64,000 bases of DNA, taken from the NCBI RefSeq assembly GCF_021730615.1, contig NZ_JAJLMN010000001.1, positions 3,173,501-3,237,500 on the forward strand, in the 5' to 3' direction. The notes under the pieces were generated by a model. The model searched no databases. It had not been told where the DNA came from and saw only the letters and a list, made by a program, of their open reading frames with translations. The translations under genes were made by a program, and so were the position numbers. Below, in pieces: positions 1 to 64,000 of this stretch. Numbering within the stretch: the first letter of the stretch is position 1; each line of letters begins with the position of its first letter. Origin of the DNA: Lichenibacterium dinghuense (GTDB taxonomy: Bacteria > Pseudomonadota > Alphaproteobacteria > Rhizobiales > Beijerinckiaceae).

Positions 1-356
1 TTGGCGCGGAGGTCCCAGACGGCGATGTCGACCGCCGACAGGGCGAACAGGGTGATGCCGTAGCGGCCGAACAGGTGGAGCCGGCGCTGAAGCGATCGGG
101 ACAGCGCGTCCGGGTCGGCCGCGTCGGCCCCGACGAGGAGGGGGACCACCATGTCGCGCAGGGCGGCCGAGACGGCACTTCGGCAGGCGTAGGAGAAGGC
201 CTCGCCCCAACCGACGAGGCCGTCCTCCGTCGTCACGCGCAGAAGCACGGTCTCGAACCGGTCCCATATCTGGGGCGTCAGACCGACGCCGCGCCCCCCG
301 TCCGAGAAGGGGATGGTGAGTTCGATCACCTCGACCGACGCTATGCTGGTCTTCAC
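1..356 (-). CDS. Mandelate racemase/muconate lactonizing (enolase superfamily) enzyme, N-terminal part
   Basis: The 3' end of this gene lies outside the window; about 118 N-terminal residues are present. They form the capping alpha+beta domain of the enolase superfamily, with the typical opening strand (SIASVEVIELTIPF), the ETVLLRVTTEDGLVGWGE hairpin and the LFALSAVDIAVWDLRAK helix that leads into the barrel. The metal-binding and catalytic residues lie in the missing barrel, so the substrate cannot be read. I chose the GTG at 356 because a GGAG stands 9 bases upstream. It is the last visible gene of the leftward operon, 34 bases after the MFS gene, which fits a sugar-acid dehydratase (glucarate/galactarate/xylonate-type). 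Substrate is inference. Confidence 0.85.
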   Translation of the reverse strand, partial: MKTSIASVEVIELTIPFSDGGRGVGLTPQIWDRFETVLLRVTTEDGLVGWGEAFSYACRSAVSAALRDMVVPLLVGADAADPDALSRSLQRRLHLFGRYGITLFALSAVDIAVWDLRA

Positions 357-390
357 GTCCGTGGTCTCCGGATGGGCCGCCGAGTCCGGT

Positions 391-1677
391 TCAGGGGCGC
401 GGCAGGGCCGCCGTGAGGTGTCCCGCCCGCTCCGCCGCGGCATCGCGCACCAGGAAGGCGACCGACAGGGCGCCTGCGACCGCGAGCCCGCCCGCCACGT
501 GGAAGGCGGCGGCATAGCCGCCGAGATCCTGGACGATCCAGCCGGTGAGCGCGGGTCCCACGATCCCCGACACGTTGCCGAGCCCGTGCATCAGCCCGCT
601 CGCGCCGCCGACGGCCTCACCGGGCACGACGAGTTGGATCAGCGCCCAATAGGCCGTCGAGGTCAGCATGATGAAGCAGACCGCCACCGACATCAGCGTC
701 ACGGATTGCGTGGCGGTTTCGACCGAACCGGCCCCTGCCACGCAGGCCCCGCCGAGCGCGAGGAACAGGACCAGAACCGCCTTGCGGGAGAAGAGGCGGC
801 GGCCGGTGGCGCGAAACACGGCGTCGATCAGCACGCCGCCCATGATGTAGCCCAGGGCTCCGAGCAACCACGGCACCGAGGCCACCACGCTCATCTGCGA
901 CAGGGACAGCTTCTTGGCATCCACCAGGAAGGTGGGGAACCACGTGAGGAAGAAGAACTGGTTGTAGCTGCAGCAGAACAGCGAGAAGGCCATGACGAAG
1001 ATCACCGGCCGGCGCAGCAGGGCCGAGAGCGGCACGGGGCGGGCCGACGGCGATGGGGGAGCCGCGCCGTCCAGGATCTCGGCCCGCTCGGCGGCCGACA
1101 CGTGCGGGCTGGTCCGCGGGTCGTCCGCCGCCACGAAGTGCCAGGCCAGCGTCCAGGCGAGCCCCAGCACGGCGACGACGACGAAAGCCGTCCTCCAGCC
1201 CGTGGTCAGCGCCAGGAAGCCCACGACGGGGCCGGCCAGCGCACCGCCGAGCGGGCCGCCCGCTTGGTTGATGCCGATGGCGCGCGCCCGTTCGCCGAGC
1301 GGGAACCAGGAATGGACGGCCTTGTTGGCGGTCGCCGAGATCGGCCCCTCGCCCATGCCGAACAGGACGCGCACGGCGAAGAGCGAGCCGACGCCGAACA
1401 CGCCCGCCGTTGCGCCGCAGAAGACCGACCACAGCGCCATCGACCAGGAGAAGACCCGCTTGGGGCCGATCCGATCGGAAAGGACGCCGCCCACGACGTT
1501 GAACAGCGCGTAGCCGATGAAGAAGCTGGAGAAGATCAGGCCCTTTTCCGTCGGCGACAGGGCGAAGTCCTTGGTCATGAACGGCATGGCGACCGACAAC
1601 GCCGCCCGATCCATGTAGTTGATCAGCATGGCGCTGAACAAGAACGCCAGGATCACCCAGCGATAGCGCACCTTCAT
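391..1677 (-). CDS. MFS transporter, anion:cation symporter (ACS) type
   Basis: A 428-residue inner-membrane transporter with about 12 hydrophobic segments. The first helix carries the ACS-family signature INYMDRAALSVAMP, and the loop after helix 2 has the MFS motif VGGVLSDRIGPKRV. Family members such as GudP, GarP and ExuT import hexarates, hexuronates or galactonate with protons. A good Shine-Dalgarno (GGAGG, 7 bases before ATG 1677) supports the start. It is flanked by an enolase-superfamily enzyme and a YciI-like gene on the same strand, so it probably imports the sugar acid this locus degrades. The exact substrate is inferred from context only. Confidence 0.9.
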   Translation of the reverse strand: MKVRYRWVILAFLFSAMLINYMDRAALSVAMPFMTKDFALSPTEKGLIFSSFFIGYALFNVVGGVLSDRIGPKRVFSWSMALWSVFCGATAGVFGVGSLFAVRVLFGMGEGPISATANKAVHSWFPLGERARAIGINQAGGPLGGALAGPVVGFLALTTGWRTAFVVVAVLGLAWTLAWHFVAADDPRTSPHVSAAERAEILDGAAPPSPSARPVPLSALLRRPVIFVMAFSLFCCSYNQFFFLTWFPTFLVDAKKLSLSQMSVVASVPWLLGALGYIMGGVLIDAVFRATGRRLFSRKAVLVLFLALGGACVAGAGSVETATQSVTLMSVAVCFIMLTSTAYWALIQLVVPGEAVGGASGLMHGLGNVSGIVGPALTGWIVQDLGGYAAAFHVAGGLAVAGALSVAFLVRDAAAERAGHLTAALPRP

Positions 1678-1748
1678 GTGACGTCCTCCATTGTGATGGG
1701 GGCGACCGGCTCGTTGCGATGGCCGTTCTTTGCCCGGGGTTTACGCGG

Positions 1749-2045
1749 TCAGGGTGCGCGCACCGCCACCCGCATGGGGGTGACCGCGACGGTCTGCCAG
1801 ACGCCGCCGGTCACGTAGGGTTCCCGCGCCAGCCAGGCGTCGAGGTCGGCCCGGCTCGCGAACTCGACGACGGCGACCGAACCGATCATCGCGCCGGCCT
1901 CGTCGCCGAGGGCTCCCCCGACGATGATCTCGCCCTTCGCCGCCATGGCGGTCACGCCGGCGATGTGGGCGTCGCGCACGGCCTGGCGTCGCGCCGGAGC
2001 CTCGGCGTCCGTCCCGTCGTAGGCGGTGACGAGATATTGCGGCAT
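1749..2045 (-). CDS. YciI-like small protein
   Basis: A 98-residue protein with the YCII-related ferredoxin-like fold: it opens MPQYLVTAYDGTD, has a conserved histidine in VRDAHIAGV near residue 27, a GGAL turn near residue 45, and the closing strand VAVVEFASRADLDAWLAREPY. The open frame extends upstream but ATG 2045 is chosen because it has a GAGGAC Shine-Dalgarno and the upstream residues are not family-like. Family members are dimeric cytoplasmic proteins; one member is a dehydrochlorinase, but most have no proven function. It lies 71 bases before the MFS gene, inside the sugar-acid operon, so a minor isomerase or hydrolase role in that pathway is possible. Confidence 0.82.
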   Translation of the reverse strand: MPQYLVTAYDGTDAEAPARRQAVRDAHIAGVTAMAAKGEIIVGGALGDEAGAMIGSVAVVEFASRADLDAWLAREPYVTGGVWQTVAVTPMRVAVRAP

Positions 2046-2222
2046 GGTCGTCCTCGTCGCGGGTGCGCGTCCCCGCGGCCCCGGCGGCGGGGACGCGTCC
2101 GGGGCGCCGGCTCGTCCAGCCGGCCGCGCGCCGATGAGCCGAATTTGCGTCCGGGACCGGGCGACGCGCAACGCCGGCGCGCGGCACGCCCCCGCCGGCG
2201 TCCCACGATATGAGACGGCGCT

Positions 2223-3875
2223 TCAAAGCCAGTCGGAGGGGCTTTCTTCCGCGCCGCAGGTGACGGGCGACAGCGCGAGCAGGTGGCCGGACAGGGGGGC
2301 CGTGTTCAGCACGTCCAGCGGCACGCCGTCGCGGGCCGATGTCACGTAGAGCGTTTCGAGGTCGGCGCCGCCGAAACCGAGGTCAGTCGGCTGCGGCACG
2401 GGCAGCGGCAGCAGGCGGTCGATCTCGCCGTCCGGGCCCAGGCGGGCGACGCCCCAGCCGTCGCGCAGCGCCGTCCACACGCCGCCGTCGCGGTCGACCG
2501 CCAGGCCGGACGGCCGCCCGCCGCCCGCCGGCAGGCGCGCCAGGGCCAGCGGAACCGGCCGGCGCGGCTCGAGCCGGTACACGGTGCCGGTGTCGGGGAC
2601 GGCCGCGAAGACCGCGCTGCCGTCCGGTGCCCAGGCCAGGGCCGATGCCGGGCCCGGGAGCCGCCACGCCGCCGCCACGGTGCCGTCCCGCGCGAGCGGC
2701 CCGATGGCAGAGCCGCCCCCGTCCGGCTCCAGGGCGCTGCCCCAGAGTTCCCCGCCGGGATGCGCCCTCAGCGCCAGCAGGCGCGCGAGCCCGTCCTCCC
2801 GGCGCCGCGCCAGGACCTCGCCCTCGGGCGACAGGCGGAGCGCGACGCCCTCGGCGTCGACCACGATCGCGGCGCCGCCGGTCCCCGGCGCCAGGGCGCA
2901 GAGCGGCGCGTCGCAGCGGAGCAGCGTCGCGTCGCGGTCCCCGGCGAGGCGACGGACCGCGGGCGCCAGCGCGTCGGCCCACCAGAGCGCGCCCGCGGCC
3001 CCGCACCAGCGGGGCGCGGAGCCCAGGAAGGCCGGCGGCCCATGGGCGACCACGCGCGCCGGGCCGAGCGGGGCGGACGGCCCGGCGGGGCCGCGGAACT
3101 GCGCCCCGATGCGCCGGCCCGCCGCCATCATCTCGGGGCCGAGCAGGTCGAGGCGCCGCGTCGTCATCCGCCAGGCGGGCCCCGCCACGCTGATGGCGCC
3201 GAGCACGCGGCCGTCGGCCGTCAGCACCGGGGCCCCGACGCAGCGTATTCCCTCCACGATCTCCTCGTCGTCGGTCGAGAAGCCCCGCGACCGCACGATC
3301 CGCAACTCGGCCAGCAGGCGCCCGCGGTCGGTGATGGTGCGGGCCGTGAGCGGCTTGAGCACGATGCGCTTCACCAGGGCGTCGCGCTCCGCGTCCGGGA
3401 GGAACGCCAGGATCGCCTTGCCCTGACTCGTGCAGTGGAGGGGCTTGCGCTGGCCCAGCTGGGCGGCCGACCGCACCGTGTGGGCACCCTCGAAGCGGCC
3501 GAGCCCTACCACCTCGCGCCCTTCCAGCACGGCGATATAGGCGGTCTCGCCGGTCACGTCGCGCAGGTGCCGCAGCTCCGGCGCCGCCGCGCCCGGCAGG
3601 TCGGGAGCGGACCAGGCCGATTGTGCGATCTCCAGCAGGCGGAAGCCCGGCACATAGGCGCGCCGCGCGAGGTCCTGGCGCAGCAGGCCGCGTTCCGTGA
3701 GCTTGCCGAGGATGCGATAAAGCGTGCTGCGCGACAGGCCGAGCCGCGCCGCCAGCTCGGCCCGCGTCAACCCGCCCGGCTCCGCCCCCACCGCGTCGAG
3801 CACGTCGCAGGCCTTGGCGAGGAGGGCCGCGCCGTCCTGTCGCTCCGCCCCGCCGTCGGGGATGTCCTGCGCCAC
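2223..3875 (-). CDS. IclR-family regulator fused to an SMP-30/gluconolactonase-like propeller
   Basis: A 550-residue fusion, twice the length of a normal IclR protein (about 260). Residues about 15-75 form the winged helix (LTRAELAARLGLSRSTLYRI). Residues about 85-255 form the IclR effector domain (GETAYIAVLEGREVVGL, LHCTSQGKAILAFLP, STDDEEIVEGIRCVGAPV). Residues about 265-545 form a repeat-rich propeller like SMP-30/gluconolactonase/LRE proteins (RWCGAAGALWWAD, RPSGLAVDRDGGVWTALR, FGGADLETLYVTSA). The start is a GTG at 3875. It begins 29 bases after the aldehyde dehydrogenase gene on the same strand, so the regulator is co-transcribed with genes it probably controls. The propeller could sense or hydrolyse a lactone; whether it is catalytic cannot be told from sequence alone. 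Confidence 0.88.
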   Translation of the reverse strand: MAQDIPDGGAERQDGAALLAKACDVLDAVGAEPGGLTRAELAARLGLSRSTLYRILGKLTERGLLRQDLARRAYVPGFRLLEIAQSAWSAPDLPGAAAPELRHLRDVTGETAYIAVLEGREVVGLGRFEGAHTVRSAAQLGQRKPLHCTSQGKAILAFLPDAERDALVKRIVLKPLTARTITDRGRLLAELRIVRSRGFSTDDEEIVEGIRCVGAPVLTADGRVLGAISVAGPAWRMTTRRLDLLGPEMMAAGRRIGAQFRGPAGPSAPLGPARVVAHGPPAFLGSAPRWCGAAGALWWADALAPAVRRLAGDRDATLLRCDAPLCALAPGTGGAAIVVDAEGVALRLSPEGEVLARRREDGLARLLALRAHPGGELWGSALEPDGGGSAIGPLARDGTVAAAWRLPGPASALAWAPDGSAVFAAVPDTGTVYRLEPRRPVPLALARLPAGGGRPSGLAVDRDGGVWTALRDGWGVARLGPDGEIDRLLPLPVPQPTDLGFGGADLETLYVTSARDGVPLDVLNTAPLSGHLLALSPVTCGAEESPSDWL

Positions 3876-3904
3876 GGGACCGTTCCCGGTCCGCCGGTGC
3901 CGGA

Positions 3905-5488
3905 TCAGGCGCCCGCCGGCGCGATCCGCCCGTCGAGGCGCCGCGACAGCCCGAGCGGGTTGCCGTCGCGCAGCGACGCCGGCAGGAGGGCGTCCGGCAG
4001 GTCCTGGTAGCAGACCGGGCGGAGGAAGCGCGCGACCGCGAGGCTGCCGACCGAGGTGGTGCGCCCGTCCGAGGTGGCCGGGAAGGGGCCGCCGTGGACC
4101 ATGGCGTGGGAGACCTCGACGCCCGTGCCGAAGCCGCCGACCAGGATGCGGCCGACCTTGCGCTCGAGCCGCGGCAGGAGCCGGCGGGCCAGGGGATGGT
4201 CCGCCTCCGCCAGGTGCAGGGCCGCCGTCAGCTGGCCTTCGAGCGCCGCCACCACGGCTTCGAGCTGCGCCGCGTCGCGGCAGCGCACCACGAGCGAGGA
4301 GGCCCCGAAAATCTCGTCCTGGAGCGCGCGGTCGGCCAGGAACGCGTCGGCCGCGGTGGCGAACAAGGCGGCGCGGCCCTGGAAGGGACCGCCCTCGCGC
4401 CCGCGCGCCAGCGTGGCCACGCCCGCGCGGCCGGACAGGGCCGCGACGCCGTCGCGGTAGGCCGCCGCGATGGCGGGTGTCAGCATGGTCGCGGCGGGCG
4501 CCTCGGCGACGGCCGCCGCCGCGGCGTCGAGAAAGGCCTGCAGCCCCTCGCCCTCGACGGCCAGGATCAGCCCGGGGTTGGTGCAGAACTGGCCGGCCCC
4601 GAGCGTCAGCGCGCCCACGAAGCCGCGCGCGATCTCGGCCCCGCGCGCCGCCAGCGCGCCGGGCAGCAGGATCACGGGGTTGATGCTGCTCATCTCGGCA
4701 TAGACCGGGATCGGCTCCGGCCGGGCGGCCGCGACCTGCATCAGGGCGAGGCCGCCGCGGCGCGAGCCGGTGAAGCCCACGGCCGCGATGCGGGGGGCGG
4801 CCACCAGGGCGCCGCCGATGGCGGTCCCGCCGTCGAACAGCAGCGAGAACACGCCTTCGGGCAGGCCGCAGGCCGCGACGGCCTTCTGCACGGCGCGGCC
4901 CACGAGTTCGGAGGTCCCGGGATGGGCGGAATGCGCCTTGGCCACCACCGGGCAGCCGGCGGCCAGCGCCGAGGCCGTGTCGCCGCCCGCCACCGAGAAG
5001 GCCAGCGGGAAGTTGCTCGCGCCGAACACCGCCACCGGGCCGACCGGCACGTTGCGCAGCCGCAGGTCAGGGCGCGGCAGCGGCTTGCGGTCCGGCAGCG
5101 CCGGGTCGATCCGCACGTCGAGGAAGCCCCCGTCGCGCACCACGCCGGCGAACAGGCGCAGCTGGCCCACCGTGCGGCCGCGCTCGCCTTCGAGCCGCGC
5201 GCGGGGCAGGCCGCTTTCCGCCATGCAGCGCACGACGAGGTCGTCGCCGATGTCGAGGATGGCCTGCGCGATCGCCTCCAGGAAGGCGGCGCGCCGCTCG
5301 TGGGGCAGGTCGCGGTAGGAGTCGAAGGCGGCCTCGGCGAGCGCGCAGGCGCGGTCGAGGTCGCGCTCCGAGCTGGTGGAGAAGCGCGGCGCCAGCGGCT
5401 GCCCCGTGGCCATGTCGATGGCGGCGATGTCGTCCTCCGGCCCCGAAACGGCGCTCGCGCCGATCAGCGACTGCCCCAGCAGTTCCAT
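3905..5488 (-). CDS. Aldehyde dehydrogenase, alpha-ketoglutaric semialdehyde dehydrogenase type
   Basis: A 527-residue NAD(P)-dependent aldehyde dehydrogenase of the NADP+ type that includes alpha-ketoglutaric semialdehyde dehydrogenases. Visible are the cofactor segment [19 protein letters not shown] with [16 protein letters not shown], the general-base glutamate in [10 protein letters not shown], and the catalytic cysteine in [10 protein letters not shown]. It would oxidise 2-oxoglutarate semialdehyde, the end product of the non-phosphorylated pentonate/hexarate pathway, to 2-oxoglutarate. The frame runs upstream to 5623, but ATG 5488 is chosen because a near-perfect GGGAGGG precedes it and the family alignment starts there. 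It heads the leftward operon and faces the divergent rightward operon, which encodes the dehydratases that would supply its substrate. Confidence 0.9.
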
Positions 5489-5750
5489 GTTGCCCTCCCT
5501 GTCACGTCCCCGCCCGGGCGGGGCGTCGGCCGACCCGCCGACGGCGTGGACCGCTGATAGTGCTGTCGCGCCCGGGGCGGAAGGCGGCAATCGGCTTGGC
5601 TCTGCCGTCGGCGCCGTCGTCACACTACACGTCTCACATGGTGGGACGTGCGGGCCTCACGGCCGGTTAGCTCGCTTTCCCGCCGCCGCCCCGTGACTAT
5701 GATGGATCGTGACAAGAGGGAGCAGCGCCGCCGCGCGCCGGGAGAAACGC
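5489..5750. promoter_or_regulatory. Divergent promoter region of the two sugar-acid operons
   Basis: This 262-bp non-coding stretch separates the leftward operon (first gene at 5488) from the rightward operon (first gene at 5751), so both promoters must lie in or near it. A TATGAT near 5697 could be the -10 box of the rightward promoter, with only a weak -35 match about 17 bases upstream. A 21-bp palindrome sits in the middle and is listed separately. No small gene was recognised here. Confidence 0.6.
5629..5649. promoter_or_regulatory. Palindromic operator candidate
   Basis: An interrupted palindrome: left arm ACGTCTCAC, three-base spacer ATG, right arm GTGGGACGT. Eight of nine arm positions pair. 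It is placed between the divergent operons about 100 bp upstream of the rightward start codon. The only regulator encoded in the locus is the IclR-SMP30 fusion, and IclR proteins bind short palindromes, so this is its most likely operator. The link between protein and site is inference. Confidence 0.5.
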
Positions 5751-6539
5751 ATGAATGCCAGCCCGAAACACGACGTCGCCGTGCCCCGCGAGGTCATCGA
5801 ACGGCTCAGGACCGTGACGAGCGGGTCATTGACGACCGAGCTGTTCAAAAAGGGCCTGCGCCAGTGCTTCCTGGTCGGGCTGAAGCCGATCAACCCGTCG
5901 GCCACCAGGTTCGCCGGCGAGGCATACACGCTGCGCATGATCCCGGCGCGCGAGGACCTCGACACCATCGACACGCTGAAGCCGCACCCCAACCCCGACA
6001 ATCTGCAGTGGGAGGCGGTGGAGAACATCCCGCCTGGCCACGTGCTGGTGATCGACAGCCGCAACGACCCGCGCGCCGCCTCGGCGGGCGCCATGCTGCC
6101 GACGCGCCTCAAGGTGCGCGGGGCCGCCGCCATCGTGACCGACGGCTCGTTCCGCGACGGGCAGGAGCTCGCCGAGCTCGACTTCCCCGCCTATGCGAGG
6201 GCGATCACCGCCTCCACGCGGCTATCCTACCACCGCGTGGCGGACCTGAACGTGCCGATCGCCTGCGCGGACGTCGCGGTCTACCCCGGCGACATCCTGG
6301 TGGGCGACGGCGACGGCGTCACTGTGATCCCGCGCCACCTCGCGGCCGAGATGGCCGACCTGTGCGAGGCGCGCGACGAGTTGGAGAAGTACCTCCACCA
6401 CCGCATCGCGGCGGGCGAGGGCCTTTACGGGGTGTATCCGCCCACCCCGCAGGTGCGCGCCGACTTCGCGGCCTGGAAAGCGGCGGGCGCGAGGCCCGAG
6501 GACGCGCCCCGCATCCGGGCGGAGACGGTCCATGGCTGA
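5751..6539 (+). CDS. RraA-like family protein (aldolase/decarboxylase fold)
   Basis: A 262-residue protein of the RraA/dimethylmenaquinone-methyltransferase-like fold. Typical elements are LTTELFKKGLRQCFL near residue 25, the conserved GDILVGDGDGVTVIP segment near residue 190, and AAIVTDGSFRD with the arginine/aspartate that in HMG/CHA aldolases binds substrate and metal. Such members act as 4-hydroxy-4-methyl-2-oxoglutarate aldolases or oxaloacetate decarboxylases; the name RraA comes from an unrelated RNase E effect. ATG 5751 follows a GGGAGA at good spacing. The gene overlaps the next by 8 bases, opens the rightward operon, and probably cleaves or decarboxylates a keto-acid intermediate. 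Confidence 0.82.
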   Translation: MNASPKHDVAVPREVIERLRTVTSGSLTTELFKKGLRQCFLVGLKPINPSATRFAGEAYTLRMIPAREDLDTIDTLKPHPNPDNLQWEAVENIPPGHVLVIDSRNDPRAASAGAMLPTRLKVRGAAAIVTDGSFRDGQELAELDFPAYARAITASTRLSYHRVADLNVPIACADVAVYPGDILVGDGDGVTVIPRHLAAEMADLCEARDELEKYLHHRIAAGEGLYGVYPPTPQVRADFAAWKAAGARPEDAPRIRAETVHG

Positions 6540-6981
6540 CCTGTCCCCCGCCCGCATGGAAGCCGCCATCCGGCGCTACTTCGACGCCTGCAACGCGGCC
6601 GACTACGATGCGTTGGTGGCGTGCTTCACGCCCGACGCGGTGCACTACTTCCCGCCCGGCCTGCCCGCGATCCCGTGGCGCGGCAGCGACACGATCGCCC
6701 GCAAATGGATCTGGTGCGTCGAGAACCTCGGCTCGCGGTGGACCATCGAGAAGGTCCTGTGCTCGTCGACCGCGCCCGAAGCCGTGATCGAGTGGACGCA
6801 CTGGAAGACCAGGTCCGGCACGGCCCTGCGGGGCGACGAGTGGTACGTGTTCGACGACGCGACCGGCAGGATCAGGGAGATCCGGGCCTATTACGCGTCC
6901 GCGGCGGATCCGGCGCTCGCGATCTCGGAATGGCCGCAGTTCGACTACGCGGGCCGCGGCTATCACCTGACATCCATCTGA
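6532..6981 (+). CDS. SnoaL-like (NTF2-fold) protein
   Basis: A 149-residue protein with the NTF2/SnoaL cone fold: an opening helix (RMEAAIRRYFDACNAADYDALVACF as split segments), the FTPDAVHYFPPG strand, and the closing strands DEWYVFDDATGRIREIRAYYA. The family includes isomerases, dehydratases and non-catalytic ligand binders. Its start overlaps the RraA-like gene by 8 bases, implying translational coupling. In this operon it may isomerise or protect a reactive sugar-acid intermediate, but no catalytic residue assignment is safe. Confidence 0.8.
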   Translation: MADLSPARMEAAIRRYFDACNAADYDALVACFTPDAVHYFPPGLPAIPWRGSDTIARKWIWCVENLGSRWTIEKVLCSSTAPEAVIEWTHWKTRSGTALRGDEWYVFDDATGRIREIRAYYASAADPALAISEWPQFDYAGRGYHLTSI

Positions 6982-7075
6982 ACAGGCACGAGAGGCGCGC
7001 GACGGGGACCGCCGGCCGGGGCTGGGCTGGCGGCCGCGGCGGCACGCGCCCGACAGACCCGAGGGGAACGCCACC

Positions 7076-8167
7076 ATGTACATTGGCGAGCAGATCATCA
7101 ACCCGACCGAGGCGCGGCTGAAGCTGTCGCGGCAACTCGGCGTCACGGACGTCGTCATCGACACCCGGCCCAACGAACAGCTGCTCGGGGCGGACGGCGC
7201 GTGGGATGCCGCCAAGGTCGCGGATCAGCGACGCTGGGTGGAAAGCCTGGGCCTGAAGCTGGAGGTGCTGGCGCTCGACATCGGCTCCATGCTGCTCGAC
7301 AGCATCCACAACCCTGATCGGGCGCGGCGCACGGCCGAGAAGGCGAGGGCCGACATCCGCGCGGCGGCCGACGGGGGCGTGACGACCCTGAAGTACAACG
7401 TCCAGATGGTCGGCATCACCCGCACCGGCTTCGCGGAAGGGCGCGGCGGCGTGCGGTGCAGCGCCTTCCGGGCGCGGGACTATTCGCCCGCCGCAGACGC
7501 CGACTTCTCCTATTGGGGCGTGGGACATCCCGGAGGCGGCGCCCACGGCGCCGACATCGCCACCAACGCCACGGGCACGAAGGAAGCCGTGGGCCAAGTC
7601 CTCGGCACCGCGTCGGGCGGCGTTACCGAGGAGCAGGGCTGGCGGGCCCTCGAATTCCTGGTCGATCAGCTCATCCCCACGGCCGAGGCGGCGGGCGTGC
7701 GGCTCGCCGGCCACCCGCACGACCCGGCCTACCCGCCGGGCGGCCTCAACGGCGTCAACCACGTCGTGGGCTCGCTGGAGGGCATGAAGCGCTTCCTCGA
7801 CATCGCGCCGGAAAGCGCGTCGCACGGGCTGAACTTCTGCCAGGGCACGGTCGCCGAGATGTCGACCGACCCGAACAGGATCGTGCAGGAGGCCATCCGC
7901 GAGTTCGGCGGCCGCAAGCGGATCTTCATGGTCCACTTCCGCAACATCAAGGGCGGGTACCTCGACTTCCACGAGTGCTTCCCCGACGAGGGTGCGGTCG
8001 ACATGGCGGAAGCGATCCGCACCTACCGCGAGGTGGGCTACGACGGCATCCTGTGCCCCGACCACGTGCCCGTGTCCGACCTCGACCCCGCCCGCGAACG
8101 CTTCTTCGCCTTCGCGCTCGGCTACACCAAGGGGCTGCTCCAGGCCTTCCCCGCCGCCTCGGGCTGA
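7076..8167 (+). CDS. uxuA: Mannonate dehydratase (UxuA family)
   Basis: A 363-residue TIM-barrel dehydratase of the UxuA family, of usual length. Family marks include LKYNVQMVGITRTG, the metal-site run RLAGHPHDPAYPPGGLNG, GLNFCQGTVAEM, and FMVHFRNIKGGYLDFHE. UxuA removes water from D-mannonate to give 2-keto-3-deoxygluconate. ATG 7076 follows GAGGGGA. It lies 94 bases downstream of the SnoaL-like gene and 79 bases upstream of an MFS transporter. Several family members act on related aldonates, so the exact substrate is less certain than the family. It is the second of three dehydratases of unrelated folds in this locus. Confidence 0.88.
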   Translation: MYIGEQIINPTEARLKLSRQLGVTDVVIDTRPNEQLLGADGAWDAAKVADQRRWVESLGLKLEVLALDIGSMLLDSIHNPDRARRTAEKARADIRAAADGGVTTLKYNVQMVGITRTGFAEGRGGVRCSAFRARDYSPAADADFSYWGVGHPGGGAHGADIATNATGTKEAVGQVLGTASGGVTEEQGWRALEFLVDQLIPTAEAAGVRLAGHPHDPAYPPGGLNGVNHVVGSLEGMKRFLDIAPESASHGLNFCQGTVAEMSTDPNRIVQEAIREFGGRKRIFMVHFRNIKGGYLDFHECFPDEGAVDMAEAIRTYREVGYDGILCPDHVPVSDLDPARERFFAFALGYTKGLLQAFPAASG

Positions 8168-8246
8168 CGGGACGCACATCGGCGAGGGCCCGAGGCCCCG
8201 CATCCGGCTCCAACGAGGGCAGACGACGAGCGACGGGGTGGAAAAC

Positions 8247-9602
8247 ATGGACACGGCAGCGCGAACGACAGGTCTCGACCTAGGCATGGTCGGCCGGGCC
8301 CGGTGGAACAACATCCTCCCCGTCGTCTTCGTGATGTACACGATCGCCTATTTCGACCGTTCGAACTTCGGCATCGCGCTTCCCTACATTACCAGGGACC
8401 TGCACCTGACGGCCACGCAGGCGGGGCTGACCGCCGGCGTGTTCGCCTGGGGCTATTCGGCGACGCAGCTGATCGCCGGCTGGCTGGCGCTGAAGATGGG
8501 ATCGCGCAACGTCATCGGCGTGGCGCTCCTCCTGTGGGGCTTCGGCGCCATGGGCACGGGCCTCGCCACCAACCTGTGGGAGCTCGCCGCGATGCGGGTC
8601 ATCCTCGGCCTGTTCGAGGGGCCCGTCTTCGCCGCCGCCGCCATCCTGCTCAGCCAGTGGTTCATGAAGCAGGAGCGGGGCCGCGCCTTCGGGATCTGGA
8701 ACCTCAGCTCGCCCGTGGGTGCGTTCCTGGCCGGCCCGATCTCCGGCTTCGTCCTGGCCCACTACGATTGGCGGCTGATGATGGTCGTCGAAGGCCTGCC
8801 GGCCTGGATCTGGGCCGCGCTCTGGTGGTGGCGCATCCCGAAGAGCCCCGCCGCGGCGCGGTGGCTGGCGCCCGCGGAGCGCGACCTGGTCGAGCGGGCC
8901 AATGCCGAGGAACAGGCGCGCTTCGTCCCCGCGAAGGCGCCGCGCTGGTGGGCCGTGCTGGTCGACCCCATCGTGCTGTCGTCCTTCGCCGGCTTCGCGC
9001 TGCACAACCTCCTCATCAACGGCTTCCAGGTCTGGCTGCCGTCGCACCTGAAGACCTTCCCCGAGCTGTCGCCCTTCGCCATCGGGCTGATCGCGGGCCT
9101 GCCCTTCCTAGTCGGCATCCCGGGCCTGTACTGGGTGAGCTGGCATTCGGACCGGCACGGGCAGGAACGGCGCCTCCACGCCGCCATTCCGATGGCCGCC
9201 ACCGGCGCCTTGCTGATCGTCGCGGCGCTGATCCCGCCGAGCCTGTGGTGGCTGCAGGTCGCGCTCTTCGTCGCGCTCGGCTTTCCGATGAAGATGCACC
9301 TGCCGCTCGTCTTCGCGCGCCTGGTCGAGATCTTCCCCAAGGAGAAGGCCGTGCCGGCTGTCGCGCTCGTCAGCGCGCTGGGCAACCTCTTCGGCGGCTT
9401 CGTCGGGCCGGTGCTGATCGGCTACCTGAGCCAGGTGACGAGCGGGTTCACCGTGCCCTTCATCGTGCTCGGCGTCGGCAGCGTCCTCGCCGGGATCTGC
9501 GTGGCCGCCTTCCGGGCCGGGTCTGAACGCGGCTCCGCCCCGGCCGTCCCGGGCGGGACGCGGGCCCTGGCATCGGTTGAACCCGGGACCCCTTCGCGAT
9601 GA
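8247..9602 (+). CDS. MFS transporter, sugar-acid (ACS-like) type
   Basis: A 451-residue inner-membrane transporter with about 12 hydrophobic segments. The first helix has VMYTIAYFDRSNFGIALPYI, a strong ACS/phthalate-permease-type signature, and GLFEGPVFAAAAILLSQWF follows in helix 4-5. The frame is open far upstream, but ATG 8247 is preceded by GGGGTGG and starts just before the first helix. Its stop overlaps the start of the dehydratase gene (ATGA), so the two are probably translationally coupled. It is a second, distinct importer for the locus. Substrate is inferred as an aldonate or aldarate. Confidence 0.9.
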   Translation: MDTAARTTGLDLGMVGRARWNNILPVVFVMYTIAYFDRSNFGIALPYITRDLHLTATQAGLTAGVFAWGYSATQLIAGWLALKMGSRNVIGVALLLWGFGAMGTGLATNLWELAAMRVILGLFEGPVFAAAAILLSQWFMKQERGRAFGIWNLSSPVGAFLAGPISGFVLAHYDWRLMMVVEGLPAWIWAALWWWRIPKSPAAARWLAPAERDLVERANAEEQARFVPAKAPRWWAVLVDPIVLSSFAGFALHNLLINGFQVWLPSHLKTFPELSPFAIGLIAGLPFLVGIPGLYWVSWHSDRHGQERRLHAAIPMAATGALLIVAALIPPSLWWLQVALFVALGFPMKMHLPLVFARLVEIFPKEKAVPAVALVSALGNLFGGFVGPVLIGYLSQVTSGFTVPFIVLGVGSVLAGICVAAFRAGSERGSAPAVPGGTRALASVEPGTPSR

Positions 9603-11326
9603 GCAGGACGCCTGAAACGCTGCGCAGCGCCCGCTGGCTCGCCGGCGACGACTTCCGCTCCTTCAACCATCGGTCGCGCGCGATGCAGCTCGGCCTGGAG
9701 CCGGAAGACTGGGCCGGCAAGCCGATCATCGCGGTCCTGAACACCTGGTCGGACATCAACCCCTGCCATGGCCACTTCAGGGAGCGTGTCGCGGACGTCA
9801 AGCGCGGCGTGCTCCAGGCCGGCGGGCTGCCGCTGGAGATGCCGGCCATCTCCCTGTTCGAGAACCTGCTGAAGCCCTCGGCGCTGCTGTACCGCAACCT
9901 CCTCGCCATGGAGGTCGAGGAGCACCTCCGCGCCTATCCGGTCGACGGCGCCGTGCTGATGGGCGGGTGCGACAAGTCCACCCCCGGCCTGCTGCTCGGC
10001 GCCATCAGCGCCGGCCTGCCGGCCGTCTTCGTGCCGGCCGGCCCCATGCTGCGCGGCAACGCCAAGGGCCGCACGCTGGGCTCGGGCTCCGACGCCTTCC
10101 GGTACTGGGACGAGTACCGGGCCGGATCCCTCACGGGCGAGCAGCTCACCGACGTCGCGGGCGGCATCGCGCGGTCCTATGGCACCTGCATGACCATGGG
10201 GACGGCGTCCACCATGATGGCCATCGCGGAAGCGATCGGCATGACGCTGCCCGGCGCCTCGTCGATCCCGGCGGTGGACGCCGGCCACATGCGCATGTGC
10301 GCCCGCGCCGGACGCCGGGTCGTCGAGATGGTGTGGGAGGACCTGAAGCCCGCCGACCTGCTCGGCCGTGCCTCCTTTCTCAACGCGATCGCGGTCGCCA
10401 TGGCGATGGGCTGCTCGACCAACGCCGTCATCCACGTCATCGCCATGGCCCGTCGCGCCGGCTGCGACATCGGCCTCGACGATTTCGAGGCGGCGAGCCG
10501 CACCGTCCCGGTCATCGCCAACGTGCGCCCGAGCGGCGACAGGTACCTGATGGAGGACTTCCACCACGCCGGCGGCCTGCCGGCGCTGATGACCCGCATC
10601 CGCCCCCATCTCCACCTCGACGCCCTCACCGTCACGGGCCGGAGCTTGGGCAACAACATCGCGGGCGCCGAGGTCTTCGACGGCGACGTGATCCGGACGG
10701 TAGAGGACCCGATCTACGCCGAAGGCGCGCTCGCCGTCCTCAAGGGCAACCTCGCGCCGGACGGCTGCGTCATCAAGCCTTCCGCCATGGATCCGCGCTT
10801 CCTGCGCCACACGGGGCCGGCGCTGGTCTTCGACGATTACGCGACCCTGAAGGCGGCGCTGGACGACCCGGACCTCGACGTGACGGGGGACCACGTGTTG
10901 GTGCTGCGCAACGCCGGCCCGCAGGGCGGCCCCGGCATGCCGGAATGGGGCATGGTGCCCATCCCGACGAAGCTGCTGCGCCGGGGCGTGCGCGACATGG
11001 TGCGCATCTCGGACGCGCGCATGTCGGGGACGAGCTACGGCGCCTGCGTGCTGCATGTCAGCCCGGAATCCTTCGTCGGCGGCCCGTTGGCCCTGGTCCG
11101 GACGGGCGACCCTATCGCCATCGACGTGCCGGCGCGGACGATCACGCTCGACGTTCCCGAAGCGGAGCTCGACCGCCGGCGGGCAGCCTGGACCCCGCCG
11201 CCGCCCCGCTACGGGCGCGGCTACGGCTGGATGTTCGCCAGGCACATCAACCAGGCCGATGCGGGCTGCGACTTCGACTTCCTCGAGACGGGATTCGGGC
11301 CCCCGGTGGGAGAGCCGGCGATCTGA
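9599..11326 (+). CDS. IlvD/Edd-family sugar-acid dehydratase (arabonate/xylonate type)
   Basis: A 575-residue iron-sulfur dehydratase. The three cluster cysteines lie in the family motifs INPCHGHF, LMGGCDKSTPG and SYGTCMTMGTAST; the active-site serine region is in DARMSGTSYGACVLH. Within IlvD/Edd, the length and motifs resemble L-arabonate and D-xylonate dehydratases more than dihydroxy-acid dehydratase. It would convert a pentonate or hexonate to its 2-keto-3-deoxy acid, feeding the pathway that ends at the semialdehyde dehydrogenase in the divergent operon. It is coupled to the MFS gene by a 4-base overlap and is the last gene of the rightward operon, followed by a hairpin. Confidence 0.9.
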   Translation: MSRTPETLRSARWLAGDDFRSFNHRSRAMQLGLEPEDWAGKPIIAVLNTWSDINPCHGHFRERVADVKRGVLQAGGLPLEMPAISLFENLLKPSALLYRNLLAMEVEEHLRAYPVDGAVLMGGCDKSTPGLLLGAISAGLPAVFVPAGPMLRGNAKGRTLGSGSDAFRYWDEYRAGSLTGEQLTDVAGGIARSYGTCMTMGTASTMMAIAEAIGMTLPGASSIPAVDAGHMRMCARAGRRVVEMVWEDLKPADLLGRASFLNAIAVAMAMGCSTNAVIHVIAMARRAGCDIGLDDFEAASRTVPVIANVRPSGDRYLMEDFHHAGGLPALMTRIRPHLHLDALTVTGRSLGNNIAGAEVFDGDVIRTVEDPIYAEGALAVLKGNLAPDGCVIKPSAMDPRFLRHTGPALVFDDYATLKAALDDPDLDVTGDHVLVLRNAGPQGGPGMPEWGMVPIPTKLLRRGVRDMVRISDARMSGTSYGACVLHVSPESFVGGPLALVRTGDPIAIDVPARTITLDVPEAELDRRRAAWTPPPPRYGRGYGWMFARHINQADAGCDFDFLETGFGPPVGEPAI

Positions 11327-11333
11327 TCGCGCC

Positions 11334-11357
11334 GCCCGGCCCGATGAGAGGCCGGGC
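11334..11357. terminator. Hairpin between convergent genes
   Basis: The arms GCCCGGCC and GGCCGGGC pair perfectly around an 8-base loop, between the stop of the IlvD/Edd gene (11326) and the stop of the convergent hydrolase (11369). It has no clear T-tract on either side, so it is a likely but not proven bidirectional terminator. Confidence 0.55.
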
Positions 11358-11368
11358 CGCGGGACGCG

Positions 11369-12457
11369 TCAATGCTGGGGCAGTCTCGCCATGAAAGCCG
11401 CCAAGACCTGCCCCCATACCTCGGGGTGGCCCAGGGTCTGATGCCCGTAAGTGCCCGGCCCCGCGGGGAACAGCACGGCGCTCCCGCCCTTCACCCGCGC
11501 GGTCGCGGCCTCCGTCAGGCCGAGTTCGGCCGGGTTGAGGAGGTCGTCGGCGAAATTGATGGCGAGCAGCGGCCGCTCGATCCGGTCGATCTGACCCGAA
11601 GGGTCGTAGTCGCGCGAGCTGTCGTAGGAATACAGGTAGTCGTCGGCGTCGATCGCGGTGCCCCCCTGCACCAATCTGGCGTCGAGCGCCGTCGCGGCCT
11701 CGCGCGTCGGCGCCTCCGCCTGGAGATGGCGGGCGTCGCCCGTCATGATGGTGAACAGCGGCAGCACCGCGCGCCAGCGCTGCGGCTCGGCCAGGTAGTC
11801 GCCGCCCCGGAAGTCCGGGTCGCTCCGGATGGCGTCGATCACCATGTCGCGCCACATCATGTTGCGCCCGGCCACCGGCGCCGGCGTCGCCGCGACTGTC
11901 ACGGTGCCGTCCATCATGTCGGGATGGCGCTCGGCCCAGAGCCAGGCCTGCATGCCGCCCATCGACGTGCCGAGCACGAGGGCGAGGTGGTGCACCCCGA
12001 GCCCCTCCTCGACCAGGCGGCGCTGCGCTTCGACCTGGTCGCCGTAGCCGTAATGCGGGAACCGCGCCTTCAGGCCGTCGCTCGGCTTAGACGAGCCGCC
12101 CGCCCCGATCCCGTCCGGCAGGATGACGTAGAAGCGCGACGCGTCGATCGGCTTGCCGGGGCCGAACATGTCGCGCATGTCGGCCGGCGCGAGGAACTGC
12201 CGTCCCGTCCCGGTCGTGCCGTGCAGCAGGAGCACGGCGTTCGTCACGGCCCCGGAAGCGTCGCGCTTCGGCGTGCCCAGCGCCTCGTAGTGCAGCCGCA
12301 GTTCGGGCAGCGAGCCGCCGTCCGCGAAGCGGAAGTCGCGGACGACGACGTCGCCCTCCGTCGCCACCGGGGCGTCGGCGGCCCGGGCACCGGCCGCTAG
12401 CGCCAGCAGCAGTCCCAGGGCTCCAGCGGTGCAACCCCCGACTCTCTTCATGTTCAT
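11369..12457 (-). CDS. Secreted alpha/beta hydrolase, homoserine acetyltransferase (MetX)-like
   Basis: A 362-residue protein with a Sec signal peptide (MNMKRV, then a hydrophobic run ending ARAADA near residue 27). The alpha/beta-hydrolase core shows the nucleophile elbow VLGTSMGGMQ with serine near residue 168, the acid in NFADDLLNPAE and the histidine in GTYGHQTLGHPEVW. Sequence order is like MetX-family acyltransferases, but export to the periplasm argues for an esterase or amidase rather than methionine synthesis. ATG 12457 follows GGGAGGA. It is not clearly operonic. The natural substrate cannot be told. Confidence 0.85.
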   Translation of the reverse strand: MNMKRVGGCTAGALGLLLALAAGARAADAPVATEGDVVVRDFRFADGGSLPELRLHYEALGTPKRDASGAVTNAVLLLHGTTGTGRQFLAPADMRDMFGPGKPIDASRFYVILPDGIGAGGSSKPSDGLKARFPHYGYGDQVEAQRRLVEEGLGVHHLALVLGTSMGGMQAWLWAERHPDMMDGTVTVAATPAPVAGRNMMWRDMVIDAIRSDPDFRGGDYLAEPQRWRAVLPLFTIMTGDARHLQAEAPTREAATALDARLVQGGTAIDADDYLYSYDSSRDYDPSGQIDRIERPLLAINFADDLLNPAELGLTEAATARVKGGSAVLFPAGPGTYGHQTLGHPEVWGQVLAAFMARLPQH

Positions 12458-12563
12458 GCGTGTCCTCCCTCACGTCGAATCGTCGCCATCCCGTCGCGAG
12501 ACCCGGCAGGGTCCCGATCGCGCACCATCGCCCCCGCCCGGCCCTCCACGCACACCCGTCGCG

Positions 12564-13339
12564 TCAGGGCGGGGGCGACCCGTCCGGCGGCGGGTCGAAG
12601 CCCGCGGCCGAGAAGGCCGGCGCCATCCGGATGGAGCGCAGAAAGGCGATGACGGCGCGCGCCGCCTCCGGTCGCGCGGCATGGGTCGAGACCCCGGCGG
12701 CGTAGACGGTGCGCAGTTGCATGGCTTCGGGGAGCGGCCCGACGAGGTCGGCGCCGACGACGGGCCGGATCTCGCTGATCTGCCCGGCCGCCAGGGCGAC
12801 CTCGCCGCGCGCCAGGGCTTCCACGGCGGCGGTGCCGTCGGTGTAGAGGCGGATGCGCGGCTTCAGCGTCTCGGCGAGGCCGAGGTCGCCGATGAGCTTG
12901 GCGAAGTAGATCCCCGTCGTCGCCCCCGAAGCGGGGTCGGCGAGGCCGATCGAGGGCGCGGCCAGCAGGGCGGCCCTGACGTCGGCTTCGGTCGCGATGG
13001 CGGGCCGCGGCGCGCCGGCCCGCACCGCCGCGCCGAGCCTGACGGTGCCGAGCGGCACGCGCCCCTCGGGCGAGACGAGCGAAAGCCCGACGAGTTCGTC
13101 GAGCCGCGCCGGCGGGAGCACGACGAGGTCGACGGGCCTGCCGCCGGCGACGCGGTCCTTCACGCCGCCGGCCGTGCCGAAGCTCATCACCAGGCGCTCG
13201 CCGACGGCCGCCTCGGACAGGGTCGCCGCAGCCTCCAGCGGCGTCGGACCGCGGCGGCCGACGCGACCGGGACGTCGCCGGCCCGCGCCCCGCCCAGGCC
13301 CAGAGCAAACAGCGGCGCGGTGAGCGCGATGGCCCGCAT
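12564..13339 (-). pseudogene. ModA-like periplasmic binding protein, frameshifted
   Basis: A binding-protein gene broken by one frameshift. The start at 13339 gives a signal peptide (MRAIALTAPLFALGLGGARA) and VASAAAV, then the frame runs into out-of-frame arginine-rich sequence and stops at 13187. From about 13249 another frame continues TPLEAAATLSEAAVGERL and goes on as VMSFGTAGGVKDRV, the usual start of a ModA/substrate-binding fold, to the stop at 12564. Restoring one base near 13243-13249 rejoins the two. The combined length, about 258 residues, is normal for molybdate-type binding proteins. It could be real decay or a sequencing error in GC-rich DNA. No permease or ATPase gene lies beside it. 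Confidence 0.75.
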
Positions 13340-13356
13340 GGCGTCGCCCCCTCGGC

Positions 13357-14442
13357 TCACGGCGCCGGTGCGAAGACGTGGATCGTGCCGTCCCCGCCCG
13401 CGACCGCGCCGACGGGCACGTAGACGTGGCCGTTGCTCTCGCTCGACGCCACCGAATGCGGGGTGCCGCTCTTGAACCTGATGGTCTGGACGAGCTTGTT
13501 GGTCTTGGCGTCGATCACGCCGAGCGCCGGCCCCCCGGGGTTGTCGCGCGACGCAGTGTAATACTGGCCGTTGTGGGCATTGTAGTTGACCATGTCGGAA
13601 CCGCCTATGCCCGGCACCGTCGCGACGACCACCCCGGTCGCGGCGTTCATGACCACGGTCTGGGCCGGCATCTCCTTGCCGTCGGCGGTGCAGCCGAGCA
13701 CGAAATTGCCGTTCGGCCCGAAGGCGAGGCCCGCGGGATGGCATCCGTCGACCGGCAGCGCCTTGACGACCGTGCCGGTCTTCGGATCGATCACGGCGAC
13801 GGCACCCTTCTTCGGGTCCTTCCCCACCTGGGGGATCGACATGTAGAACATCCCGTCGTCCGGATTGTAGCCGGGCTGCTCGGCCCCGTCGCCCGCGTCG
13901 GCGAAGGTGACCTTGCCGATCGCGGCATGGCCGGGCTTGGTCGAGGTCACGGTCGCGAAGGGCGGCTCCTCGGCGTTGTTGACCGCGATGACGGCCTGGT
14001 CCTTGGGATCGTAGGCCATCTCGTCGACGCGGGTCTTCCCGCCGGACGGGATCGTGGCCGTTGTCTTGCCGGAGGCGAGGTCGATCACCTTGAGGGTGCC
14101 GTCCCTGTCGCCCGCCCAAACCTCGCCGCCGAAGGCCAGCACGCCGTCCGGCCCGGACACGTCGTTGTCGACCTTGCCGTCCTTCACCACAGCCCCCGCG
14201 AAGGAGCCGATGCGGCCCACGTAGGCGTCCTTGGCCGTGTCGAAGACGTCGACGGCCTTGTTGCTGCGGTCCGCCAGATAATAGTGGCCGGTCGCGGGGT
14301 CGATGTAGCTGATGTCGAAATTGGCGAGCTTCGCGCCCGGCACGCCGATGGTGCCGACCTGCTTCAGCTCCGCCGCCGACCCCGTCACGGGTCCGGCCGC
14401 CGTGGCCATGAGCGCGAGACCCATCCCGGATGTATGTTTCAT
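13357..14442 (-). CDS. Periplasmic YncE-like beta-propeller protein
   Basis: A 361-residue protein with a signal peptide (MKHTSGMGLALMATAAG, cleavage near VTGSAAE) followed by a seven-bladed-type WD/YVTN propeller: repeated blade strands such as DPATGHYYLADRSNKAVDVF, LKVIDLASGKTTATI, VAVIDPKTGTVVKALPV and GVIDAKTNKLVQTI. Such proteins bind ligands or DNA or support periplasmic redox proteins; function is not fixed. ATG 14442 has an excellent Shine-Dalgarno (GGGAGGA). The ModA-like pseudogene starts 17 bases after its stop, so the two probably formed one operon. Confidence 0.85.
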   Translation of the reverse strand: MKHTSGMGLALMATAAGPVTGSAAELKQVGTIGVPGAKLANFDISYIDPATGHYYLADRSNKAVDVFDTAKDAYVGRIGSFAGAVVKDGKVDNDVSGPDGVLAFGGEVWAGDRDGTLKVIDLASGKTTATIPSGGKTRVDEMAYDPKDQAVIAVNNAEEPPFATVTSTKPGHAAIGKVTFADAGDGAEQPGYNPDDGMFYMSIPQVGKDPKKGAVAVIDPKTGTVVKALPVDGCHPAGLAFGPNGNFVLGCTADGKEMPAQTVVMNAATGVVVATVPGIGGSDMVNYNAHNGQYYTASRDNPGGPALGVIDAKTNKLVQTIRFKSGTPHSVASSESNGHVYVPVGAVAGGDGTIHVFAPAP

Positions 14443-14532
14443 GTGATCCTCCCTCGATTGTCGTGCGAAGCGGCTGTCGCCGGTCACGGTCTGTGCGACC
14501 TTTCGCGGCCGAAGCGGTCGATCGGGACGGCG

Positions 14533-14952
14533 ATGGCCGTGGCCGCCGCGAGCGGCGCCGCCGCCGTGGCCCCCGGGCTGCGCTTCCACGGCGACCGCGA
14601 CCTGCTCACCCAAATGCTGGCGAACCTCGTCGAGAACGCCATCCGCCACGCCGGCGCGGGCGCCCGCGTGGCGCTTTCCCTGCGCCGCGACGGAGCCTGG
14701 TTCGAGACCGTGGTGGCCGACACGGGTCCGGGCATCCCGGTGGCGGAGCGCGCCCGCGTCTTCGGCCGCTTCGTCCGCCTGGACGCGTCCCGCCCCGGCG
14801 AGGGCCACGGGCTCGGCCTCGCCATGGTGAAGGCCGTGGCGGACCTCCACGGCCTCGCGGTGTCCCTCTCGGACGCGGGGCCCGGCCTGCGCGTGGCGCT
14901 GTCGGGCCCGCTGCGCGCGCTCGTCCACCCCGACCGAAACACCGCGTCGTGA
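14533..14952 (+). pseudogene. Histidine kinase fragment, ATPase domain only
   Basis: About 140 codons encode only the C-terminal HATPase_c domain of a sensor kinase. The N box (LANLVENAIRHA), G1 box (ADTGPGIP) and G2 box (GHGLGLAMVKAVADLHG) are all present. The sensor, HAMP and phospho-acceptor histidine domains are missing; upstream sequence is unrelated and the divergent propeller gene begins 90 bases away. No response regulator is adjacent. It is therefore the 3' stump of a deleted two-component gene. A short stand-alone ATPase-domain protein is a weaker alternative. Confidence 0.7.
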
Positions 14953-15630
14953 GGCCGGCCCGAGCCGGCACCTTCGCACCGCCCGGGAACGCACCATGCT
15001 GAACGACCTCGTCGCGCATGTCGCCGCCGGGACGATGGGCGCGATCTCGGCGTCCGGCTCTGCCGGCGACCTGCTCGGCCCCTCCTGGGAAAGCGACCCG
15101 CGGCTGCGCACGATCCTGCATCGCCTCGACCTTGTCGTCGCTCACGTTGTGGTTGTGATTCGGGGTCTTCTCGTCCTGGGCCAGGTCAGGGGCCGGCGTC
15201 GGGCCTGAGCGAGGTCCGGAAGGACCCGCGCGGGGATGCTTCCGAGCCGTCACTCGCGGGCGACGAGAGGACGTCATCGCTGGGGCGAAGAGCCAGCGGC
15301 GCCTCGATCGGCCCGATGAGGACGGTGATCGGAGCGCCCCGGCCGACGGCGTCGGCGGGCGCCTTCTTCATCCCGTCTATGAGCCGGACACGGACCTGGC
15401 CGTCGAGCCGGAATGCCGCCGCGGGTCCCGATTCCCCCGGCCCTGCGTTCGGCGCGGGCGCGTGAGCCGTCACGGGCGTGCGGTCAGCATGTCATGGATC
15501 TGGTGTCGTGGGCGGTCGGGGGTTCGTCGTCGTCTCCTGCCGGAAATCCAACGAATCGCGGCACCAGCGATGACTACGGTTTTTAAACAGCTTGTGGGTA
15601 GGTTAACTGTGCATCGCGCCTGGGTCAAAG
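14953..15630. other. Gene-poor stretch
   Basis: No recognisable gene. Two short open frames could be translated (14996-15208 forward, 70 codons; 15186-15473 reverse, 95 codons) but neither has a family signature or a convincing Shine-Dalgarno. The last 100 bases before 15631 are AT-richer than the surroundings (for example GGTTTTTAAACAGC near 15578) and probably hold the promoter of the GGDEF-EAL gene. Confidence 0.5.
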
Positions 15631-18075
15631 ATGGCAAGGTCAAAGTTGAAATGTTTGGCCGACCCAGTCGGCCTAGCTGCCGCACTCTGTGAGGCCTTGG
15701 AGGCGTTGCCCGACGGCGTGGCCGTCTTCGATGATCAGGACCGCTACATCTATTGGAATGCGCGTTACGCGGACTTTTACCCGGGCGGATCGAAGATCCT
15801 CCGTGTTGGCCTGCCCTTCATCGACTTCCTGCGCGGCTCGTTGCGCGCCGGTGACACGCCCTCGGGACTCGTCGATGAGGAGGCCTGGATCACGGCCCGC
15901 ATGGCCCGGCATCGTGCGCCGTCCTCGCTGCACGAGCACGAGACGGCGGACGGCCGCTGGATGCGGATCCAGGAGCGGCGCACGCCCAGCGGCGGCAGCG
16001 TCGGCATCCGGACCGAGATCACCGCCATCCGCGAGCAGGCCGCGTCCTTCATGCTGCTGTTCGACGCCAATCCGTTGCCGATGTGCATCTTCGCCCGCGA
16101 CGGGCTCGGCATCCTCGCGGTGAACGACGCCGCCCTGGACCTGTATGGCTACGACCGTGCTGCCTTTCTCGCCCTGTCGGTGGGCGATCTCCAAGCCGCG
16201 AGCGGCCCGGCCACCGGGCTGGAAGACCTGCTCGCCCGGCCGAGCGAGACGCTCTGGTCGCAGCGCCGGCTCGACGGCAGCACCATCGTGACCCTGCCCT
16301 ACATCAAGCGCCTGACCTTTCTGGGTCATCCGGCCGCGATGTGCTGCGTCGTTGACGTCACCGCGCGCAACGCCATCGCGGACGAGCTGCGCCAGACGCG
16401 GGCCTTCCTCCACAGCGTGGTCGAGGCCTTCCCGGCGGCCGTCTTCGTGAAGGACCTCGAGGACGAAGGCCGCTACGTCCTGATGAACAGGTCGGGTGGA
16501 GCGCTGCTGAACCTCGACCGCGGCGACGTCATCGGCAAAAACGACGCCGACCTGTTCTCGGCTGGCGTTTCGGCGGACCTCGCCGCCTCCGACGCGCAGG
16601 CCATCGAGAGCGGGCTCTACGAGGCCGTGATGGACGTGCGGTCTCCGCATCGCGAGGACGATCTCGTGCTCGCGGTGAGCAAGCTCCCGATCCCCTCCGA
16701 AACGGAAGCGCCGCCGCGCTTCCTCCTCAGCATCGGGCGCGACATCACCGAGCAACGGCGGATGGAGGAACGCCTCACCTATCTCGCGCACCACGACGTG
16801 CTCACGGGCCTGCCCAACCGCGTGCTGTTCCAACACCATTTGGACGCCGCCCTGAGAGCGTCGGCGGAGGGAGGCGTGGCGCTCCTGTCGATCGATCTCG
16901 ATGGGTTCAAGAACGTCAACGACGCCTTCGGCCATCCCACGGGGGATGCGCTGCTCGCCGCGATCGGCGGGCGGCTTCGCGCCGTCCTGTCCGAAGGCGA
17001 CACGGGAGCGAGGCTCGGCGGCGACGAATTCGCCGTGATCCATCGCCCCGGGCCGGCGGGCCTCGATCCTGACAGCGTGGAGCGCCTCGCGACACGCATC
17101 ATCGCCGCGCTGGTGCAGCCCTATGAGATTGACGGGAGGAGCATCTCGATCGGTGCGACCGTCGGGATCGCGAAGGCGTCCGGCTCCGACACGGATCCCG
17201 AGCAGCTGCTGCGCCAAGCCGACCTGGCACTCTACCACGGCAAGGGGACGGACAAGGGCACGGTCCAGCACTACCGGCCGGGCATGGACGAACGGTGCCA
17301 GTCCTGCCTGCTCCTCGAACGCGATCTCGCCGGCGCACTCGAGTTGCATCAGTTCGAGCTCTATTACCAGCCGATGGTCGACCTCACACGGGACCGCATC
17401 TGCGGGTTCGAGGCCTTGCTGCGCTGGCATCATCCGGAGCTGGGCACGATCCCGCCTTCGGATTTCATCCCGCTGCTGGAGGACAGCGGCGCGATCGCCG
17501 CCGTGGGCGCCTGGGTCCTGCACACGGCCTGCCGGGAGGCGGCGACCTGGCCGGCGGAGATCAAGGTCGCCGTCAACCTGTCGCCGGCGCAGTTCCGGCA
17601 GCAGGGGCTCCTCGCCGTAATCATCAACGCCCTGGCCGGCTCGGGACTGGACCCGGGCCGGCTCGAGCTGGAGATCACCGAGTCCGTTCTGCTGCACAAC
17701 AACGACGCCAACCTGGGCCTACTGCACCAGATCCGCGCCATGGGCGTGCTCGTGTCGCTGGACGACTTCGGGACGGGATATTCGTCGCTCAGCTATGTCC
17801 GCTGCTTCCCGTTCAGCAAGATCAAGGTCGATCGCTCGTTCGTCGCCGGCCTGGGGGAGGATGCCGGCTGCCTCGCGATCGTCCGTGCCGTGTCCCGCCT
17901 CGCCACCGACCTGTGCATGGTGACCACGGCCGAGGGGATCGAAACGCCCGACCAGCTCAGGACGGTCCGCCAGGAGGGCTGCAGCGAAGGTCAGGGCTAC
18001 CTGTTCGGCCGCCCGATGCCGGGGCGCAACGCGGCAGCGCTGCTCGAACACCAGAGGAGCGTGCGGGCGGCGTGA
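15631..18075 (+). CDS. PAS-GGDEF-EAL cyclic-di-GMP signalling protein
   Basis: An 814-residue protein with three PAS-like sensory modules (about 20-130, 140-255, 260-370), a GGDEF domain (about 375-535) and an EAL domain (about 555-800). The cyclase active site reads RLGGDEFAV, so it looks intact. The phosphodiesterase site is complete by eye: [44 protein letters not shown] and TAEGIET. It lacks transmembrane segments and is likely cytoplasmic, sensing a small ligand or redox cue and making or breaking cyclic di-GMP. Its 3' end overlaps by 79 bases the extended tail of the convergent amidohydrolase gene. Confidence 0.93.
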   Translation: MARSKLKCLADPVGLAAALCEALEALPDGVAVFDDQDRYIYWNARYADFYPGGSKILRVGLPFIDFLRGSLRAGDTPSGLVDEEAWITARMARHRAPSSLHEHETADGRWMRIQERRTPSGGSVGIRTEITAIREQAASFMLLFDANPLPMCIFARDGLGILAVNDAALDLYGYDRAAFLALSVGDLQAASGPATGLEDLLARPSETLWSQRRLDGSTIVTLPYIKRLTFLGHPAAMCCVVDVTARNAIADELRQTRAFLHSVVEAFPAAVFVKDLEDEGRYVLMNRSGGALLNLDRGDVIGKNDADLFSAGVSADLAASDAQAIESGLYEAVMDVRSPHREDDLVLAVSKLPIPSETEAPPRFLLSIGRDITEQRRMEERLTYLAHHDVLTGLPNRVLFQHHLDAALRASAEGGVALLSIDLDGFKNVNDAFGHPTGDALLAAIGGRLRAVLSEGDTGARLGGDEFAVIHRPGPAGLDPDSVERLATRIIAALVQPYEIDGRSISIGATVGIAKASGSDTDPEQLLRQADLALYHGKGTDKGTVQHYRPGMDERCQSCLLLERDLAGALELHQFELYYQPMVDLTRDRICGFEALLRWHHPELGTIPPSDFIPLLEDSGAIAAVGAWVLHTACREAATWPAEIKVAVNLSPAQFRQQGLLAVIINALAGSGLDPGRLELEITESVLLHNNDANLGLLHQIRAMGVLVSLDDFGTGYSSLSYVRCFPFSKIKVDRSFVAGLGEDAGCLAIVRAVSRLATDLCMVTTAEGIETPDQLRTVRQEGCSEGQGYLFGRPMPGRNAAALLEHQRSVRAA

Positions 18076-19166
18076 TCGGGACCGTCTCCGGGCGAGACCC
18101 GATCCGCCATGCCGCTCGTGACCGCAGGACGGGTGGTCCGCAGGTCGCGTCGAGTCCGAGCCGGGCGCGACCGCCACCGCACGTTCCGCACGCCAAACCG
18201 ACAGTTCAGGCTTGACCGCCCCAATACAGTCGGGGTTCGATCGCGTCGCGATGCGGAAACGGGCTTCGCCCCTGCGCCGCGCGGGCTGGTGATGCGCGAC
18301 CCGGCCTGTTCAGCCAGATCGCGGATCACCTGCGGCCCCGGCGAGGCGCCGCGAGACTCGGCCAGCTTGTCGCGGAGCGGCTCGAAGCCTCCGGTGCGGG
18401 CGACGGCGCCCTCGTCGAGGTAGAGCGCCCGGTTCACCTCGATCTGCAGGGTGTGGACGCCGTCCGCCGGGCGGCCGTAGCGTCGCACGATCTCGGCCCC
18501 CTTGTAGGGCACGTTGTGGCCGACCGAATATCCGAGGTCCCGCAGCGTCCGGACAACGAAGCCCGAGAAGGCCGGGTCGGCGCTCGCGCCGTCGAGGTCG
18601 CCCACGGCGAAGTCGGGCCGGGCTGCACCCTCGCCGTCCGGCGTCATGGCGTTGCCCTTCGACTTCATCGAGTGCCAGTCGACGTGCCAGACGCGCCCGA
18701 AGCGCTCCACGAGCCGCGCGATCTCGCCCTTCAACGCGGCGTGATAGGGCACGTAGACCCCGTCCAGCCTCGCCCGCACCTCCTCGTGCCGCAGCCTGCG
18801 GCTGTAGACGGGCACGCCGGGCACGATCAGCCGCCGGATCAGCCCGAGCCCGAGCCTGCTCTTCTCCGACGGGCGCGCGCCCGGCCAGGGCGGCCCCTCG
18901 ATCAGGTCGGGGTCGATGTCGTCGGCGGCGCGGTTGGCGTCGATGTAGCTGCGCGGATACAGGGCCGTGAGGACGGTGGCGCCGACGTCGACGGCCGGGG
19001 CCACCAGTTCGTCGACATAGGCGTCCTCCCCCCGCCGCAGCGCGAGGCGCGGCTGCGGGCTGTCCCAGTCGGCGGGATGGAAGCGGCCGCTGTGCGGGCT
19101 GTCGTACAGCAGCGGCACGGCGAGCCGCGGATCGGGCCGGACGAGGTCGAAGGCCGGAGGCGTCAT
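17997..19166 (-). CDS. N-formylglutamate amidohydrolase-like protein with run-on C terminus
   Basis: Residues 1 to about 280 match N-formylglutamate amidohydrolases: PLLYDSPHSGRFHPADW, GEDAYVDELVAPAVDVGAT, SYIDANRAADDID, WHVDWHSMKSKG and TLQIEVNRALYLDEG. The family hydrolyses N-formylglutamate or related N-acyl amino acids. The family usually ends near residue 290, but here the frame continues about 100 arginine-rich residues and stops inside the 3' end of the convergent GGDEF-EAL gene, as if the native stop was lost. ATG 19166 overlaps the stop of the YfcC stump (ATGA), so the pair was once an operon. The enzyme core looks intact. Confidence 0.85.
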   Translation of the reverse strand: MTPPAFDLVRPDPRLAVPLLYDSPHSGRFHPADWDSPQPRLALRRGEDAYVDELVAPAVDVGATVLTALYPRSYIDANRAADDIDPDLIEGPPWPGARPSEKSRLGLGLIRRLIVPGVPVYSRRLRHEEVRARLDGVYVPYHAALKGEIARLVERFGRVWHVDWHSMKSKGNAMTPDGEGAARPDFAVGDLDGASADPAFSGFVVRTLRDLGYSVGHNVPYKGAEIVRRYGRPADGVHTLQIEVNRALYLDEGAVARTGGFEPLRDKLAESRGASPGPQVIRDLAEQAGSRITSPRGAGAKPVSASRRDRTPTVLGRSSLNCRFGVRNVRWRSRPARTRRDLRTTRPAVTSGMADRVSPGDGPDHAARTLLWCSSSAAALRPGIGRPNR

Positions 19167-19412
19167 GCGTATCCCATCACTGCGGCGAGGGCGATCACCA
19201 GGAAGCACAGGCCGGCCAGCACCAGCCAGAGCGGCCAGACGAAGCGGATCCACGCCCCGTACGAGACGCGGCCCGTCGCCAGATGGGCGAGGAACATCCC
19301 CGAGGTGGGCGAGAGCATGTTCATCAGACCGTTGCCGAGCAGGAAGGCCAGCACGGTCGTCTGGCCCGTGACGCCGCTGATCTGCGCGATGGGCGCCAGG
19401 ACCGGCATGCTG
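19163..19412 (-). pseudogene. 3' stump of a YfcC-family transporter
   Basis: The last 80 or so codons of an inner-membrane carrier of the YfcC/C4-dicarboxylate family, with the characteristic MPVLAPIAQISGVTGQTTVL, LSPTSGMFLAHLATG and a final hydrophobic helix ending AAVMGYA. Sequence to the right is no longer coding for this protein, and the IS1182 element begins about 25 bases on. The rest of the gene is not present across the IS cluster. It overlapped the amidohydrolase start by 4 bases, suggesting the lost carrier imported that enzyme's amino-acid derivative. Confidence 0.75.
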
Positions 19413-19437
19413 AGTGGGATTGGGGTTGCCCCGGTTT

Positions 19438-21230
19438 GGATACTGCTGGCGAATGGGTGAGTCCGAAGGGGCGGGATGCGGATTCCCGATGAGGCGGCGT
19501 GTGCGCTGCCGATCGGGGGCCTTCCATGTCGCTGCATCCAGCCTCGGACTTCTCCGTGCCGGACGACACGGCCGCGGTGGCGCGCGCCGTCTTCCCGCAA
19601 GGGACCGCGTGCCTCCGGCTCCGTGACCGGCTCGGCCCCATCTTCGCCGATGAGCAGTTCGTCAGCCTGTTCCCGAAGAGCGGCCAGCCTGCAGAGTGTC
19701 CCTGGCGCTTGGCATTGGTGACGTTGCTGCAGTTCGGCGAGAACCTGTCCGATCGACGCGCCGCGGATGCGGTCCGCAGCCGCATCGACTGGAAGTATCT
19801 GCTCGGCCTGTCCTTGAATGATCCTGGTTTCGACGCTTCCGTGCTGAGCGAGTTTCGCAGTCGCCTCGTGAAGGGAGGCGCCGAGAGCCTGCTCTTCGAC
19901 CGGCTGCTCGTTCTGTGTCGCGAGCAGGGCTTCCTGGCCCAGCACGGACGGCAACGGACCGACTCGACCCATGTCCTCGGCGCCGTGCGGACCCTGACCC
20001 GCCTCGCCTGCGCGATCGAGACGCTGCGAACCGCGCTCGACGCCTTGGCGGTCGCGGCCCGCGACTGGCTGCGGGCCCATGCCGACAAGGCCTGTGCCGA
20101 GCGCTACGAGCGGCGTGGCGGCGACGTCCACATCCCGAAAGGCGAAGCCGCCCGGCGCGCCTTCGCCGAAACCGTCGGGCGGGACGGCGAGGCGCTGCTG
20201 GGCGCCGTGACCGGCCTGGGTGCGCCGGCGTGGCTGCGCGAGGTGCCGGCCGTCGAGATCCTGCGCCGCGTCTGGGTGCAGAACTTCTGCCGGAGGGACG
20301 ACGATGCCGGCCCATCGGAGCCCCACAAGCCTCAAATCCTGCGTTGGCGAACCGAAGTGGAAGGCTTTCCACCCTCAGCCTTGATGGTGGCATCGCCCCA
20401 TGATCCCGACGTCCACTATGCCAAGAAACGCCAGACGACGTGGATCGGCTTCAAGGTCCACCTCACGGAGACTTGCGAGAGTGGACAACCCAACCTGATC
20501 ACCCACGTCGAGACCACGGCAGCACCTGTGGTGGACAGGGACGTGCTGGCCGACGTGCACGCAGCGCTCAGGGACAAGGACCTCCGGCCGGAGCGCCATC
20601 TCGTGGATGCCGGATACATCGACGCCGACGGGCTCGTGGCCAGTCATCGCGATCATGGCGTCACGCTCGTCGGCCCGCCCCCGGGCGACAATCAGTGGCA
20701 GGCCCGCACCGAGGGCGCCTTCGCCATCGAGCAGTTCGATCTCGATTGGGATCGTAAGATCGCCACCTGTCCGGCGGGCCAGACGAGCGAGAGCTGGATC
20801 CCGGACACCAACGGCGGCCACGACAACGTCCGCATCCGGTTCTCGCTGACCCACTGCAAGGCCTGTCCGCTCAAGGCTAGGTGCACGCGCTCGAACCGAC
20901 GCATCCTCGCCCCGCGCCGCCGGCAGGAGCACGAGGCTCTGGTGGCGGCCCGGACCGCCGCAAAGGACCCGGCCTTCATTGCGGAACGAAAACGCCGCGC
21001 CGGCATCGAGGGCACGCTGTCGAAGGCGGTGCGCGCCAACGGCCTGCGTCGCAGCCGCTATATCGGCGCGGCCAAGACCCACCTCCAGCAGGTTCTCACG
21101 GCGGCGGCCATCAACCTTCACCGCATCGCAGACTGGATCGCGGACCAGAAACCCGCACAGACGCGGAAATCCGCCTTCGTCCGCCTCATGGCAGCACCCG
21201 CTTGAGCCAGCGCATTCGCCAGCAGTATCG
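19438..21230 (+). mobile_element. IS1182-family insertion sequence
   Basis: About 1.79 kb with terminal inverted repeats: GATACTGCTGGCGAATG at 19439-19455 and its exact complement at 21213-21229. It holds one intact transposase gene. I see no clear target duplication, because the left neighbour is a truncated transporter gene and the right neighbour is a broken IS3. Rearrangement after insertion is likely. Confidence 0.85.
19526..21205 (+). CDS. IS1182-family transposase
   Basis: A 559-residue DDE transposase. It has the family N terminus (FADEQFVSLFPKSGQPAECP, LSDRRAADAVRSRIDWKYLL), the catalytic region starting RTDSTHVLGAVRTL, the central VDAGYIDADGLV and the cysteine cluster THCKACPLKARCTRS. 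The ATG at 19526 is preferred; a GTG nine codons upstream is possible. No stop or frameshift interrupts it, so the element may be active. Confidence 0.92.
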   Translation: MSLHPASDFSVPDDTAAVARAVFPQGTACLRLRDRLGPIFADEQFVSLFPKSGQPAECPWRLALVTLLQFGENLSDRRAADAVRSRIDWKYLLGLSLNDPGFDASVLSEFRSRLVKGGAESLLFDRLLVLCREQGFLAQHGRQRTDSTHVLGAVRTLTRLACAIETLRTALDALAVAARDWLRAHADKACAERYERRGGDVHIPKGEAARRAFAETVGRDGEALLGAVTGLGAPAWLREVPAVEILRRVWVQNFCRRDDDAGPSEPHKPQILRWRTEVEGFPPSALMVASPHDPDVHYAKKRQTTWIGFKVHLTETCESGQPNLITHVETTAAPVVDRDVLADVHAALRDKDLRPERHLVDAGYIDADGLVASHRDHGVTLVGPPPGDNQWQARTEGAFAIEQFDLDWDRKIATCPAGQTSESWIPDTNGGHDNVRIRFSLTHCKACPLKARCTRSNRRILAPRRRQEHEALVAARTAAKDPAFIAERKRRAGIEGTLSKAVRANGLRRSRYIGAAKTHLQQVLTAAAINLHRIADWIADQKPAQTRKSAFVRLMAAPA

Positions 21231-21243
21231 ATTTCGTGGACGG

Positions 21244-21558
21244 TCAGTGGACTTGTTCGGGTAGGCTGGTCATAGGGCTGAGTTGCGCGTGATGGAAGCT
21301 TCTTTCGTAGTCGATGGGAGATCGATAGCCGAGGCCCGAGTGCAGGCGCAGCGGATTGTAGAAGCCTTCGATGTAAGTGAAGCAGGCCATACGAGCCTCG
21401 GCCTGCGAGGAAAAGGAACGCCGGCTCAGCAGTTCGCATTCCAGTGTCGAGAAGAAACTTTCAGCCATGGCGTTGTCGTAGGCGTCTCCGACGGAGCCTA
21501 TGGAGGAGCAAACACCGGCTTCCTTGCATCGACTGCCGAAAGCCAGCGATGTATATTG
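21244..21558 (-). pseudogene. IS3-family OrfB transposase, C-terminal fragment
   Basis: About 105 codons of an IS3-family (IS2/IS407-like) integrase-type transposase: QYTSLAFGSRCKEAG, SIGSVGDAYDNAMAESFF with part of the DDE site, FYNPLRLHSGLGYRSP. The 5' part and OrfA are missing: similarity stops just before QYTSL at 21558, where IS30 sequence begins. The fragment is not functional. Confidence 0.85.
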
Positions 21559-21565
21559 GGCGAGT

Positions 21566-22232
21566 TCAAGCGGTCGTCGCAACAGCTCCATCTTGTGCTG
21601 CTTGCAACAGTTTGTCGAGAGTCTCAGCAGGCGTTCTCCAGCCGAGAGTCTTGCGGGGACGCGCGTTGAGTGTGCTCGCCACTGCCAACAGAGTGTCTGC
21701 ATTGTGCAGACTCAGATCGGTGCCTTTCGGGAAGTACTGCCGTAGTATGCCATTCGTGTTCTCATTCGTGCCACGCTGCCAAGGGCTGTGCGGGTCGCAG
21801 AAATAGACACGCAAACCCGCATCGACTCGCAAGCGAGCGTGCTCAGCCATTTCCGCTCCCTGATCCCAGGTCAGCGACTGCCGGAGAAGCTCGGGCAAAG
21901 CGGTCATCGTCCGCGTGATCGCGTCGCGGACTGCTTGGGCACCATGGCCAGCGAGGGCGGGTCCGTTCTTGACGCGCGGACCAAGGCCATGGTCGGCCAT
22001 CCGCGGCAGATGCAGCAGGATCGTGAACCGCGTCGTGCGCTCCACCAACGTGCCGATCGCCGAACTTCCCAGGCCGAGGATGAGATCGCCTTCCCAGTGG
22101 CCCGGCACCGCCCGATCGGCGGTCTCGGCTGGACGCTGGCTGATCAGGAGATCCGGAGTAACAAAGGACTTGCCCCGATCACGGCTGCGCGCCCGCGGCA
22201 CGCGCAACGCCCGGCCCGTACGCAGGCAGGGG
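21566..22232 (-). pseudogene. IS30-family transposase, N-terminally truncated
   Basis: About 220 C-terminal residues of an IS30-family DDE transposase: VPGHWEGDLILGLGSSAIGTLVE in two adjoining stretches, SLTWDQGAEMAEH, YFCDPHSPWQRGTNENTNG and RPRKTLGWRTPAETLD. The native C terminus (AVATTA, stop) is kept and abuts the IS3 fragment, so the IS30 had inserted into the IS3. The N-terminal helix-turn-helix is gone: similarity ends near CLRTGRALRV at about 22232, where the IS256 terminus begins. Confidence 0.85.
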
Positions 22233-22266
22233 TAGCGTCCACGGAAGTGGTGGGGATTGTGGAGTT

Positions 22267-22310
22267 GGGGCGGCGGGCGGAGCTCCGCACATAGCGGAGC
22301 CCGCCGCCCC
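22267..22310. repeat. Strong hairpin in the IS256 left end
   Basis: GGGGCGGCGGGC and AGCTCCGC pair with GCGGAGC and CCGCCGCCCC around a short loop, with small bulges. It lies between the IS256 terminus and the transposase start codon, where such hairpins can stop read-through transcription from outside. The same hairpin is present in the lone terminus near 34960-35005. Confidence 0.6.
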
Positions 22311-23006
22311 CTGGGTGGCCACCGTGCCTCTGGCTAGGATCGGGTTGCGACGCTCGAAACCGACCGGAGAACACGATGACCGACGACACCATGCCACTGT
22401 TGGACGCGCTGCTGAAGCGCGGCGGGGGCGACTTCATGAAGAGCCTGGCCGAGGAGGTGCTGGCACGGCTGATGGCCTTCGATGTGGAGGGTCAGATCGG
22501 GGCGGCGCGCTTCGAGCGCAGCGAGGCGCGCACCACGCAGCGCAACGGCTACCGGCCGCGCGCCTTCGACACGCGTCTGGGCACGCTGGAGCTGAAGATC
22601 CCGAAGCTGCGCAAGGGGTCGTACTTCCCAGCATTCCTTGAGCCGCGCCGCACGACCGAGCAGGCGCTTGTGGCCGTGATCCAGGAGGCGTGGATCAAGG
22701 GCGTGTCGACCCGCAAGGTGGACGATCTCGTGCAGGCGATGGGCATCGAGGGCATCTCGAAGAGCCAAGTGTCGGAGCTGTGCGCCGGCATCGACGGGCG
22801 GGTGAACTCCTTCCTGGAGCGGCCGATCGAGGGCGAATGGACGTATCTCTGGCTCGACGCGACCTACCTGAAGGTGCGCGAGGACGGGCGCGTGGTGTCG
22901 ATCGCGGCCATAATCGCCACGGCGGTGAACACCGACGGCCGGCGCGAGATTTTGGGCCTCGGCCTGGGTCCGTCCGAGGCCGCGGTGTTCTGGCTCGACT
23001 TTCTCA

Positions 23007-23920
23007 GAGTCCGTCCGGGAAGTCAGGCTGCGCAACCTATGCGACGTAGCAGCATCATGACGGACGCAGCGTAGAGGAAGGCCTTTGCGGATGCGATTGT
23101 GGCCTCCGGATCCTTCCAGAGGCGTCGATTGCGGCTGATCCAGGCGAAGAAGCGCTCAACCACCCATCGCCGGGGGTGAACCACGAAGCCGACCTGCCCG
23201 GGTGGTTTGCGGACGATCTCGACGGCGATGAGCGTGGCGCTGTCCGGCTTGTCGCCGGCGTAGCCCGCGTCGGCGAAGGCCTTGGCGATGAAAGGATATG
23301 AACGGCGTGACTGCTTGAGCACCGGCACGGCCCCGTCGCGGTCCTGCACGTCGGCCGGCTGCGGGTCGAGCACCAGGGCGCGGCCGTCCGTGTCGACCAG
23401 GGCCGGCGCTTGCGACCCTTCACCTTCTTGCCCGCGTCGTAGCCCCGCGGACCGCCGCTCTCCGTGGTCTTCACGCTCTGGCTGTCGAGCACGGCCGCGG
23501 TGGGCGAAGCCTCTCGCCCGGCCCGCTCGCGATCCAGCATGACGAGATGGTGGTTGATGCCGGCGAACAGGCCCTCATCGCGCCACGCGCTGAAGTAGCC
23601 GTACACCGTGCTCTTCGGGGGCAGGTCCTTCGGCAACAGGCGCCAGGGAACGCCGCCCCGCAGCACATAGAAAATGCCGTTCACAATCTCCCGCAACGAC
23701 CACAGCCGGGGCCGTCCGAGCGGGTTGCCGGGCGGCAACAGCGGTTCGATGACGGCCCATTCGGCGTCGGTCAGATCGGTTGAGTAGCGGAGTTCGGAGC
23801 GGCTATGCTGCTCGCGGGTGGCCGGGGTCCACATGGCGGTTCCAGATCAGGTTTCAGCACCCTCCTGGAATCATCTCAGCCCCGGCCACTCAACCCCACG
23901 TGCCCTTATCGGACGGACAC
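23007..23920 (-). mobile_element. IS5-family element inserted in the IS256
   Basis: 914 bp with 11-base ends GAGTCCGTCCG and (complement of the right end) GTGTCCGTCCG, differing at one base, flanked by the 3-base duplication TCA (23004-23006 and 23921-23923). Removing the element and one TCA restores the IS256 frame (FLR-SLERR), which proves the boundaries. A TNA duplication is typical of the IS1031 subgroup of IS5. Confidence 0.88.
23023..23834 (-). CDS. IS5-family transposase in two frames
   Basis: The first frame (start 23834) gives MWTPATREQHSRSELRY, LTDAEWAVIEPLLPP, the catalytic AVLDSQSVKTTESG and GYDAGKKVKGRKR. The second frame, entered near 23405 and ending at 23023, gives LDPQPADVQDRDGA, FADAGYAGDKPDS and the glutamate region HPRRWVVERFFAWISRNRRL. 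One base separates the frames. This may be a programmed shift, as in many IS5 relatives, or decay; there is no textbook A6G slippery run, so decay is a real possibility. Confidence 0.7.
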
Positions 23921-24328
23921 TCAGGAGCCTGGAGCGGCGCGGCCTCAAGGGCGTCAAGCTGGTGATCTCGGACGCGCACGAGGGGCTGAAGGCGGCCATC
24001 GCCCAGGTGTTCAAGGCGACGTGGCAGAGGTGCCGCGTGCACTTCATGAGGAACGCCTTGGCTTATGTACCGAAGGCACAGCACCAGATGGTGGCGGCGG
24101 CGATCCGGACAGTGTTCATGCAGGCCGACCATGGCACGGCCTCCACCGTTTGGAGGCAAGTCGCCGATCAACTGCGGGCGAGACTACCGAAGCTGGCTGC
24201 ATTGATGGACTGTGATTAGGCGTGGAATTTTGACCCCCATGTGAGGGGGATCGGCGTCCAACTTTGACCCCCTCGAGTGCAATTCGAGCAAGCTGCACGT
24301 CCTTGTTGCGGGACGGGCGGTGGGGGGG

Positions 24329-25828
24329 ATGAAAGGCGTGGACACGATTGCGCGCATCAGGCGCGAGTTCTTCATTCGAGGCCGGTCCATCAAGGAGATC
24401 GTCCGGGATCTGCACGTGTCCCGGAACACCGTGCGCAAGGTGGTGCGCACCGGCCGCACCGCGTTCGAGTACGAGCGTGAGGTCCAGCCGATGCCCAAGC
24501 TCGGGCAGTGGCGGGCTGATCTGGACGAGATGCTGGCCGCCAACGACAGCAAGGCGGCCCGCGAGCGGCTCACCATGATCCGCGTGTTCGAGGATCTGCG
24601 CGGCCGCGGCTATGCGGGCGGCTACGACGCTGTCCGGCGCTACGCCCGGGGCTGGCGGCGCGAGCGGGTCGCGGTGACGGCCGCCGCCCACGTGCCGCTG
24701 AGCTTTGATCCGGGCGAGGCCTACCAGTTCGACTGGAGCCACGAGATCGTGCTGATCAACGGCACCACCGTCACCATCAAGGTGGCCCACGTCCGGCTCT
24801 GCCACAGCCGCATGCTGTTTGCGCGGGCCTATCCGCGCGAAAGCCAGGAGATGGTGTTCGACGCCCACGACAAGGCCTTCGCCTTCTTCGAGGGCGCCTG
24901 CCGCCGCGGCATCTACGACAACATGAAGACGGCAGTCGAAACGATCCTCGTCGGCAAGGAACGACAATATAACCGCCGTTTTCAGCAGATGTGCGCTCAC
25001 TATCTCGTCGATCCCGTCGCCTGCACGCCGGCGTCGGGATGGGAGAAGGGCCAAGTCGAGAACCAGGTCGGCCTGGTGCGCGAGCGCTTCTTCACGCCCC
25101 GCCTGCGCGTGAAGAGCATCGAGGAGCTGAACAGGTGGCTCCTCGATCAGTGCGTCGCTTACGCCAAGGGCCATCCCCATCCCGAGAACAAGGAGATCAC
25201 GGTCTGGCAGGCGTTCGAGGCGGAGCGGCCGAGCCTCGTGCCCTATGTCGGCGCCTTCGACGGTTTCCACGCCGTGCCGGTCTCGGTGTCCAAGACGTGC
25301 CTGATCCGCTTCGACAACAACCGTTACTCGGTGATGGCGAGCGCCGTCGGCCGCCCCGTCGAAGTGCGGGCCTATGCGGAGCGGATCGAGTTGCGCCAGG
25401 GCGGCCATGTCGTGGGCGAGCATGTTCGCAGGTTCGGCCGCAACGAGACCGTATTCGAGCCCTGGCATTATGTGCCGGTGCTGGCCCGCAAGCCCGGCGC
25501 CCTGCGTAACGGGGCGCCGTTCAAGGATTGGGTGCTGCCGCCCGCCTTCGAGCGCGTCCGGCGCAAGCTCGCCGGCGCCGACGATGGCGATCGCCAGATG
25601 GTGGGCCTGCTGACGGCCGCCATGGACGACGGGCTGGAGGCCGTCGAGGCTGCCTGCCTGGAGGCGCTCGAAGCCGGCGTCCACTCGGCCGACATCATCC
25701 TCAACATCCTGGCCCGACGCCGCGAACCCGCGCGCGTCATCACCATCGATACCCCTGACGCGCTGCGCCTGCAGCACGAGCCCGTCGCCGACTGCGCGCG
25801 CTATGACACTCTGAGGAGCATCATGTGA
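24329..25828 (+). CDS. istA: IS21 transposase IstA
   Basis: A 499-residue IS21-type transposase. The N-terminal helix-turn-helix ([33 protein letters not shown]) is followed by the retroviral-integrase-like core: [16 protein letters not shown] with the first aspartate, [13 protein letters not shown] with the second, and [19 protein letters not shown] with the glutamate. ATG 24329 is chosen; a GTG three codons upstream is possible. It ends one base into the istB start, so the genes are coupled. Confidence 0.93.
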
Positions 25829-26562
25829 TGGAACGTTCCGAAATCCTGGCCACGATGGTGGACCTGAAGCTTTACGGCATGAAGGCCGGCTACGACGAGA
25901 TCATCACCACGGCGTTGAAGCGCCAGCACGAGCCGCAACGCATCGTCGGTGATCTGCTGCAGGCCGAGATCGCCGAGAAACAGGCGCGCTCGATCAAGTA
26001 TCAGATCACCATCTCCAAGCTGCCTTTAGCCAAGGACATCGAGGATTTCCGGTTCGAAGGCACGCTCATCAACGAGATGCTGGTGCGCGATCTCGCCGGC
26101 GGCGAGTTCCTTGCTCACCAGCGCAACGCTGTCCTGGTGGGCGGCACCGGGACCGGCAAGACTCACCTCGCCATCGGGATCGCCCGAGCCTGCATCCGCA
26201 ACGGCGCCCGTGGCCGCTATTTCAACGTCGTCGACCTCGTGAACCGGCTCGAAGCCGAAGGCCGCGCCGGCCGCCACGGCCGCATGGCCGACTACCTGTC
26301 GCGCATGGACTTCATCGTGCTCGACGAACTCGGCTATCTGCCCTTTGCCCAGTCTGGCGGGCAACTCCTCTTCCATCTCATCAGCCGCCTCTACGAGCAG
26401 ACCTCCGTCATCGTGACGACCAACCTGGCCTTCGGTGAATGGCCGAACGTGTTCGGCGATGCCAAGATGACGACCGCACTGCTGGACCGGCTCACCCACC
26501 ATTGCGAGATCGTCGAGACCGGCAACGAGAGTTGGCGCTTCAAAAACCGCGCCTCGGCCTGA
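25828..26562 (+). CDS. istB: IS21 helper ATPase IstB
   Basis: A 244-residue AAA+ ATPase that loads and activates IstA. Walker A reads [15 protein letters not shown] and Walker B reads [13 protein letters not shown]; a sensor-like [15 protein letters not shown] follows. A GAGGAG Shine-Dalgarno lies inside the istA end, 10 bases before ATG 25828. Both istA and istB are uninterrupted, so the element could be active. Confidence 0.93.
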
Positions 26563-26699
26563 GCATCACGCCACCGCAGCCGCCCGGCTGCGCAACCCTG
26601 ACCCGCTTCGCCGGGCGGCCGCTACCGCCTCAGATTGCAGCAAGGGGGTCAACATTGGACGCCGATAGGGGGTCAAATTTCAACGCCGATTGACAAACA

Positions 26700-26869
26700 C
26701 CACCGACTCGCCGAACGAACCTTCGGCCATCACGGCCCGACCCTCGTGCGGGTCGTAATCGTCGCTCATATCGTCGGTAGCCCCGTGGTAGCCTATGATC
26801 AACAAGCTTTCAGCTCCGACACGTTAAAGCATTGTCAAAGCTGAAAATTCCGGTGATTTCAAGCTGGGT
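26700..26869. other. Unassigned scar between IS21 and the YaiI stump
   Basis: 170 bases that match neither the IS256 on the far side of the IS21 nor the gene to the right. On the reverse strand an ATG at 26769 begins MSDDYDPHEGRAVMAEGSF and is cut by the IS21 end after 23 codons. I do not recognise it; it may be the start of another lost element or gene. A possible hairpin has arms TTTCAGCT (near 26809) and AGCTGAAA (near 26839). Confidence 0.45.
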
Positions 26870-26935
26870 GACCTCCGCCTTCACCGGGCAGGCGTCCGCG
26901 TCGACGTAGACCGCGAGGGGCGCCCCCTCGCTCAC
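26870..26935 (-). pseudogene. 5' stump of a YaiI/YqxD (UPF0178) gene
   Basis: The first 22 codons read VSEGAPLAVYVDADACPVKA then EV, the unmistakable N terminus of UPF0178 proteins (YVDADACPVK). After 26870 the sequence no longer follows the family, and the frame stops at 26810. The GTG start overlaps the asparaginase stop (GTGA), so it was the next gene of that operon. It was cut by the rearrangement that built the IS cluster. Confidence 0.72.
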
Positions 26936-27885
26936 GCGCCGAGCCGCCCGAGCGCGAACACCTCGCCGTGGGTCGCGACGAAGCCCTCGCCCTGCGGCGT
27001 CACCCAGCCGCGGTACATGCCGCCGGTGTTGAAGGGCAGGGCGACGCGGCCCGCGGCGTCGAGCGCGATGAGGCCGGCGCCGGTGCCGCGCGGCGTCAGG
27101 TCGGCGATCACGCCGGCCGCCGCGGCGTCGAGCGCGTCGCCGCGGTAGCGGATGCGCGCCCCCACGTCGTGGGCCAGCGCGTGGCGGATGAAGGCCTCGC
27201 CCTGGCCCGTGCCCGACACCGCGCAGACGCCGTCCTCGGCGTAGGTGCCGGCGCCGGGGATGGGGCTGTCGCCGACGCGGCCGGCCGGCTTGTTGGTGTA
27301 GCCGCCCGTCGAGGTCGCGGCGGCGAGGTGGCCTCGCCCGTCCAGCGCCACCGCCCCCACCGTGCCGTGCTTCTCGGCCTCGGTGGCGGCCCCCACCGTG
27401 CCGTCCCGCCCGCGCGCCTTCATGGCCGCGAGGTTGCCGCGCTGGCGCTCGATCGTGAAGAAGGACGGGTCGACGAGCTCAAGCCCGCCCGAGCCCGCGA
27501 AGGCGTCGGCGGCCGGGCCGGCGAGGATCACCGCCTTGCCACCCTCGAGCACCGCGCGGGCGGCCCGCACCGGGTTGCGCACGCGGCGCACGCCGATCAC
27601 CGCGCCGGCGCGGCGCCCGTCGCCGTCCATGATCGAGCTGTCGAGCTCGTGCTCGCCCTCCGCGTTGAGCGCCGCGCCGTGGCCGGCGTTGAAATGCGGG
27701 CTGTCCTCCAGCACCACGACGGCGGCCTCGACCGCGTCGAGCGCGCGGCCGCCGTCCGACAGCACGCGCCAGCCGGCGCGCAGCGCCTCCGCCAGGGCCG
27801 CGCGGGCCCCGGCCCACTCGGCCTCGGGCTGGCCGGCGGGGCTCATCACCCCGCAGCCGCCGTGGATCGCCAGTGCGATGGTCAT
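26932..27885 (-). CDS. Isoaspartyl peptidase/L-asparaginase (Ntn hydrolase)
   Basis: A 317-residue plant-type asparaginase/isoaspartyl peptidase (IaaA-like). It opens LAIHGGCGVMSPAGQ, has the HFNAGHGAALNAEGEHELD segment, and the self-cleavage site HGTVGAVALDGRG where the threonine becomes the N-terminal nucleophile of the beta chain. Substrate-binding runs ATSTGGYTNKPAGRVGDSP and VSGTGQGEAFIRH are intact. It removes isoaspartate residues from dipeptides and hydrolyses asparagine. It was followed by a YaiI-like gene (4-base overlap) and its upstream side is now an IS630. Confidence 0.92.
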   Translation of the reverse strand: MTIALAIHGGCGVMSPAGQPEAEWAGARAALAEALRAGWRVLSDGGRALDAVEAAVVVLEDSPHFNAGHGAALNAEGEHELDSSIMDGDGRRAGAVIGVRRVRNPVRAARAVLEGGKAVILAGPAADAFAGSGGLELVDPSFFTIERQRGNLAAMKARGRDGTVGAATEAEKHGTVGAVALDGRGHLAAATSTGGYTNKPAGRVGDSPIPGAGTYAEDGVCAVSGTGQGEAFIRHALAHDVGARIRYRGDALDAAAAGVIADLTPRGTGAGLIALDAAGRVALPFNTGGMYRGWVTPQGEGFVATHGEVFALGRLGA

Positions 27886-27942
27886 GGCCGGTTCCTCAAA
27901 GACGGTTGGCAGTGGCGCGCGTCAGCGACAGCATGACACGCC

Positions 27943-29012
27943 CTAAGCAGCGATTCGTAATTTGTCACACGGATGACTGATCCGTCGCTCGGCATTGAGG
28001 CTGTTTACGGCTTGGTGGATGGCGGCATCGAGGTGAGCGGCATCCGCGAAGGTGCGATGAGCGAGGTGATGGCGCTTGAGATCACGCCATTTCAACTCGA
28101 TGTCGTTCAACTCGGGCGCGTAGCGCGGCAGCCACTCCACGGTGAGCCAGGGCCGCGCCGCGATGGCGGCGGTGGTGGCCTTGCTGGTGTGGATGGGGCC
28201 GTTGTCGAGCACCAGCACGACGGGCTTGGCGGGGCGTCCCGGTTGCGGGCCGTCGCGGCCGTCCAACACGGTCAGCAGGGCGATGAAGTCGGTGCTGCGC
28301 TTTGTTGTCGACGTGTGGACGATGAGGTCGCGGGTTGCGGCGTCGAGCACGCCCATGATGGCGACCTTGCGGGCCTGGCCTGGGGCGGCGACGCGCAGGT
28401 CCGCGCCCCGTGGCGCCCAGGCATGGGCCAGATAGGGATGGGTCAGGGCTTCGCTCTCGTCGCCGTACAACAGCACCACGTCGCCCGCCTCGGCCTGCGC
28501 CCGGCGGATCCTGAGGCGCAGGCCCACGCGCTCCACCTCCTGTGCATCCTGCCGACCCTTCAGCGTGTGCCGGGGGCGGCGCCAGCAGAACCCCCCTTTT
28601 CCCGGAGCAGGATGCTCAGCCGAGACTTGGAAATACTCAGGCCCGTCCGCCGCTCGATCTCGGCCTGCAGGCGCGGCAGCGTCCAATTGGGCCGGTTCTC
28701 CACGGGCTCGCGCAAAAGGGCCGCCGCCACCGCGAGCGCCTGTTCGCCCTTGGCCGCCGGGCGACCCGAGGCCAGCGTCGAGCGCAGGGCCTCGACCCCG
28801 CCTTCGCAAAACCACTGCCGCCAGTGGCGGACCGCATCGGCCGTCACCCCGAACGCTTCTGCCACCTCGACGCTCGTCCAACCCGACAAGGTGAGCAGCA
28901 TCGCCCGCGCACGATCGGCCTCGCCCCGAACGTCAGATCGCGCCAACGTCTCGAGGTCGGCGCGCTGCGCCGGCGTCGCTGCCAAACGGGACCGACCAGC
29001 CATGATACTCAC
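27943..29012 (-). CDS. IS630-family transposase in two frames
   Basis: The first frame (29012 down to 28560) carries the N-terminal helix-turn-helix, EVAEAFGVTADAVRHWRQWF, and ends shortly after SRLSILLREKGG. The second (28600 region down to 27943) carries the DDE core: VVLLYGDESEALTHP, VLVLDNGPIHTSKA and RYAPELNDIELKWRDLK. The junction holds the run AAAAGGGGGG, a classic -1 slippery site (A AAA GGG GGG), so a programmed frameshift giving one fused protein is likely. The stop codon TAG is made from the duplicated target TA plus the next host base. Confidence 0.85.
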
Positions 29013-29067
29013 CCGAGCACTTGAGCGCTCGACATACCATCCGTGTGACAGTCAGCGGAATCCTGCT
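27946..29067 (-). mobile_element. IS630-family insertion sequence
   Basis: 1122 bp with inverted ends (AGCAGCGATTC on the left; AGCAGGATTCC as complement of the right) that further inside share TGTCACACGGATG, flanked by the TA duplication typical of IS630/Tc1 (27944-27945 and 29068-29069). It sits between the asparaginase and enoyl-CoA hydratase genes, touching the stop codon of the latter. Confidence 0.9.
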
Positions 29068-29855
29068 TAGCGGTGCGTGAAGTTCGGCGCGCGCTTCTCC
29101 ACGAAGGCCGCCATGCCCTCGCGGCGGTCCGCGGTGGCGAACAGCGCCTGGATGGCGCGGCGCTCGAACAGCAGCCCCTCGGCGAGGCCCGCCTCGTCGG
29201 CGCGGCCGAGGCATTCCTTCAGCGCCATCAGGGCGGGCAGCGACATGGCCGCGACCGTGTCGGCGGTCTTCATCGCCTCCGCCATGAGGTCGGCGGCCGG
29301 CACCACGCGGGCGACGAGGCCGGAGCGCTCGGCTTCGGCGGCGTCCATCATGCGCCCCGTGAGGCACAGGTCGGTGGCCTTGGCCTTGCCCACGGCGCGG
29401 ATCAGCCGCTGCGAGCCGCCGATGCCGGGGATGATGCCGAGCTTGATCTCGGGCTGGCCGAACTTCGCCGTGTCGGCCGCGATGATCATGTCGCACATCA
29501 TGGCGAGCTCGCAGCCGCCGCCGAGCGCGAAGCCCCCCACGGCGGCGATGATCGGCTTCCGCACCCGCGTCAGCGCCATCCAGCCCCCGAAGGCGTCGTC
29601 CACGAACATCGAGATGGCGTCGGCCTCGGCCATCTCCTTGATGTCGGCGCCGGCCGCGAAGGCGCGCTCCGAGCCCGTGACGACGAGGCAGCCGACCTCC
29701 GGGTCGGCGTCGAAGGCCGCCGCCGCCGCCGTCACCTCGGCCATCACGCGGCGGTTCAGCGCGTTCAGCGCCTTCGGCCGGTTGAGGGTGACGAGGCCGA
29801 CGCGGCCGCGGCGCTCGACCAGGATCGTCTCGTAGGCAGGGGCGTCGTCGGTCAT
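29067..29855 (-). CDS. Enoyl-CoA hydratase
   Basis: A 262-residue crotonase-fold hydratase. The CoA-binding and oxyanion segments are [33 protein letters not shown] and [18 protein letters not shown], with both catalytic glutamates visible in GGCELAM and [12 protein letters not shown]. It hydrates trans-2-enoyl-CoA in fatty-acid beta-oxidation. ATG 29855 is chosen by alignment; the open frame runs 23 codons further up. Its stop is now TAA, formed from the TA target and the first IS630 base; without the IS it would be TAG. The protein is unchanged. Confidence 0.93.
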
Positions 29856-30029
29856 CGGGGTCCTCCGGGGCAGGGGCGTCGGCGGCCTTTCTGCCGCAGA
29901 TTCGCGCCGCTGTCGCGCCGCCACCGCCGCGCGAGCGGCGCCGCGCCGGCTCGCCCGTTAACGCCCCGGCAAGGGCCGGCGCGATAAGGGTGGGAGCGTT
30001 TCGTTAACCATGGGCGGGGATCGCGGAGG

Positions 30030-31247
30030 ATGCATCGGAACCGCATGGCGGTGCGCCGCAAGACCCGGCGGGGCGTCGCGCGCGGGCGCTCGCGCCTCGC
30101 CTGGGCGGGGCTGACGGTGGTGCCCTGGGCGCTGGCGGGCGGGATGCTGGTGTCGATGGCGGCCGAGGCCGGCCAGGAGCCCGCGCCCGCGAGCTCGCGC
30201 CTCGGCCTCACCGACACCGCCGCCGCCATGCCGGGCGACCTCGTGCCGCTGGCCGACGCGGCCGAGGGCCGGGGCTTCGCCCTGCCGCCCTCGGGCCTGC
30301 TCGCCGCCGACGAGGCGGAGCCCCGCATCGTCATGAAGGGGGAGGGCCGCGCCGTCCCGGCGGACCGCGGCCGCCGGGGCGACCCCGCCGTCCCGGTGCG
30401 GCCGACCTTCGCGGCGCGGCTCGGGACGCCGGGCGCGCTGGAGCACCTCAGGGCCGCCGCCGTGACGTTCGGCGAGGCGGAGGATCCGGGCGACGGCTTC
30501 GCTCCCGTGCCGGTCGACGCGCCCTGGGCCGACCCGAGCCGGCTGCAGCCGCTGCCGCCCGACCTCGTGGTCACGACCAAGCGCGCGCGCTCGGCCTCCT
30601 CGCCGCAGGCCGAGGCCGGCTCGACCACGCCGGAGGCCGAGGACGGCGCCACCCCGGCGGTGGCGCGCGCCGTGTCGCTGGCCTCGACCACGCCGGAGCC
30701 CGCCGACGCGGCCCCGATCGCGGTCGCGGCCCTGCCGAAGTTCTCGCGCGGCCCGCACGGGCTCATCACCGACGACCGCACCGTGGTGGGCGTGGCGCAG
30801 GCCCACCCCGACTACGCGGCGACGATCGAGACCGCGAAATCCGCCCCCGAGCAGCGCTGCCTCGCGCAGGCGGTGTATTTCGAGGCGCGCTCCGAGCCCG
30901 AGGAGGGCCAGGCCGCGGTGGCGCAGGTGGTGCTGAACCGGGCGATGAGCGGGCTCTACCCCGGCTCGGTCTGCGGCGTGGTGTTCCAGAACCAGCAGCG
31001 CCGCAACGCCTGCCAGTTCTCCTTCACCTGCGAGGGCCACGGCCTGCGCGTCAGCGAGGGCGACGCCTGGGACCGCGCGGTGCGGATCGCCCGCGAGGTG
31101 ACGGAGGGCAGCACCTACGTGTCCGACGTGGGCTCCGCCACGCACTACCACGCCACCTACGTGCGGCCGGGCTGGGCGCGGGCGCTGAAGCGCACGGAGG
31201 CGATCGGGCACCACGTGTTCTACACGCTGCGGCCGGGGCAGACGTGA
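30030..31247 (+). CDS. SleB-like cell-wall hydrolase with N-terminal membrane anchor
   Basis: A 405-residue protein. Residues about 25-45 (WAGLTVVPWALAGGMLVS) form a signal anchor; a long low-complexity, alanine/proline-rich linker follows; residues about 275-405 form the Hydrolase_2/SleB domain: RCLAQAVYFEARSEPEEGQ, VAQVVLNRAMSGLYPGSVCG, QFSFTCEGHGLRV, THYHATYVRPGW. SleB is a lytic transglycosylase for cortex peptidoglycan; in Gram-negative bacteria the domain acts on cell-wall peptidoglycan in the periplasm. The GGAGG directly abuts ATG 30030, so the ATG at 30045 may be the real start. It stands alone, divergent from the hydratase gene. Confidence 0.88.
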   Translation: MHRNRMAVRRKTRRGVARGRSRLAWAGLTVVPWALAGGMLVSMAAEAGQEPAPASSRLGLTDTAAAMPGDLVPLADAAEGRGFALPPSGLLAADEAEPRIVMKGEGRAVPADRGRRGDPAVPVRPTFAARLGTPGALEHLRAAAVTFGEAEDPGDGFAPVPVDAPWADPSRLQPLPPDLVVTTKRARSASSPQAEAGSTTPEAEDGATPAVARAVSLASTTPEPADAAPIAVAALPKFSRGPHGLITDDRTVVGVAQAHPDYAATIETAKSAPEQRCLAQAVYFEARSEPEEGQAAVAQVVLNRAMSGLYPGSVCGVVFQNQQRRNACQFSFTCEGHGLRVSEGDAWDRAVRIAREVTEGSTYVSDVGSATHYHATYVRPGWARALKRTEAIGHHVFYTLRPGQT

Positions 31248-31249
31248 GC

Positions 31250-31377
31250 GCCGTCATCGCGAGCGCAGAGACGCGATCCAGGACCGATGGGAGCCGCGGG
31301 GCGGCGTGAGGGCCCCCCTGGGGCGACACGTCCTGCGCGCGTCGGCTGGATCGCGTCGCTGCGCTCGCGATGACGGC
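31250..31377. repeat. Large palindromic (REP-like) repeat
   Basis: Two 32-base arms, 31250-31281 and 31346-31377, are inverted copies with one mismatch; each contains TCATCGCGAGCGCAG and GCGATCCAG (or complements). Similar units (CGTCATTGCGAGCGAAG...AATCCAG) are dispersed intergenic repeats in many alphaproteobacteria. It lies between the convergent ends of the SleB-like and AapJ-like genes, where it could also end transcription. Confidence 0.7.
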
Positions 31378-31411
31378 GGAGAGGAGCCGACGGGCCCCGC
31401 CGCACCCTCCC

Positions 31412-32437
31412 TCAGTGCGGCGCTTCCGGAACCATCAGACCGCCCTGCGTCCACAGCGCGTTGGCGCCGCGCGGCAGCTTGAGGTCCGACCCCTCGCCGA
31501 GATCCCGCGTGAAGATCTCGGCGGCGTTGCCGACGGCGCCGACCGCCCGCGCGGCCCAGCCGTCGTCGACCACCTCGGGGTCGATGCCGGTCAGCGTGCC
31601 GCCGAGCGGGCGCAGCAGCGGGTCCTCGGTCGTGCGCAGGAGGTCGGCGTGGGCCTTGTCGACGCCGCCGGCCTCGGCCCGCACGGGCGCGGCCGCCACG
31701 GCGTCCACCACCTCGGCCCAGAGGGCGTCGCCGCTCGCCACGGCGGGCGCGAGGGGCAGCACGGAATAGCGCTCGGGCAGGATGTCGAAGTCCTTCGTGC
31801 GGGCGTGGAAGTTGGTGCGGGCCTCGGCGAGGCGGGTGGCGCTGTTGAAGTAGGCGTCGCAGCTGCGGCCCACCACGGCGGCGAGCAGCTCGCCGTTCTC
31901 CTCGAAGTTCCAGGGCTTGAAGGCGACGCCGCGCCGGGCGGCCTCGCCGTTCAGCGCCGCGGCGGCCTCCGTGTCCATGATGTAGCAGACGGTGCGGCCC
32001 TTGAGGTCCGCGAAGGAATGGATGCCCGACTCGCGGTGCACCATCAGGGCGTCGCCGTCGAGGAACACCGGGCGCACGAAGCTCACGCCGTAGGCCACGC
32101 TCGAGGCGGCCGAGGGCGAGGCGCCCATCAGCAGGTCGACCTTGCCCGCGGCGAGGTCCCGGAAGCCGACCTGCTCGGAGGGCGCGTCGACGATCTTCAC
32201 CCTGTCGGGCGAGCCCAGCACGGCGGCCGCGGCGGCGCGGCAGTAGTCCTCCCCGAGCTCGGGCAGGGGGGCGTGGACGTCGTCCTTGCCCCAGTCGTCG
32301 GGCTCGGTCAGCACGCCGCACCGGAGCACGCCCGCTGCCTTCACGCGGTCGAGCACCGCGCCGGCGCGGGCCGGGGCGGCATGGAGCGACGCGGCCAGCG
32401 CGACCGCCGAGGCGCAGAGGGCGAGCGTGGTCTTCAT
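31412..32437 (-). CDS. AapJ-like amino-acid ABC transporter binding protein
   Basis: A 341-residue periplasmic protein with a signal peptide (MKTTLALCASAVALAASLH, cleavage near APARAG). The cluster-3 binding-protein fold shows VLRCGVLTEPDDWG, the FRDLAAGKVDLLMGA segment and the C-terminal LPRGANALWTQGGLM, a mark of general L-amino-acid receptors (AapJ/BztA). Canonical AapJ has a longer match at LDTVKARGxLxCGV, kept here as LDRVKAAGVLRCGV. No permease or ATPase gene is beside it, so it is an orphan receptor or has partners elsewhere. It starts 73 bases after a phosphoesterase gene, with a strong hairpin between them. Confidence 0.85.
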   Translation of the reverse strand: MKTTLALCASAVALAASLHAAPARAGAVLDRVKAAGVLRCGVLTEPDDWGKDDVHAPLPELGEDYCRAAAAAVLGSPDRVKIVDAPSEQVGFRDLAAGKVDLLMGASPSAASSVAYGVSFVRPVFLDGDALMVHRESGIHSFADLKGRTVCYIMDTEAAAALNGEAARRGVAFKPWNFEENGELLAAVVGRSCDAYFNSATRLAEARTNFHARTKDFDILPERYSVLPLAPAVASGDALWAEVVDAVAAAPVRAEAGGVDKAHADLLRTTEDPLLRPLGGTLTGIDPEVVDDGWAARAVGAVGNAAEIFTRDLGEGSDLKLPRGANALWTQGGLMVPEAPH

Positions 32438-32461
32438 CGGAGGTCCCTTGCTGAAACGAGC

Positions 32462-32490
32462 GAGGGGGCCGGGCATGGCCCGGCCCCCTC
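32462..32490. terminator. Perfect 13-bp hairpin after the phosphoesterase gene
   Basis: Arms GAGGGGGCCGGGC and GCCCGGCCCCCTC pair perfectly around the loop ATG. It lies between the stop of the secreted phosphoesterase (32511) and the start of the AapJ-like gene (32437). With no T-tract it may terminate, or it may stabilise the upstream message while attenuating the downstream one. Confidence 0.65.
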
Positions 32491-32510
32491 CCGCGCGCGG
32501 CGCGTCCCGA

Positions 32511-34565
32511 TCAGGGCGTCCAGGTGCCCGAGGTGGGGGTGCCGGGGGTCTGGGTCGGGCGCGGGTTGAAGTCGGCCGGGGCGGGGTCGACCGGCGTGCC
32601 GTTCCGGTAGTCGGTCGGCGTGATGTGCAGCGTGCGGCAGCCCTGGCCACCGTAATGCGGGAGCGAATGCACCTGCGCGGGCGGGATCATCGCGTAGGCG
32701 GGCGGCAGGGGCGGCTGCGCGCCGGTGAGGCGGGCGTTGTCGAAGGCGTTCGACATGTCGCTCATCTGCCACACCTGGTCGCTGTCGGCCGGCCCGAGCC
32801 GCGGCTGGCCATAGGCCGCGAGGCCGGCGGCGCGGGCCGAAGCCTCGTCGGGCAGCTCGGCCAGGGGCGTCAGGCCGAACAGGTTGTTGATGAACCTGAT
32901 GATGCTGGAATGCTCGGCATAGGAATGCTCGGCCACGTGGGCGAGGCCGTAGGGCGAGATCACGATGGCGGGGATGCGCGAGCCGGCCGCGTAGGGCAGC
33001 CCGTCCGGGCTGTAGGAGCGGATCTCGAAGGACGCGTGGTCGTAGTAGCCGTCCGACTCGTCGTAGGTGATGATGATCGCGCTGTCCTTCCAATAGGGGC
33101 TCATCGCGATGGCGTTGACGGCGTCGGCGAGCGCGGCCTCGGAGATCTGCGAGTCCGAATAGGCCGGGTGGTCGTTGTTGCCCTTGAAGGCCGCCTGCAC
33201 GGTCGGGTTCGGGTCCTGCGGCACGAGGCCGTCGAGGTTGTTGTAGCCGCCGCGCACGTAGAACACGCCGCCCCCTGCCGGCAGGGCCCTGTTGGCGATG
33301 TCGGTGTAGAAGTCGCCGAGCCCGTGCAGGTGGAGCAGCTCCTGCGGGTTGTCGCCCACGTAGCCGAAATATTGCGGGCCGTTGTGGTGGACGATGTAGC
33401 TCGCCGTCGAGGCCGCGTTGTTGGCGCCCGTGTCGAAGGGCTCGTGGTCGTAGCCCTCCTGGTACCAGCCCCACGGCACGTTGGTCTTGTTGTGCTTGGC
33501 GATCTGGAGGATGTCGTTCTGCACGTCGAGCAGGTCCATCGCCGGGTTCTCGTCCGACTTGATGATCTGCTGGATCTGCGGGCCCATGAAGGACAGGGGC
33601 AGCGACGCGTAGGTCTGCGGCAGGGTGGGCTTGTTGGGGTTCTCGTCGGCCGGGTTGAAGGGCGGCTTGACGGCGGACTTGTCGAGGTTCGAGCCCGGGA
33701 AGGGGCCGGGGTCGCCGAGCACGGGCTCGTAGGCGACCTGGTCGGGGTGCTTGACGTACTGCGTTTCGCCGCCCTGGCCGGCGATCATCGCGATGGCGTT
33801 GGGCGTCGAGGGGCCGTCCACGGTCATGTGGAAGTTGTCGAACAGCGCGAAGCGGTCGGCGTACTGCCACAGGAACGGCACCGTGTCGCAGTCGACGTGG
33901 GCCATCACCAGCTCGGCCGTCTGCTTCTGGGCCAGCGTGGGCTTGGTGGTCGCGGCCATGTTGGTCGCCTTCGACACGAGGGCGCCGGACGCGTCGGTGG
34001 TCAGGCCCTCGTTGTCGATGGCGAAGCGGTCGTTGCGGCTCCTGTTGGTGGCCGGGTCGACGTCGATGCCGACCGCGATGCCGGTGTGGCCGTGGTCCAC
34101 GTCGCCGAGGTCGGCGGGGTAGAGCGGCACGGCCTTGCCGTTCGCCGCCGTCACGGTCTGCGGGATCAGGAAGGGCGAGATCGTGCCGACGCTGCCGTCC
34201 GTGTTGACGATGGGCTGCACGGCGCCGGGCAGGCCCGTGTTCAGCTTGCCGCCCGAGAACAGGCCGCGGGCGCCGGGGAAGGTGCCGAAGTAATGGTCGA
34301 AGCTGCGGTTCTCCTGGAACAGCACGAAGACGTATTTGATGTGCTGCTTCAACAGGGCCTGCTTCTGGGCATAGGTCAGCTTCGGCGCGAGCGAGGGCAC
34401 GGAAGCGTATTGCTTCACGAAGCTGCTCGACTCCGGCATCACCGTCATGGCGGCCTCGGCGGGCGCCGGCCGCGGCGCGGATTGCGCGAAGGCGACGGGG
34501 GCGTGGAGCAGGCCGGCGGCCGCCAGCAGGGCGGTCGAGGCGCGGAGGCGTTTCGCGAGCGTCAT
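32511..34565 (-). CDS. Secreted phosphoesterase (phospholipase C/acid phosphatase AcpA family)
   Basis: A 684-residue exported protein with a signal peptide (LRASTALLAAAGLLHAPVAFA, quoted in part). The phosphoesterase family (PF04185) signature is clear: YVFVLFQENRSFDHYFGTF in the N-terminal part, MTVDGPSTPNAIAMIAG, DSAIIITYDESDGYYDHAS and RIPAIVISPYG. Such enzymes hydrolyse phosphate esters or phospholipid head groups outside the cytoplasm. The open frame continues far upstream, but ATG 34565 directly precedes the signal peptide, so the long upstream frame is not coding. Metal-binding residues (ENRSFD, THD-like DESDG, HSS) are present. Exact substrate unknown. Confidence 0.9.
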   Translation of the reverse strand: MTLAKRLRASTALLAAAGLLHAPVAFAQSAPRPAPAEAAMTVMPESSSFVKQYASVPSLAPKLTYAQKQALLKQHIKYVFVLFQENRSFDHYFGTFPGARGLFSGGKLNTGLPGAVQPIVNTDGSVGTISPFLIPQTVTAANGKAVPLYPADLGDVDHGHTGIAVGIDVDPATNRSRNDRFAIDNEGLTTDASGALVSKATNMAATTKPTLAQKQTAELVMAHVDCDTVPFLWQYADRFALFDNFHMTVDGPSTPNAIAMIAGQGGETQYVKHPDQVAYEPVLGDPGPFPGSNLDKSAVKPPFNPADENPNKPTLPQTYASLPLSFMGPQIQQIIKSDENPAMDLLDVQNDILQIAKHNKTNVPWGWYQEGYDHEPFDTGANNAASTASYIVHHNGPQYFGYVGDNPQELLHLHGLGDFYTDIANRALPAGGGVFYVRGGYNNLDGLVPQDPNPTVQAAFKGNNDHPAYSDSQISEAALADAVNAIAMSPYWKDSAIIITYDESDGYYDHASFEIRSYSPDGLPYAAGSRIPAIVISPYGLAHVAEHSYAEHSSIIRFINNLFGLTPLAELPDEASARAAGLAAYGQPRLGPADSDQVWQMSDMSNAFDNARLTGAQPPLPPAYAMIPPAQVHSLPHYGGQGCRTLHITPTDYRNGTPVDPAPADFNPRPTQTPGTPTSGTWTP

Positions 34566-35162
34566 CGGGGCTCCGGTCACGGAAGGGCCGCGATGGGACG
34601 GGCGGCCGGCGAGGGTGAGCCGCAGATAAGCCACGATCCACGACAGGCGCGTGACATGCCGGGACTTCCACCCCGGGGCTGTCGAGATCGCCATCGTGGG
34701 TACGCGGGAGATCTGTGCGTTTGTTGTCTCGAGAGACCGTTCTGGAGCCTTTTTTCTCTCTCGGCCAAACGGCCTAAGGGCGATCTCTTGGGTATACGAG
34801 GCCGCTCCTGGACGTGGATCGACGGCCATCGCGGGCTTGCGATCCACACCGGTGAGAAACGGTCGAGGATGGATGTGCGGCTTGCCGAACCGCACTTCGT
34901 GTTCTCCGGGCGGTGTCGAGCGTCGGAACCCGATCCTGGCCAGAGGCACGGTGGCCATCCAGGGGGCGGCGGGCTCCGCCATGTGCGGCGCTCCGCCCGC
35001 CGCCCCATACCCCTGAAATCCCACCGTCTCCGTGGACGCCGCCTCCTGAAGCGCCGCCCTGGAGGCACCCTGGATAGCACCCTCAATTGTTAACGGGCCT
35101 GTCCTACCATCGACGGCGTCACCCCTTTGTCCCTGACATGCAGAGCGCCGGACTGAACCACG
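34566..35162. other. Gene-free interval with an IS256 remnant
   Basis: Between the divergent phosphoesterase and PAS-GGDEF-EAL genes. 34566-34897 holds no recognisable gene; it is locally AT-richer (for example CCTTTTTTCTCTC near 34748) and may contain both promoters. 34898-35039 is an IS256 terminus, listed separately. 35040-35162 leads into the signalling gene and shows no strong Shine-Dalgarno. Confidence 0.55.
34898..35039 (-). mobile_element. Lone IS256 left terminus
   Basis: These 142 bases are an inverted, diverged copy of 22235-22377, the IS256 left end. Shared runs include CCCGATCCT, AGAGGCACGGTGGCCA, GGGGGCGGCGGGCTCCGC and TCCGTGGACGC. The similarity stops at the place corresponding to the transposase start codon (GTGTTCTCC, complement of GGAGAACAC), so the whole coding part is absent. 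Confidence 0.75.
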
Positions 35163-38100
35163 ATGGGCTTTTCGGTCCGACCTTCCGAGATGCTGAACCA
35201 CGACCTCGTCGCCTTGGCGTTCGAGGCGAGCGATGACTGCATCAAGATGCTCGCGGCCGACGGCACCCTGCTGCTGTTGAACGCGGGCGGTGCCGCCGCC
35301 ATGGGGTTCGATGGGCCGGCCGCCCCCGTGGGGCGGAACTGGGTCGAGTTCTGGCAGGGGGACGAGCGCGAGGCGGCCCGCGACGCGCTCGCGCAAGCCG
35401 TGAACGGGCGCCGCAGCACGCTGCGCGGCTATCTCCCGACCGCCACGGGCCTGCCGCGGTGGTGGGAAAGCAGCCTCGTGCCGCTGCCGTCCGTCGCGGG
35501 CGAGCCGCCGCGCGTCCTCGTCATCTCCCGCGACGTGACCGGGCGGCGGGAAGCGGAACGCGCCAGGCGGCGGTCCGAGACCCTGTACAGGACGCTGGTC
35601 GAGGCGACGTCCGACATCGTATGGAGCCTCGACCTCGAGACCGGGCGCCGTGACACCCGCGGCTGGACCGCGTTCACGGGCTGCGGGCACGATCCCGCCA
35701 GCGTCGAGGACTGGTGGGGGGCGGTGCACCCCGAGGATCGGGAACGGGCGCGGCGGGATCCGCACGGCGCCCCGCGGGACGGCGGTGAGCACGCGGTCGA
35801 GTACCGCCTGCGGTCCAAGGCGGGCGGTTGGCGATGGGTCGAGGACCGCGCCGCGCCCGTGACGGACGACGATGGCGCGACGATCGCCTGGGTCGGGGTC
35901 GTCACCGACGTCCACGACCGCAGGATGGCGGCGCAGCGGCTGCGGGACGAGGACGCGAAGCTGCGGCTCGCGCTGGAGTCGGCATCGCTCGGCACCTGGG
36001 ACGTCGACCTGCTGACGGGGGAGTGCCGGATGTCGGCCGAGGCCCGGGGCATGCTCGGGCTCACGGGCGCGGGGGACGGGTGCAGCATCGTCGACGTCCT
36101 CCACCCCGGGGATCGGGACGCGGTCGTCGAACGCTACCGCGCCAACGTCGCCACGGACGCGGGGATGACCCTGACGACCTTCCGGATCGTCCGGCCGGAC
36201 ACCGGGGAAACCCGCTGGATCGCGTCGCGGGGCCGGTCCGTGCTCGACCACGACGGGCGGCTCGTCCGGCGGGTGGGCACGTTCGAGGATTTCACGGACC
36301 GCGAGCGGACGAGGGACGCGCTCCGCTCGACGCTGCGCCGGTATCAGGCGCTCCTCGACGCCACCTCGGTCATCGTCTGGCATTCCGACGCGCTCCAGGG
36401 CAACTGCGAGCGCCAGGGCTGGGCGGAGTTCACGGGCCGCTCCGCCCGGGACGCCGGCGACGCCTGGCTGGACGCGATCCACCCCGACGACCGCGCGCGC
36501 GTGAAGGCGGGGCGCGATGGAGGCTGCGCGGCCGGGCGGGCCTACCTGAACGAGTACCGCCTGAGCCACGTCGACGGCGGTCACCGCTGGGTGAGGGACG
36601 ACGTCGTCCCGCTCCGGTCGGACGACGGTTCCGTCGACGGCTGGGTCGGCATCATCTCCGACATCCACGAGCGCCGGACCGCCGACCAAGCGCTCCAGGC
36701 CAGCGAGGCGCGGCTGAGGCTGGCGAGCGAGGTGGCCGGGCTCGGCACCTACGACGTCGACTTGGCGACCGGACATCGCGAATGGTCGCCGGAGTTCCAC
36801 GACCTGATCCGCGTCCCCCGGACCGTCCGGCCCGAGCGGCGCCTCTTCACCGACGCGGTGCACGTCGACGACCGCGGCGAGCTGCTCGACGACCGGAAGA
36901 TGCTGGAGGAGGTCCACGACGGACTGCGGGTGACCGTCTTCCGCCTCCGGTTCGGGACCGGCGAGGTGCGCTGGATGGAGGAGCGCGAACGCGTCGTCCT
37001 CGACGCGGAGGGCCGGCCGGCCCGGCGCATCGGCACGATGCAGGACATCACGGACCGCAAGCGCGTCGAGCACGAGCTGTGGCTGGCGGCCCACGCCGAC
37101 GCGCTGACGGGGCTGGCGAACCGCACGCTGTTCCAGGCGCGCCTCGACGAGGCCGTGAAGGGAGCCGACCGGCGGCGGACCGAGGCCTGCGTCCTGCTCA
37201 TCGACGTCGACCGGTTCAAGGAGATCAACGACACGATGGGGCACGACGCGGGCGATGCCGTGCTGACGGCCATGGCGGAGAGGCTCAGGGACTGCTGCCC
37301 CGCGGGCGCCACCGTGGCGCGCCTCGGCGGCGACGAGTTCGGCGTGGTCATGTTGGGCGAAAGCGACCTCGCCGCGCCCGCCGCCGTCGGCGAGGCCATC
37401 CTGTCGGTCCTGCGCCGGCCGGTGATGCACGAGGGCCGGGAGATCGAGTGCTCAGGCAGCGTCGGTTGGTCCGCCTACCCGCACCACGACGGCGACGCCA
37501 AGGCGCTGCTCAAGAACGCGGATGTGGCGCTCTACGCGGCCAAGAAGGCGGGCCGGAACCGCGTGGCGTCGTTCGACGCCGGCATGCGTGAGGACTTCGA
37601 GCGCCGCGTCACCGTCCTCCGCTCCGCCAAGGAGGCCCTGGCGAGGGACGCGGTGCTGCCCTTCTACCAGCCCAAGGTGTCGCTGCGGACGGGCCGGGTG
37701 GTCGGCTTCGAGGCCCTCCTGCGGTGGCGGGACGCGTCGGGCCTGCGCGCCCCGGCGGATCTGCGGGAAGCGTTCGCGGATCCCGATCTCGCCTGCCATC
37801 TCGGCTCGCGCATGCTGCGCCGCGTCGCCGAGGACATGCGCGGCTGGACGGAACGGGGCGTGCCCTTCGGCCACGTCGCGCTGAACGCGGGGGCGCCCGA
37901 ACTCCATCGCCCCGGCTTCGCGGAAGGTGTGCTGCAGGCCTTGGCGGGCGCCGCGCTCGACACGGCGAGCCTCGAGATCGAGGTGACGGAGGGCGTCCTC
38001 CTGGACGACGCGACGACGGCGGTCACCAAGGCGCTGAAGCAGCTCGACGAGGCCGGGGTGGCTATCGCGCTCGACGACTTCGGGACCGGCTACGCGTCGC

Positions 38101-38393
38101 TGTCCCACCTGAGGCGCTTCCCCGTGTCGTGGCTGAAGATCGACCGCTCGTTCGTCTCCACCATGGAGGCGGACGACGATGCGAAGGCCATCGTCCGGGC
38201 CGTGATCGGCCTCGCCCACAGCCTGGGATTGAAGGCGGTGGCGGAAGGCGTCGAGACGCCGTCCCAGTGGGAGTTCCTGGCCGGCATCGGCTGCGATCTC
38301 GCCCAGGGCTACCTCGTCGCCAAGCCGATGGCCGCCGCCGACCTGCCCACCTTCCTCGCCGGCTGGGGAGGGCTGAGCCGGCCCGCCCGGTGA
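35163..38393 (+). CDS. Five-PAS GGDEF-EAL cyclic-di-GMP protein
   Basis: A 1076-residue cytoplasmic signalling protein. Five PAS/PAC modules occupy about residues 10-625, each ending in a PAC-like DVT/DIH/DFTDR/DIT motif (for example [37 protein letters not shown]). The GGDEF domain (about 625-780) has the intact site RLGGDEFGV. The EAL domain (about 800-1060) has [36 protein letters not shown] and [10 protein letters not shown]; the NLS motif reads ALNAGAPEL but keeps the asparagine. Both activities look possible. Start is uncertain: ATG 35190 is an alternative. It has no transmembrane segment and no operon partner. Confidence 0.92.
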
Positions 38394-38535
38394 CGAGGCC
38401 ATCCCTGCGGGCCCGGGCCGGATGGGGGTCGCCCGGACGCGCCGGGACGCCGGGCGCGGCGACATTCTCGCTTGCCTGCGGCCCGTCGATCCTTAACCTC
38501 AGGCCCGCGACGACAGAGCGCACCGGGAGGACGCC

Positions 38536-39030
38536 ATGGCGTTTACGATGACGGGCGAGATCACGCTGCCCGCGGACCGCATGACCGTTTGGGCCAAGCT
38601 CAACGATCCCGAGGTGCTGAAGCGCTGCATCGCCGGCGTGCAGGCGATGGAACAGACCAGCGACAACACCTTCGCGGCTTCGATCAAGATGAAGATCGGC
38701 CCGGTCAGCGCCACGTTCAAAGGCAACGTCGAGCTGTCCAACATCGACGCTCCCAACAGTTACCGCATATCGGGTGCGGGCGAGGGCGGCGTCGCAGGTT
38801 TCGCCAAGGGCGGAGCCGACGTGACCTTGACCGAGACTGATGATGGAACCCTGCTCCGCTACGACGTGCAGGCCACGGTCGGCGGCAAGATCGCGCAGAT
38901 GGGGGCGCGCCTCATCGACGGCGTGGCCAAGAAGACGGCGGACGGGTTCTTCGCCAAATTCGCCTCCGAATGCGCCGCCGGCGACGCCGCCGCGGCCGAG
39001 GTCGGCGACACCGTGGCGGCGCCGGCCTGA
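38536..39030 (+). CDS. coxG: CoxG (SRPBCC-fold) protein
   Basis: A 164-residue CoxG-family protein. It has [32 protein letters not shown] and the C-terminal [20 protein letters not shown] region that in CoxG contacts the membrane. CoxG anchors CO dehydrogenase to the membrane and has been shown in mycobacteria to carry menaquinone to the enzyme. GGGAGG precedes the ATG. It is the first gene of the cox cluster and is followed by a small hairpin. Confidence 0.9.
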
Positions 39031-39046
39031 CCGGGCGCTTCTGCAC

Positions 39047-39063
39047 GCGGCCGTAGAGGCCGC
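39047..39063. terminator. Small hairpin after coxG
   Basis: GCGGCC and GGCCGC pair around GTAGA, 17 bases after the coxG stop. It is short and lacks a T-tract. It may reduce read-through so that coxG and coxSLMDE are made in different amounts. Confidence 0.35.
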
Positions 39064-39159
39064 TTGACCATCGTTTGGGACCGTTCCAGACTGACCGGCA
39101 ACAAGAGCCCCGCCGCGGCGTGCATGACGCCCGCGGGGCGACGAACGGTCGGAGGGAGC

Positions 39160-39660
<501 letters not shown>

Positions 39661-39752
39661 CGCCCAACGAGGGCCGGAGCGGCGGAGCCGAGGCCGTATG
39701 GGCCGAGCTCCCTCGAAGACCGCCGGGCCCCGCATCCGTTTCGGAGGAAACC

Positions 39753-42119
<2,367 letters not shown>

Positions 42120-42207
42120 ACGCCGTCCTCCCATCGCGTCCGGGGCGCCGCCCCGGGCCCCGCGAAGGGCCGGGGGCCCTTCGATCCCGTCCCGGAAGGT
42201 CAGCCCC

Positions 42208-43014
42208 ATGTACGCCTTCGACTACCACCGCCCCGCGACCGTGGCGGACGCCGCGGCCCTGCTCGCCGGCAAGCCGGACGGCAAGTTCCTCGCCGGCGGC
42301 CAGACGCTGCTGCCCGCCATGAAGCTCAGGCTCGCGAACCCGTCCGACCTCGTCGACCTCGGGACGCTGCGCGGCGCGCTGTCCGGCATCCGCCGCGAGG
42401 GCGATCGCGTGGTGATCGGCGCCATGGCGCGCCACGGCGAGGTCGCGACCTCGGACGCGTTGCGGGAAGCGATCCCGGCCCTGGCCGAGATGGCCTCGAT
42501 CGTCGGCGACCCGGCCGTGCGGGCCCGCGGCACCATGGGCGGCTCGCTCGCCAACAACGATCCCGCCGCCGACTATCCTGCGGCGGCCCTGGCGCTCGGC
42601 GCCACGATCGTCACGGACCGGCGCGAGATCGGCGCCGACGACTACTTCCTCGGGCTGTTCGAGACGGCGCTGGAGGAGGGCGAGGTGATCACCGCCATCT
42701 CCTGGCCGGTCCCGAGGCGGGCCGGCTACGCCAAGTTCCGCAACCCGGCCTCGCGCTACGCCATGGTGGGCGTCTGCGTGGCCGAGCGGGCCGACGGCGA
42801 GGTGCGCGTGACGGTGACGGGGGCCGGCGCCTCCGGCGTGTTCCGGGCCCCCGCCTTCGAGGCGGCGCTGAAGGCGGACTTCTCCGAAAGCGCCATCGCG
42901 GGGCTCCGAGCCTCCGCGGACGGCCTCAACTCCGACATCCACGCCGACGCGGAATACCGCGCGCACCTCATCGGCGTGATGGCGCGCCGGGCCGTCAAGG
43001 CGGCCCTCGCCTGA
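42208..43014 (+). CDS. coxM: CoxM, FAD-binding medium subunit
   Basis: A 268-residue subunit of the Mo hydroxylase. The two FAD motifs are visible: LAGGQTLLPAMKLRLA near residue 30 and RGTMGGSLANNDPAADYP near residue 108. It accepts electrons from CoxS and hands them to quinone through CoxG or directly. GGAAGG precedes the ATG. The coxL-coxM gap contains a GC-rich inverted repeat (CGAAGGG ... CCCTTCG, 42161-42181). The next gene begins two bases after the stop. Confidence 0.95.
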   Translation: MYAFDYHRPATVADAAALLAGKPDGKFLAGGQTLLPAMKLRLANPSDLVDLGTLRGALSGIRREGDRVVIGAMARHGEVATSDALREAIPALAEMASIVGDPAVRARGTMGGSLANNDPAADYPAAALALGATIVTDRREIGADDYFLGLFETALEEGEVITAISWPVPRRAGYAKFRNPASRYAMVGVCVAERADGEVRVTVTGAGASGVFRAPAFEAALKADFSESAIAGLRASADGLNSDIHADAEYRAHLIGVMARRAVKAALA

Positions 43015-43016
43015 GC

Positions 43017-43952
43017 GTGCTCGGATCCGAGCCGGCGGCACCGCGCTCCGCGCCCGCCTCCATCGACGACACGCTGTCGCTGCTGGCCTCCGCGCATTAC
43101 GTCGGCGACCGGCCGCTCGCCACCGTGCTGTTCCTGTCCCTGCGCATGGGCCGGCCGCTGCTGCTGGAGGGCGAGGCCGGCGTCGGCAAGACGGAGATCG
43201 CCAAGGTGCTGGCCGCGGCGCTGGGCCGGAAGCTGATCCGCCTCCAGTGCTACGAGGGGCTCGACGTCGCCAGCGCGGTCTACGAGTGGAACTACGCCGG
43301 GCAGATGATGGCGATCCGCCTCGCCGAGGCCGGGGGCGCCGCGGACCGCGGCCGGCTCGCCGAGGACGTGTTCTCCGAGCGCCACCTCGTGAAGCGGCCG
43401 CTCCTGCAGGCGCTGGAGCCGCAGGAGGGCGGCCCGCCCGTGCTGCTGATCGACGAACTCGACCGCGCCGACGAGGCCTTCGAGGCCTACCTCCTGGAGA
43501 TCCTGTCCGACTTCCAGGTGACCGTGCCGGAGCTCGGCACCGTGCGGGCGCCGGCGCCGCCGATCGTGATCATCACCTCCAACCGGACGCGCGAGATCCA
43601 CGACGCGCTCAAGCGCCGCTGCCTGTATCACTGGATCGACTATCCCAGCGCCGAGCGCGAGCGCGCCATCCTCGCCGCCAAGGCGCCGGGCGCCGGCGAG
43701 GCGCTGACGCGCGAGCTCGTCGCCTTCGTGCAGCGCCTGCGCGGCGAGGACCTGTTCAAGGCGCCCGGCGTCGCCGAGACGCTCGACTGGGCGACGGCGC
43801 TGACCGAACTCGACGCCGTCGCGCTCGACCCCGCCACCGTGGACGACACGCTCGGCGTGTTGCTCAAGTACCAGGACGACATCGCCCGGATCGCGGGCTC
43901 CCGCGCGCGGGCGCTCGTCGATCAGGTGCGGGCCGAGCTGGGGCCGGCGTGA
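43017..43952 (+). CDS. coxD: CoxD, MoxR-family AAA+ ATPase
   Basis: A 311-residue MoxR/CoxD ATPase. Walker A is EGEAGVGKTEIAKVL, Walker B is VLLIDELDRADE, and sensor 1 lies in IVIITSNRTREIHDALKRRC. CoxD unfolds or remodels CoxL so that the metal-sulfur centre can be matured; it works with the von Willebrand protein CoxE. GTG 43017 is used as start, two bases after coxM. Its end overlaps coxE by 4 bases. Confidence 0.93.
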   Translation: MLGSEPAAPRSAPASIDDTLSLLASAHYVGDRPLATVLFLSLRMGRPLLLEGEAGVGKTEIAKVLAAALGRKLIRLQCYEGLDVASAVYEWNYAGQMMAIRLAEAGGAADRGRLAEDVFSERHLVKRPLLQALEPQEGGPPVLLIDELDRADEAFEAYLLEILSDFQVTVPELGTVRAPAPPIVIITSNRTREIHDALKRRCLYHWIDYPSAERERAILAAKAPGAGEALTRELVAFVQRLRGEDLFKAPGVAETLDWATALTELDAVALDPATVDDTLGVLLKYQDDIARIAGSRARALVDQVRAELGPA

Positions 43953-45217
43953 CCGCCGCATCCGCGGCCGCCGATGGCCCCGGCCGGCTGCCCGAGAACA
44001 TCCTCTACTTCGCCCGCGCGCTGCGCGACGCCGGCCTGCCGGTCGGCCCCGGCGCGGTGCTGGACGCCGTCGAGGCCGCCCGCACGGCGTCCTTCACGGC
44101 GCGGGAGGATTTCCGGGCCGTGCTCCGCGCCGTGATGGTCAAGCGCCGCGAGCACGCCGTCCTGTTCGACGGCGTGTTCGACGTGTTCTGGCGGCGGCGG
44201 GGCTTCCTAGACCAGCTGATGGGGGCGATGTCCCCGAAAGCGCCCCCGAAGTCGCCCGTCCGGCCCAAGGCGGAGGCCGGCGCCACCCGCGTCGCGGACG
44301 CGCTGTTCCGTCGCGCGCCCACGGCGGCCGAGCCGCAGCCGTCGCTCGACCTCGACGCGCGCTTCACTGTCTCGGCCGCCGAGGTGCTGCGCACGCGGGA
44401 CTTCGCCCAGATGGGTGCCGCGGAGGTGGCGGCCGCCCTCGCGGCCATCCGCGCGCTGCGCCTGCCGGCGGACGCGCGCCGCATCCGGCGCCTCGCCGGC
44501 GACCCGCGGGGGAGCCGCGTCGACCCCCGCCGCTCCTTCCGCCGCTCGCTGCGGGCCGGCGGCGGCGCCATCGACCTCGCCCGGCGCGAGCGCGTGGAGG
44601 AGCCGCCGCCCGTGGTGGCGATCTGCGACATCTCAGGATCGATGGCCGACTACACGCGCGTCTTCCTGCACTTCCTCCACGCCCTGTCGGCGCAGCGGCG
44701 CGTCGCGAGCTTCCTGTTCGGGACGCGCCTCACCAACGTGACCCGCGCGCTCACGCATCGCGACGTCGACGAGGCGCTCGCGGCCGCCTCGGCCGCGGTG
44801 CCGGACTGGTCGGGCGGCACCCGCATCGGCGCCTCGCTCCGCCTGTTCAACCGGCACTGGCTGCGGCGCGTCGGCGCCGGGTCGGCCACCGTCCTCCTGT
44901 TCACCGACGGGCTGGAGCGCGACGGCCTGCCCGAGCTGGAAGCCGAGATGCGGCGCCTGCAGCGGTCCTGCCGGCGGCTCGTCTGGCTCAATCCCCTCCT
45001 GCGCTTCGACGGCTTCGCGGCACAGGCGTCGGGCATCCGGACGATGCTGCCCCTCGTCGACGAGTTCCGGCCGATCCACAACCTGAAGGCCGTGGCCGAA
45101 CTCTGCACGGCGCTCGACCGGGGCGGCCCCGGCGGCGACCCGAGGGCGTGGCTCGCGCGAGGACCGGGCGAGGGGCCCCGACCCCACGGGCCGGTGCGGC
45201 CCGCACCGGCGCGATGA
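43949..45217 (+). CDS. coxE: CoxE, von Willebrand A-domain protein
   Basis: A 422-residue CoxE-family protein. The C-terminal half is a VWA domain with the MIDAS motif AICDISGSMADYTR, later TGTRI-like WSGGTRIGASLRLF and LLFTDGLERDG. It starts with a GTG overlapping coxD (GTGA) and is the last gene of the cluster. With CoxD it is thought to form a MoxR-VWA chaperone pair for cofactor insertion. The convergent LysR gene ends 19 bases beyond its stop. Confidence 0.93.
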   Translation: MTAASAAADGPGRLPENILYFARALRDAGLPVGPGAVLDAVEAARTASFTAREDFRAVLRAVMVKRREHAVLFDGVFDVFWRRRGFLDQLMGAMSPKAPPKSPVRPKAEAGATRVADALFRRAPTAAEPQPSLDLDARFTVSAAEVLRTRDFAQMGAAEVAAALAAIRALRLPADARRIRRLAGDPRGSRVDPRRSFRRSLRAGGGAIDLARRERVEEPPPVVAICDISGSMADYTRVFLHFLHALSAQRRVASFLFGTRLTNVTRALTHRDVDEALAAASAAVPDWSGGTRIGASLRLFNRHWLRRVGAGSATVLLFTDGLERDGLPELEAEMRRLQRSCRRLVWLNPLLRFDGFAAQASGIRTMLPLVDEFRPIHNLKAVAELCTALDRGGPGGDPRAWLARGPGEGPRPHGPVRPAPAR

Positions 45218-45236
45218 TCGCCCGCGCCGGCCGGCG

Positions 45237-46193
45237 TCACGACGCCCCGCGACGCGCCGGTCCGGTCCGGCCTCCCAGCATCTCCCCGACGCGGCGCTCC
45301 AGCGCGTCGAGCAGCACGCGCGTCTTGAGCGGCAGGTGGCGGGCGCTGGGGTAGAGGGCGACTACCGGCGCCTCGCCGCCGTCCCACTCCGGCAGGACCC
45401 GCTCCAGGCGGCCCGCCGCGAGGTCGGCGGCGACGTCGACCTCGGACTTCAGCATGACGCCGAGCCCGGCCAGGCCCCAATCGTGCACGGCGTCGCCGTC
45501 GTCGACGCGTAGGCGCCCGACCGCCGCGAGGCTGGCCGTCGCGCCCTTCGGCCCCCGGAGGCGCCAGGGCTCGTTGGCGGTCCCGTAGCGCAGGAAGGCG
45601 TGGCCGGCGGCGTCCTCGGGCGTCGCCGGCCGCCCCATGGCGTCGAGGTAGGCCGGCGCCGCCACGAGGATGCGCCGGTTGTCGGCGAGCTTGCGCATCG
45701 TGGCCGAGCTGTCGGCCAGTCCGCCGATGCGGATCGCCACGTCGAGCCCCTCGCCGACGAGGTCGGCCACGCGGTCGTCGAGGTCGAGCGAGACCGCGAG
45801 GCGCGGGTGGCGTCCCACGAGCTCGCCCACGGCCGGCACGACGCAGCGCCGCCCGAACGCGATCGGGGCGCTCACCCGCAGCGTGCCGACCGGCTCGTCG
45901 CGGCCGCCCGCGAGCCGCTCCTCGCCCGCCTCGATGGCGTCGAGCGCCCGCTCGACGTCGACCAGCAGCCGCGCCCCCTCCTCGGTCGGGCTCAGCGCGC
46001 GGGTCGTGCGGTGGATCAGCCGCACGCCGGTCCGCCCTTCCAGCGTCGCCAGCCGCTTGCTGACGACGGCCAGCGTGACGCCCAGCCGCCGCGCCGCCGC
46101 GGACAGGCTGCCTTCGATCAGGATGGCGCGGAAGGTGCGCAGCTCGTTCAGGTCGTCGAGCACGGCATTGTCGACTCGCGGGCGATACAGCAT
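45237..46193 (-). CDS. LysR-family transcriptional regulator
   Basis: A 318-residue LTTR. The N-terminal winged helix reads LRTFRAILIEGSLSAAARRL and KRLATLEGRTGVRLIHRTTR; the effector domain follows from about residue 95 (GTLRVSAPIAFGRRCVVPAV). ATG 46193 is chosen by alignment; Shine-Dalgarno is weak. It is convergent with coxE and divergent from the deacetylase-SDR pair, so the 151-bp gap to the deacetylase is the likely target; control of the cox genes is less likely by position. Confidence 0.9.
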   Translation of the reverse strand: MLYRPRVDNAVLDDLNELRTFRAILIEGSLSAAARRLGVTLAVVSKRLATLEGRTGVRLIHRTTRALSPTEEGARLLVDVERALDAIEAGEERLAGGRDEPVGTLRVSAPIAFGRRCVVPAVGELVGRHPRLAVSLDLDDRVADLVGEGLDVAIRIGGLADSSATMRKLADNRRILVAAPAYLDAMGRPATPEDAAGHAFLRYGTANEPWRLRGPKGATASLAAVGRLRVDDGDAVHDWGLAGLGVMLKSEVDVAADLAAGRLERVLPEWDGGEAPVVALYPSARHLPLKTRVLLDALERRVGEMLGGRTGPARRGAS

Positions 46194-46344
46194 CGCATCA
46201 TCGCAGGCTTCTCGGCCGCGGGGCAATAGTCGATGGTGCTCCCACGAGCCCGGCCCCCACACCCGACCGACGGGCGCCGCCGGGCGGCTCCGCCGCCGCT
46301 GCGGCGACCGCGCGCCCTTCCTCCTCCCCGCACAGGAGACCGCG
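46194..46344. promoter_or_regulatory. Divergent promoter region, LysR and deacetylase
   Basis: 151 non-coding bases between the LysR start codon and the deacetylase start. LysR proteins usually bind such shared regions (T-N11-A core). No convincing single core could be picked by eye. AGGAGA just before 46345 is the deacetylase ribosome-binding site. Confidence 0.45.
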
Positions 46345-47241
46345 ATGGCGGACACCGATCCCTTCTGGCCCGACGGCGCCCGCCTGGCGGTCAGCTTCTC
46401 GCTGTTGTTCGAGGCCGGCGGGCAGCCGATCTCGGGCGCGGGCGGCGTCATCCCCGACCCGATCGAGCACGGCCTGCCGGACCTGCCCACCAACGCCTTC
46501 TTCCAGTACGGCGTCTACGAGGGCGTGCCGCGCCTGCTCGACCTGTTCGACAGGCACCGGGTCAAGATGTCGTCCTTCATGATCGGGCAGGCGGTCGACA
46601 AGGCGCCCGACCTCGCCCGCGAGATCGTCCGGCGCGGCCACGAGGCCGCCGCCCACGGGCGCACCTGGGAGAACAGCTACGCCCTCGATCCCGACGCCGA
46701 GCGCCGCTTCATCGCCGATTCCGTCGCCTCGATCGAGAGGGCGACGGGCCAGCGCCCGGTCGGCTGGAACGCCTACTGGATGCGCAACTCGCCGCACACG
46801 CTCGACATCCTGCAGGGCCTCGGCTTCCGCTACCACATCGACGAGCCGAGCCGCGACGAGCCCTTCGTCGTCAGGCTGAAGGGCGGCGACTTCGTCACCG
46901 TGCCCTACACGTTCCACATGAACGACATCGTGTCCTACCCCTTCGGGGGCTGGGATCCGGCCGCCTACGAGGGCGCGCTCAGGGACGAGTTCGTCCAACT
47001 CTACGAGGAGGGCGCGCACCGCCGCCGCATGATGGTGGTGTCGCTGCACGACCGCATCTCGGGCCACGCCGGCCGCGTGCGCGTCCTCGACCGCTTCCTC
47101 GCCTACGCGCGCGAGAAGCCCGGCGTATGGTTCGCGCGCAAGGACGAGATCGCCGACTGGGCGCTGAAGGCGCGGGCCGGCACGCCGGTCCTCGACCGCG
47201 GCGCCCCCACGGTCAGCGGCCTGCCGGGCTCGGCGGTCTGA
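46345..47241 (+). CDS. Polysaccharide deacetylase family protein (PuuE/allantoinase-like)
   Basis: A 298-residue NodB-fold hydrolase close to PuuE-type allantoinases and imidases rather than chitin deacetylases: WPDGARLAVSFSLLFEAGG, HGLPDLPTNAFFQYGVYEG, EAAAHGRTWENSYAL and VVSLHDRISGHAGRV. Such members hydrolyse cyclic amides or imides in the cytoplasm; no signal peptide is present. AGGAGA precedes ATG 46345. It is followed after 43 bases by an atypical SDR and is probably controlled by the divergent LysR. Confidence 0.85.
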   Translation: MADTDPFWPDGARLAVSFSLLFEAGGQPISGAGGVIPDPIEHGLPDLPTNAFFQYGVYEGVPRLLDLFDRHRVKMSSFMIGQAVDKAPDLAREIVRRGHEAAAHGRTWENSYALDPDAERRFIADSVASIERATGQRPVGWNAYWMRNSPHTLDILQGLGFRYHIDEPSRDEPFVVRLKGGDFVTVPYTFHMNDIVSYPFGGWDPAAYEGALRDEFVQLYEEGAHRRRMMVVSLHDRISGHAGRVRVLDRFLAYAREKPGVWFARKDEIADWALKARAGTPVLDRGAPTVSGLPGSAV

Positions 47242-47284
47242 CGGAGGCCGGCCGTTCCCGGCGAGAGCGAGCAGGAGAGACGAG

Positions 47285-47989
47285 ATGAGCGATGATCTGA
47301 CGGGCCGGCGCGTCCTCGTGGTCGGCGCGGGCGGCGGCATCGGCGGGGCGGCGGCGGCGCTGTTCGCGCGGGCCGGGGCGCGCGTGGTCGCCGCCGGCCG
47401 GCCCGGCCCGAAGCTGGACGCCGCCGCGGCCGGCGGGGAGGCGGCCGCCCTGGACTTCCTCGACGCGGCCGGCGTCGAGCGCTTCTTCGCCGGCCGCGAG
47501 CCCTTCGACCACGTCGTGGTCGCGGCGGCCGCGACGAAGAGCGGCTCGGTCGCGGCCCTACCGCTCGACGCCGCGCGGGCGTCCATGGACGGCAAGTTCT
47601 GGGGCGCCTACCACGTCGCCCGCGCCGCGAAGGTCGTGGACGGCGGCTCCATCACCGTCGTGTCGGGCTTCCTGTCGCGTCGGCCGAGCGCCGGGGCGGT
47701 GCTCCAGGGCGCGATCAACGCCGCCCTGGAGGCGCTGGCCCGCGGCCTCGCGCTGGAGCGCGCGCCGGTCCGCGTCAACGCGGTCTCGCCCGGCCTGATC
47801 GACACGCCGCTCTGGGGCGGCATGCCGGAAGCCGACCGGGCGGCGATGTTCGCCCGCACGGCCGAGCGCCTGCCGGCGCGCCGCGTGGGCCGGCCGGAGG
47901 ACATCGCCCGGGCGATCGTCTTCGTCGCGACCAACCCCTTCGTCACCGGCACGACCGTCACGGTCGACGGCGGCGGCACGATCGCCTGA
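47285..47989 (+). CDS. Short-chain dehydrogenase-like protein lacking Tyr-xxx-Lys
   Basis: A 234-residue Rossmann protein with the SDR cofactor motif VLVVGAGGGIGGAAAAL and the late segments RVNAVSPGLIDTP and TGTTVTVDGGG. In place of the catalytic YxxxK it reads AGAVLQGAINAALEAL; by alignment to the usual KAALEAL the tyrosine and lysine positions hold glutamine and asparagine. The serine region VVSGFLS is kept. A subgroup of SDRs has this substitution. It may bind a ligand or use another base. It is co-transcribed with the deacetylase. Confidence 0.85.
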   Translation: MSDDLTGRRVLVVGAGGGIGGAAAALFARAGARVVAAGRPGPKLDAAAAGGEAAALDFLDAAGVERFFAGREPFDHVVVAAAATKSGSVAALPLDAARASMDGKFWGAYHVARAAKVVDGGSITVVSGFLSRRPSAGAVLQGAINAALEALARGLALERAPVRVNAVSPGLIDTPLWGGMPEADRAAMFARTAERLPARRVGRPEDIARAIVFVATNPFVTGTTVTVDGGGTIA

Positions 47990-48017
47990 GGCCGGCCCCC
48001 GGTGGCCGACGATCGCC

Positions 48018-48563
48018 TCACCTCCGCATGTCCATCATCCGGTCCATCGGCACCATGTTGGCGTCGAGGTGCCACATGATCCAGAGCGAGCCGCCGATCA
48101 CCAGCCCCACCACGAGGACGCCGAAGGCCAGCGCCATGGCGTTGTTGGTGTTGTCCGGCCCCGTGGTGAGGTGCAGGAAGAAGACCAGGTGCACGCCGAC
48201 CTGCGCCAGCGCGAGGACGATCAGCGCCGCCGGCACGGCCGGCCCCCACACGAGGCCCGTGGCGGGCAGCCCGAAGGAGACCAGCGTCAGCACCAGCGCG
48301 AGGCCGAGCCCGATCGTGTAGCCCTTGAGGCCGCTCGTGCCCTCGGCGTCGTCGGGGTGCTCCTCGCCGGGCCCGCGGTCGCCGTCGGCGCGCGACGGCG
48401 CGTCCTGGCCCGCGTCGAGGGCGCCCGTGCCGGCCGGGGCGCCGCCCGCCGCCGCCGCGAGGAGCGGCGCGCGGGCCGGCCGCGCCCAGAGCGCGACGAA
48501 GCCGGCCAGGCCCAGCCAGGCGAGGCCGCGGACGAGGTCGGCCCTGCGGTCGGAAGCGCTCAC
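48018..48563 (-). CDS. cyoD: CyoD, quinol oxidase subunit IV, with N-terminal extension
   Basis: A 181-residue protein. The C-terminal ~110 residues match CyoD: GLKGYTIGLGLALVLTLVSF, the middle helix LALAQVGVHLVFFLHLTT and the last helix GLVIGGSLWIMWHLDANM. Ahead of it lies an extra segment with one hydrophobic stretch (LVRGLAWLGLAGFVALWARP) and an acidic linker; normal CyoD is about 110-130 residues. GTG 48563 overlaps the cyoC stop (GTGA), which supports this start. It is a structural subunit without cofactors. Confidence 0.85.
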   Translation of the reverse strand: MSASDRRADLVRGLAWLGLAGFVALWARPARAPLLAAAAGGAPAGTGALDAGQDAPSRADGDRGPGEEHPDDAEGTSGLKGYTIGLGLALVLTLVSFGLPATGLVWGPAVPAALIVLALAQVGVHLVFFLHLTTGPDNTNNAMALAFGVLVVGLVIGGSLWIMWHLDANMVPMDRMMDMRR

Positions 48564-49273
48564 GCGTAGACTCCCATGACGTAGACCACGGTGAAGACGC
48601 CGACCCAGATGATGTCGAGCGCGTGCCAGAACAGCGTCCAGCAGTACAGGCGCCGCAGGATGTCGGCGCGGAAGCCCTTGGCCCAGACCTGCGCCACCAT
48701 GGTGAGCAGCCACAGCAGGCCCGCCGACACGTGCAGCCCGTGGCAGCCCACCAGCGCGAAGAAGGACGACAGGAAGGCCGAGCGGCTCGGCCCCGCCCCG
48801 CGCCCGACGAGGTCGGCGAACTCGCGCGCCTCGAGCCCGACGAAGAGCAGGCCGAGCGCGAAGGTGATCCCCATGGCGGTCGTGAACAGGCGCCGGTCCT
48901 CGGCCTTGGCGGCCAGGGCCGCCGCCCCGCAGCCGTAGCTCGACAGGAGCAGGCACACGGTCTCGACGCCCGTGTTGCCGAGGCTGAACAGCTGCGGCGG
49001 CGTCGGCCCGCCGTCGGCGTTGCCGTGCAGCACCGCATAGGCGGCGAAGAACGTCGCGAACATGATGATGTCGGACAGGATGAACAGCCAGAAGCCGTAT
49101 CCCACCACGATGCGCTTGGGCGCCGGGCCGCCGGTGCCGCGCCCCGGCGCCGACGGCGTCCCGCCCCCGCCGGGACCGCCGTGGCCGACCCGGTAGGGGT
49201 CGGGCGGGCTCTTGCGCGCGCGTGCGTCGAGGGCGCGGCCCGGCTCGGCCGCGGGTGCGAAGGCGGAGGTCAT
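48560..49273 (-). CDS. cyoC: CyoC, quinol oxidase subunit III
   Basis: A 237-residue membrane subunit with five hydrophobic helices after a proline/glycine-rich N-terminal tail of about 55 residues. Typical are [35 protein letters not shown] and [17 protein letters not shown] with the usual conserved histidines. It stabilises the catalytic subunit. ATG 49273 overlaps the cyoB stop (ATGA), and its own stop overlaps cyoD. Confidence 0.93.
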
Positions 49274-51273
49274 CGGGCCGCCTCCAGCTCGCGCAGGCGG
49301 GCCGCGCGCGCCGCGCGGTTCTCGCCGTCGATGCGGGCCACCTCGGCGGCCGGCATCTCGACTTCGGAGCGGTCGCGCCAGGCGAAGACCACGAAGGTCG
49401 CCACCGCCCCGACGAGGCCGAGCCCGGCCATCCACCAGATCTGCCAGATCAGCGCGAAGCCCATGACGGTCGCGAAGAAGGCCGACACGACGCCCGTGGG
49501 GCTGTTGCGCGGGATCTCGATCGGCTCGTAGTGCGGCGCTTCGGGCAGGTGGGCCTGCTCGATCGCGCGCCGCTTCATGCCCCAGTAGGGCTCCTCGCCG
49601 TGCACGCGAGGAAGCACGGCGAAATTGTAGGCCGGCGGCGGCGACGAGGTCGACCATTCGAGGGCGCGGCCGTCCCACGGGTCGCCGGTGGTGTCGCGCA
49701 GCGCGTCGCGGTGGCGGATCGAGACCGCGATCATCACCACCTGGCAGGCGATGCCGCCGAGGATCATCAGGGCGCCGAAGGCCGCGACGATCAGCCAGGC
49801 GTGCCACACGGGGTCGTCGTAGTGCTGCATGCGGCGCGTCATGCCCATGAGGCCGAGCACGTAGAGCGGCATGAAGGCCACGTAGAAGCCGCCGATCCAC
49901 AGCGCCGCCGCGGCCCGCCCCCAGCCCTCGTGCAGGCGGAAGCCGAAGGCCTTGGGCCACCAGTAGGAGACGCCCGCGAAGGCGCCGAACAGCACGCCGC
50001 CGATGATGACGTTGTGGAAGTGGGCCACCTCGAACAGGCTGTTGTGCAGCACGAAGTCGGCCGGCGGCACGGCGAGCAGAACGCCCGTGAGGCCGCCGAT
50101 CACGAAGGTGACCATGAAGGCCACGGCCCAGATCATCGGCGTCTCGAAGCGGATCGTCCCGCCGTACATGGTGAAGAGCCAGTTGAAGACCTTCACGCCG
50201 GTCGGCACGGCGATGACCATCGACATGATGCCGAAGACGGCGTTGACGTCCGCACCCGCCCCCATGGTGAAGAAGTGGTGGAGCCACACCATGAAGGCCA
50301 GCAGGCAGATCGCCATGGTGGCGATCACCATGGAGCGGTAGCCGAACAGCGGCTTGCCCGAGAAGGTCGAGATCACCTCCGAGAAGATCCCGAAGGCGGG
50401 CAGGATCAGGATGTAGACCTCCGGGTGCCCCCACGCCCAGATGAGGTTGTTGAACAGCATCACGTTGCCGCCGCCCTCGTTGGTGAAGAAGTGGAAGCCG
50501 AGGTAGCGGTCGAGCTGCAGCATCGCGAAGGTCGCGGTGAGGATGGGGAAGGCCGCGACGATGAGGAGGTTGGAGGCCAGCGCGGTCCAGCAGAACATGG
50601 GCATGCGCAGGTAGTTCATCCCCGGCGCGCGGATCTTCAGGATGGTGGTGAGCAGGTTGATGCCCGTCATCAGCGTGCCGACGCCGGAGATCTGCAGGGC
50701 CCACAGGTAGTAGTCGACGCCGACGCCCGGCGAATAGGTCAGCTCGGAGAGCGGCGGGTAGGGCAGCCAGCCGGTCTTGGCGTATTCGCCGACCACCAGC
50801 GAGACGTTGATCAGGAGCGCGCCGGTGGCGGTGAGCCAGAAGCCGACGGAGTTCAGCGTCGGGAAGGCGACGTCGCGCACGCCGAGCTGCAGCGGCACGA
50901 CGTAGTTCATCAGCCCGATCATGAAGGTCATGCCCACCATGAAGATCATCAGGGAGCCGTGGGCCGAGAAGATCTGGTCGTAGTGGTCGGGCGGCAGGTA
51001 GCCGGGAGACCTGTAGGCCAGGGCCTGCTGCGAGCGCATCATGATCGCGTCGGTGAAGCCGCGCAGCAGCATCACGGAAGCCAGCAGCGTGTACATGACG
51101 CCAATGCGCTTGTGGTCCACCGAGGTGATCCACTCGCGCCACAGGTAGGGCACGTAGCCCTTGACGGCCACGTAGGCGAGCAGGCCCAGCAGGGCGAAGC
51201 CGACGAGGCCGCCGGCGACGAGCGGGATGGGCTCGTCGAGCGGGATGGCGGCGAGGGAGAGTTTGCCGAACAC
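49270..51273 (-). CDS. cyoB: CyoB, quinol oxidase subunit I
   Basis: A 667-residue heme-copper oxidase catalytic subunit. Heme and CuB ligands are visible: [14 protein letters not shown] (low-spin heme), [14 protein letters not shown] (CuB histidine with the cross-linked tyrosine), [10 protein letters not shown] (CuB) and [13 protein letters not shown] (heme a3/o3 and low-spin heme). It reduces oxygen to water and pumps protons. The GTG start at 51273 has GGAGG 9 bases upstream, inside the end of cyoA. The longer upstream frame is not coding. Confidence 0.95.
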
Positions 51274-51278
51274 GGGTG

Positions 51279-52244
51279 TCAGCCTCCGGCTTTGGCGTTG
51301 AAGCGGGGGTCCTTGTTGGCCGGGGTCGTGGTGACGGCCCGCGGATCCGGCCCGGGGCCGGGCGGGATCTGCTGCGCGACGACGCGCATGAAGAGGTCCC
51401 GGTCGACCGCGCCGTAGGTCATCGGCGGGTCGCCGGTGCTCTGCCGCGCGAGCCGGCCGTAGGCCGCCGCGTCGAGCGACGGGCCCTGGCCCCGCGCCGC
51501 CGCCGTCCAGGCCGCGAAGCCGTCCTGGCCCATCGCCACGGTGTCGAAGTGCATGTCGGAGAAGCCGTCGCCGCTGAAGTGGCCCGACAGGCCGGGGAAG
51601 GTGCCCTCCCGTTCGGCCTGAAGGTTCAGCTGGTCCGCCATGCCGTTCATCACGTAGATCATGGAGCCGAGCTGCGGCACGAAGAACGTGTTCATCACGC
51701 TGGCCGAGGTCAGCGAGAAGTGCACCGGCGTGCGGGCCGGGATGACGAGCCTGTTGAGGCTGGCGATGCCCTGGTCCGGGTAGATGAACAGCCACTTCCA
51801 ATCGAGCGCGACGACCTGCACCTCGAGCGGCTTGGCGGCGGGGTCCTCGACGGGCGGGGACAGCGGCCGGGCGGGGTCGAGCTCGTGCGAGCCCACCCAG
51901 GCGATGCCGCCGAGGAACACGATGGTGAGCAGCGGCACCGACCAGGTGACGACCTCGACCTTGCCCGAGAAGGCGAAGGTGGGCAGGCGCCTGGCCTTCG
52001 CGTTGCCGGCCCGGAACCACCACGCGAAGGCCAGCGTGGCGACGATCGTGGGCACCACGATGCACATCATGATGAGGACGGCGTCGAACAGGATGAGGCG
52101 CTGCGAAGCGCCGACCGGGCCGACGGGGGCGAGGACGCCGCGCGAGCAGCCGCCGAGGCCCGCGGCGAGCGCGAGCGCGGCCAGGATCGCGGGACTCCGC
52201 CGCTCGGCCGGGGGCGCCGGGAAGTCTCTCGAACGCGTCGTCAT
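51279..52244 (-). CDS. cyoA: CyoA, quinol oxidase subunit II
   Basis: A 321-residue lipoprotein subunit: signal with lipobox LAAGLGGC near residue 33, two membrane helices ([40 protein letters not shown]), and a periplasmic cupredoxin domain ([40 protein letters not shown]). The CuA cysteines of cytochrome c oxidases are absent, as expected for a quinol oxidase. ATG 52244 follows AAGGGGG. First gene of cyoABCD; no cyoE is seen nearby. Confidence 0.95.
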
Positions 52245-52458
52245 GCCGGATGCCCCCTTCGCTGTCGGAGATGGTTCTGGCGGCCCGACGCCGCGCCGGT
52301 GCGGGCCCGGAGGTCCGCACCCGCCCACCGGCGCTCCGGCCGGCTCAACCTCGCGTCGAACGCGACGCGAGGCAAGCCATGTGCCAGATCGGCTCCCCCG
52401 GCCGCGACGCCTTCGGCGGGGATACGAGCGGCCTCCATCGGTCAGCGGACCGGGACGG

Positions 52459-52755
52459 TCACGGCTCGACCGGGGACGCCGGCCGCACCGGCGATCCGCG
52501 CTGGAAGGCGGCTCGGGCCTCCATCCCGGCGTCGCGCGCGGCTTCCGAGGTCGGATAGTCCCCATCGCTGGTCAGCAGGACGACGCCGCCGAACCGGCGG
52601 ATCTGCCACAGGAACGACCGCTCGTCGGGCGACCTCCGCAGGACGAAGATCTCGATGTCCCGGCGCGGGCGCAGGATCCCCTTGCTGCGCCTGCCCGCCT
52701 CCGCGGCGGCCAGCAACTGCGCCGGCGACCTCCGCCTGCTGGGCGGGGAAGGCAT
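52459..52755 (-). CDS. Small hypothetical protein
   Basis: A 98-residue basic protein. After a charged N terminus it shows DIEIFVLRRSPDERSFLWQI, RRFGGVVLLTSDGDYPTSEA and AARDAGMEARAAF, a pattern of short strands and a helix. I do not recognise the family with certainty. The start at 52755 (or the GTG just before it) overlaps the stop of a possible upstream 86-codon gene. It lies 214 bases upstream of cyoA on the same strand. Confidence 0.5.
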   Translation of the reverse strand: MPSPPSRRRSPAQLLAAAEAGRRSKGILRPRRDIEIFVLRRSPDERSFLWQIRRFGGVVLLTSDGDYPTSEAARDAGMEARAAFQRGSPVRPASPVEP

Positions 52756-53015
52756 CACGGCGCTCCCTCGTCACGGCCGCCCCACTCGGCCGAGGGGAGG
52801 GCCGTGCACTCCAGGGCCGAGGGGGCGGAAACCGGCGGGCGGTCGTGGGGGCCGCCGCCGTCGACGGGATCGTGCACGGGACGCCCGTCGCGGACGACGC
52901 AGTGTCGTCCGGGATGCCGGAGCCGCCGGGCGATGACGCCGTTCACGGGGCCGATGTCGCCGCTGTGCGTCGCCACCTCGCTTCCGACCGGATCGCCGCA
53001 GCCGCGGATCGGCAT
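52755..53015 (-). CDS. Possible small hypothetical protein
   Basis: An 86-codon frame (MPIRGCGDPVGSEVATHSG at the start, EWGGRDEGAP at the end) whose stop overlaps the start of the next small gene. The overlap and strand suggest a two-gene unit, but there is no family match and no strong Shine-Dalgarno. It could be non-coding. Confidence 0.3.
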   Translation of the reverse strand: MPIRGCGDPVGSEVATHSGDIGPVNGVIARRLRHPGRHCVVRDGRPVHDPVDGGGPHDRPPVSAPSALECTALPSAEWGGRDEGAP

Positions 53016-53508
53016 GGTCGCAGGGATGAGCTTCGCTGGTGACCGGGCATCCTCGACACGCCGCCAACCTTTCTTCCGAAGTAAAATCCGGAAACGGAGC
53101 CGCTCGGTCTAAACAGCCGACCGCCGAAGCATCGCCGGCCCATGGTGATTCGCGCATCGCCCGAACGACCTGGGAATCAATCTACCGACCCGAAAATGAT
53201 TTGAAAAGTCTCCGCCGTGGCGCTTGCTCATTGAGGGATGCTGTTATGTCGGAGTGACAAGTCGCTTTATACGAAAGTGTCGCCGATCTATTGAGCGGAA
53301 AGCCCCTTCGCGTGGGCGGCGCGGTCGAAGGGATGTCCTCGTCCGGCCCGGCATTCGATCCGCATCAGCGCGCGGATCGCGGCATCGACGTGCCGTCCCG
53401 AGCCCTCGGGATGCGGCGCTGAACGGGTGGACGCGGCGTGGAGCGGCGCTCCGGGCGGACGCCGGCTTCGATGCCGAGGGGCCCCGTGGCGGGCGTCCCC
53501 GCCGCGGT
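53016..53508. other. Gene-poor interval with an AT-rich dip
   Basis: No convincing gene. 53060-53290 is much AT-richer than the rest of the window (for example TGATTTGAAAAGTCTCC near 53199 and GCTTTATACGAAAGTG near 53262), which fits promoters for leftward small genes or an old foreign insertion. 53290-53508 is again GC-rich and follows the stop of the split dehydrogenase gene. Confidence 0.45.
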
Positions 53509-54285
53509 TCAATCGCCGCGAAGGACGCCGTCCAGCGTCGACGACGCGCCGTGCCGGGCGATCGATGCGGAATGGCGATCGAAGGCGGCCATGAAGGGCC
53601 GGTAAGCCTGCAAGTCGAGGGCGGCGAACGGCGACGCCCGCAGGATGCCGGCCGGCCCCGACCGAACGAGCGCCCAGTCGGCGGGTTTCAGCACCGGCTC
53701 GACGACATCGAAGGCGGAGCCCGCATCGTCGCGGCCGAGCAGGCAGCGCGCGTAGCAGGCCAGCATGAAGGCTTCCCGGCGCATGTCGGCATTCGCCGCG
53801 ACCAGCGTCGAAAGCGTCTTGGCGTGGAAGGTCGGAAGCTTTGAAGCGCCGTCGCCGGCCACGCGGAGCAGTTGATCCGCGACGGCCGGGTTGGAGAACC
53901 GTTCGACGATCATGGCGCGGTACTTGTCGAGTTGCAGGCCGGACGGCGGGTCGACGTAGGGGATGACGTCGCGGTCGAGGAACGCTCGGACGAGCGCCAC
54001 GACGCGGTCGTCGGCCATGGCCTCGTGCACGAGCCTCTGCCCCATCAGGAGCGACGGCCAGCACATCATCATGTGGGCCGCATTGAGCATGCGCCCCTTG
54101 ACGCCGACGTGTTCTGCGACGTCGTCGCGAAACTCGACGCCCGCCGCCTCGAGCCGCGGGCGCCCGTACCTGAAGCGGTCCTCGCTGACCCATTGATTGA
54201 AGCTTTCCGCCATCGCGGGGAGGCCGTCGTCGACGCCGCTGCGGCGGTTGAGCTTGTCACGGACGGCCTCCGTGACCTGAGAGCC

Positions 54286-54558
54286 TTCTCTGATTGGGGC
54301 TCTGGAGGTCAAGCGCTCCTGTCAGGTTTTTTGTCCCGTTCCCGCGGGTCACACGCTTCTCTTCGCGGTCGGCGTTTCGCCGCCGCATGATGGGGTCAGT
54401 CCGGCTCGGTCCCTCGATCTGTTTCACGACCTCGCGACGTCGCCGCGGGCTCAAGACTCTCAACGAGGTGGCCTTACCGATCGTCCCCACGGGAACGGTC
54501 CACATCACCCTTTCAGGTGAAGCTCGTGCGGGTGGCGGCCCGCGGTGTCCTCCGAGCG
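54286..54558 (-). ncRNA. Candidate guide (bridge) RNA region of IS1111 copy A
   Basis: A 273-bp non-coding stretch after the recombinase stop. In IS1111-group elements the non-coding bridge RNA that pairs with target and donor DNA is encoded at this end. The segment is rich in hairpins, and holds the target-like run GGGGTCAGTCCGGCTC at 54392-54407 on the plus strand. It is identical to copy B apart from one base. Transcription and function are inference. Confidence 0.4.
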
Positions 54559-55608
54559 TCAGGCAACTACGGTGGCGGGCGCGGTGGTCGGCCCGGTGCC
54601 GAACCGAAAGTCGGTACCGTCGCTCCACATCCGGTGCAGGACCACGGCCAGCTTTCGGGCTACGGCAACGCGCGCCCGCGCCATGCCGCGATGCTTGGCG
54701 ATCGTCATGCCCCAGGCCCGCAGGCTGGACCATTTCTGGCTGCGCACGAGCAACGCGTTAGCGGCCTCGTACAGGGCCGTTCGCGCCAGTTCGTCGCCGC
54801 ATCGGCTGATCTTGCCCTGAATGTCGGTCTCGCCCGACTGGTAGCGCGAGGGCGTCAGGCCGAGATGGGCACCGACGTCGCGCGAATGGCCGAACCGATC
54901 GGGTCGGTCGATCGTGGCGCGAAACGCCAGGGCGGTGATCGGGCCGACGCCGGGTGCGCTCATCAGCCGCCGACAGATCTTTTCCTCGCGCACGATCTTC
55001 AGCACCTGTTTTGTCAATCGGGCGAGCTGCTGGATCATCGTCGACAGTACAGTGAGCAACGGCTCCACCATTGCCAGCAACGCTGTGTCGTCCGAGCAGA
55101 GTTCGCGCACACGCTTGTCGAAGGCCGCCCGGCTCGGCGTGCCGACCTTCAGCCCGGCTTCCCGAAGCATGGCCCGAACGACGTTCTCGATCGACCGCAT
55201 CTCGTTCAGCACCGTGCGGCGTGCGACCAGCAGCGAGCGCCACAGCCGGCACTGCTGCGACTTGACGTGCACCTGCCGGAACCAGCCGGTGCGCATGATC
55301 TGCGCCAGGGCACGCGCGTCGTTGCGGTCGGTCTTGTTGGGCATGGTCTTCATGGCGGCGTTGGCCTGCCGTGTCTCGATGCAGACCGCCGCCAGCCCCG
55401 CCGCGCGCAGGCCCTCGTGCAGCCAAGCCGTCAACGAGCAGGCTTCGAGGCCGATCCGCTCGATCGGCAGCTTCAAGCCCTGCAGGGCCGCAACCAGCGG
55501 CCCTGGCGCGCTCGCGGCGCGCAGCTCCTTCACGATCCGACCCGCGTCATCGACCACGCAGATCGCGGTCTCTTCCAGGGACACGTCCAGTCCGGCATAG
55601 TACGTCAT
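54559..55608 (-). CDS. IS110-family recombinase (IS1111 group), copy A
   Basis: A 349-residue DEDD recombinase. The RuvC-like N-terminal domain has YYAGLDVSLEETAICVVD, IGLEACSLTAWLHE and KTDRNDARALAQIMRTG; the C-terminal Tnp20 domain has LMSAPGVGPITALAFRA, HLGLTPSRYQSGETDIQG and the active serine in GKISRCGDELAR. ATG 55608 follows AGGAGC. The protein is the same as that of copy B, and the gene is intact. Confidence 0.93.
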   Translation of the reverse strand: MTYYAGLDVSLEETAICVVDDAGRIVKELRAASAPGPLVAALQGLKLPIERIGLEACSLTAWLHEGLRAAGLAAVCIETRQANAAMKTMPNKTDRNDARALAQIMRTGWFRQVHVKSQQCRLWRSLLVARRTVLNEMRSIENVVRAMLREAGLKVGTPSRAAFDKRVRELCSDDTALLAMVEPLLTVLSTMIQQLARLTKQVLKIVREEKICRRLMSAPGVGPITALAFRATIDRPDRFGHSRDVGAHLGLTPSRYQSGETDIQGKISRCGDELARTALYEAANALLVRSQKWSSLRAWGMTIAKHRGMARARVAVARKLAVVLHRMWSDGTDFRFGTGPTTAPATVVA

Positions 55609-55787
55609 GGTTGCTCCTGTCGCGATGCTTGTGGCCGCTCGACACGGACCACGTTGAACCATCCGGGCAGGAGCAGCCACCGTTGGGCCTGGGCTGGAGC
55701 CCCAATCACCCCATCTGACCCAAAAGGATGGATGACGTCGTCCTGGTTGTGTGATTCAGAGCCGGCGAGCGAGCGGGCAGGATCACC

Positions 55788-56643
55788 ATGTGGACCGACG
55801 AGCAACGAAAAACCTACAGGCGCCTGGGTGGCGGCTTTCCGAGCGATGTCACGGATGCGGAGTGGGCCGTGCTGGGGCCGCTGATCCCGGATGCCACTCC
55901 GGGTGGCAGGCCCGCAAGACCGACATGCGGTCGGCGATGAACGCGCTCCTGTTTCTGCTGCGAACCGGCTGCCCGTGGCGCTATCTGCCGCGGGATGGCT
56001 TTCCTCCGCGTTCGACGGTGTACAACATCTTCCGCAAGTTTCAGGCTGACGGCACGTGGCATGCGATCTGGGACCAGCTTTACCCGATGCTGCGGGAGCG
56101 CGAGGACCGTGAAGGTTCCCCTTCCGCCGGCATCATCGACAGCCAGACGATCAAGTCGGCCGAAAAAGGGGCTGTAAAGCCGAGAAACAGACCGCCGACG
56201 CAGCCGACGCGGTGGGTTACGAGCCTGGAAAGAAGGTGAAAGGTCGCAAGATCCACGCGCTCGTCGACACACTGGGTTTGCCGATCCGCCTCGTCGTCCA
56301 CTCGGCAGGCGTTCAGGACCGCGACGGCGCGGCGCTTCTGTTCGACAAGATCAAGCTCCGGTTTCCGTGGCTGGAATGTGTATTCGCCGACGCGGGCTAT
56401 AATGCGCAACAGACCTATGAGGCGGCAGCGAGCAATGGGCTGCGGCTGGAGGTGGTCCGCCGCAATCCCAAGGCGGTCGGCTTCGAGGTGATCAAGCGCC
56501 GGTGGGTTGTGGAGCGGACCTTCTCCTGGCTCGGGCGGAACCGGCGCCTGGCCAAGGATTTCGAAAACCTCGCCTCGACCCTGCTCGCCTTCGTCACCCT
56601 CGCTGCCATCCAGTTCGGCATCCGGCGACTCGCGCGATCGTAG
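55788..56643 (+). pseudogene. IS5-family transposase, frameshifted
   Basis: Three frames are needed. From ATG 55788: MWTDEQRKTYRRLGGGFPSD, DAEWAVLGPLIPDATPGGRP. Near 55913 one C is missing and the frame changes to KTDMRSAMNALLFLLRTGCP and GIIDSQTIKSAEKG. At 56160-56170 the run AAAAAGGGG suits a -1 programmed shift into VGYEPGKKVKGRKIHALV, FADAGYNAQQTYEAA and KRRWVVERTFSWLGRNRRL, ending 56643. The first shift is probably a true mutation, the second may be programmed. The element is likely inactive. Confidence 0.8.
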
Positions 56644-57584
56644 GCTTTTGGGTCAGGCTCTGAGGCGCGATCCGGTCCACCATGGAGTTCGGGAAGTCCA
56701 CCTCCGCGTCGATCCAGTCCGCGAGGCCGGGGTCCCGCGCGCGGGCGAAGGCCGTGAAGGCCTTTCGGGCCGTGTCGCCGTTGCCGCGGAGGTTGTCGCA
56801 GGAGCAGACCGTGAATCCTCCCAGGCCCGCCGCCCTGCGGCGCGCCAGAGCCTCCACCACGATTCCGAAGCAGGACTTCGGCGGGCCGCCGGCCAGATCG
56901 CGCGCGACGTCGGGGTCGTCCAGGGAGAAGGCACCCGTCGCCTCGTCGATGTTGTACCCGCCCTCCGTGATGGTCAGGCTCACGATCCTGGTGTCGCGAT
57001 GGGCCAGGCGGGCCAGGACCGCTTCGGGATCTGCGGGCGCATGCAGGTAGTCGATCATGGCGCCGATGACCCTCGTCCGGCCTTCGCCGTCCGGGGTGAA
57101 CTCGGTGACCGTGTAGAGACCGTCCTGTCGCCGGAAGGCCGCGGCCTTGGCGCGGGCCGCGGGCCCGTCCAGCAATCCCACCCCGACGATGCCCCAGGCT
57201 TCCTGGTCGGGCGACGCCAGGCAGTCGTCGACGTAGAGCGCCAAGTGGGTCCGATGGAAGTTGCCGACCCCGATGTGGACGATGCCGGCCCGCAGGGCCG
57301 AACGATCGTAGCGCGGCACGGCGACGTGCTCGGGGAGACTGTCCAGCGTCCGGCCGCTGAGCGTGCGCATCGGGATTCCTTCCTGTGGTTCGAACATCGA
57401 GCCCGTTTCCGGGGCGGCTCTCCCCTCCATCGACCGGCCTCGCCACGGCGATGCCGTCCGCGTGCAGCGGGCCGGCGCGTTCCCCGAGTCGGCCGCGGGA
57501 GAGCGCCCCGCTCCCTCCGCGGCCGCATGCTCGCCCTCATCCCCGCGCCGAGCCGAGTTTCACGCCCGGGACTTCAGGTGCCGG

Positions 57585-58892
57585 TCACTTGTAGTAGCCC
57601 GCCTTCTCCATGTCCCGCTGCGTAGACTGCTGGGCCTGCGCGAGCGCGTCATCGACGGAGGTCTGCCCGGCGATCGCCGACGCGAAGATCTGGCCGACGT
57701 TCGTGCCGATGGCCTGATATTGAGGGATGATGACGTACTGCCAGAACTGGTAGGGCGTCTTGGGCTTCCCTATGCTCGCAGAGTTCATCGCGTCGAGCGT
57801 CATCCTCGCGAACGGCGCCGCGGCCAGGTACTTGGGGTTCTGGTGGAGCGACGTGCGGGTGCCCGGAGGCACGTTGGCCCAGCCGTCCTGCGACGCCACG
57901 AGGTCCGTGTAGGACTTCGACGTCGCCCAGGAGATGAACTTCTCCGCCGCGTCGACCTTCTTGGACGAGGACGGAACAGCCAGGTTCCAGGCCCAGAGCC
58001 AGTTCCCGTGGTCGGTCCCGTCGGGGCCGGTCGGGGCGACGGCGAAGCCCACCTTGTCGGCGACCTTGGACTGTTTGGGGTCCGAAAGGAACGAGGCCGC
58101 GACGGAGGCGTCGACCCAGGTGGCGCAGTGACCCTGCTGGAACAGGGCGAGGTTCTCGTTGAAGCCGTTGGACGTCGCGCCCGCCGGACCCGCGTCCTTC
58201 ATCAGGTCGGCGTAGAACGTCACCGTCTGCTTCCAGGCGGGCTTGTCGAACTGTGGCTTCCACTGGTCGTCGAACCAGCGCGCCCCGAACGAGTTCGCGA
58301 GCGACGTCACCGAGGCCATGTTCTCGCCCCAGCCGGGCTTGCCCCTCATGCAGGCCCCGTACACGTCCGCCCCTCGATCGGTCAGCTTCCGGGCCGCGTC
58401 CGCGATGAACTCCCACGTCGGGGAGGCCGGCATCGCGATGCCGGCCTTCTCGAACAGGTCCTTGCGATACATCAGGAGGGAGCTCTCGCCGTAGAAGGGC
58501 GCGGCATAGAGCTTGCCGTCGTGGGAGACGGCCTCGCGGATCGCCGGGAGCAGGTCGCCGGCATCGTAGTCGGCGCCCAGCTTGTCCAGGGGAAGGATCC
58601 AGCCGAGCTTCGCCCAGATCGGCGCCTCGTAGGTCCCGATGGTCATGATGTCGAACTGGCCGCCCTTGGTGGCGATGTCCGTGGTCAGGCGCTGGCGGAG
58701 CACGTTCTCCTCCAACGTGACCCATCTCAGCTGGATGTCGGGGTTCTTGGCCGTGAAGTCGCTCGACAGCCGCTGCATGCGGATCATGTCGCCGTTGTTG
58801 ACCGTGGCGATGGTCAGCGTTTCCGCGCCCCCAGGCCCGGTCATGGCGACGAACAGCAGAGCCGCCGCGACCGTGGATGACAGAGCATTCAT
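57585..58892 (-). CDS. Polyol/sugar ABC transporter substrate-binding protein
   Basis: A 435-residue family-1 binding protein, like SmoE (sorbitol/mannitol receptor). It has a signal peptide (MNALSSTVAAALLFVAMTG, cleavage near GGAE), then LTIATVNNGDMIRMQRLSSD, QFDIMTIGTYEAPIWAKLGW, GESSLLMYRKDLFEKAGI and GGNAW-like HGNWLWAWNLAVPSSS. It captures a polyol in the periplasm for an ABC importer. GGAGAG precedes ATG 58892. The two permease genes normally next to it are absent; the split polyol dehydrogenase gene follows after 214 non-coding bases. Confidence 0.9.
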   Translation of the reverse strand: MNALSSTVAAALLFVAMTGPGGAETLTIATVNNGDMIRMQRLSSDFTAKNPDIQLRWVTLEENVLRQRLTTDIATKGGQFDIMTIGTYEAPIWAKLGWILPLDKLGADYDAGDLLPAIREAVSHDGKLYAAPFYGESSLLMYRKDLFEKAGIAMPASPTWEFIADAARKLTDRGADVYGACMRGKPGWGENMASVTSLANSFGARWFDDQWKPQFDKPAWKQTVTFYADLMKDAGPAGATSNGFNENLALFQQGHCATWVDASVAASFLSDPKQSKVADKVGFAVAPTGPDGTDHGNWLWAWNLAVPSSSKKVDAAEKFISWATSKSYTDLVASQDGWANVPPGTRTSLHQNPKYLAAAPFARMTLDAMNSASIGKPKTPYQFWQYVIIPQYQAIGTNVGQIFASAIAGQTSVDDALAQAQQSTQRDMEKAGYYK

Positions 58893-59011
58893 GCGTTCTC
58901 TCCTTCTCGGTTCCTCGGGTCGTCGGAAGTGGTTGGCCCACCTCGCCGCTCTTAGAGCCTGTTTGACCTTTCTTTGATCGGTTTGCGTTGTCGTTTCTGG
59001 TGGAGGCGACG

Positions 59012-59818
59012 ATGTGGACTGCCGAGGCTCGGGATCGCTACAAGGATGACGGTCGGCGCTATCCGAGCGATCTGACAGACAGCGAGTGGGCAACACTTGC
59101 GCCGATGATGGGCGTGTACAGGACGCTGACCGCTGACCTGCGCGAGATCGTCAACGCCTGCTTGTATCTGGAGAAGGCCGGCTGTCCATGGCGTTTTCTG
59201 CCCAGGGAGTTCGGTCCGTGGCAGACCGTGCGCTCCTGGCACGACCGCTTCCGCGCCGACGGCGTGTGGGCCGACATCGCGGCCGTGCTGACGCGCGCCG
59301 AGCGGGCTCGCCGCGGACGCGACCCCGAACCCGCGACGGCGATCATGGACTCGCAAAGCGTCGCGTCAGGGCCGCAGGCGGGAGAGCGCGGCGTGGACGG
59401 CAACAAAAAGGTGAAGGGCATCAAGCGTCACGTGCTGACCTGCTCGCTCGGCTTCGTGCTCGCCACGTCGGTGACGGCCGCCAACGTGCACGACACGGCC
59501 GCCGCGGCAGAGTTGCTGGACCGCGCCGCTGCCGAGGGCTGGACGCCTCGACGCGTCAAGGTCGACGGCATCTACAGCGGTGCCCGCATGGCGCAGGCCG
59601 CCGCACCTCACGGCATCGAGGTTCAGGTCTCTACGCGCGAGCGGGACGTGAAAGGCTTCAAACCCTTGCCCGTGCGATGGCGCATCGAGGGCACCTTCGG
59701 CACCCTGACCAACCGCTATCATCGCCTCACGCGCAACCTGGAACAGAGCACCACGGCAGCCGAAGATGCCGTCAGCATCGCCAACTGCCACCGCCTGATC
59801 CGAGCCTATAACAGCTAA
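59012..59818 (+). CDS. IS5-family transposase, intact
   Basis: A 268-residue DDE transposase in one frame: MWTAEARDRYKDDGRRYPSD, DSEWATLAPMMGV, PCRFLPREF-like CPWRFLPREFGPWQ, the catalytic AIMDSQSVASGPQAG, VDGNKKVKGIKRHVLTC, and the glutamate region PVRWRIEGTFGTLTNRYHRL. An ATG eight codons upstream (58988) is also open. The right end of the element is now separated by the IS1111 insert. Confidence 0.9.
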   Translation: MWTAEARDRYKDDGRRYPSDLTDSEWATLAPMMGVYRTLTADLREIVNACLYLEKAGCPWRFLPREFGPWQTVRSWHDRFRADGVWADIAAVLTRAERARRGRDPEPATAIMDSQSVASGPQAGERGVDGNKKVKGIKRHVLTCSLGFVLATSVTAANVHDTAAAAELLDRAAAEGWTPRRVKVDGIYSGARMAQAAAPHGIEVQVSTRERDVKGFKPLPVRWRIEGTFGTLTNRYHRLTRNLEQSTTAAEDAVSIANCHRLIRAYNS

Positions 59819-59938
59819 GACAGGTCAAACAGATGGGGTGATTGGGGCTCCAGCCCAGGCCCAACGGTGGCTGCTCCTGCCCGGATGGTTCAACGTGGTC
59901 CGTGTCGAGCGGCCACAAGCATCGCGACAGGAGCAACC

Positions 59939-60988
59939 ATGACGTACTATGCCGGACTGGACGTGTCCCTGGAAGAGACCGCGATCTGCGTGGTCGATGA
60001 CGCGGGTCGGATCGTGAAGGAGCTGCGCGCCGCGAGCGCGCCAGGGCCGCTGGTTGCGGCCCTGCAGGGCTTGAAGCTGCCGATCGAGCGGATCGGCCTC
60101 GAAGCCTGCTCGTTGACGGCTTGGCTGCACGAGGGCCTGCGCGCGGCGGGGCTGGCGGCGGTCTGCATCGAGACACGGCAGGCCAACGCCGCCATGAAGA
60201 CCATGCCCAACAAGACCGACCGCAACGACGCGCGTGCCCTGGCGCAGATCATGCGCACCGGCTGGTTCCGGCAGGTGCACGTCAAGTCGCAGCAGTGCCG
60301 GCTGTGGCGCTCGCTGCTGGTCGCACGCCGCACGGTGCTGAACGAGATGCGGTCGATCGAGAACGTCGTTCGGGCCATGCTTCGGGAAGCCGGGCTGAAG
60401 GTCGGCACGCCGAGCCGGGCGGCCTTCGACAAGCGTGTGCGCGAACTCTGCTCGGACGACACAGCGTTGCTGGCGATGGTGGAGCCGTTGCTCACTGTAC
60501 TGTCGACGATGATCCAGCAGCTCGCCCGATTGACAAAACAGGTGCTGAAGATCGTGCGCGAGGAAAAGATCTGTCGGCGGCTGATGAGCGCACCCGGCGT
60601 CGGCCCGATCACCGCCCTGGCGTTTCGCGCCACGATCGACCGACCCGATCGGTTCGGCCATTCGCGCGACGTCGGTGCCCATCTCGGCCTGACGCCCTCG
60701 CGCTACCAGTCGGGCGAGACCGACATTCAGGGCAAGATCAGCCGATGCGGCGACGAACTGGCGCGAACGGCCCTGTACGAGGCCGCTAACGCGTTGCTCG
60801 TGCGCAGCCAGAAATGGTCCAGCCTGCGGGCCTGGGGCATGACGATCGCCAAGCATCGCGGCATGGCGCGGGCGCGCGTTGCCGTAGCCCGAAAGCTGGC
60901 CGTGGTCCTGCACCGGATGTGGAGCGACGGTACCGACTTTCGGTTCGGCACCGGGCCGACCACCGCGCCCGCCACCGTAGTTGCCTGA
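59939..60988 (+). CDS. IS110-family recombinase (IS1111 group), copy B
   Basis: A 349-residue DEDD recombinase, same protein as copy A; the only coding difference is the silent change GCG/GCA at 60475. Upstream non-coding DNA is short (107 bp) and downstream non-coding DNA long (273 bp), the layout of the IS1111 group rather than the IS110 group. AGGAGC precedes ATG 59939. Confidence 0.93.
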   Translation: MTYYAGLDVSLEETAICVVDDAGRIVKELRAASAPGPLVAALQGLKLPIERIGLEACSLTAWLHEGLRAAGLAAVCIETRQANAAMKTMPNKTDRNDARALAQIMRTGWFRQVHVKSQQCRLWRSLLVARRTVLNEMRSIENVVRAMLREAGLKVGTPSRAAFDKRVRELCSDDTALLAMVEPLLTVLSTMIQQLARLTKQVLKIVREEKICRRLMSAPGVGPITALAFRATIDRPDRFGHSRDVGAHLGLTPSRYQSGETDIQGKISRCGDELARTALYEAANALLVRSQKWSSLRAWGMTIAKHRGMARARVAVARKLAVVLHRMWSDGTDFRFGTGPTTAPATVVA

Positions 60989-61261
60989 CGCTCGGAGGAC
61001 ACCGCGAGCCGCCACCCGCACGAGCTTCACCTGAAAGGGTGATGTGGACCGTTCCCGTGGGGACGATCGGTAAGGCCACCTCGTTGAGAGTCTTGAGCCC
61101 GCGGCGACGTCGCGAGGTCGTGAAACAGATCGAGGGACCGAGCCGGACTGACCCCATCATGCGGCGGCGAAACGCCGACCGCGAAGAGAAGCGTGTGACC
61201 CGCGGGAACGGGACAAAAAACCTGACAGGAGCGCTTGACCTCCAGAGCCCCAATCAGAGAA
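60989..61261 (+). ncRNA. Candidate guide (bridge) RNA region of IS1111 copy B
   Basis: The 273-bp non-coding end after the recombinase stop. Visible hairpins include GTTCCC/GGGGAC near 61050, CACC/GGTG near 61027, and CGGCG AAA CGCCG near 61165. At 61140-61155 it reads GAGCCGGACTGACCCC, whose halves match the IS5 inverted repeats that are the targets (GAGCC, TGACCC). A bridge-RNA role is inferred from the IS110/IS1111 mechanism known from other elements. Confidence 0.4.
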
Positions 61262-61270
61262 GGCTCTTAG

Positions 61271-62708
61271 CACTACTTTGGCACGTTCAACTCGATGATG
61301 CGCGGTTGAGGAGCCGATCGCAATGCGGGCATCGCGTGAGGTGCCGGCCCAGGCTGTCCAGCATGGCCCGGCGTACGGCCGGAAGGGTCGGCTGAGGCGG
61401 TGGCAGGCCCGCCTTCAGCTTTTTTTCCCCGCCCCGCTCGGGCGAGCCGTCGGTGCTGCAGGAACGCGTAGGCCAGCATGGTCATCAGCGCGTGTCGGTG
61501 CAGCCCCGTCCAGGACCGGCCTTCAAAATGGTCGAGGCCCAATTCCTCCTTCACCTGCTGGTGCGCCTGTTCGCACACCCAGCGCGCCTTGATGGCACTC
61601 GCCAGGCGACGCAGGCTGGCCTTCGGCGGCAGGTTCGACAGGTAGAACTTCCGCTCGCCCGAGGCGCGATGCTCGCCTACCAACCACACCTCCTCGTCGC
61701 CGGGCAGGTGCTGGTTCGCCTTGCCGCCGATGCGCCGCGTGGGGCCGTCCGCGACGCGCACCCGCGCGGCGGCAAAGCGCGCCTTCAGCCGTCCCTTGGT
61801 GCCCGAGCGCCATGTCACCGAACACCACCTGGCCCGCCCCAGCACGGCTTCGGCCGGTTCCGACGCCGTGTCGGGGAGCAGGAAGTCAGACGGGCGCCCC
61901 GGCTTCGGCTCGGCCGGCAGCAGTTTCACGTCGGCCGGATAGACTTTGACGTTGGACGGCACGCCGACTGCCCAGGCGAGCCCTCGCGCGCTCAGTCCCG
62001 CCCGGAACGTCGCGCTGCAGCCGTAGCCCGCGTCGGCCAGCACAAGGCCGAAGCGCACCCCTGCGGCCCTGACGCGGTCCACCTCGCCCAGCGCGATCTC
62101 AGGCTTGGTGCGCGGCGCCCGCGCCGCCTCGGGCACGCCCGCCCGGGCCATGCGGGTCGCGTCGTCGGTCCATGTCGTGGGCAGAAACAGCCGCAGCCCG
62201 AGCAGCACCGGCACCTCGCGCCGCGCCAAGGTGAGCGACACCATCGCTTGGCAGTTGCCGGTTTTGCCCTGCGTCGACAGGTACTGCGGCGCTACACCGA
62301 CCGAGTGCCGTCCCTTCTTGGGCAGCGACGTATCGTCGATCACCAGCACGGCGTCGCGCCCGCCCACCATGCGGTCCGCCTCGGCCAGAAGCGTGCGGGC
62401 GAGCGGAGCATCGTCCCAGCGCCCGACCGAGATGAAGTGCTGCAGCCGGTCGTAGCTGAGCCCGTCCTGGCGCGCCGCCATAGGCTGCATGCTTTTGCGC
62501 TCGCCCAGCCCGATCAGCCCGGCGATGTAATGCGGGCACATTGTCCGCCGCGCCGCGTGGTTCAGTTCCGCCAGGAACGGCTCCAGCCAGCAATCCAGAT
62601 CCGCCCGCCAGTTTCCTCCATCGCCCATGACGCCCACCCCGCACCGGCACATCCCGGCGTGGAATCCGCAAAGGCCCTATCGCGTTCCGCGAAATACCAA
62701 AGTAGTGT
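61271..62708 (-). mobile_element. IS701-family insertion sequence
   Basis: 1438 bp with inverted ends CACTACTTTGG (61271 onward) and CCAAAGTAGTG (to 62708), flanked by the duplication TTAG (61267-61270 and 62709-62712). A 4-base YTAR duplication is usual for IS701. Its target TTAG overlaps the TTA duplication of the second IS5, so it inserted directly beside that element after it. Confidence 0.9.
61273..62628 (-). CDS. IS701-family transposase
   Basis: A 451-residue transposase: AARRTMCPHYIAGLIGLGER, LSYDRLQHFISVGRWDD, the catalytic DAVLVIDDTSLPKKGRHSVG, VLADAGYGCSATFRAGL and WVCEQAHQQVKEELGLDHFE. ATG 62628 is preferred; an ATG eight codons upstream exists. The frame is intact and its stop lies almost at the element end. 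A glycine/proline-rich tail follows the last catalytic motif. Confidence 0.92.
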   Translation of the reverse strand: MGDGGNWRADLDCWLEPFLAELNHAARRTMCPHYIAGLIGLGERKSMQPMAARQDGLSYDRLQHFISVGRWDDAPLARTLLAEADRMVGGRDAVLVIDDTSLPKKGRHSVGVAPQYLSTQGKTGNCQAMVSLTLARREVPVLLGLRLFLPTTWTDDATRMARAGVPEAARAPRTKPEIALGEVDRVRAAGVRFGLVLADAGYGCSATFRAGLSARGLAWAVGVPSNVKVYPADVKLLPAEPKPGRPSDFLLPDTASEPAEAVLGRARWCSVTWRSGTKGRLKARFAAARVRVADGPTRRIGGKANQHLPGDEEVWLVGEHRASGERKFYLSNLPPKASLRRLASAIKARWVCEQAHQQVKEELGLDHFEGRSWTGLHRHALMTMLAYAFLQHRRLARAGRGKKAEGGPATASADPSGRTPGHAGQPGPAPHAMPALRSAPQPRIIELNVPK

Positions 62709-62848
62709 TAGGGTCTGTGAACAGGCTCGGCTTTCCAAGTTGGCGTGTGTCAGCAAGAGCGTGACACACGCTTGGCCGCGATCCTCGACCGCGTCCGATC
62801 AGGGCGTCGCCTGAACCCCTCCCAGCCCGGCGGGGTCGGCGGCGCGCC

Positions 62849-63619
62849 TCACCAGGCCGTGTAGCCGCCGTCCGCGGCGAGCACCGACCCGGTCACGAAG
62901 CTCGAAGCCCCGGAGCAGAGGAACACGACGATGGAGGCGACCTCGTCCACCTGCCCCACGCGGCCGAGCGGCGTGTTGGCGAGCCACGTCGCGGTCATGG
63001 CGGGGTCCTGGTCCATCGCGTAGGCGGTCAGCGGGGTCTGCACGAAGCCGGGCGCGATGGCCTTGACCCGGACGCCCTTCGGCGCCCATTCGGTGGCGAG
63101 CGTGCGGGTGAGGTGGTGCACACCCGCCTTCGACACGTTGTAGTGGGCGTTGTTCTGGGGGCGGACGACGACGTCGCCCGACATGGACCCGATGTTCACG
63201 ATCGAGCCGCCCCGCCCGTCGGCGATCATGTGCCGCCCGAACGCGCGGCAGCACCAGAAGGTGCCGTTCAGGTTGACGTCGAGGACCTCGCGCCACTCCG
63301 CGTCCGTGATGTCCACGGCGTCGGAGCGGCGCCCGATGCCGGCGCTGTTGACGAGGAGGTCCACGCGTCCGAGCCGCCCGTTGAGCGACGTGGCCATGCG
63401 CTCGACCGCCTCCGGGTCCGTCACGTCCAGGCGGTCGAACACGAAGTCGCCGCCCCCGGCCTCCGCGGCCGTCTTCTCGAGGTTGGCCGGGCTCGCGTCG
63501 AGCACGGCCACGCGCGCGCCGGCCGCCGCCAGCGCCTTGGCGCAGCCCCAGCCGATCCCGCTCGCGCCGCCCGTCACCACGGCGGTCCGCCCGTCCAGGC
63601 GTGCTGTCTTCGGATCCAT
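62849..63619 (-). CDS. Short-chain dehydrogenase/reductase
   Basis: A 256-residue classical SDR. The NAD(P) site is AVVTGGASGIGWGCAKAL with an aspartate (VAVLDAS) after strand 2, which favours NAD(H); NSAGIG is the NNAG-equivalent. The catalytic residues are in NIGSMSGD and HYNVSKAGVHHL. GGAGAGG precedes ATG 63619. It lies among polyol genes and next to a ROK kinase, so a polyol or sugar dehydrogenase role (arabinitol, sorbitol or similar) is likely. Substrate is inference. Confidence 0.9.
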   Translation of the reverse strand: MDPKTARLDGRTAVVTGGASGIGWGCAKALAAAGARVAVLDASPANLEKTAAEAGGGDFVFDRLDVTDPEAVERMATSLNGRLGRVDLLVNSAGIGRRSDAVDITDAEWREVLDVNLNGTFWCCRAFGRHMIADGRGGSIVNIGSMSGDVVVRPQNNAHYNVSKAGVHHLTRTLATEWAPKGVRVKAIAPGFVQTPLTAYAMDQDPAMTATWLANTPLGRVGQVDEVASIVVFLCSGASSFVTGSVLAADGGYTAW

Positions 63620-63667
63620 TGCACCTCTCCGTTCAGATCACGCGCGCGGCCTGCGCCGCGGCGTCGG

Positions 63668-64000
63668 TCAGGCGCCGCTCGGGCGCCCCTCGGGCATCTC
63701 GTCGGGCGCCGCGGCGGTCGGCGGCCGCGAGCGCTCGGCGAGCACGCGCCTCGCGCCGTGCAGGGCGCTCAGCCAGCCGTGCTCGGACCAGCGCACGTCC
63801 AGTCGCCGCCCCGTCTCCGCTGCGGGCGCGTGGGCGTCGATCAGGGCGAGCAGGCGGTCCCGCGGATAGCCGTCCATGTCGAGCACGCCGCCGCCGAGCA
63901 CGACGGTGGCCGGGGAGAACAGGGCCACCGCGGTCGCGACCGCGAAAGCCTGGTCGCGCACGAAATCGGCCAGCTCCGCCGCCAACGCGCCCGTCCGCCC
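63668..64000 (-). CDS. ROK-family sugar kinase, C-terminal part
   Basis: The 5' end is outside the window. The visible ~110 residues contain the ROK C-terminal pattern VATAVALFSPATVVLGGGVL, followed by RDRLLALIDAHAP and SEHGWLSALHGARRVL. The ATP site and zinc-binding histidine/cysteine motif lie upstream, off the window. With the SDR 48 bases downstream it would phosphorylate a hexose such as fructose or allose in the polyol locus. A ROK repressor is less likely but cannot be excluded. Confidence 0.75.
   Translation of the reverse strand, partial: GRTGALAAELADFVRDQAFAVATAVALFSPATVVLGGGVLDMDGYPRDRLLALIDAHAPAAETGRRLDVRWSEHGWLSALHGARRVLAERSRPPTAAAPDEMPEGRPSGA

Follow-up and report, generated by a model that had tools for sequence, protein, structure and literature searches.

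IS elements that insert into the terminal repeats of other mobile elements are on record. IS1383 from Pseudomonas putida, of the IS1111/IS110 type like the element described here, has the inverted repeats of IS1384 as its specific target, according to the title of the paper reporting it; a table in PMC5141477 labels IS1384 as IS5 family. The initial annotation of the present locus, which knew of no named case for IS5 tips, was therefore wrong on this point. The title on IS1383 names a single target IS, whereas the present element hits four IS5 elements. IS4321 and IS5075 are likewise IS1111 elements residing in another mobile element's terminal repeats, again to judge from a title; they target Tn21-family ends rather than IS5 tips.

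How IS1111 elements find their sites has been described for the seekRNA elements ISEc11, ISKpn4, ISPst6 and ISPa11 (PMC11187229). They have the same IS1111 layout as the present element, with an RNA in the 3′ non-coding region in which a guide for one strand precedes the guide for the other, but differ in their targets (a short linear site, attC sites or REP sequences). ISEc11 and ISXne4 illustrate natural retargeting between relatives (PMC11187229), as do relatives of our element. The bridge RNA of IS621 also has a target-binding loop with two guides and tolerates an rG:dT pair, but IS621 belongs to the IS110 group, its RNA lies mostly in the upstream end and its STIR is short (PMC11208160). 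Finally, ISMno22 (Methylobacterium nodulans) has a recombinase 81.5% identical over 96% of the query and the same subterminal repeat, TGATTGGGGTC. It lies between CTGAGAGTCC and TGTCCGATAAG, with no IS5 gene annotated alongside, and differs in having five extra bases (TCTCT) between CTGAGAGTCC and the expected right end.

Two IS5 elements interrupted near their tips

The window, a 64,000-nucleotide stretch of Lichenibacterium dinghuense DNA, contains the following features.

54281..56660, + strand: IS5 #1 (left tip 54281-54285, body 55716-56660, target duplication TGA), split by copy A
54286..55715, - strand: copy A of the IS1111-group element, five bases in from the left terminus of IS5 #1
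54559..55608, - strand: DEDD recombinase of copy A, 349 aa, mirroring that of copy B, inside open reading frame 54559-55680
58955..61266, + strand: IS5 #2 (body 58955-59831, right tip 61262-61266, target duplication TTA), split by copy B
59832..61261, + strand: copy B of the IS1111-group element, five bases in from the right terminus of IS5 #2
59939..60988, + strand: DEDD recombinase of copy B, 349 aa (PF01548 and PF02371; NF033542)

Copies A and B, 1430 bp each, differ at element positions 644 and 1176. Copy A is flanked by GAGCC (54281-54285) on one side and TGACCC on the other, copy B by TGTTTGACC (read on the other strand) and by GGCTC (61262-61266), five bases inside the IS tip. In both, the recombinase stop points to the outer IS5 tip. 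Coordinates and alignment thus bear out what the initial annotation had reported of the copies: their size, their two differences and the stop facing the tip. Its claim that the hosts are different IS5 elements with different target duplications also holds at both loci, with TGA at 54278-54280 and 56661-56663 and TTA at 58952-58954 and 61267-61269. The transposase of IS5 #1 occupies two overlapping frames.

The element belongs to the IS1111 group of the IS110 superfamily. This assignment, made initially from the letters alone, is upheld by the DEDD recombinase with PF01548 and PF02371 (an IS1111-group trait), its profile match to NF033542 ("IS110 family RNA-guided transposase"), the subterminal inverted repeats and the long 3′ non-coding region. 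The repeats, TGATTGGGGCTC and GAGCCCCAATCA, measure 12 bp (the group norm is about 11-13 bp) and 10-13 bp in those relatives where the same repeat was the one picked. The left extension is 7 bp (GATGGGG) and the right one 4-5 bp according to how the shared core is assigned, the group having 7 and 3 bp, respectively. Non-coding DNA amounts to 273 bp past the recombinase stop versus 107 bp ahead of the start, which fits the IS1111-group layout.

One site and one orientation throughout the genome

Searching the genome identified 17 copies of the element, 15 of them full length. The right end of copy L015 is found about 2.6 kb further on, and copy L017/L018 consists of two pieces about 2.5 kb apart. 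All 17 share one insertion position and orientation, TNAGAGYC^TG, where the outer flank is TNA-GAGCC in 16 copies and TNA-GAGTC in one, and the inner side is TG in every case. Sixteen lie within a body bearing an IS5_3-type transposase or its remnant, which agrees with the fixed placement in foreign terminal repeats that marks IS1111 elements such as IS4321/IS5075 and IS1383. Four different IS5 elements serve as hosts: IS5 #1 (five copies), IS5 #2 (eight), #4 (two) and #3 (one). The same spot and single orientation initially noted for two copies are therefore the rule genome-wide; copies in non-IS sites or at other positions or orientations were looked for, and 17 of 17 obeyed it.

Identity to copy A ranges from 99.6 to 100% among the 15 full copies; of the four pairs present on one IS5, three have a common haplotype (L007/L010 differ). 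Both facts would suit a scenario in which the element was copied along with IS5, by duplication or co-transposition, instead of inserting repeatedly. Against this, four different IS5 elements are hit at different loci, three of them at both ends, and the most diverged copy of IS5 #2 (98%) bears an element haplotype found in IS5 #1 too. We regard such copying as highly improbable; hits carried along by a moving IS5 were rejected on the same evidence. Since haplotypes and IS5 hosts differ between A and B, the two are, as had been proposed, separate insertions and not a duplication.

A further element of the window provides a contrast case.

23007..23920, strand not assigned: IS5-like element #5, tips GAGTC-CGTCCG / GTGTC-CGTCCG

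Its weak DNA similarity to IS5 #1, its tips and its TNA duplication suggest that #5 is an IS5-family member. None of the 28 ends of its 14 full genomic copies is hit, versus 13 of 24 ends for IS5 #1 and #2, where at least one end is interrupted in 10 of 12 full-length copies. These counts bear on the idea that insertion is wider and that apparent specificity is a survivor effect, only harmless insertions into IS5 tips persisting. In line with that idea, the nine TNAGAGCCTG sites found without an inverted-repeat partner are empty, and many could be in genes, where insertion would be harmful. Survivorship sits poorly, however, with 17 of 17 copies at one base position and orientation, with the unequal fate of #5 ends, and with guides that change along with targets in relatives (below); we judge it very unlikely.

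A candidate guide RNA

The 3′ non-coding region contains the following predicted features.

61046..61193, + strand: seekRNA/bridge-RNA-like region of copy B, 3′ non-coding, from sequence and stem analysis
54354..54501, - strand: seekRNA/bridge-RNA-like region of copy A, by identity with copy B
61084..61092, + strand: target guide 1 of copy B, TTGAGAGTC, matching CTNAGAGYC on the tip side
61121..61127, + strand: target guide 2 of copy B, TGAAACA, complement of TGTTTCA on the inner side
54455..54463, - strand: target guide 1 of copy A, read on the sequence
54420..54426, - strand: target guide 2 of copy A, read on the sequence
61151..61158, + strand: putative donor guide of copy B, ACCCCATC, complement of the element's left end GATGGGGT
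61184..61191, + strand: putative donor guide of copy B, AAGAGAAG, in the same sense as the right end with its flank (AGAGAAG)

As RNA, guide 1 (UUGAGAGUC) fits the target duplication plus IS5 tip, with a U that can wobble on GAGCC, and guide 2 (UGAAACA) fits TGTTT on the inner side. So read, the seekRNA-like guides fit both target strands in IS1111 order. Both putative donor guides were read by eye and fall in columns that are invariant or nearly so in the RNA-region alignment. An Rfam scan of 54200-61400 gave no family match for the RNA region. The set of RNA regions from relatives (seven loci skipped by a motif filter, identical or odd-length rows omitted) comprised 33 rows, of which 29 were aligned (L072, L100, L129 and L133 omitted). 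In these 29 sequences the predicted stem has 95.5% of cells paired, and 5 of its 13 pairs changed on both sides. Four of five structure measures exceed shuffles; the fifth, further pair types, does no better than they do (274/500).

We propose, with a probability of roughly 0.9 on sequence evidence, that the DEDD recombinase of this IS1111-group element is steered to IS5 tips by a small RNA from the 3′ non-coding region. Guide 1 would read nine bases that span the junction between CTNA, from the target duplication of IS5, and the tip GAGYC, its U pairing with A or wobbling on G, so that GAGTC and GAGCC would both be accepted. Guide 2 would read the inner side (TG, best TGTTT) tolerantly. Strand exchange, presumably at a CT core, would set the element five bases in from the IS5 end without net loss of target. 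One guide could reach several IS5-type elements because the tip is common to them. What the sequences show is the insertion site and its orientation, the match of guide to target, the co-variation of the two among relatives and a conserved RNA stem; the RNA is probably made and used by the recombinase.

Guides change with targets in relatives

Relatives were collected by protein similarity, not by flank. Setting aside 21 of 67 without the right-end motif, and L080, without an outer flank, left 45 loci with readable outer flanks: TNAGAGYC in 29 (26 in exact register, 3 shifted), CAGGC in 7, a Jiella type in 8 and a near variant in 1. The target classes are thus GAGYC tips, CAGGC-class sites and, in Jiella, palindromes. 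Guides pair with their own targets better than with shuffled ones: 7.79 versus 6.65 of 9 pairs for guide 1 (43 rows) and 6.03 versus 5.42 of 7 for guide 2 (32 rows), each with 0 of 20,000 permutations, the rows including kin and hence not being independent. Five of 48 rows had been dropped: L077 (an N), L080 (no flank), L103 and L125 (duplicates) and L132 (rearranged). With one row per guide class, the permutation counts are 5/20,000 for guide 1 (17 rows) and 6/20,000 for guide 2 (13 rows). All three guides reading GAGCC (L071, L078, L079) are located at GAGCC; those reading GAGUC are located at GAGCC and GAGTC alike. In L078 and L082, guide 2 is UGGCACA and the target TGTGCC.

The fit is looser elsewhere. 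Guide 2 matches the tips of IS5 #1 (TGACCCA) at only 4 of 7 positions, though IS5 #1 is hit five times, and 3-4 of 7 also in L070, L076, L096 and L100. Guide 1 fits the Jiella targets partly (4 to 8 of 9; 8 rows) and, in fixed register, scores 3-5 of 9 in L073, L124 and L133. The poor fit of guide 2 to some used sites is what one might see if recombinase-DNA contacts or DNA shape set targeting and the RNA match were coincidental. Yet similar recombinases (L070 82%, L074 79%, L085 78%, Jiella 76-77%) go with three target classes that track the guides, and IS1111 elements in the literature are guided by RNA (PMC11187229). We regard targeting by DNA contacts or shape as highly improbable. What the present case adds to those on record is a guide that is readable and changes along with its target in relatives.

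Among the 13 TNAGAGYC-class relatives for which the inner neighbour ORF was scanned, it is IS5_3 in eight (two below the curated cut-off) and IS630 in one (L098); four (L071, L092, L097, L118) have no transposase in that ORF. Five of 13 not being IS5_3, the RNA would read sequence and not "IS5" as such. Of eight plasmid loci fetched, five had readable ends, and two of these five copies deviate from the insertion rule. The best 40 plasmid matches, every one above 51% identity, include no Pseudomonas record; IS1383 may thus be only distantly related or missing from the plasmid collection searched.

A census of 397 genomes of the same order, using a right-end pattern of 12 bases, was kept out of the statistics. 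From their flanks we judged its matches outside G000 to be mostly chance; G315, a genome of the same family, does conform to the rule, with G077 and G255 close to doing so. In a phylum sample of 299 genomes, relatives outside the own genome are 43-50% identical, apart from a single partial match at 77%; their ends, several of them unreadable, were inspected briefly and revealed no clear IS-tip rule.

A possible brake on IS5

The initial suggestion that the element acts as a brake on IS5 fits the end occupancy of IS5 #1 and #2; hit IS5 elements would presumably be immobile after insertion. Un-hit copies number 14 for #5 versus 2 of 12 for the two targeted IS5 types, but #5 could simply have spread later than these. 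We offer only as a tentative, rather doubtful picture an alphaproteobacterial clade of RNA-guided IS specialised on the target-duplication/IS5-tip joint, in which one wobble-tolerant guide, rewritten for other IS types, reaches several IS5 elements; such a clade would brake IS5 while types with another core base (GAGTC-CG in place of GAGYC-TG) escape and multiply. The natural series of guides and targets lets RNA-guided DNA insertion, including likely wobble and target-class retargeting, be read directly, and in this case the question whether one mobile element restrains another can be approached by counting.

Mismatched target duplications, considered as a mark of doubly hit IS5, were rejected in that role: they are present on un-hit copies as well and are consistent with recombination between copies. 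Read by eye, they affect 5 of 12 copies of IS5 #1/#2 and 2 of 14 copies of #5.

Target site of the element

The window contains two copies of a 1430-bp element of the IS1111 group (IS110 superfamily), with 2 bases different between them:

54286-55715, minus strand: copy A, interrupting the IS5 element IS#1
59832-61261, plus strand: copy B, interrupting the IS5 element IS#2

Each copy is inserted 5 bp in from an IS5-type tip, past GAGCC, and the stop codon of its recombinase lies toward the outer tip. The interrupted IS5 elements differ from each other and carry different target duplications (TGA for IS#1, TTA for IS#2); together with the shared GAGCC junction, this confirmed the initial annotation's view that the same spot was hit in two different IS5 elements. 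The 349-aa recombinase (domains PF01548 and PF02371) matches NCBIfam NF033542, "IS110 family RNA-guided transposase". The subterminal inverted repeats (TGATTGGGGCTC/GAGCCCCAATCA), the left extension GATGGGG and the long 3′ non-coding region are those of the IS1111 layout. CT flanks the element on both sides and the target reads GAGC-CT-G; we infer that CT is the precise 2-bp core, which as exchange point would fit the junctions.

By eye, within 53509-57430, IS#1 with copy A interrupts an apparent mannitol/polyol dehydrogenase gene, adjoined by a gene for a sugar-binding transport protein. The IS#1 transposase (55751-56643) spans two overlapping frames, and an A5G4 run lies in the overlap, an arrangement like that of IS5 elements that use programmed frameshifting. 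Immediately next to the right end of IS#2 is a DDE_5 (PF13546) transposase gene (61276-62652).

A whole-genome search yielded 17 copies of the element: 15 full length, plus L015 and the L017/L018 pair, which other inserts have displaced or split (the right end of L015 was located at its displaced position). All 17 follow TNA-GAGCC (once TNA-GAGTC), where TNA is the IS5 target duplication, and precede TG, in a single orientation. Five lie in IS#1, eight in IS#2, two in a decayed IS5 between L014 and L013 (#4) and one in an IS5 remnant cut by IS3 at L016 (#3). The #4 and #3 assignments score 53 and 34 bits against a curated NCBIfam cut-off of 110, as expected of remnants. No host was assigned for L017/L018: the ORF sitting just inside is identical to the IS3-family ORF of L057. 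Element haplotypes are common to different IS5 types; insertion therefore happened repeatedly. At L057 itself (source genome contig 1, 5404500-5412000), an IS5 remnant bearing the element in its left tip is cut by an IS3-family element, and its right end lies tip to tip with an IS#2 copy.

The inverted repeats of IS1384 were reportedly described in 2001 as the target of IS1383, and IS4321/IS5075 are said to behave likewise in Tn21-family ends. The behaviour is therefore already known. As IS1384 is listed under the IS5 family (PMC5141477), the earlier statement that IS5 tips had no named case does not hold. The seekRNA of IS1111 elements, its guide order and natural retargeting are likewise published (PMC11187229), as are the IS621 bridge RNA and its rG:dT tolerance (PMC11208160). 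Titles and abstract openings revealed no further case, most subscription papers lying outside coverage. What is new is a further member of this group, with its guide read.

Relatives and guide segments

A protein search of genome contigs identified 67 relative loci, by title almost all from Alphaproteobacteria (Marinicella sp. W31 may be outside). Among the 45 with a readable outer flank, 29 have TNAGAGYC (Y, C or T), three of these at an offset of one or a few bases, and L110 has a near variant. Seven form a CAGGC class (CTAGCAGGCT in 6), and eight, all from the genus Jiella, have ATTCT-like flanks, several in palindromic sites by eye. Inner neighbours at 13 TNAGAGYC loci tested against NCBIfam are IS5_3 in 8 (L079 and L101 under the cut-off) and IS630 in 1, with no transposase at 4. 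IS5_3 also neighbours L104, for which no right end was found; L092, L081 and L094 may be IS5 ends too, since by eye their inner sequence is common with that of L104. In the CAGGC class, L074 and L099 (classed by its inner side only) have an IS5_4 neighbour, and the single ORF tried at L073 gave no NCBIfam match. L080, with its outer flank missing, adjoins uvrA. Eight plasmid copies were retrieved, 5 of them readable: those of M. radiotolerans and Acidiphilium obey the rule next to annotated IS5 genes, those of Sphingobium and Methylocystis MJC1 depart from it, and in ISMno22 CTGAGAGTCC is displaced outward by five bases.

The relative at L098 (Ensifer sp. BR816) lies at ATAAGAGTCC, adjoining an IS630-family gene, which suggests that non-IS5 tips, too, are hit when their letters match. 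On the Jiella pelagia chromosome (L087-L091, L106), a relative with a 76% identical recombinase lies at sites with other flanks, which by eye resemble palindromes in part (TGAAACA...TGTTTCA) rather than IS tips.

Two segments of the aligned 3′ regions track the targets. Guide 1, matching the tip side, is mostly TTNAGAGTC or TTNAGAGCC at IS5 tips, TTAGCAGGC in the CAGGC class and CTTCRATTC in Jiella; guide 2, matching the inner side, reads TGAAACA, TTCAACA, TGGCACA or others. Own-target pairing exceeded that obtained by shuffling targets among elements (0/20,000 for each guide; 43 and 32 rows). With one row per guide class, 5/20,000 (guide 1, 17 rows) and 6/20,000 (guide 2, 13 rows) shuffles reached the observed pairing. 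GAGUC guides occur with either GAGTC or GAGCC targets, the pattern that U-G wobble would predict, and the GAGCC-reading guides, in a small number of elements (3), are all at GAGCC. Both guides lie in an internal loop that a 13-pair stem closes; in the 29 sequences counted, out of 33 extracted, 95.5% of cells are paired, and 5 pairs have both-side changes. On four of five measures, 0, 1, 0 and 0 of 500 shuffles scored as high; the fifth, further pair types, was not above shuffles (274/500). Two further words, picked by eye, correspond to the ends of the element itself and are candidate donor guides.

Occupied and un-hit sites

The eight full IS#2 copies comprise 2 un-hit, 4 singly and 2 doubly hit; the four of IS#1, 3 singly and 1 doubly hit. 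Thus 13/24 ends are occupied, with a spread close to binomial expectation, and one un-hit IS#2 end has an altered tip base. At least one end is interrupted in 10/12 copies, which would be expected to be immobile because IS transposases require both tips. A single genome cannot distinguish a curb on IS5 spread from IS5 tips simply being safe, plentiful landing sites.

The element spares a further type, whose IS5-like label comes from weak DNA similarity, from its tip and from a TNA duplication rather than from protein:

23007-23920: IS5-like element #5, 14 near-identical full copies in the genome, both tips intact in 14/14

None of its 28 ends is hit, against 13/24 for IS#1 and IS#2 (Fisher p = 3.9e-6). 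Guide 1 pairs at 8-9/9 with the #5 left tip (GAGTC-CG), as at used sites (8-9/9), and at 7-8 with the right tip; guide 2 pairs with #5 at only 3/7 versus 4-6 at used sites. The core base of #5 is C, not T. Later spread of #5 would leave an identical pattern, so escape through the core base remains a lead.

The element is also absent from nine genomic TNAGAGCCTG sites for which no inverted-repeat partner was found nearby; a tenth, L138, resembles an IS#1 remnant. The probability that 17 hits all fall in the 30 IS5 sites among 39 such sites is 0.002, a skew that selection against insertions in genes could also give.

Five of the 12 IS#1/IS#2 copies have, by eye, mismatched target duplications at their two ends (e.g., contig 1, 5210136-5213936 and 5464277-5468008), which suggests recombination between IS5 copies.
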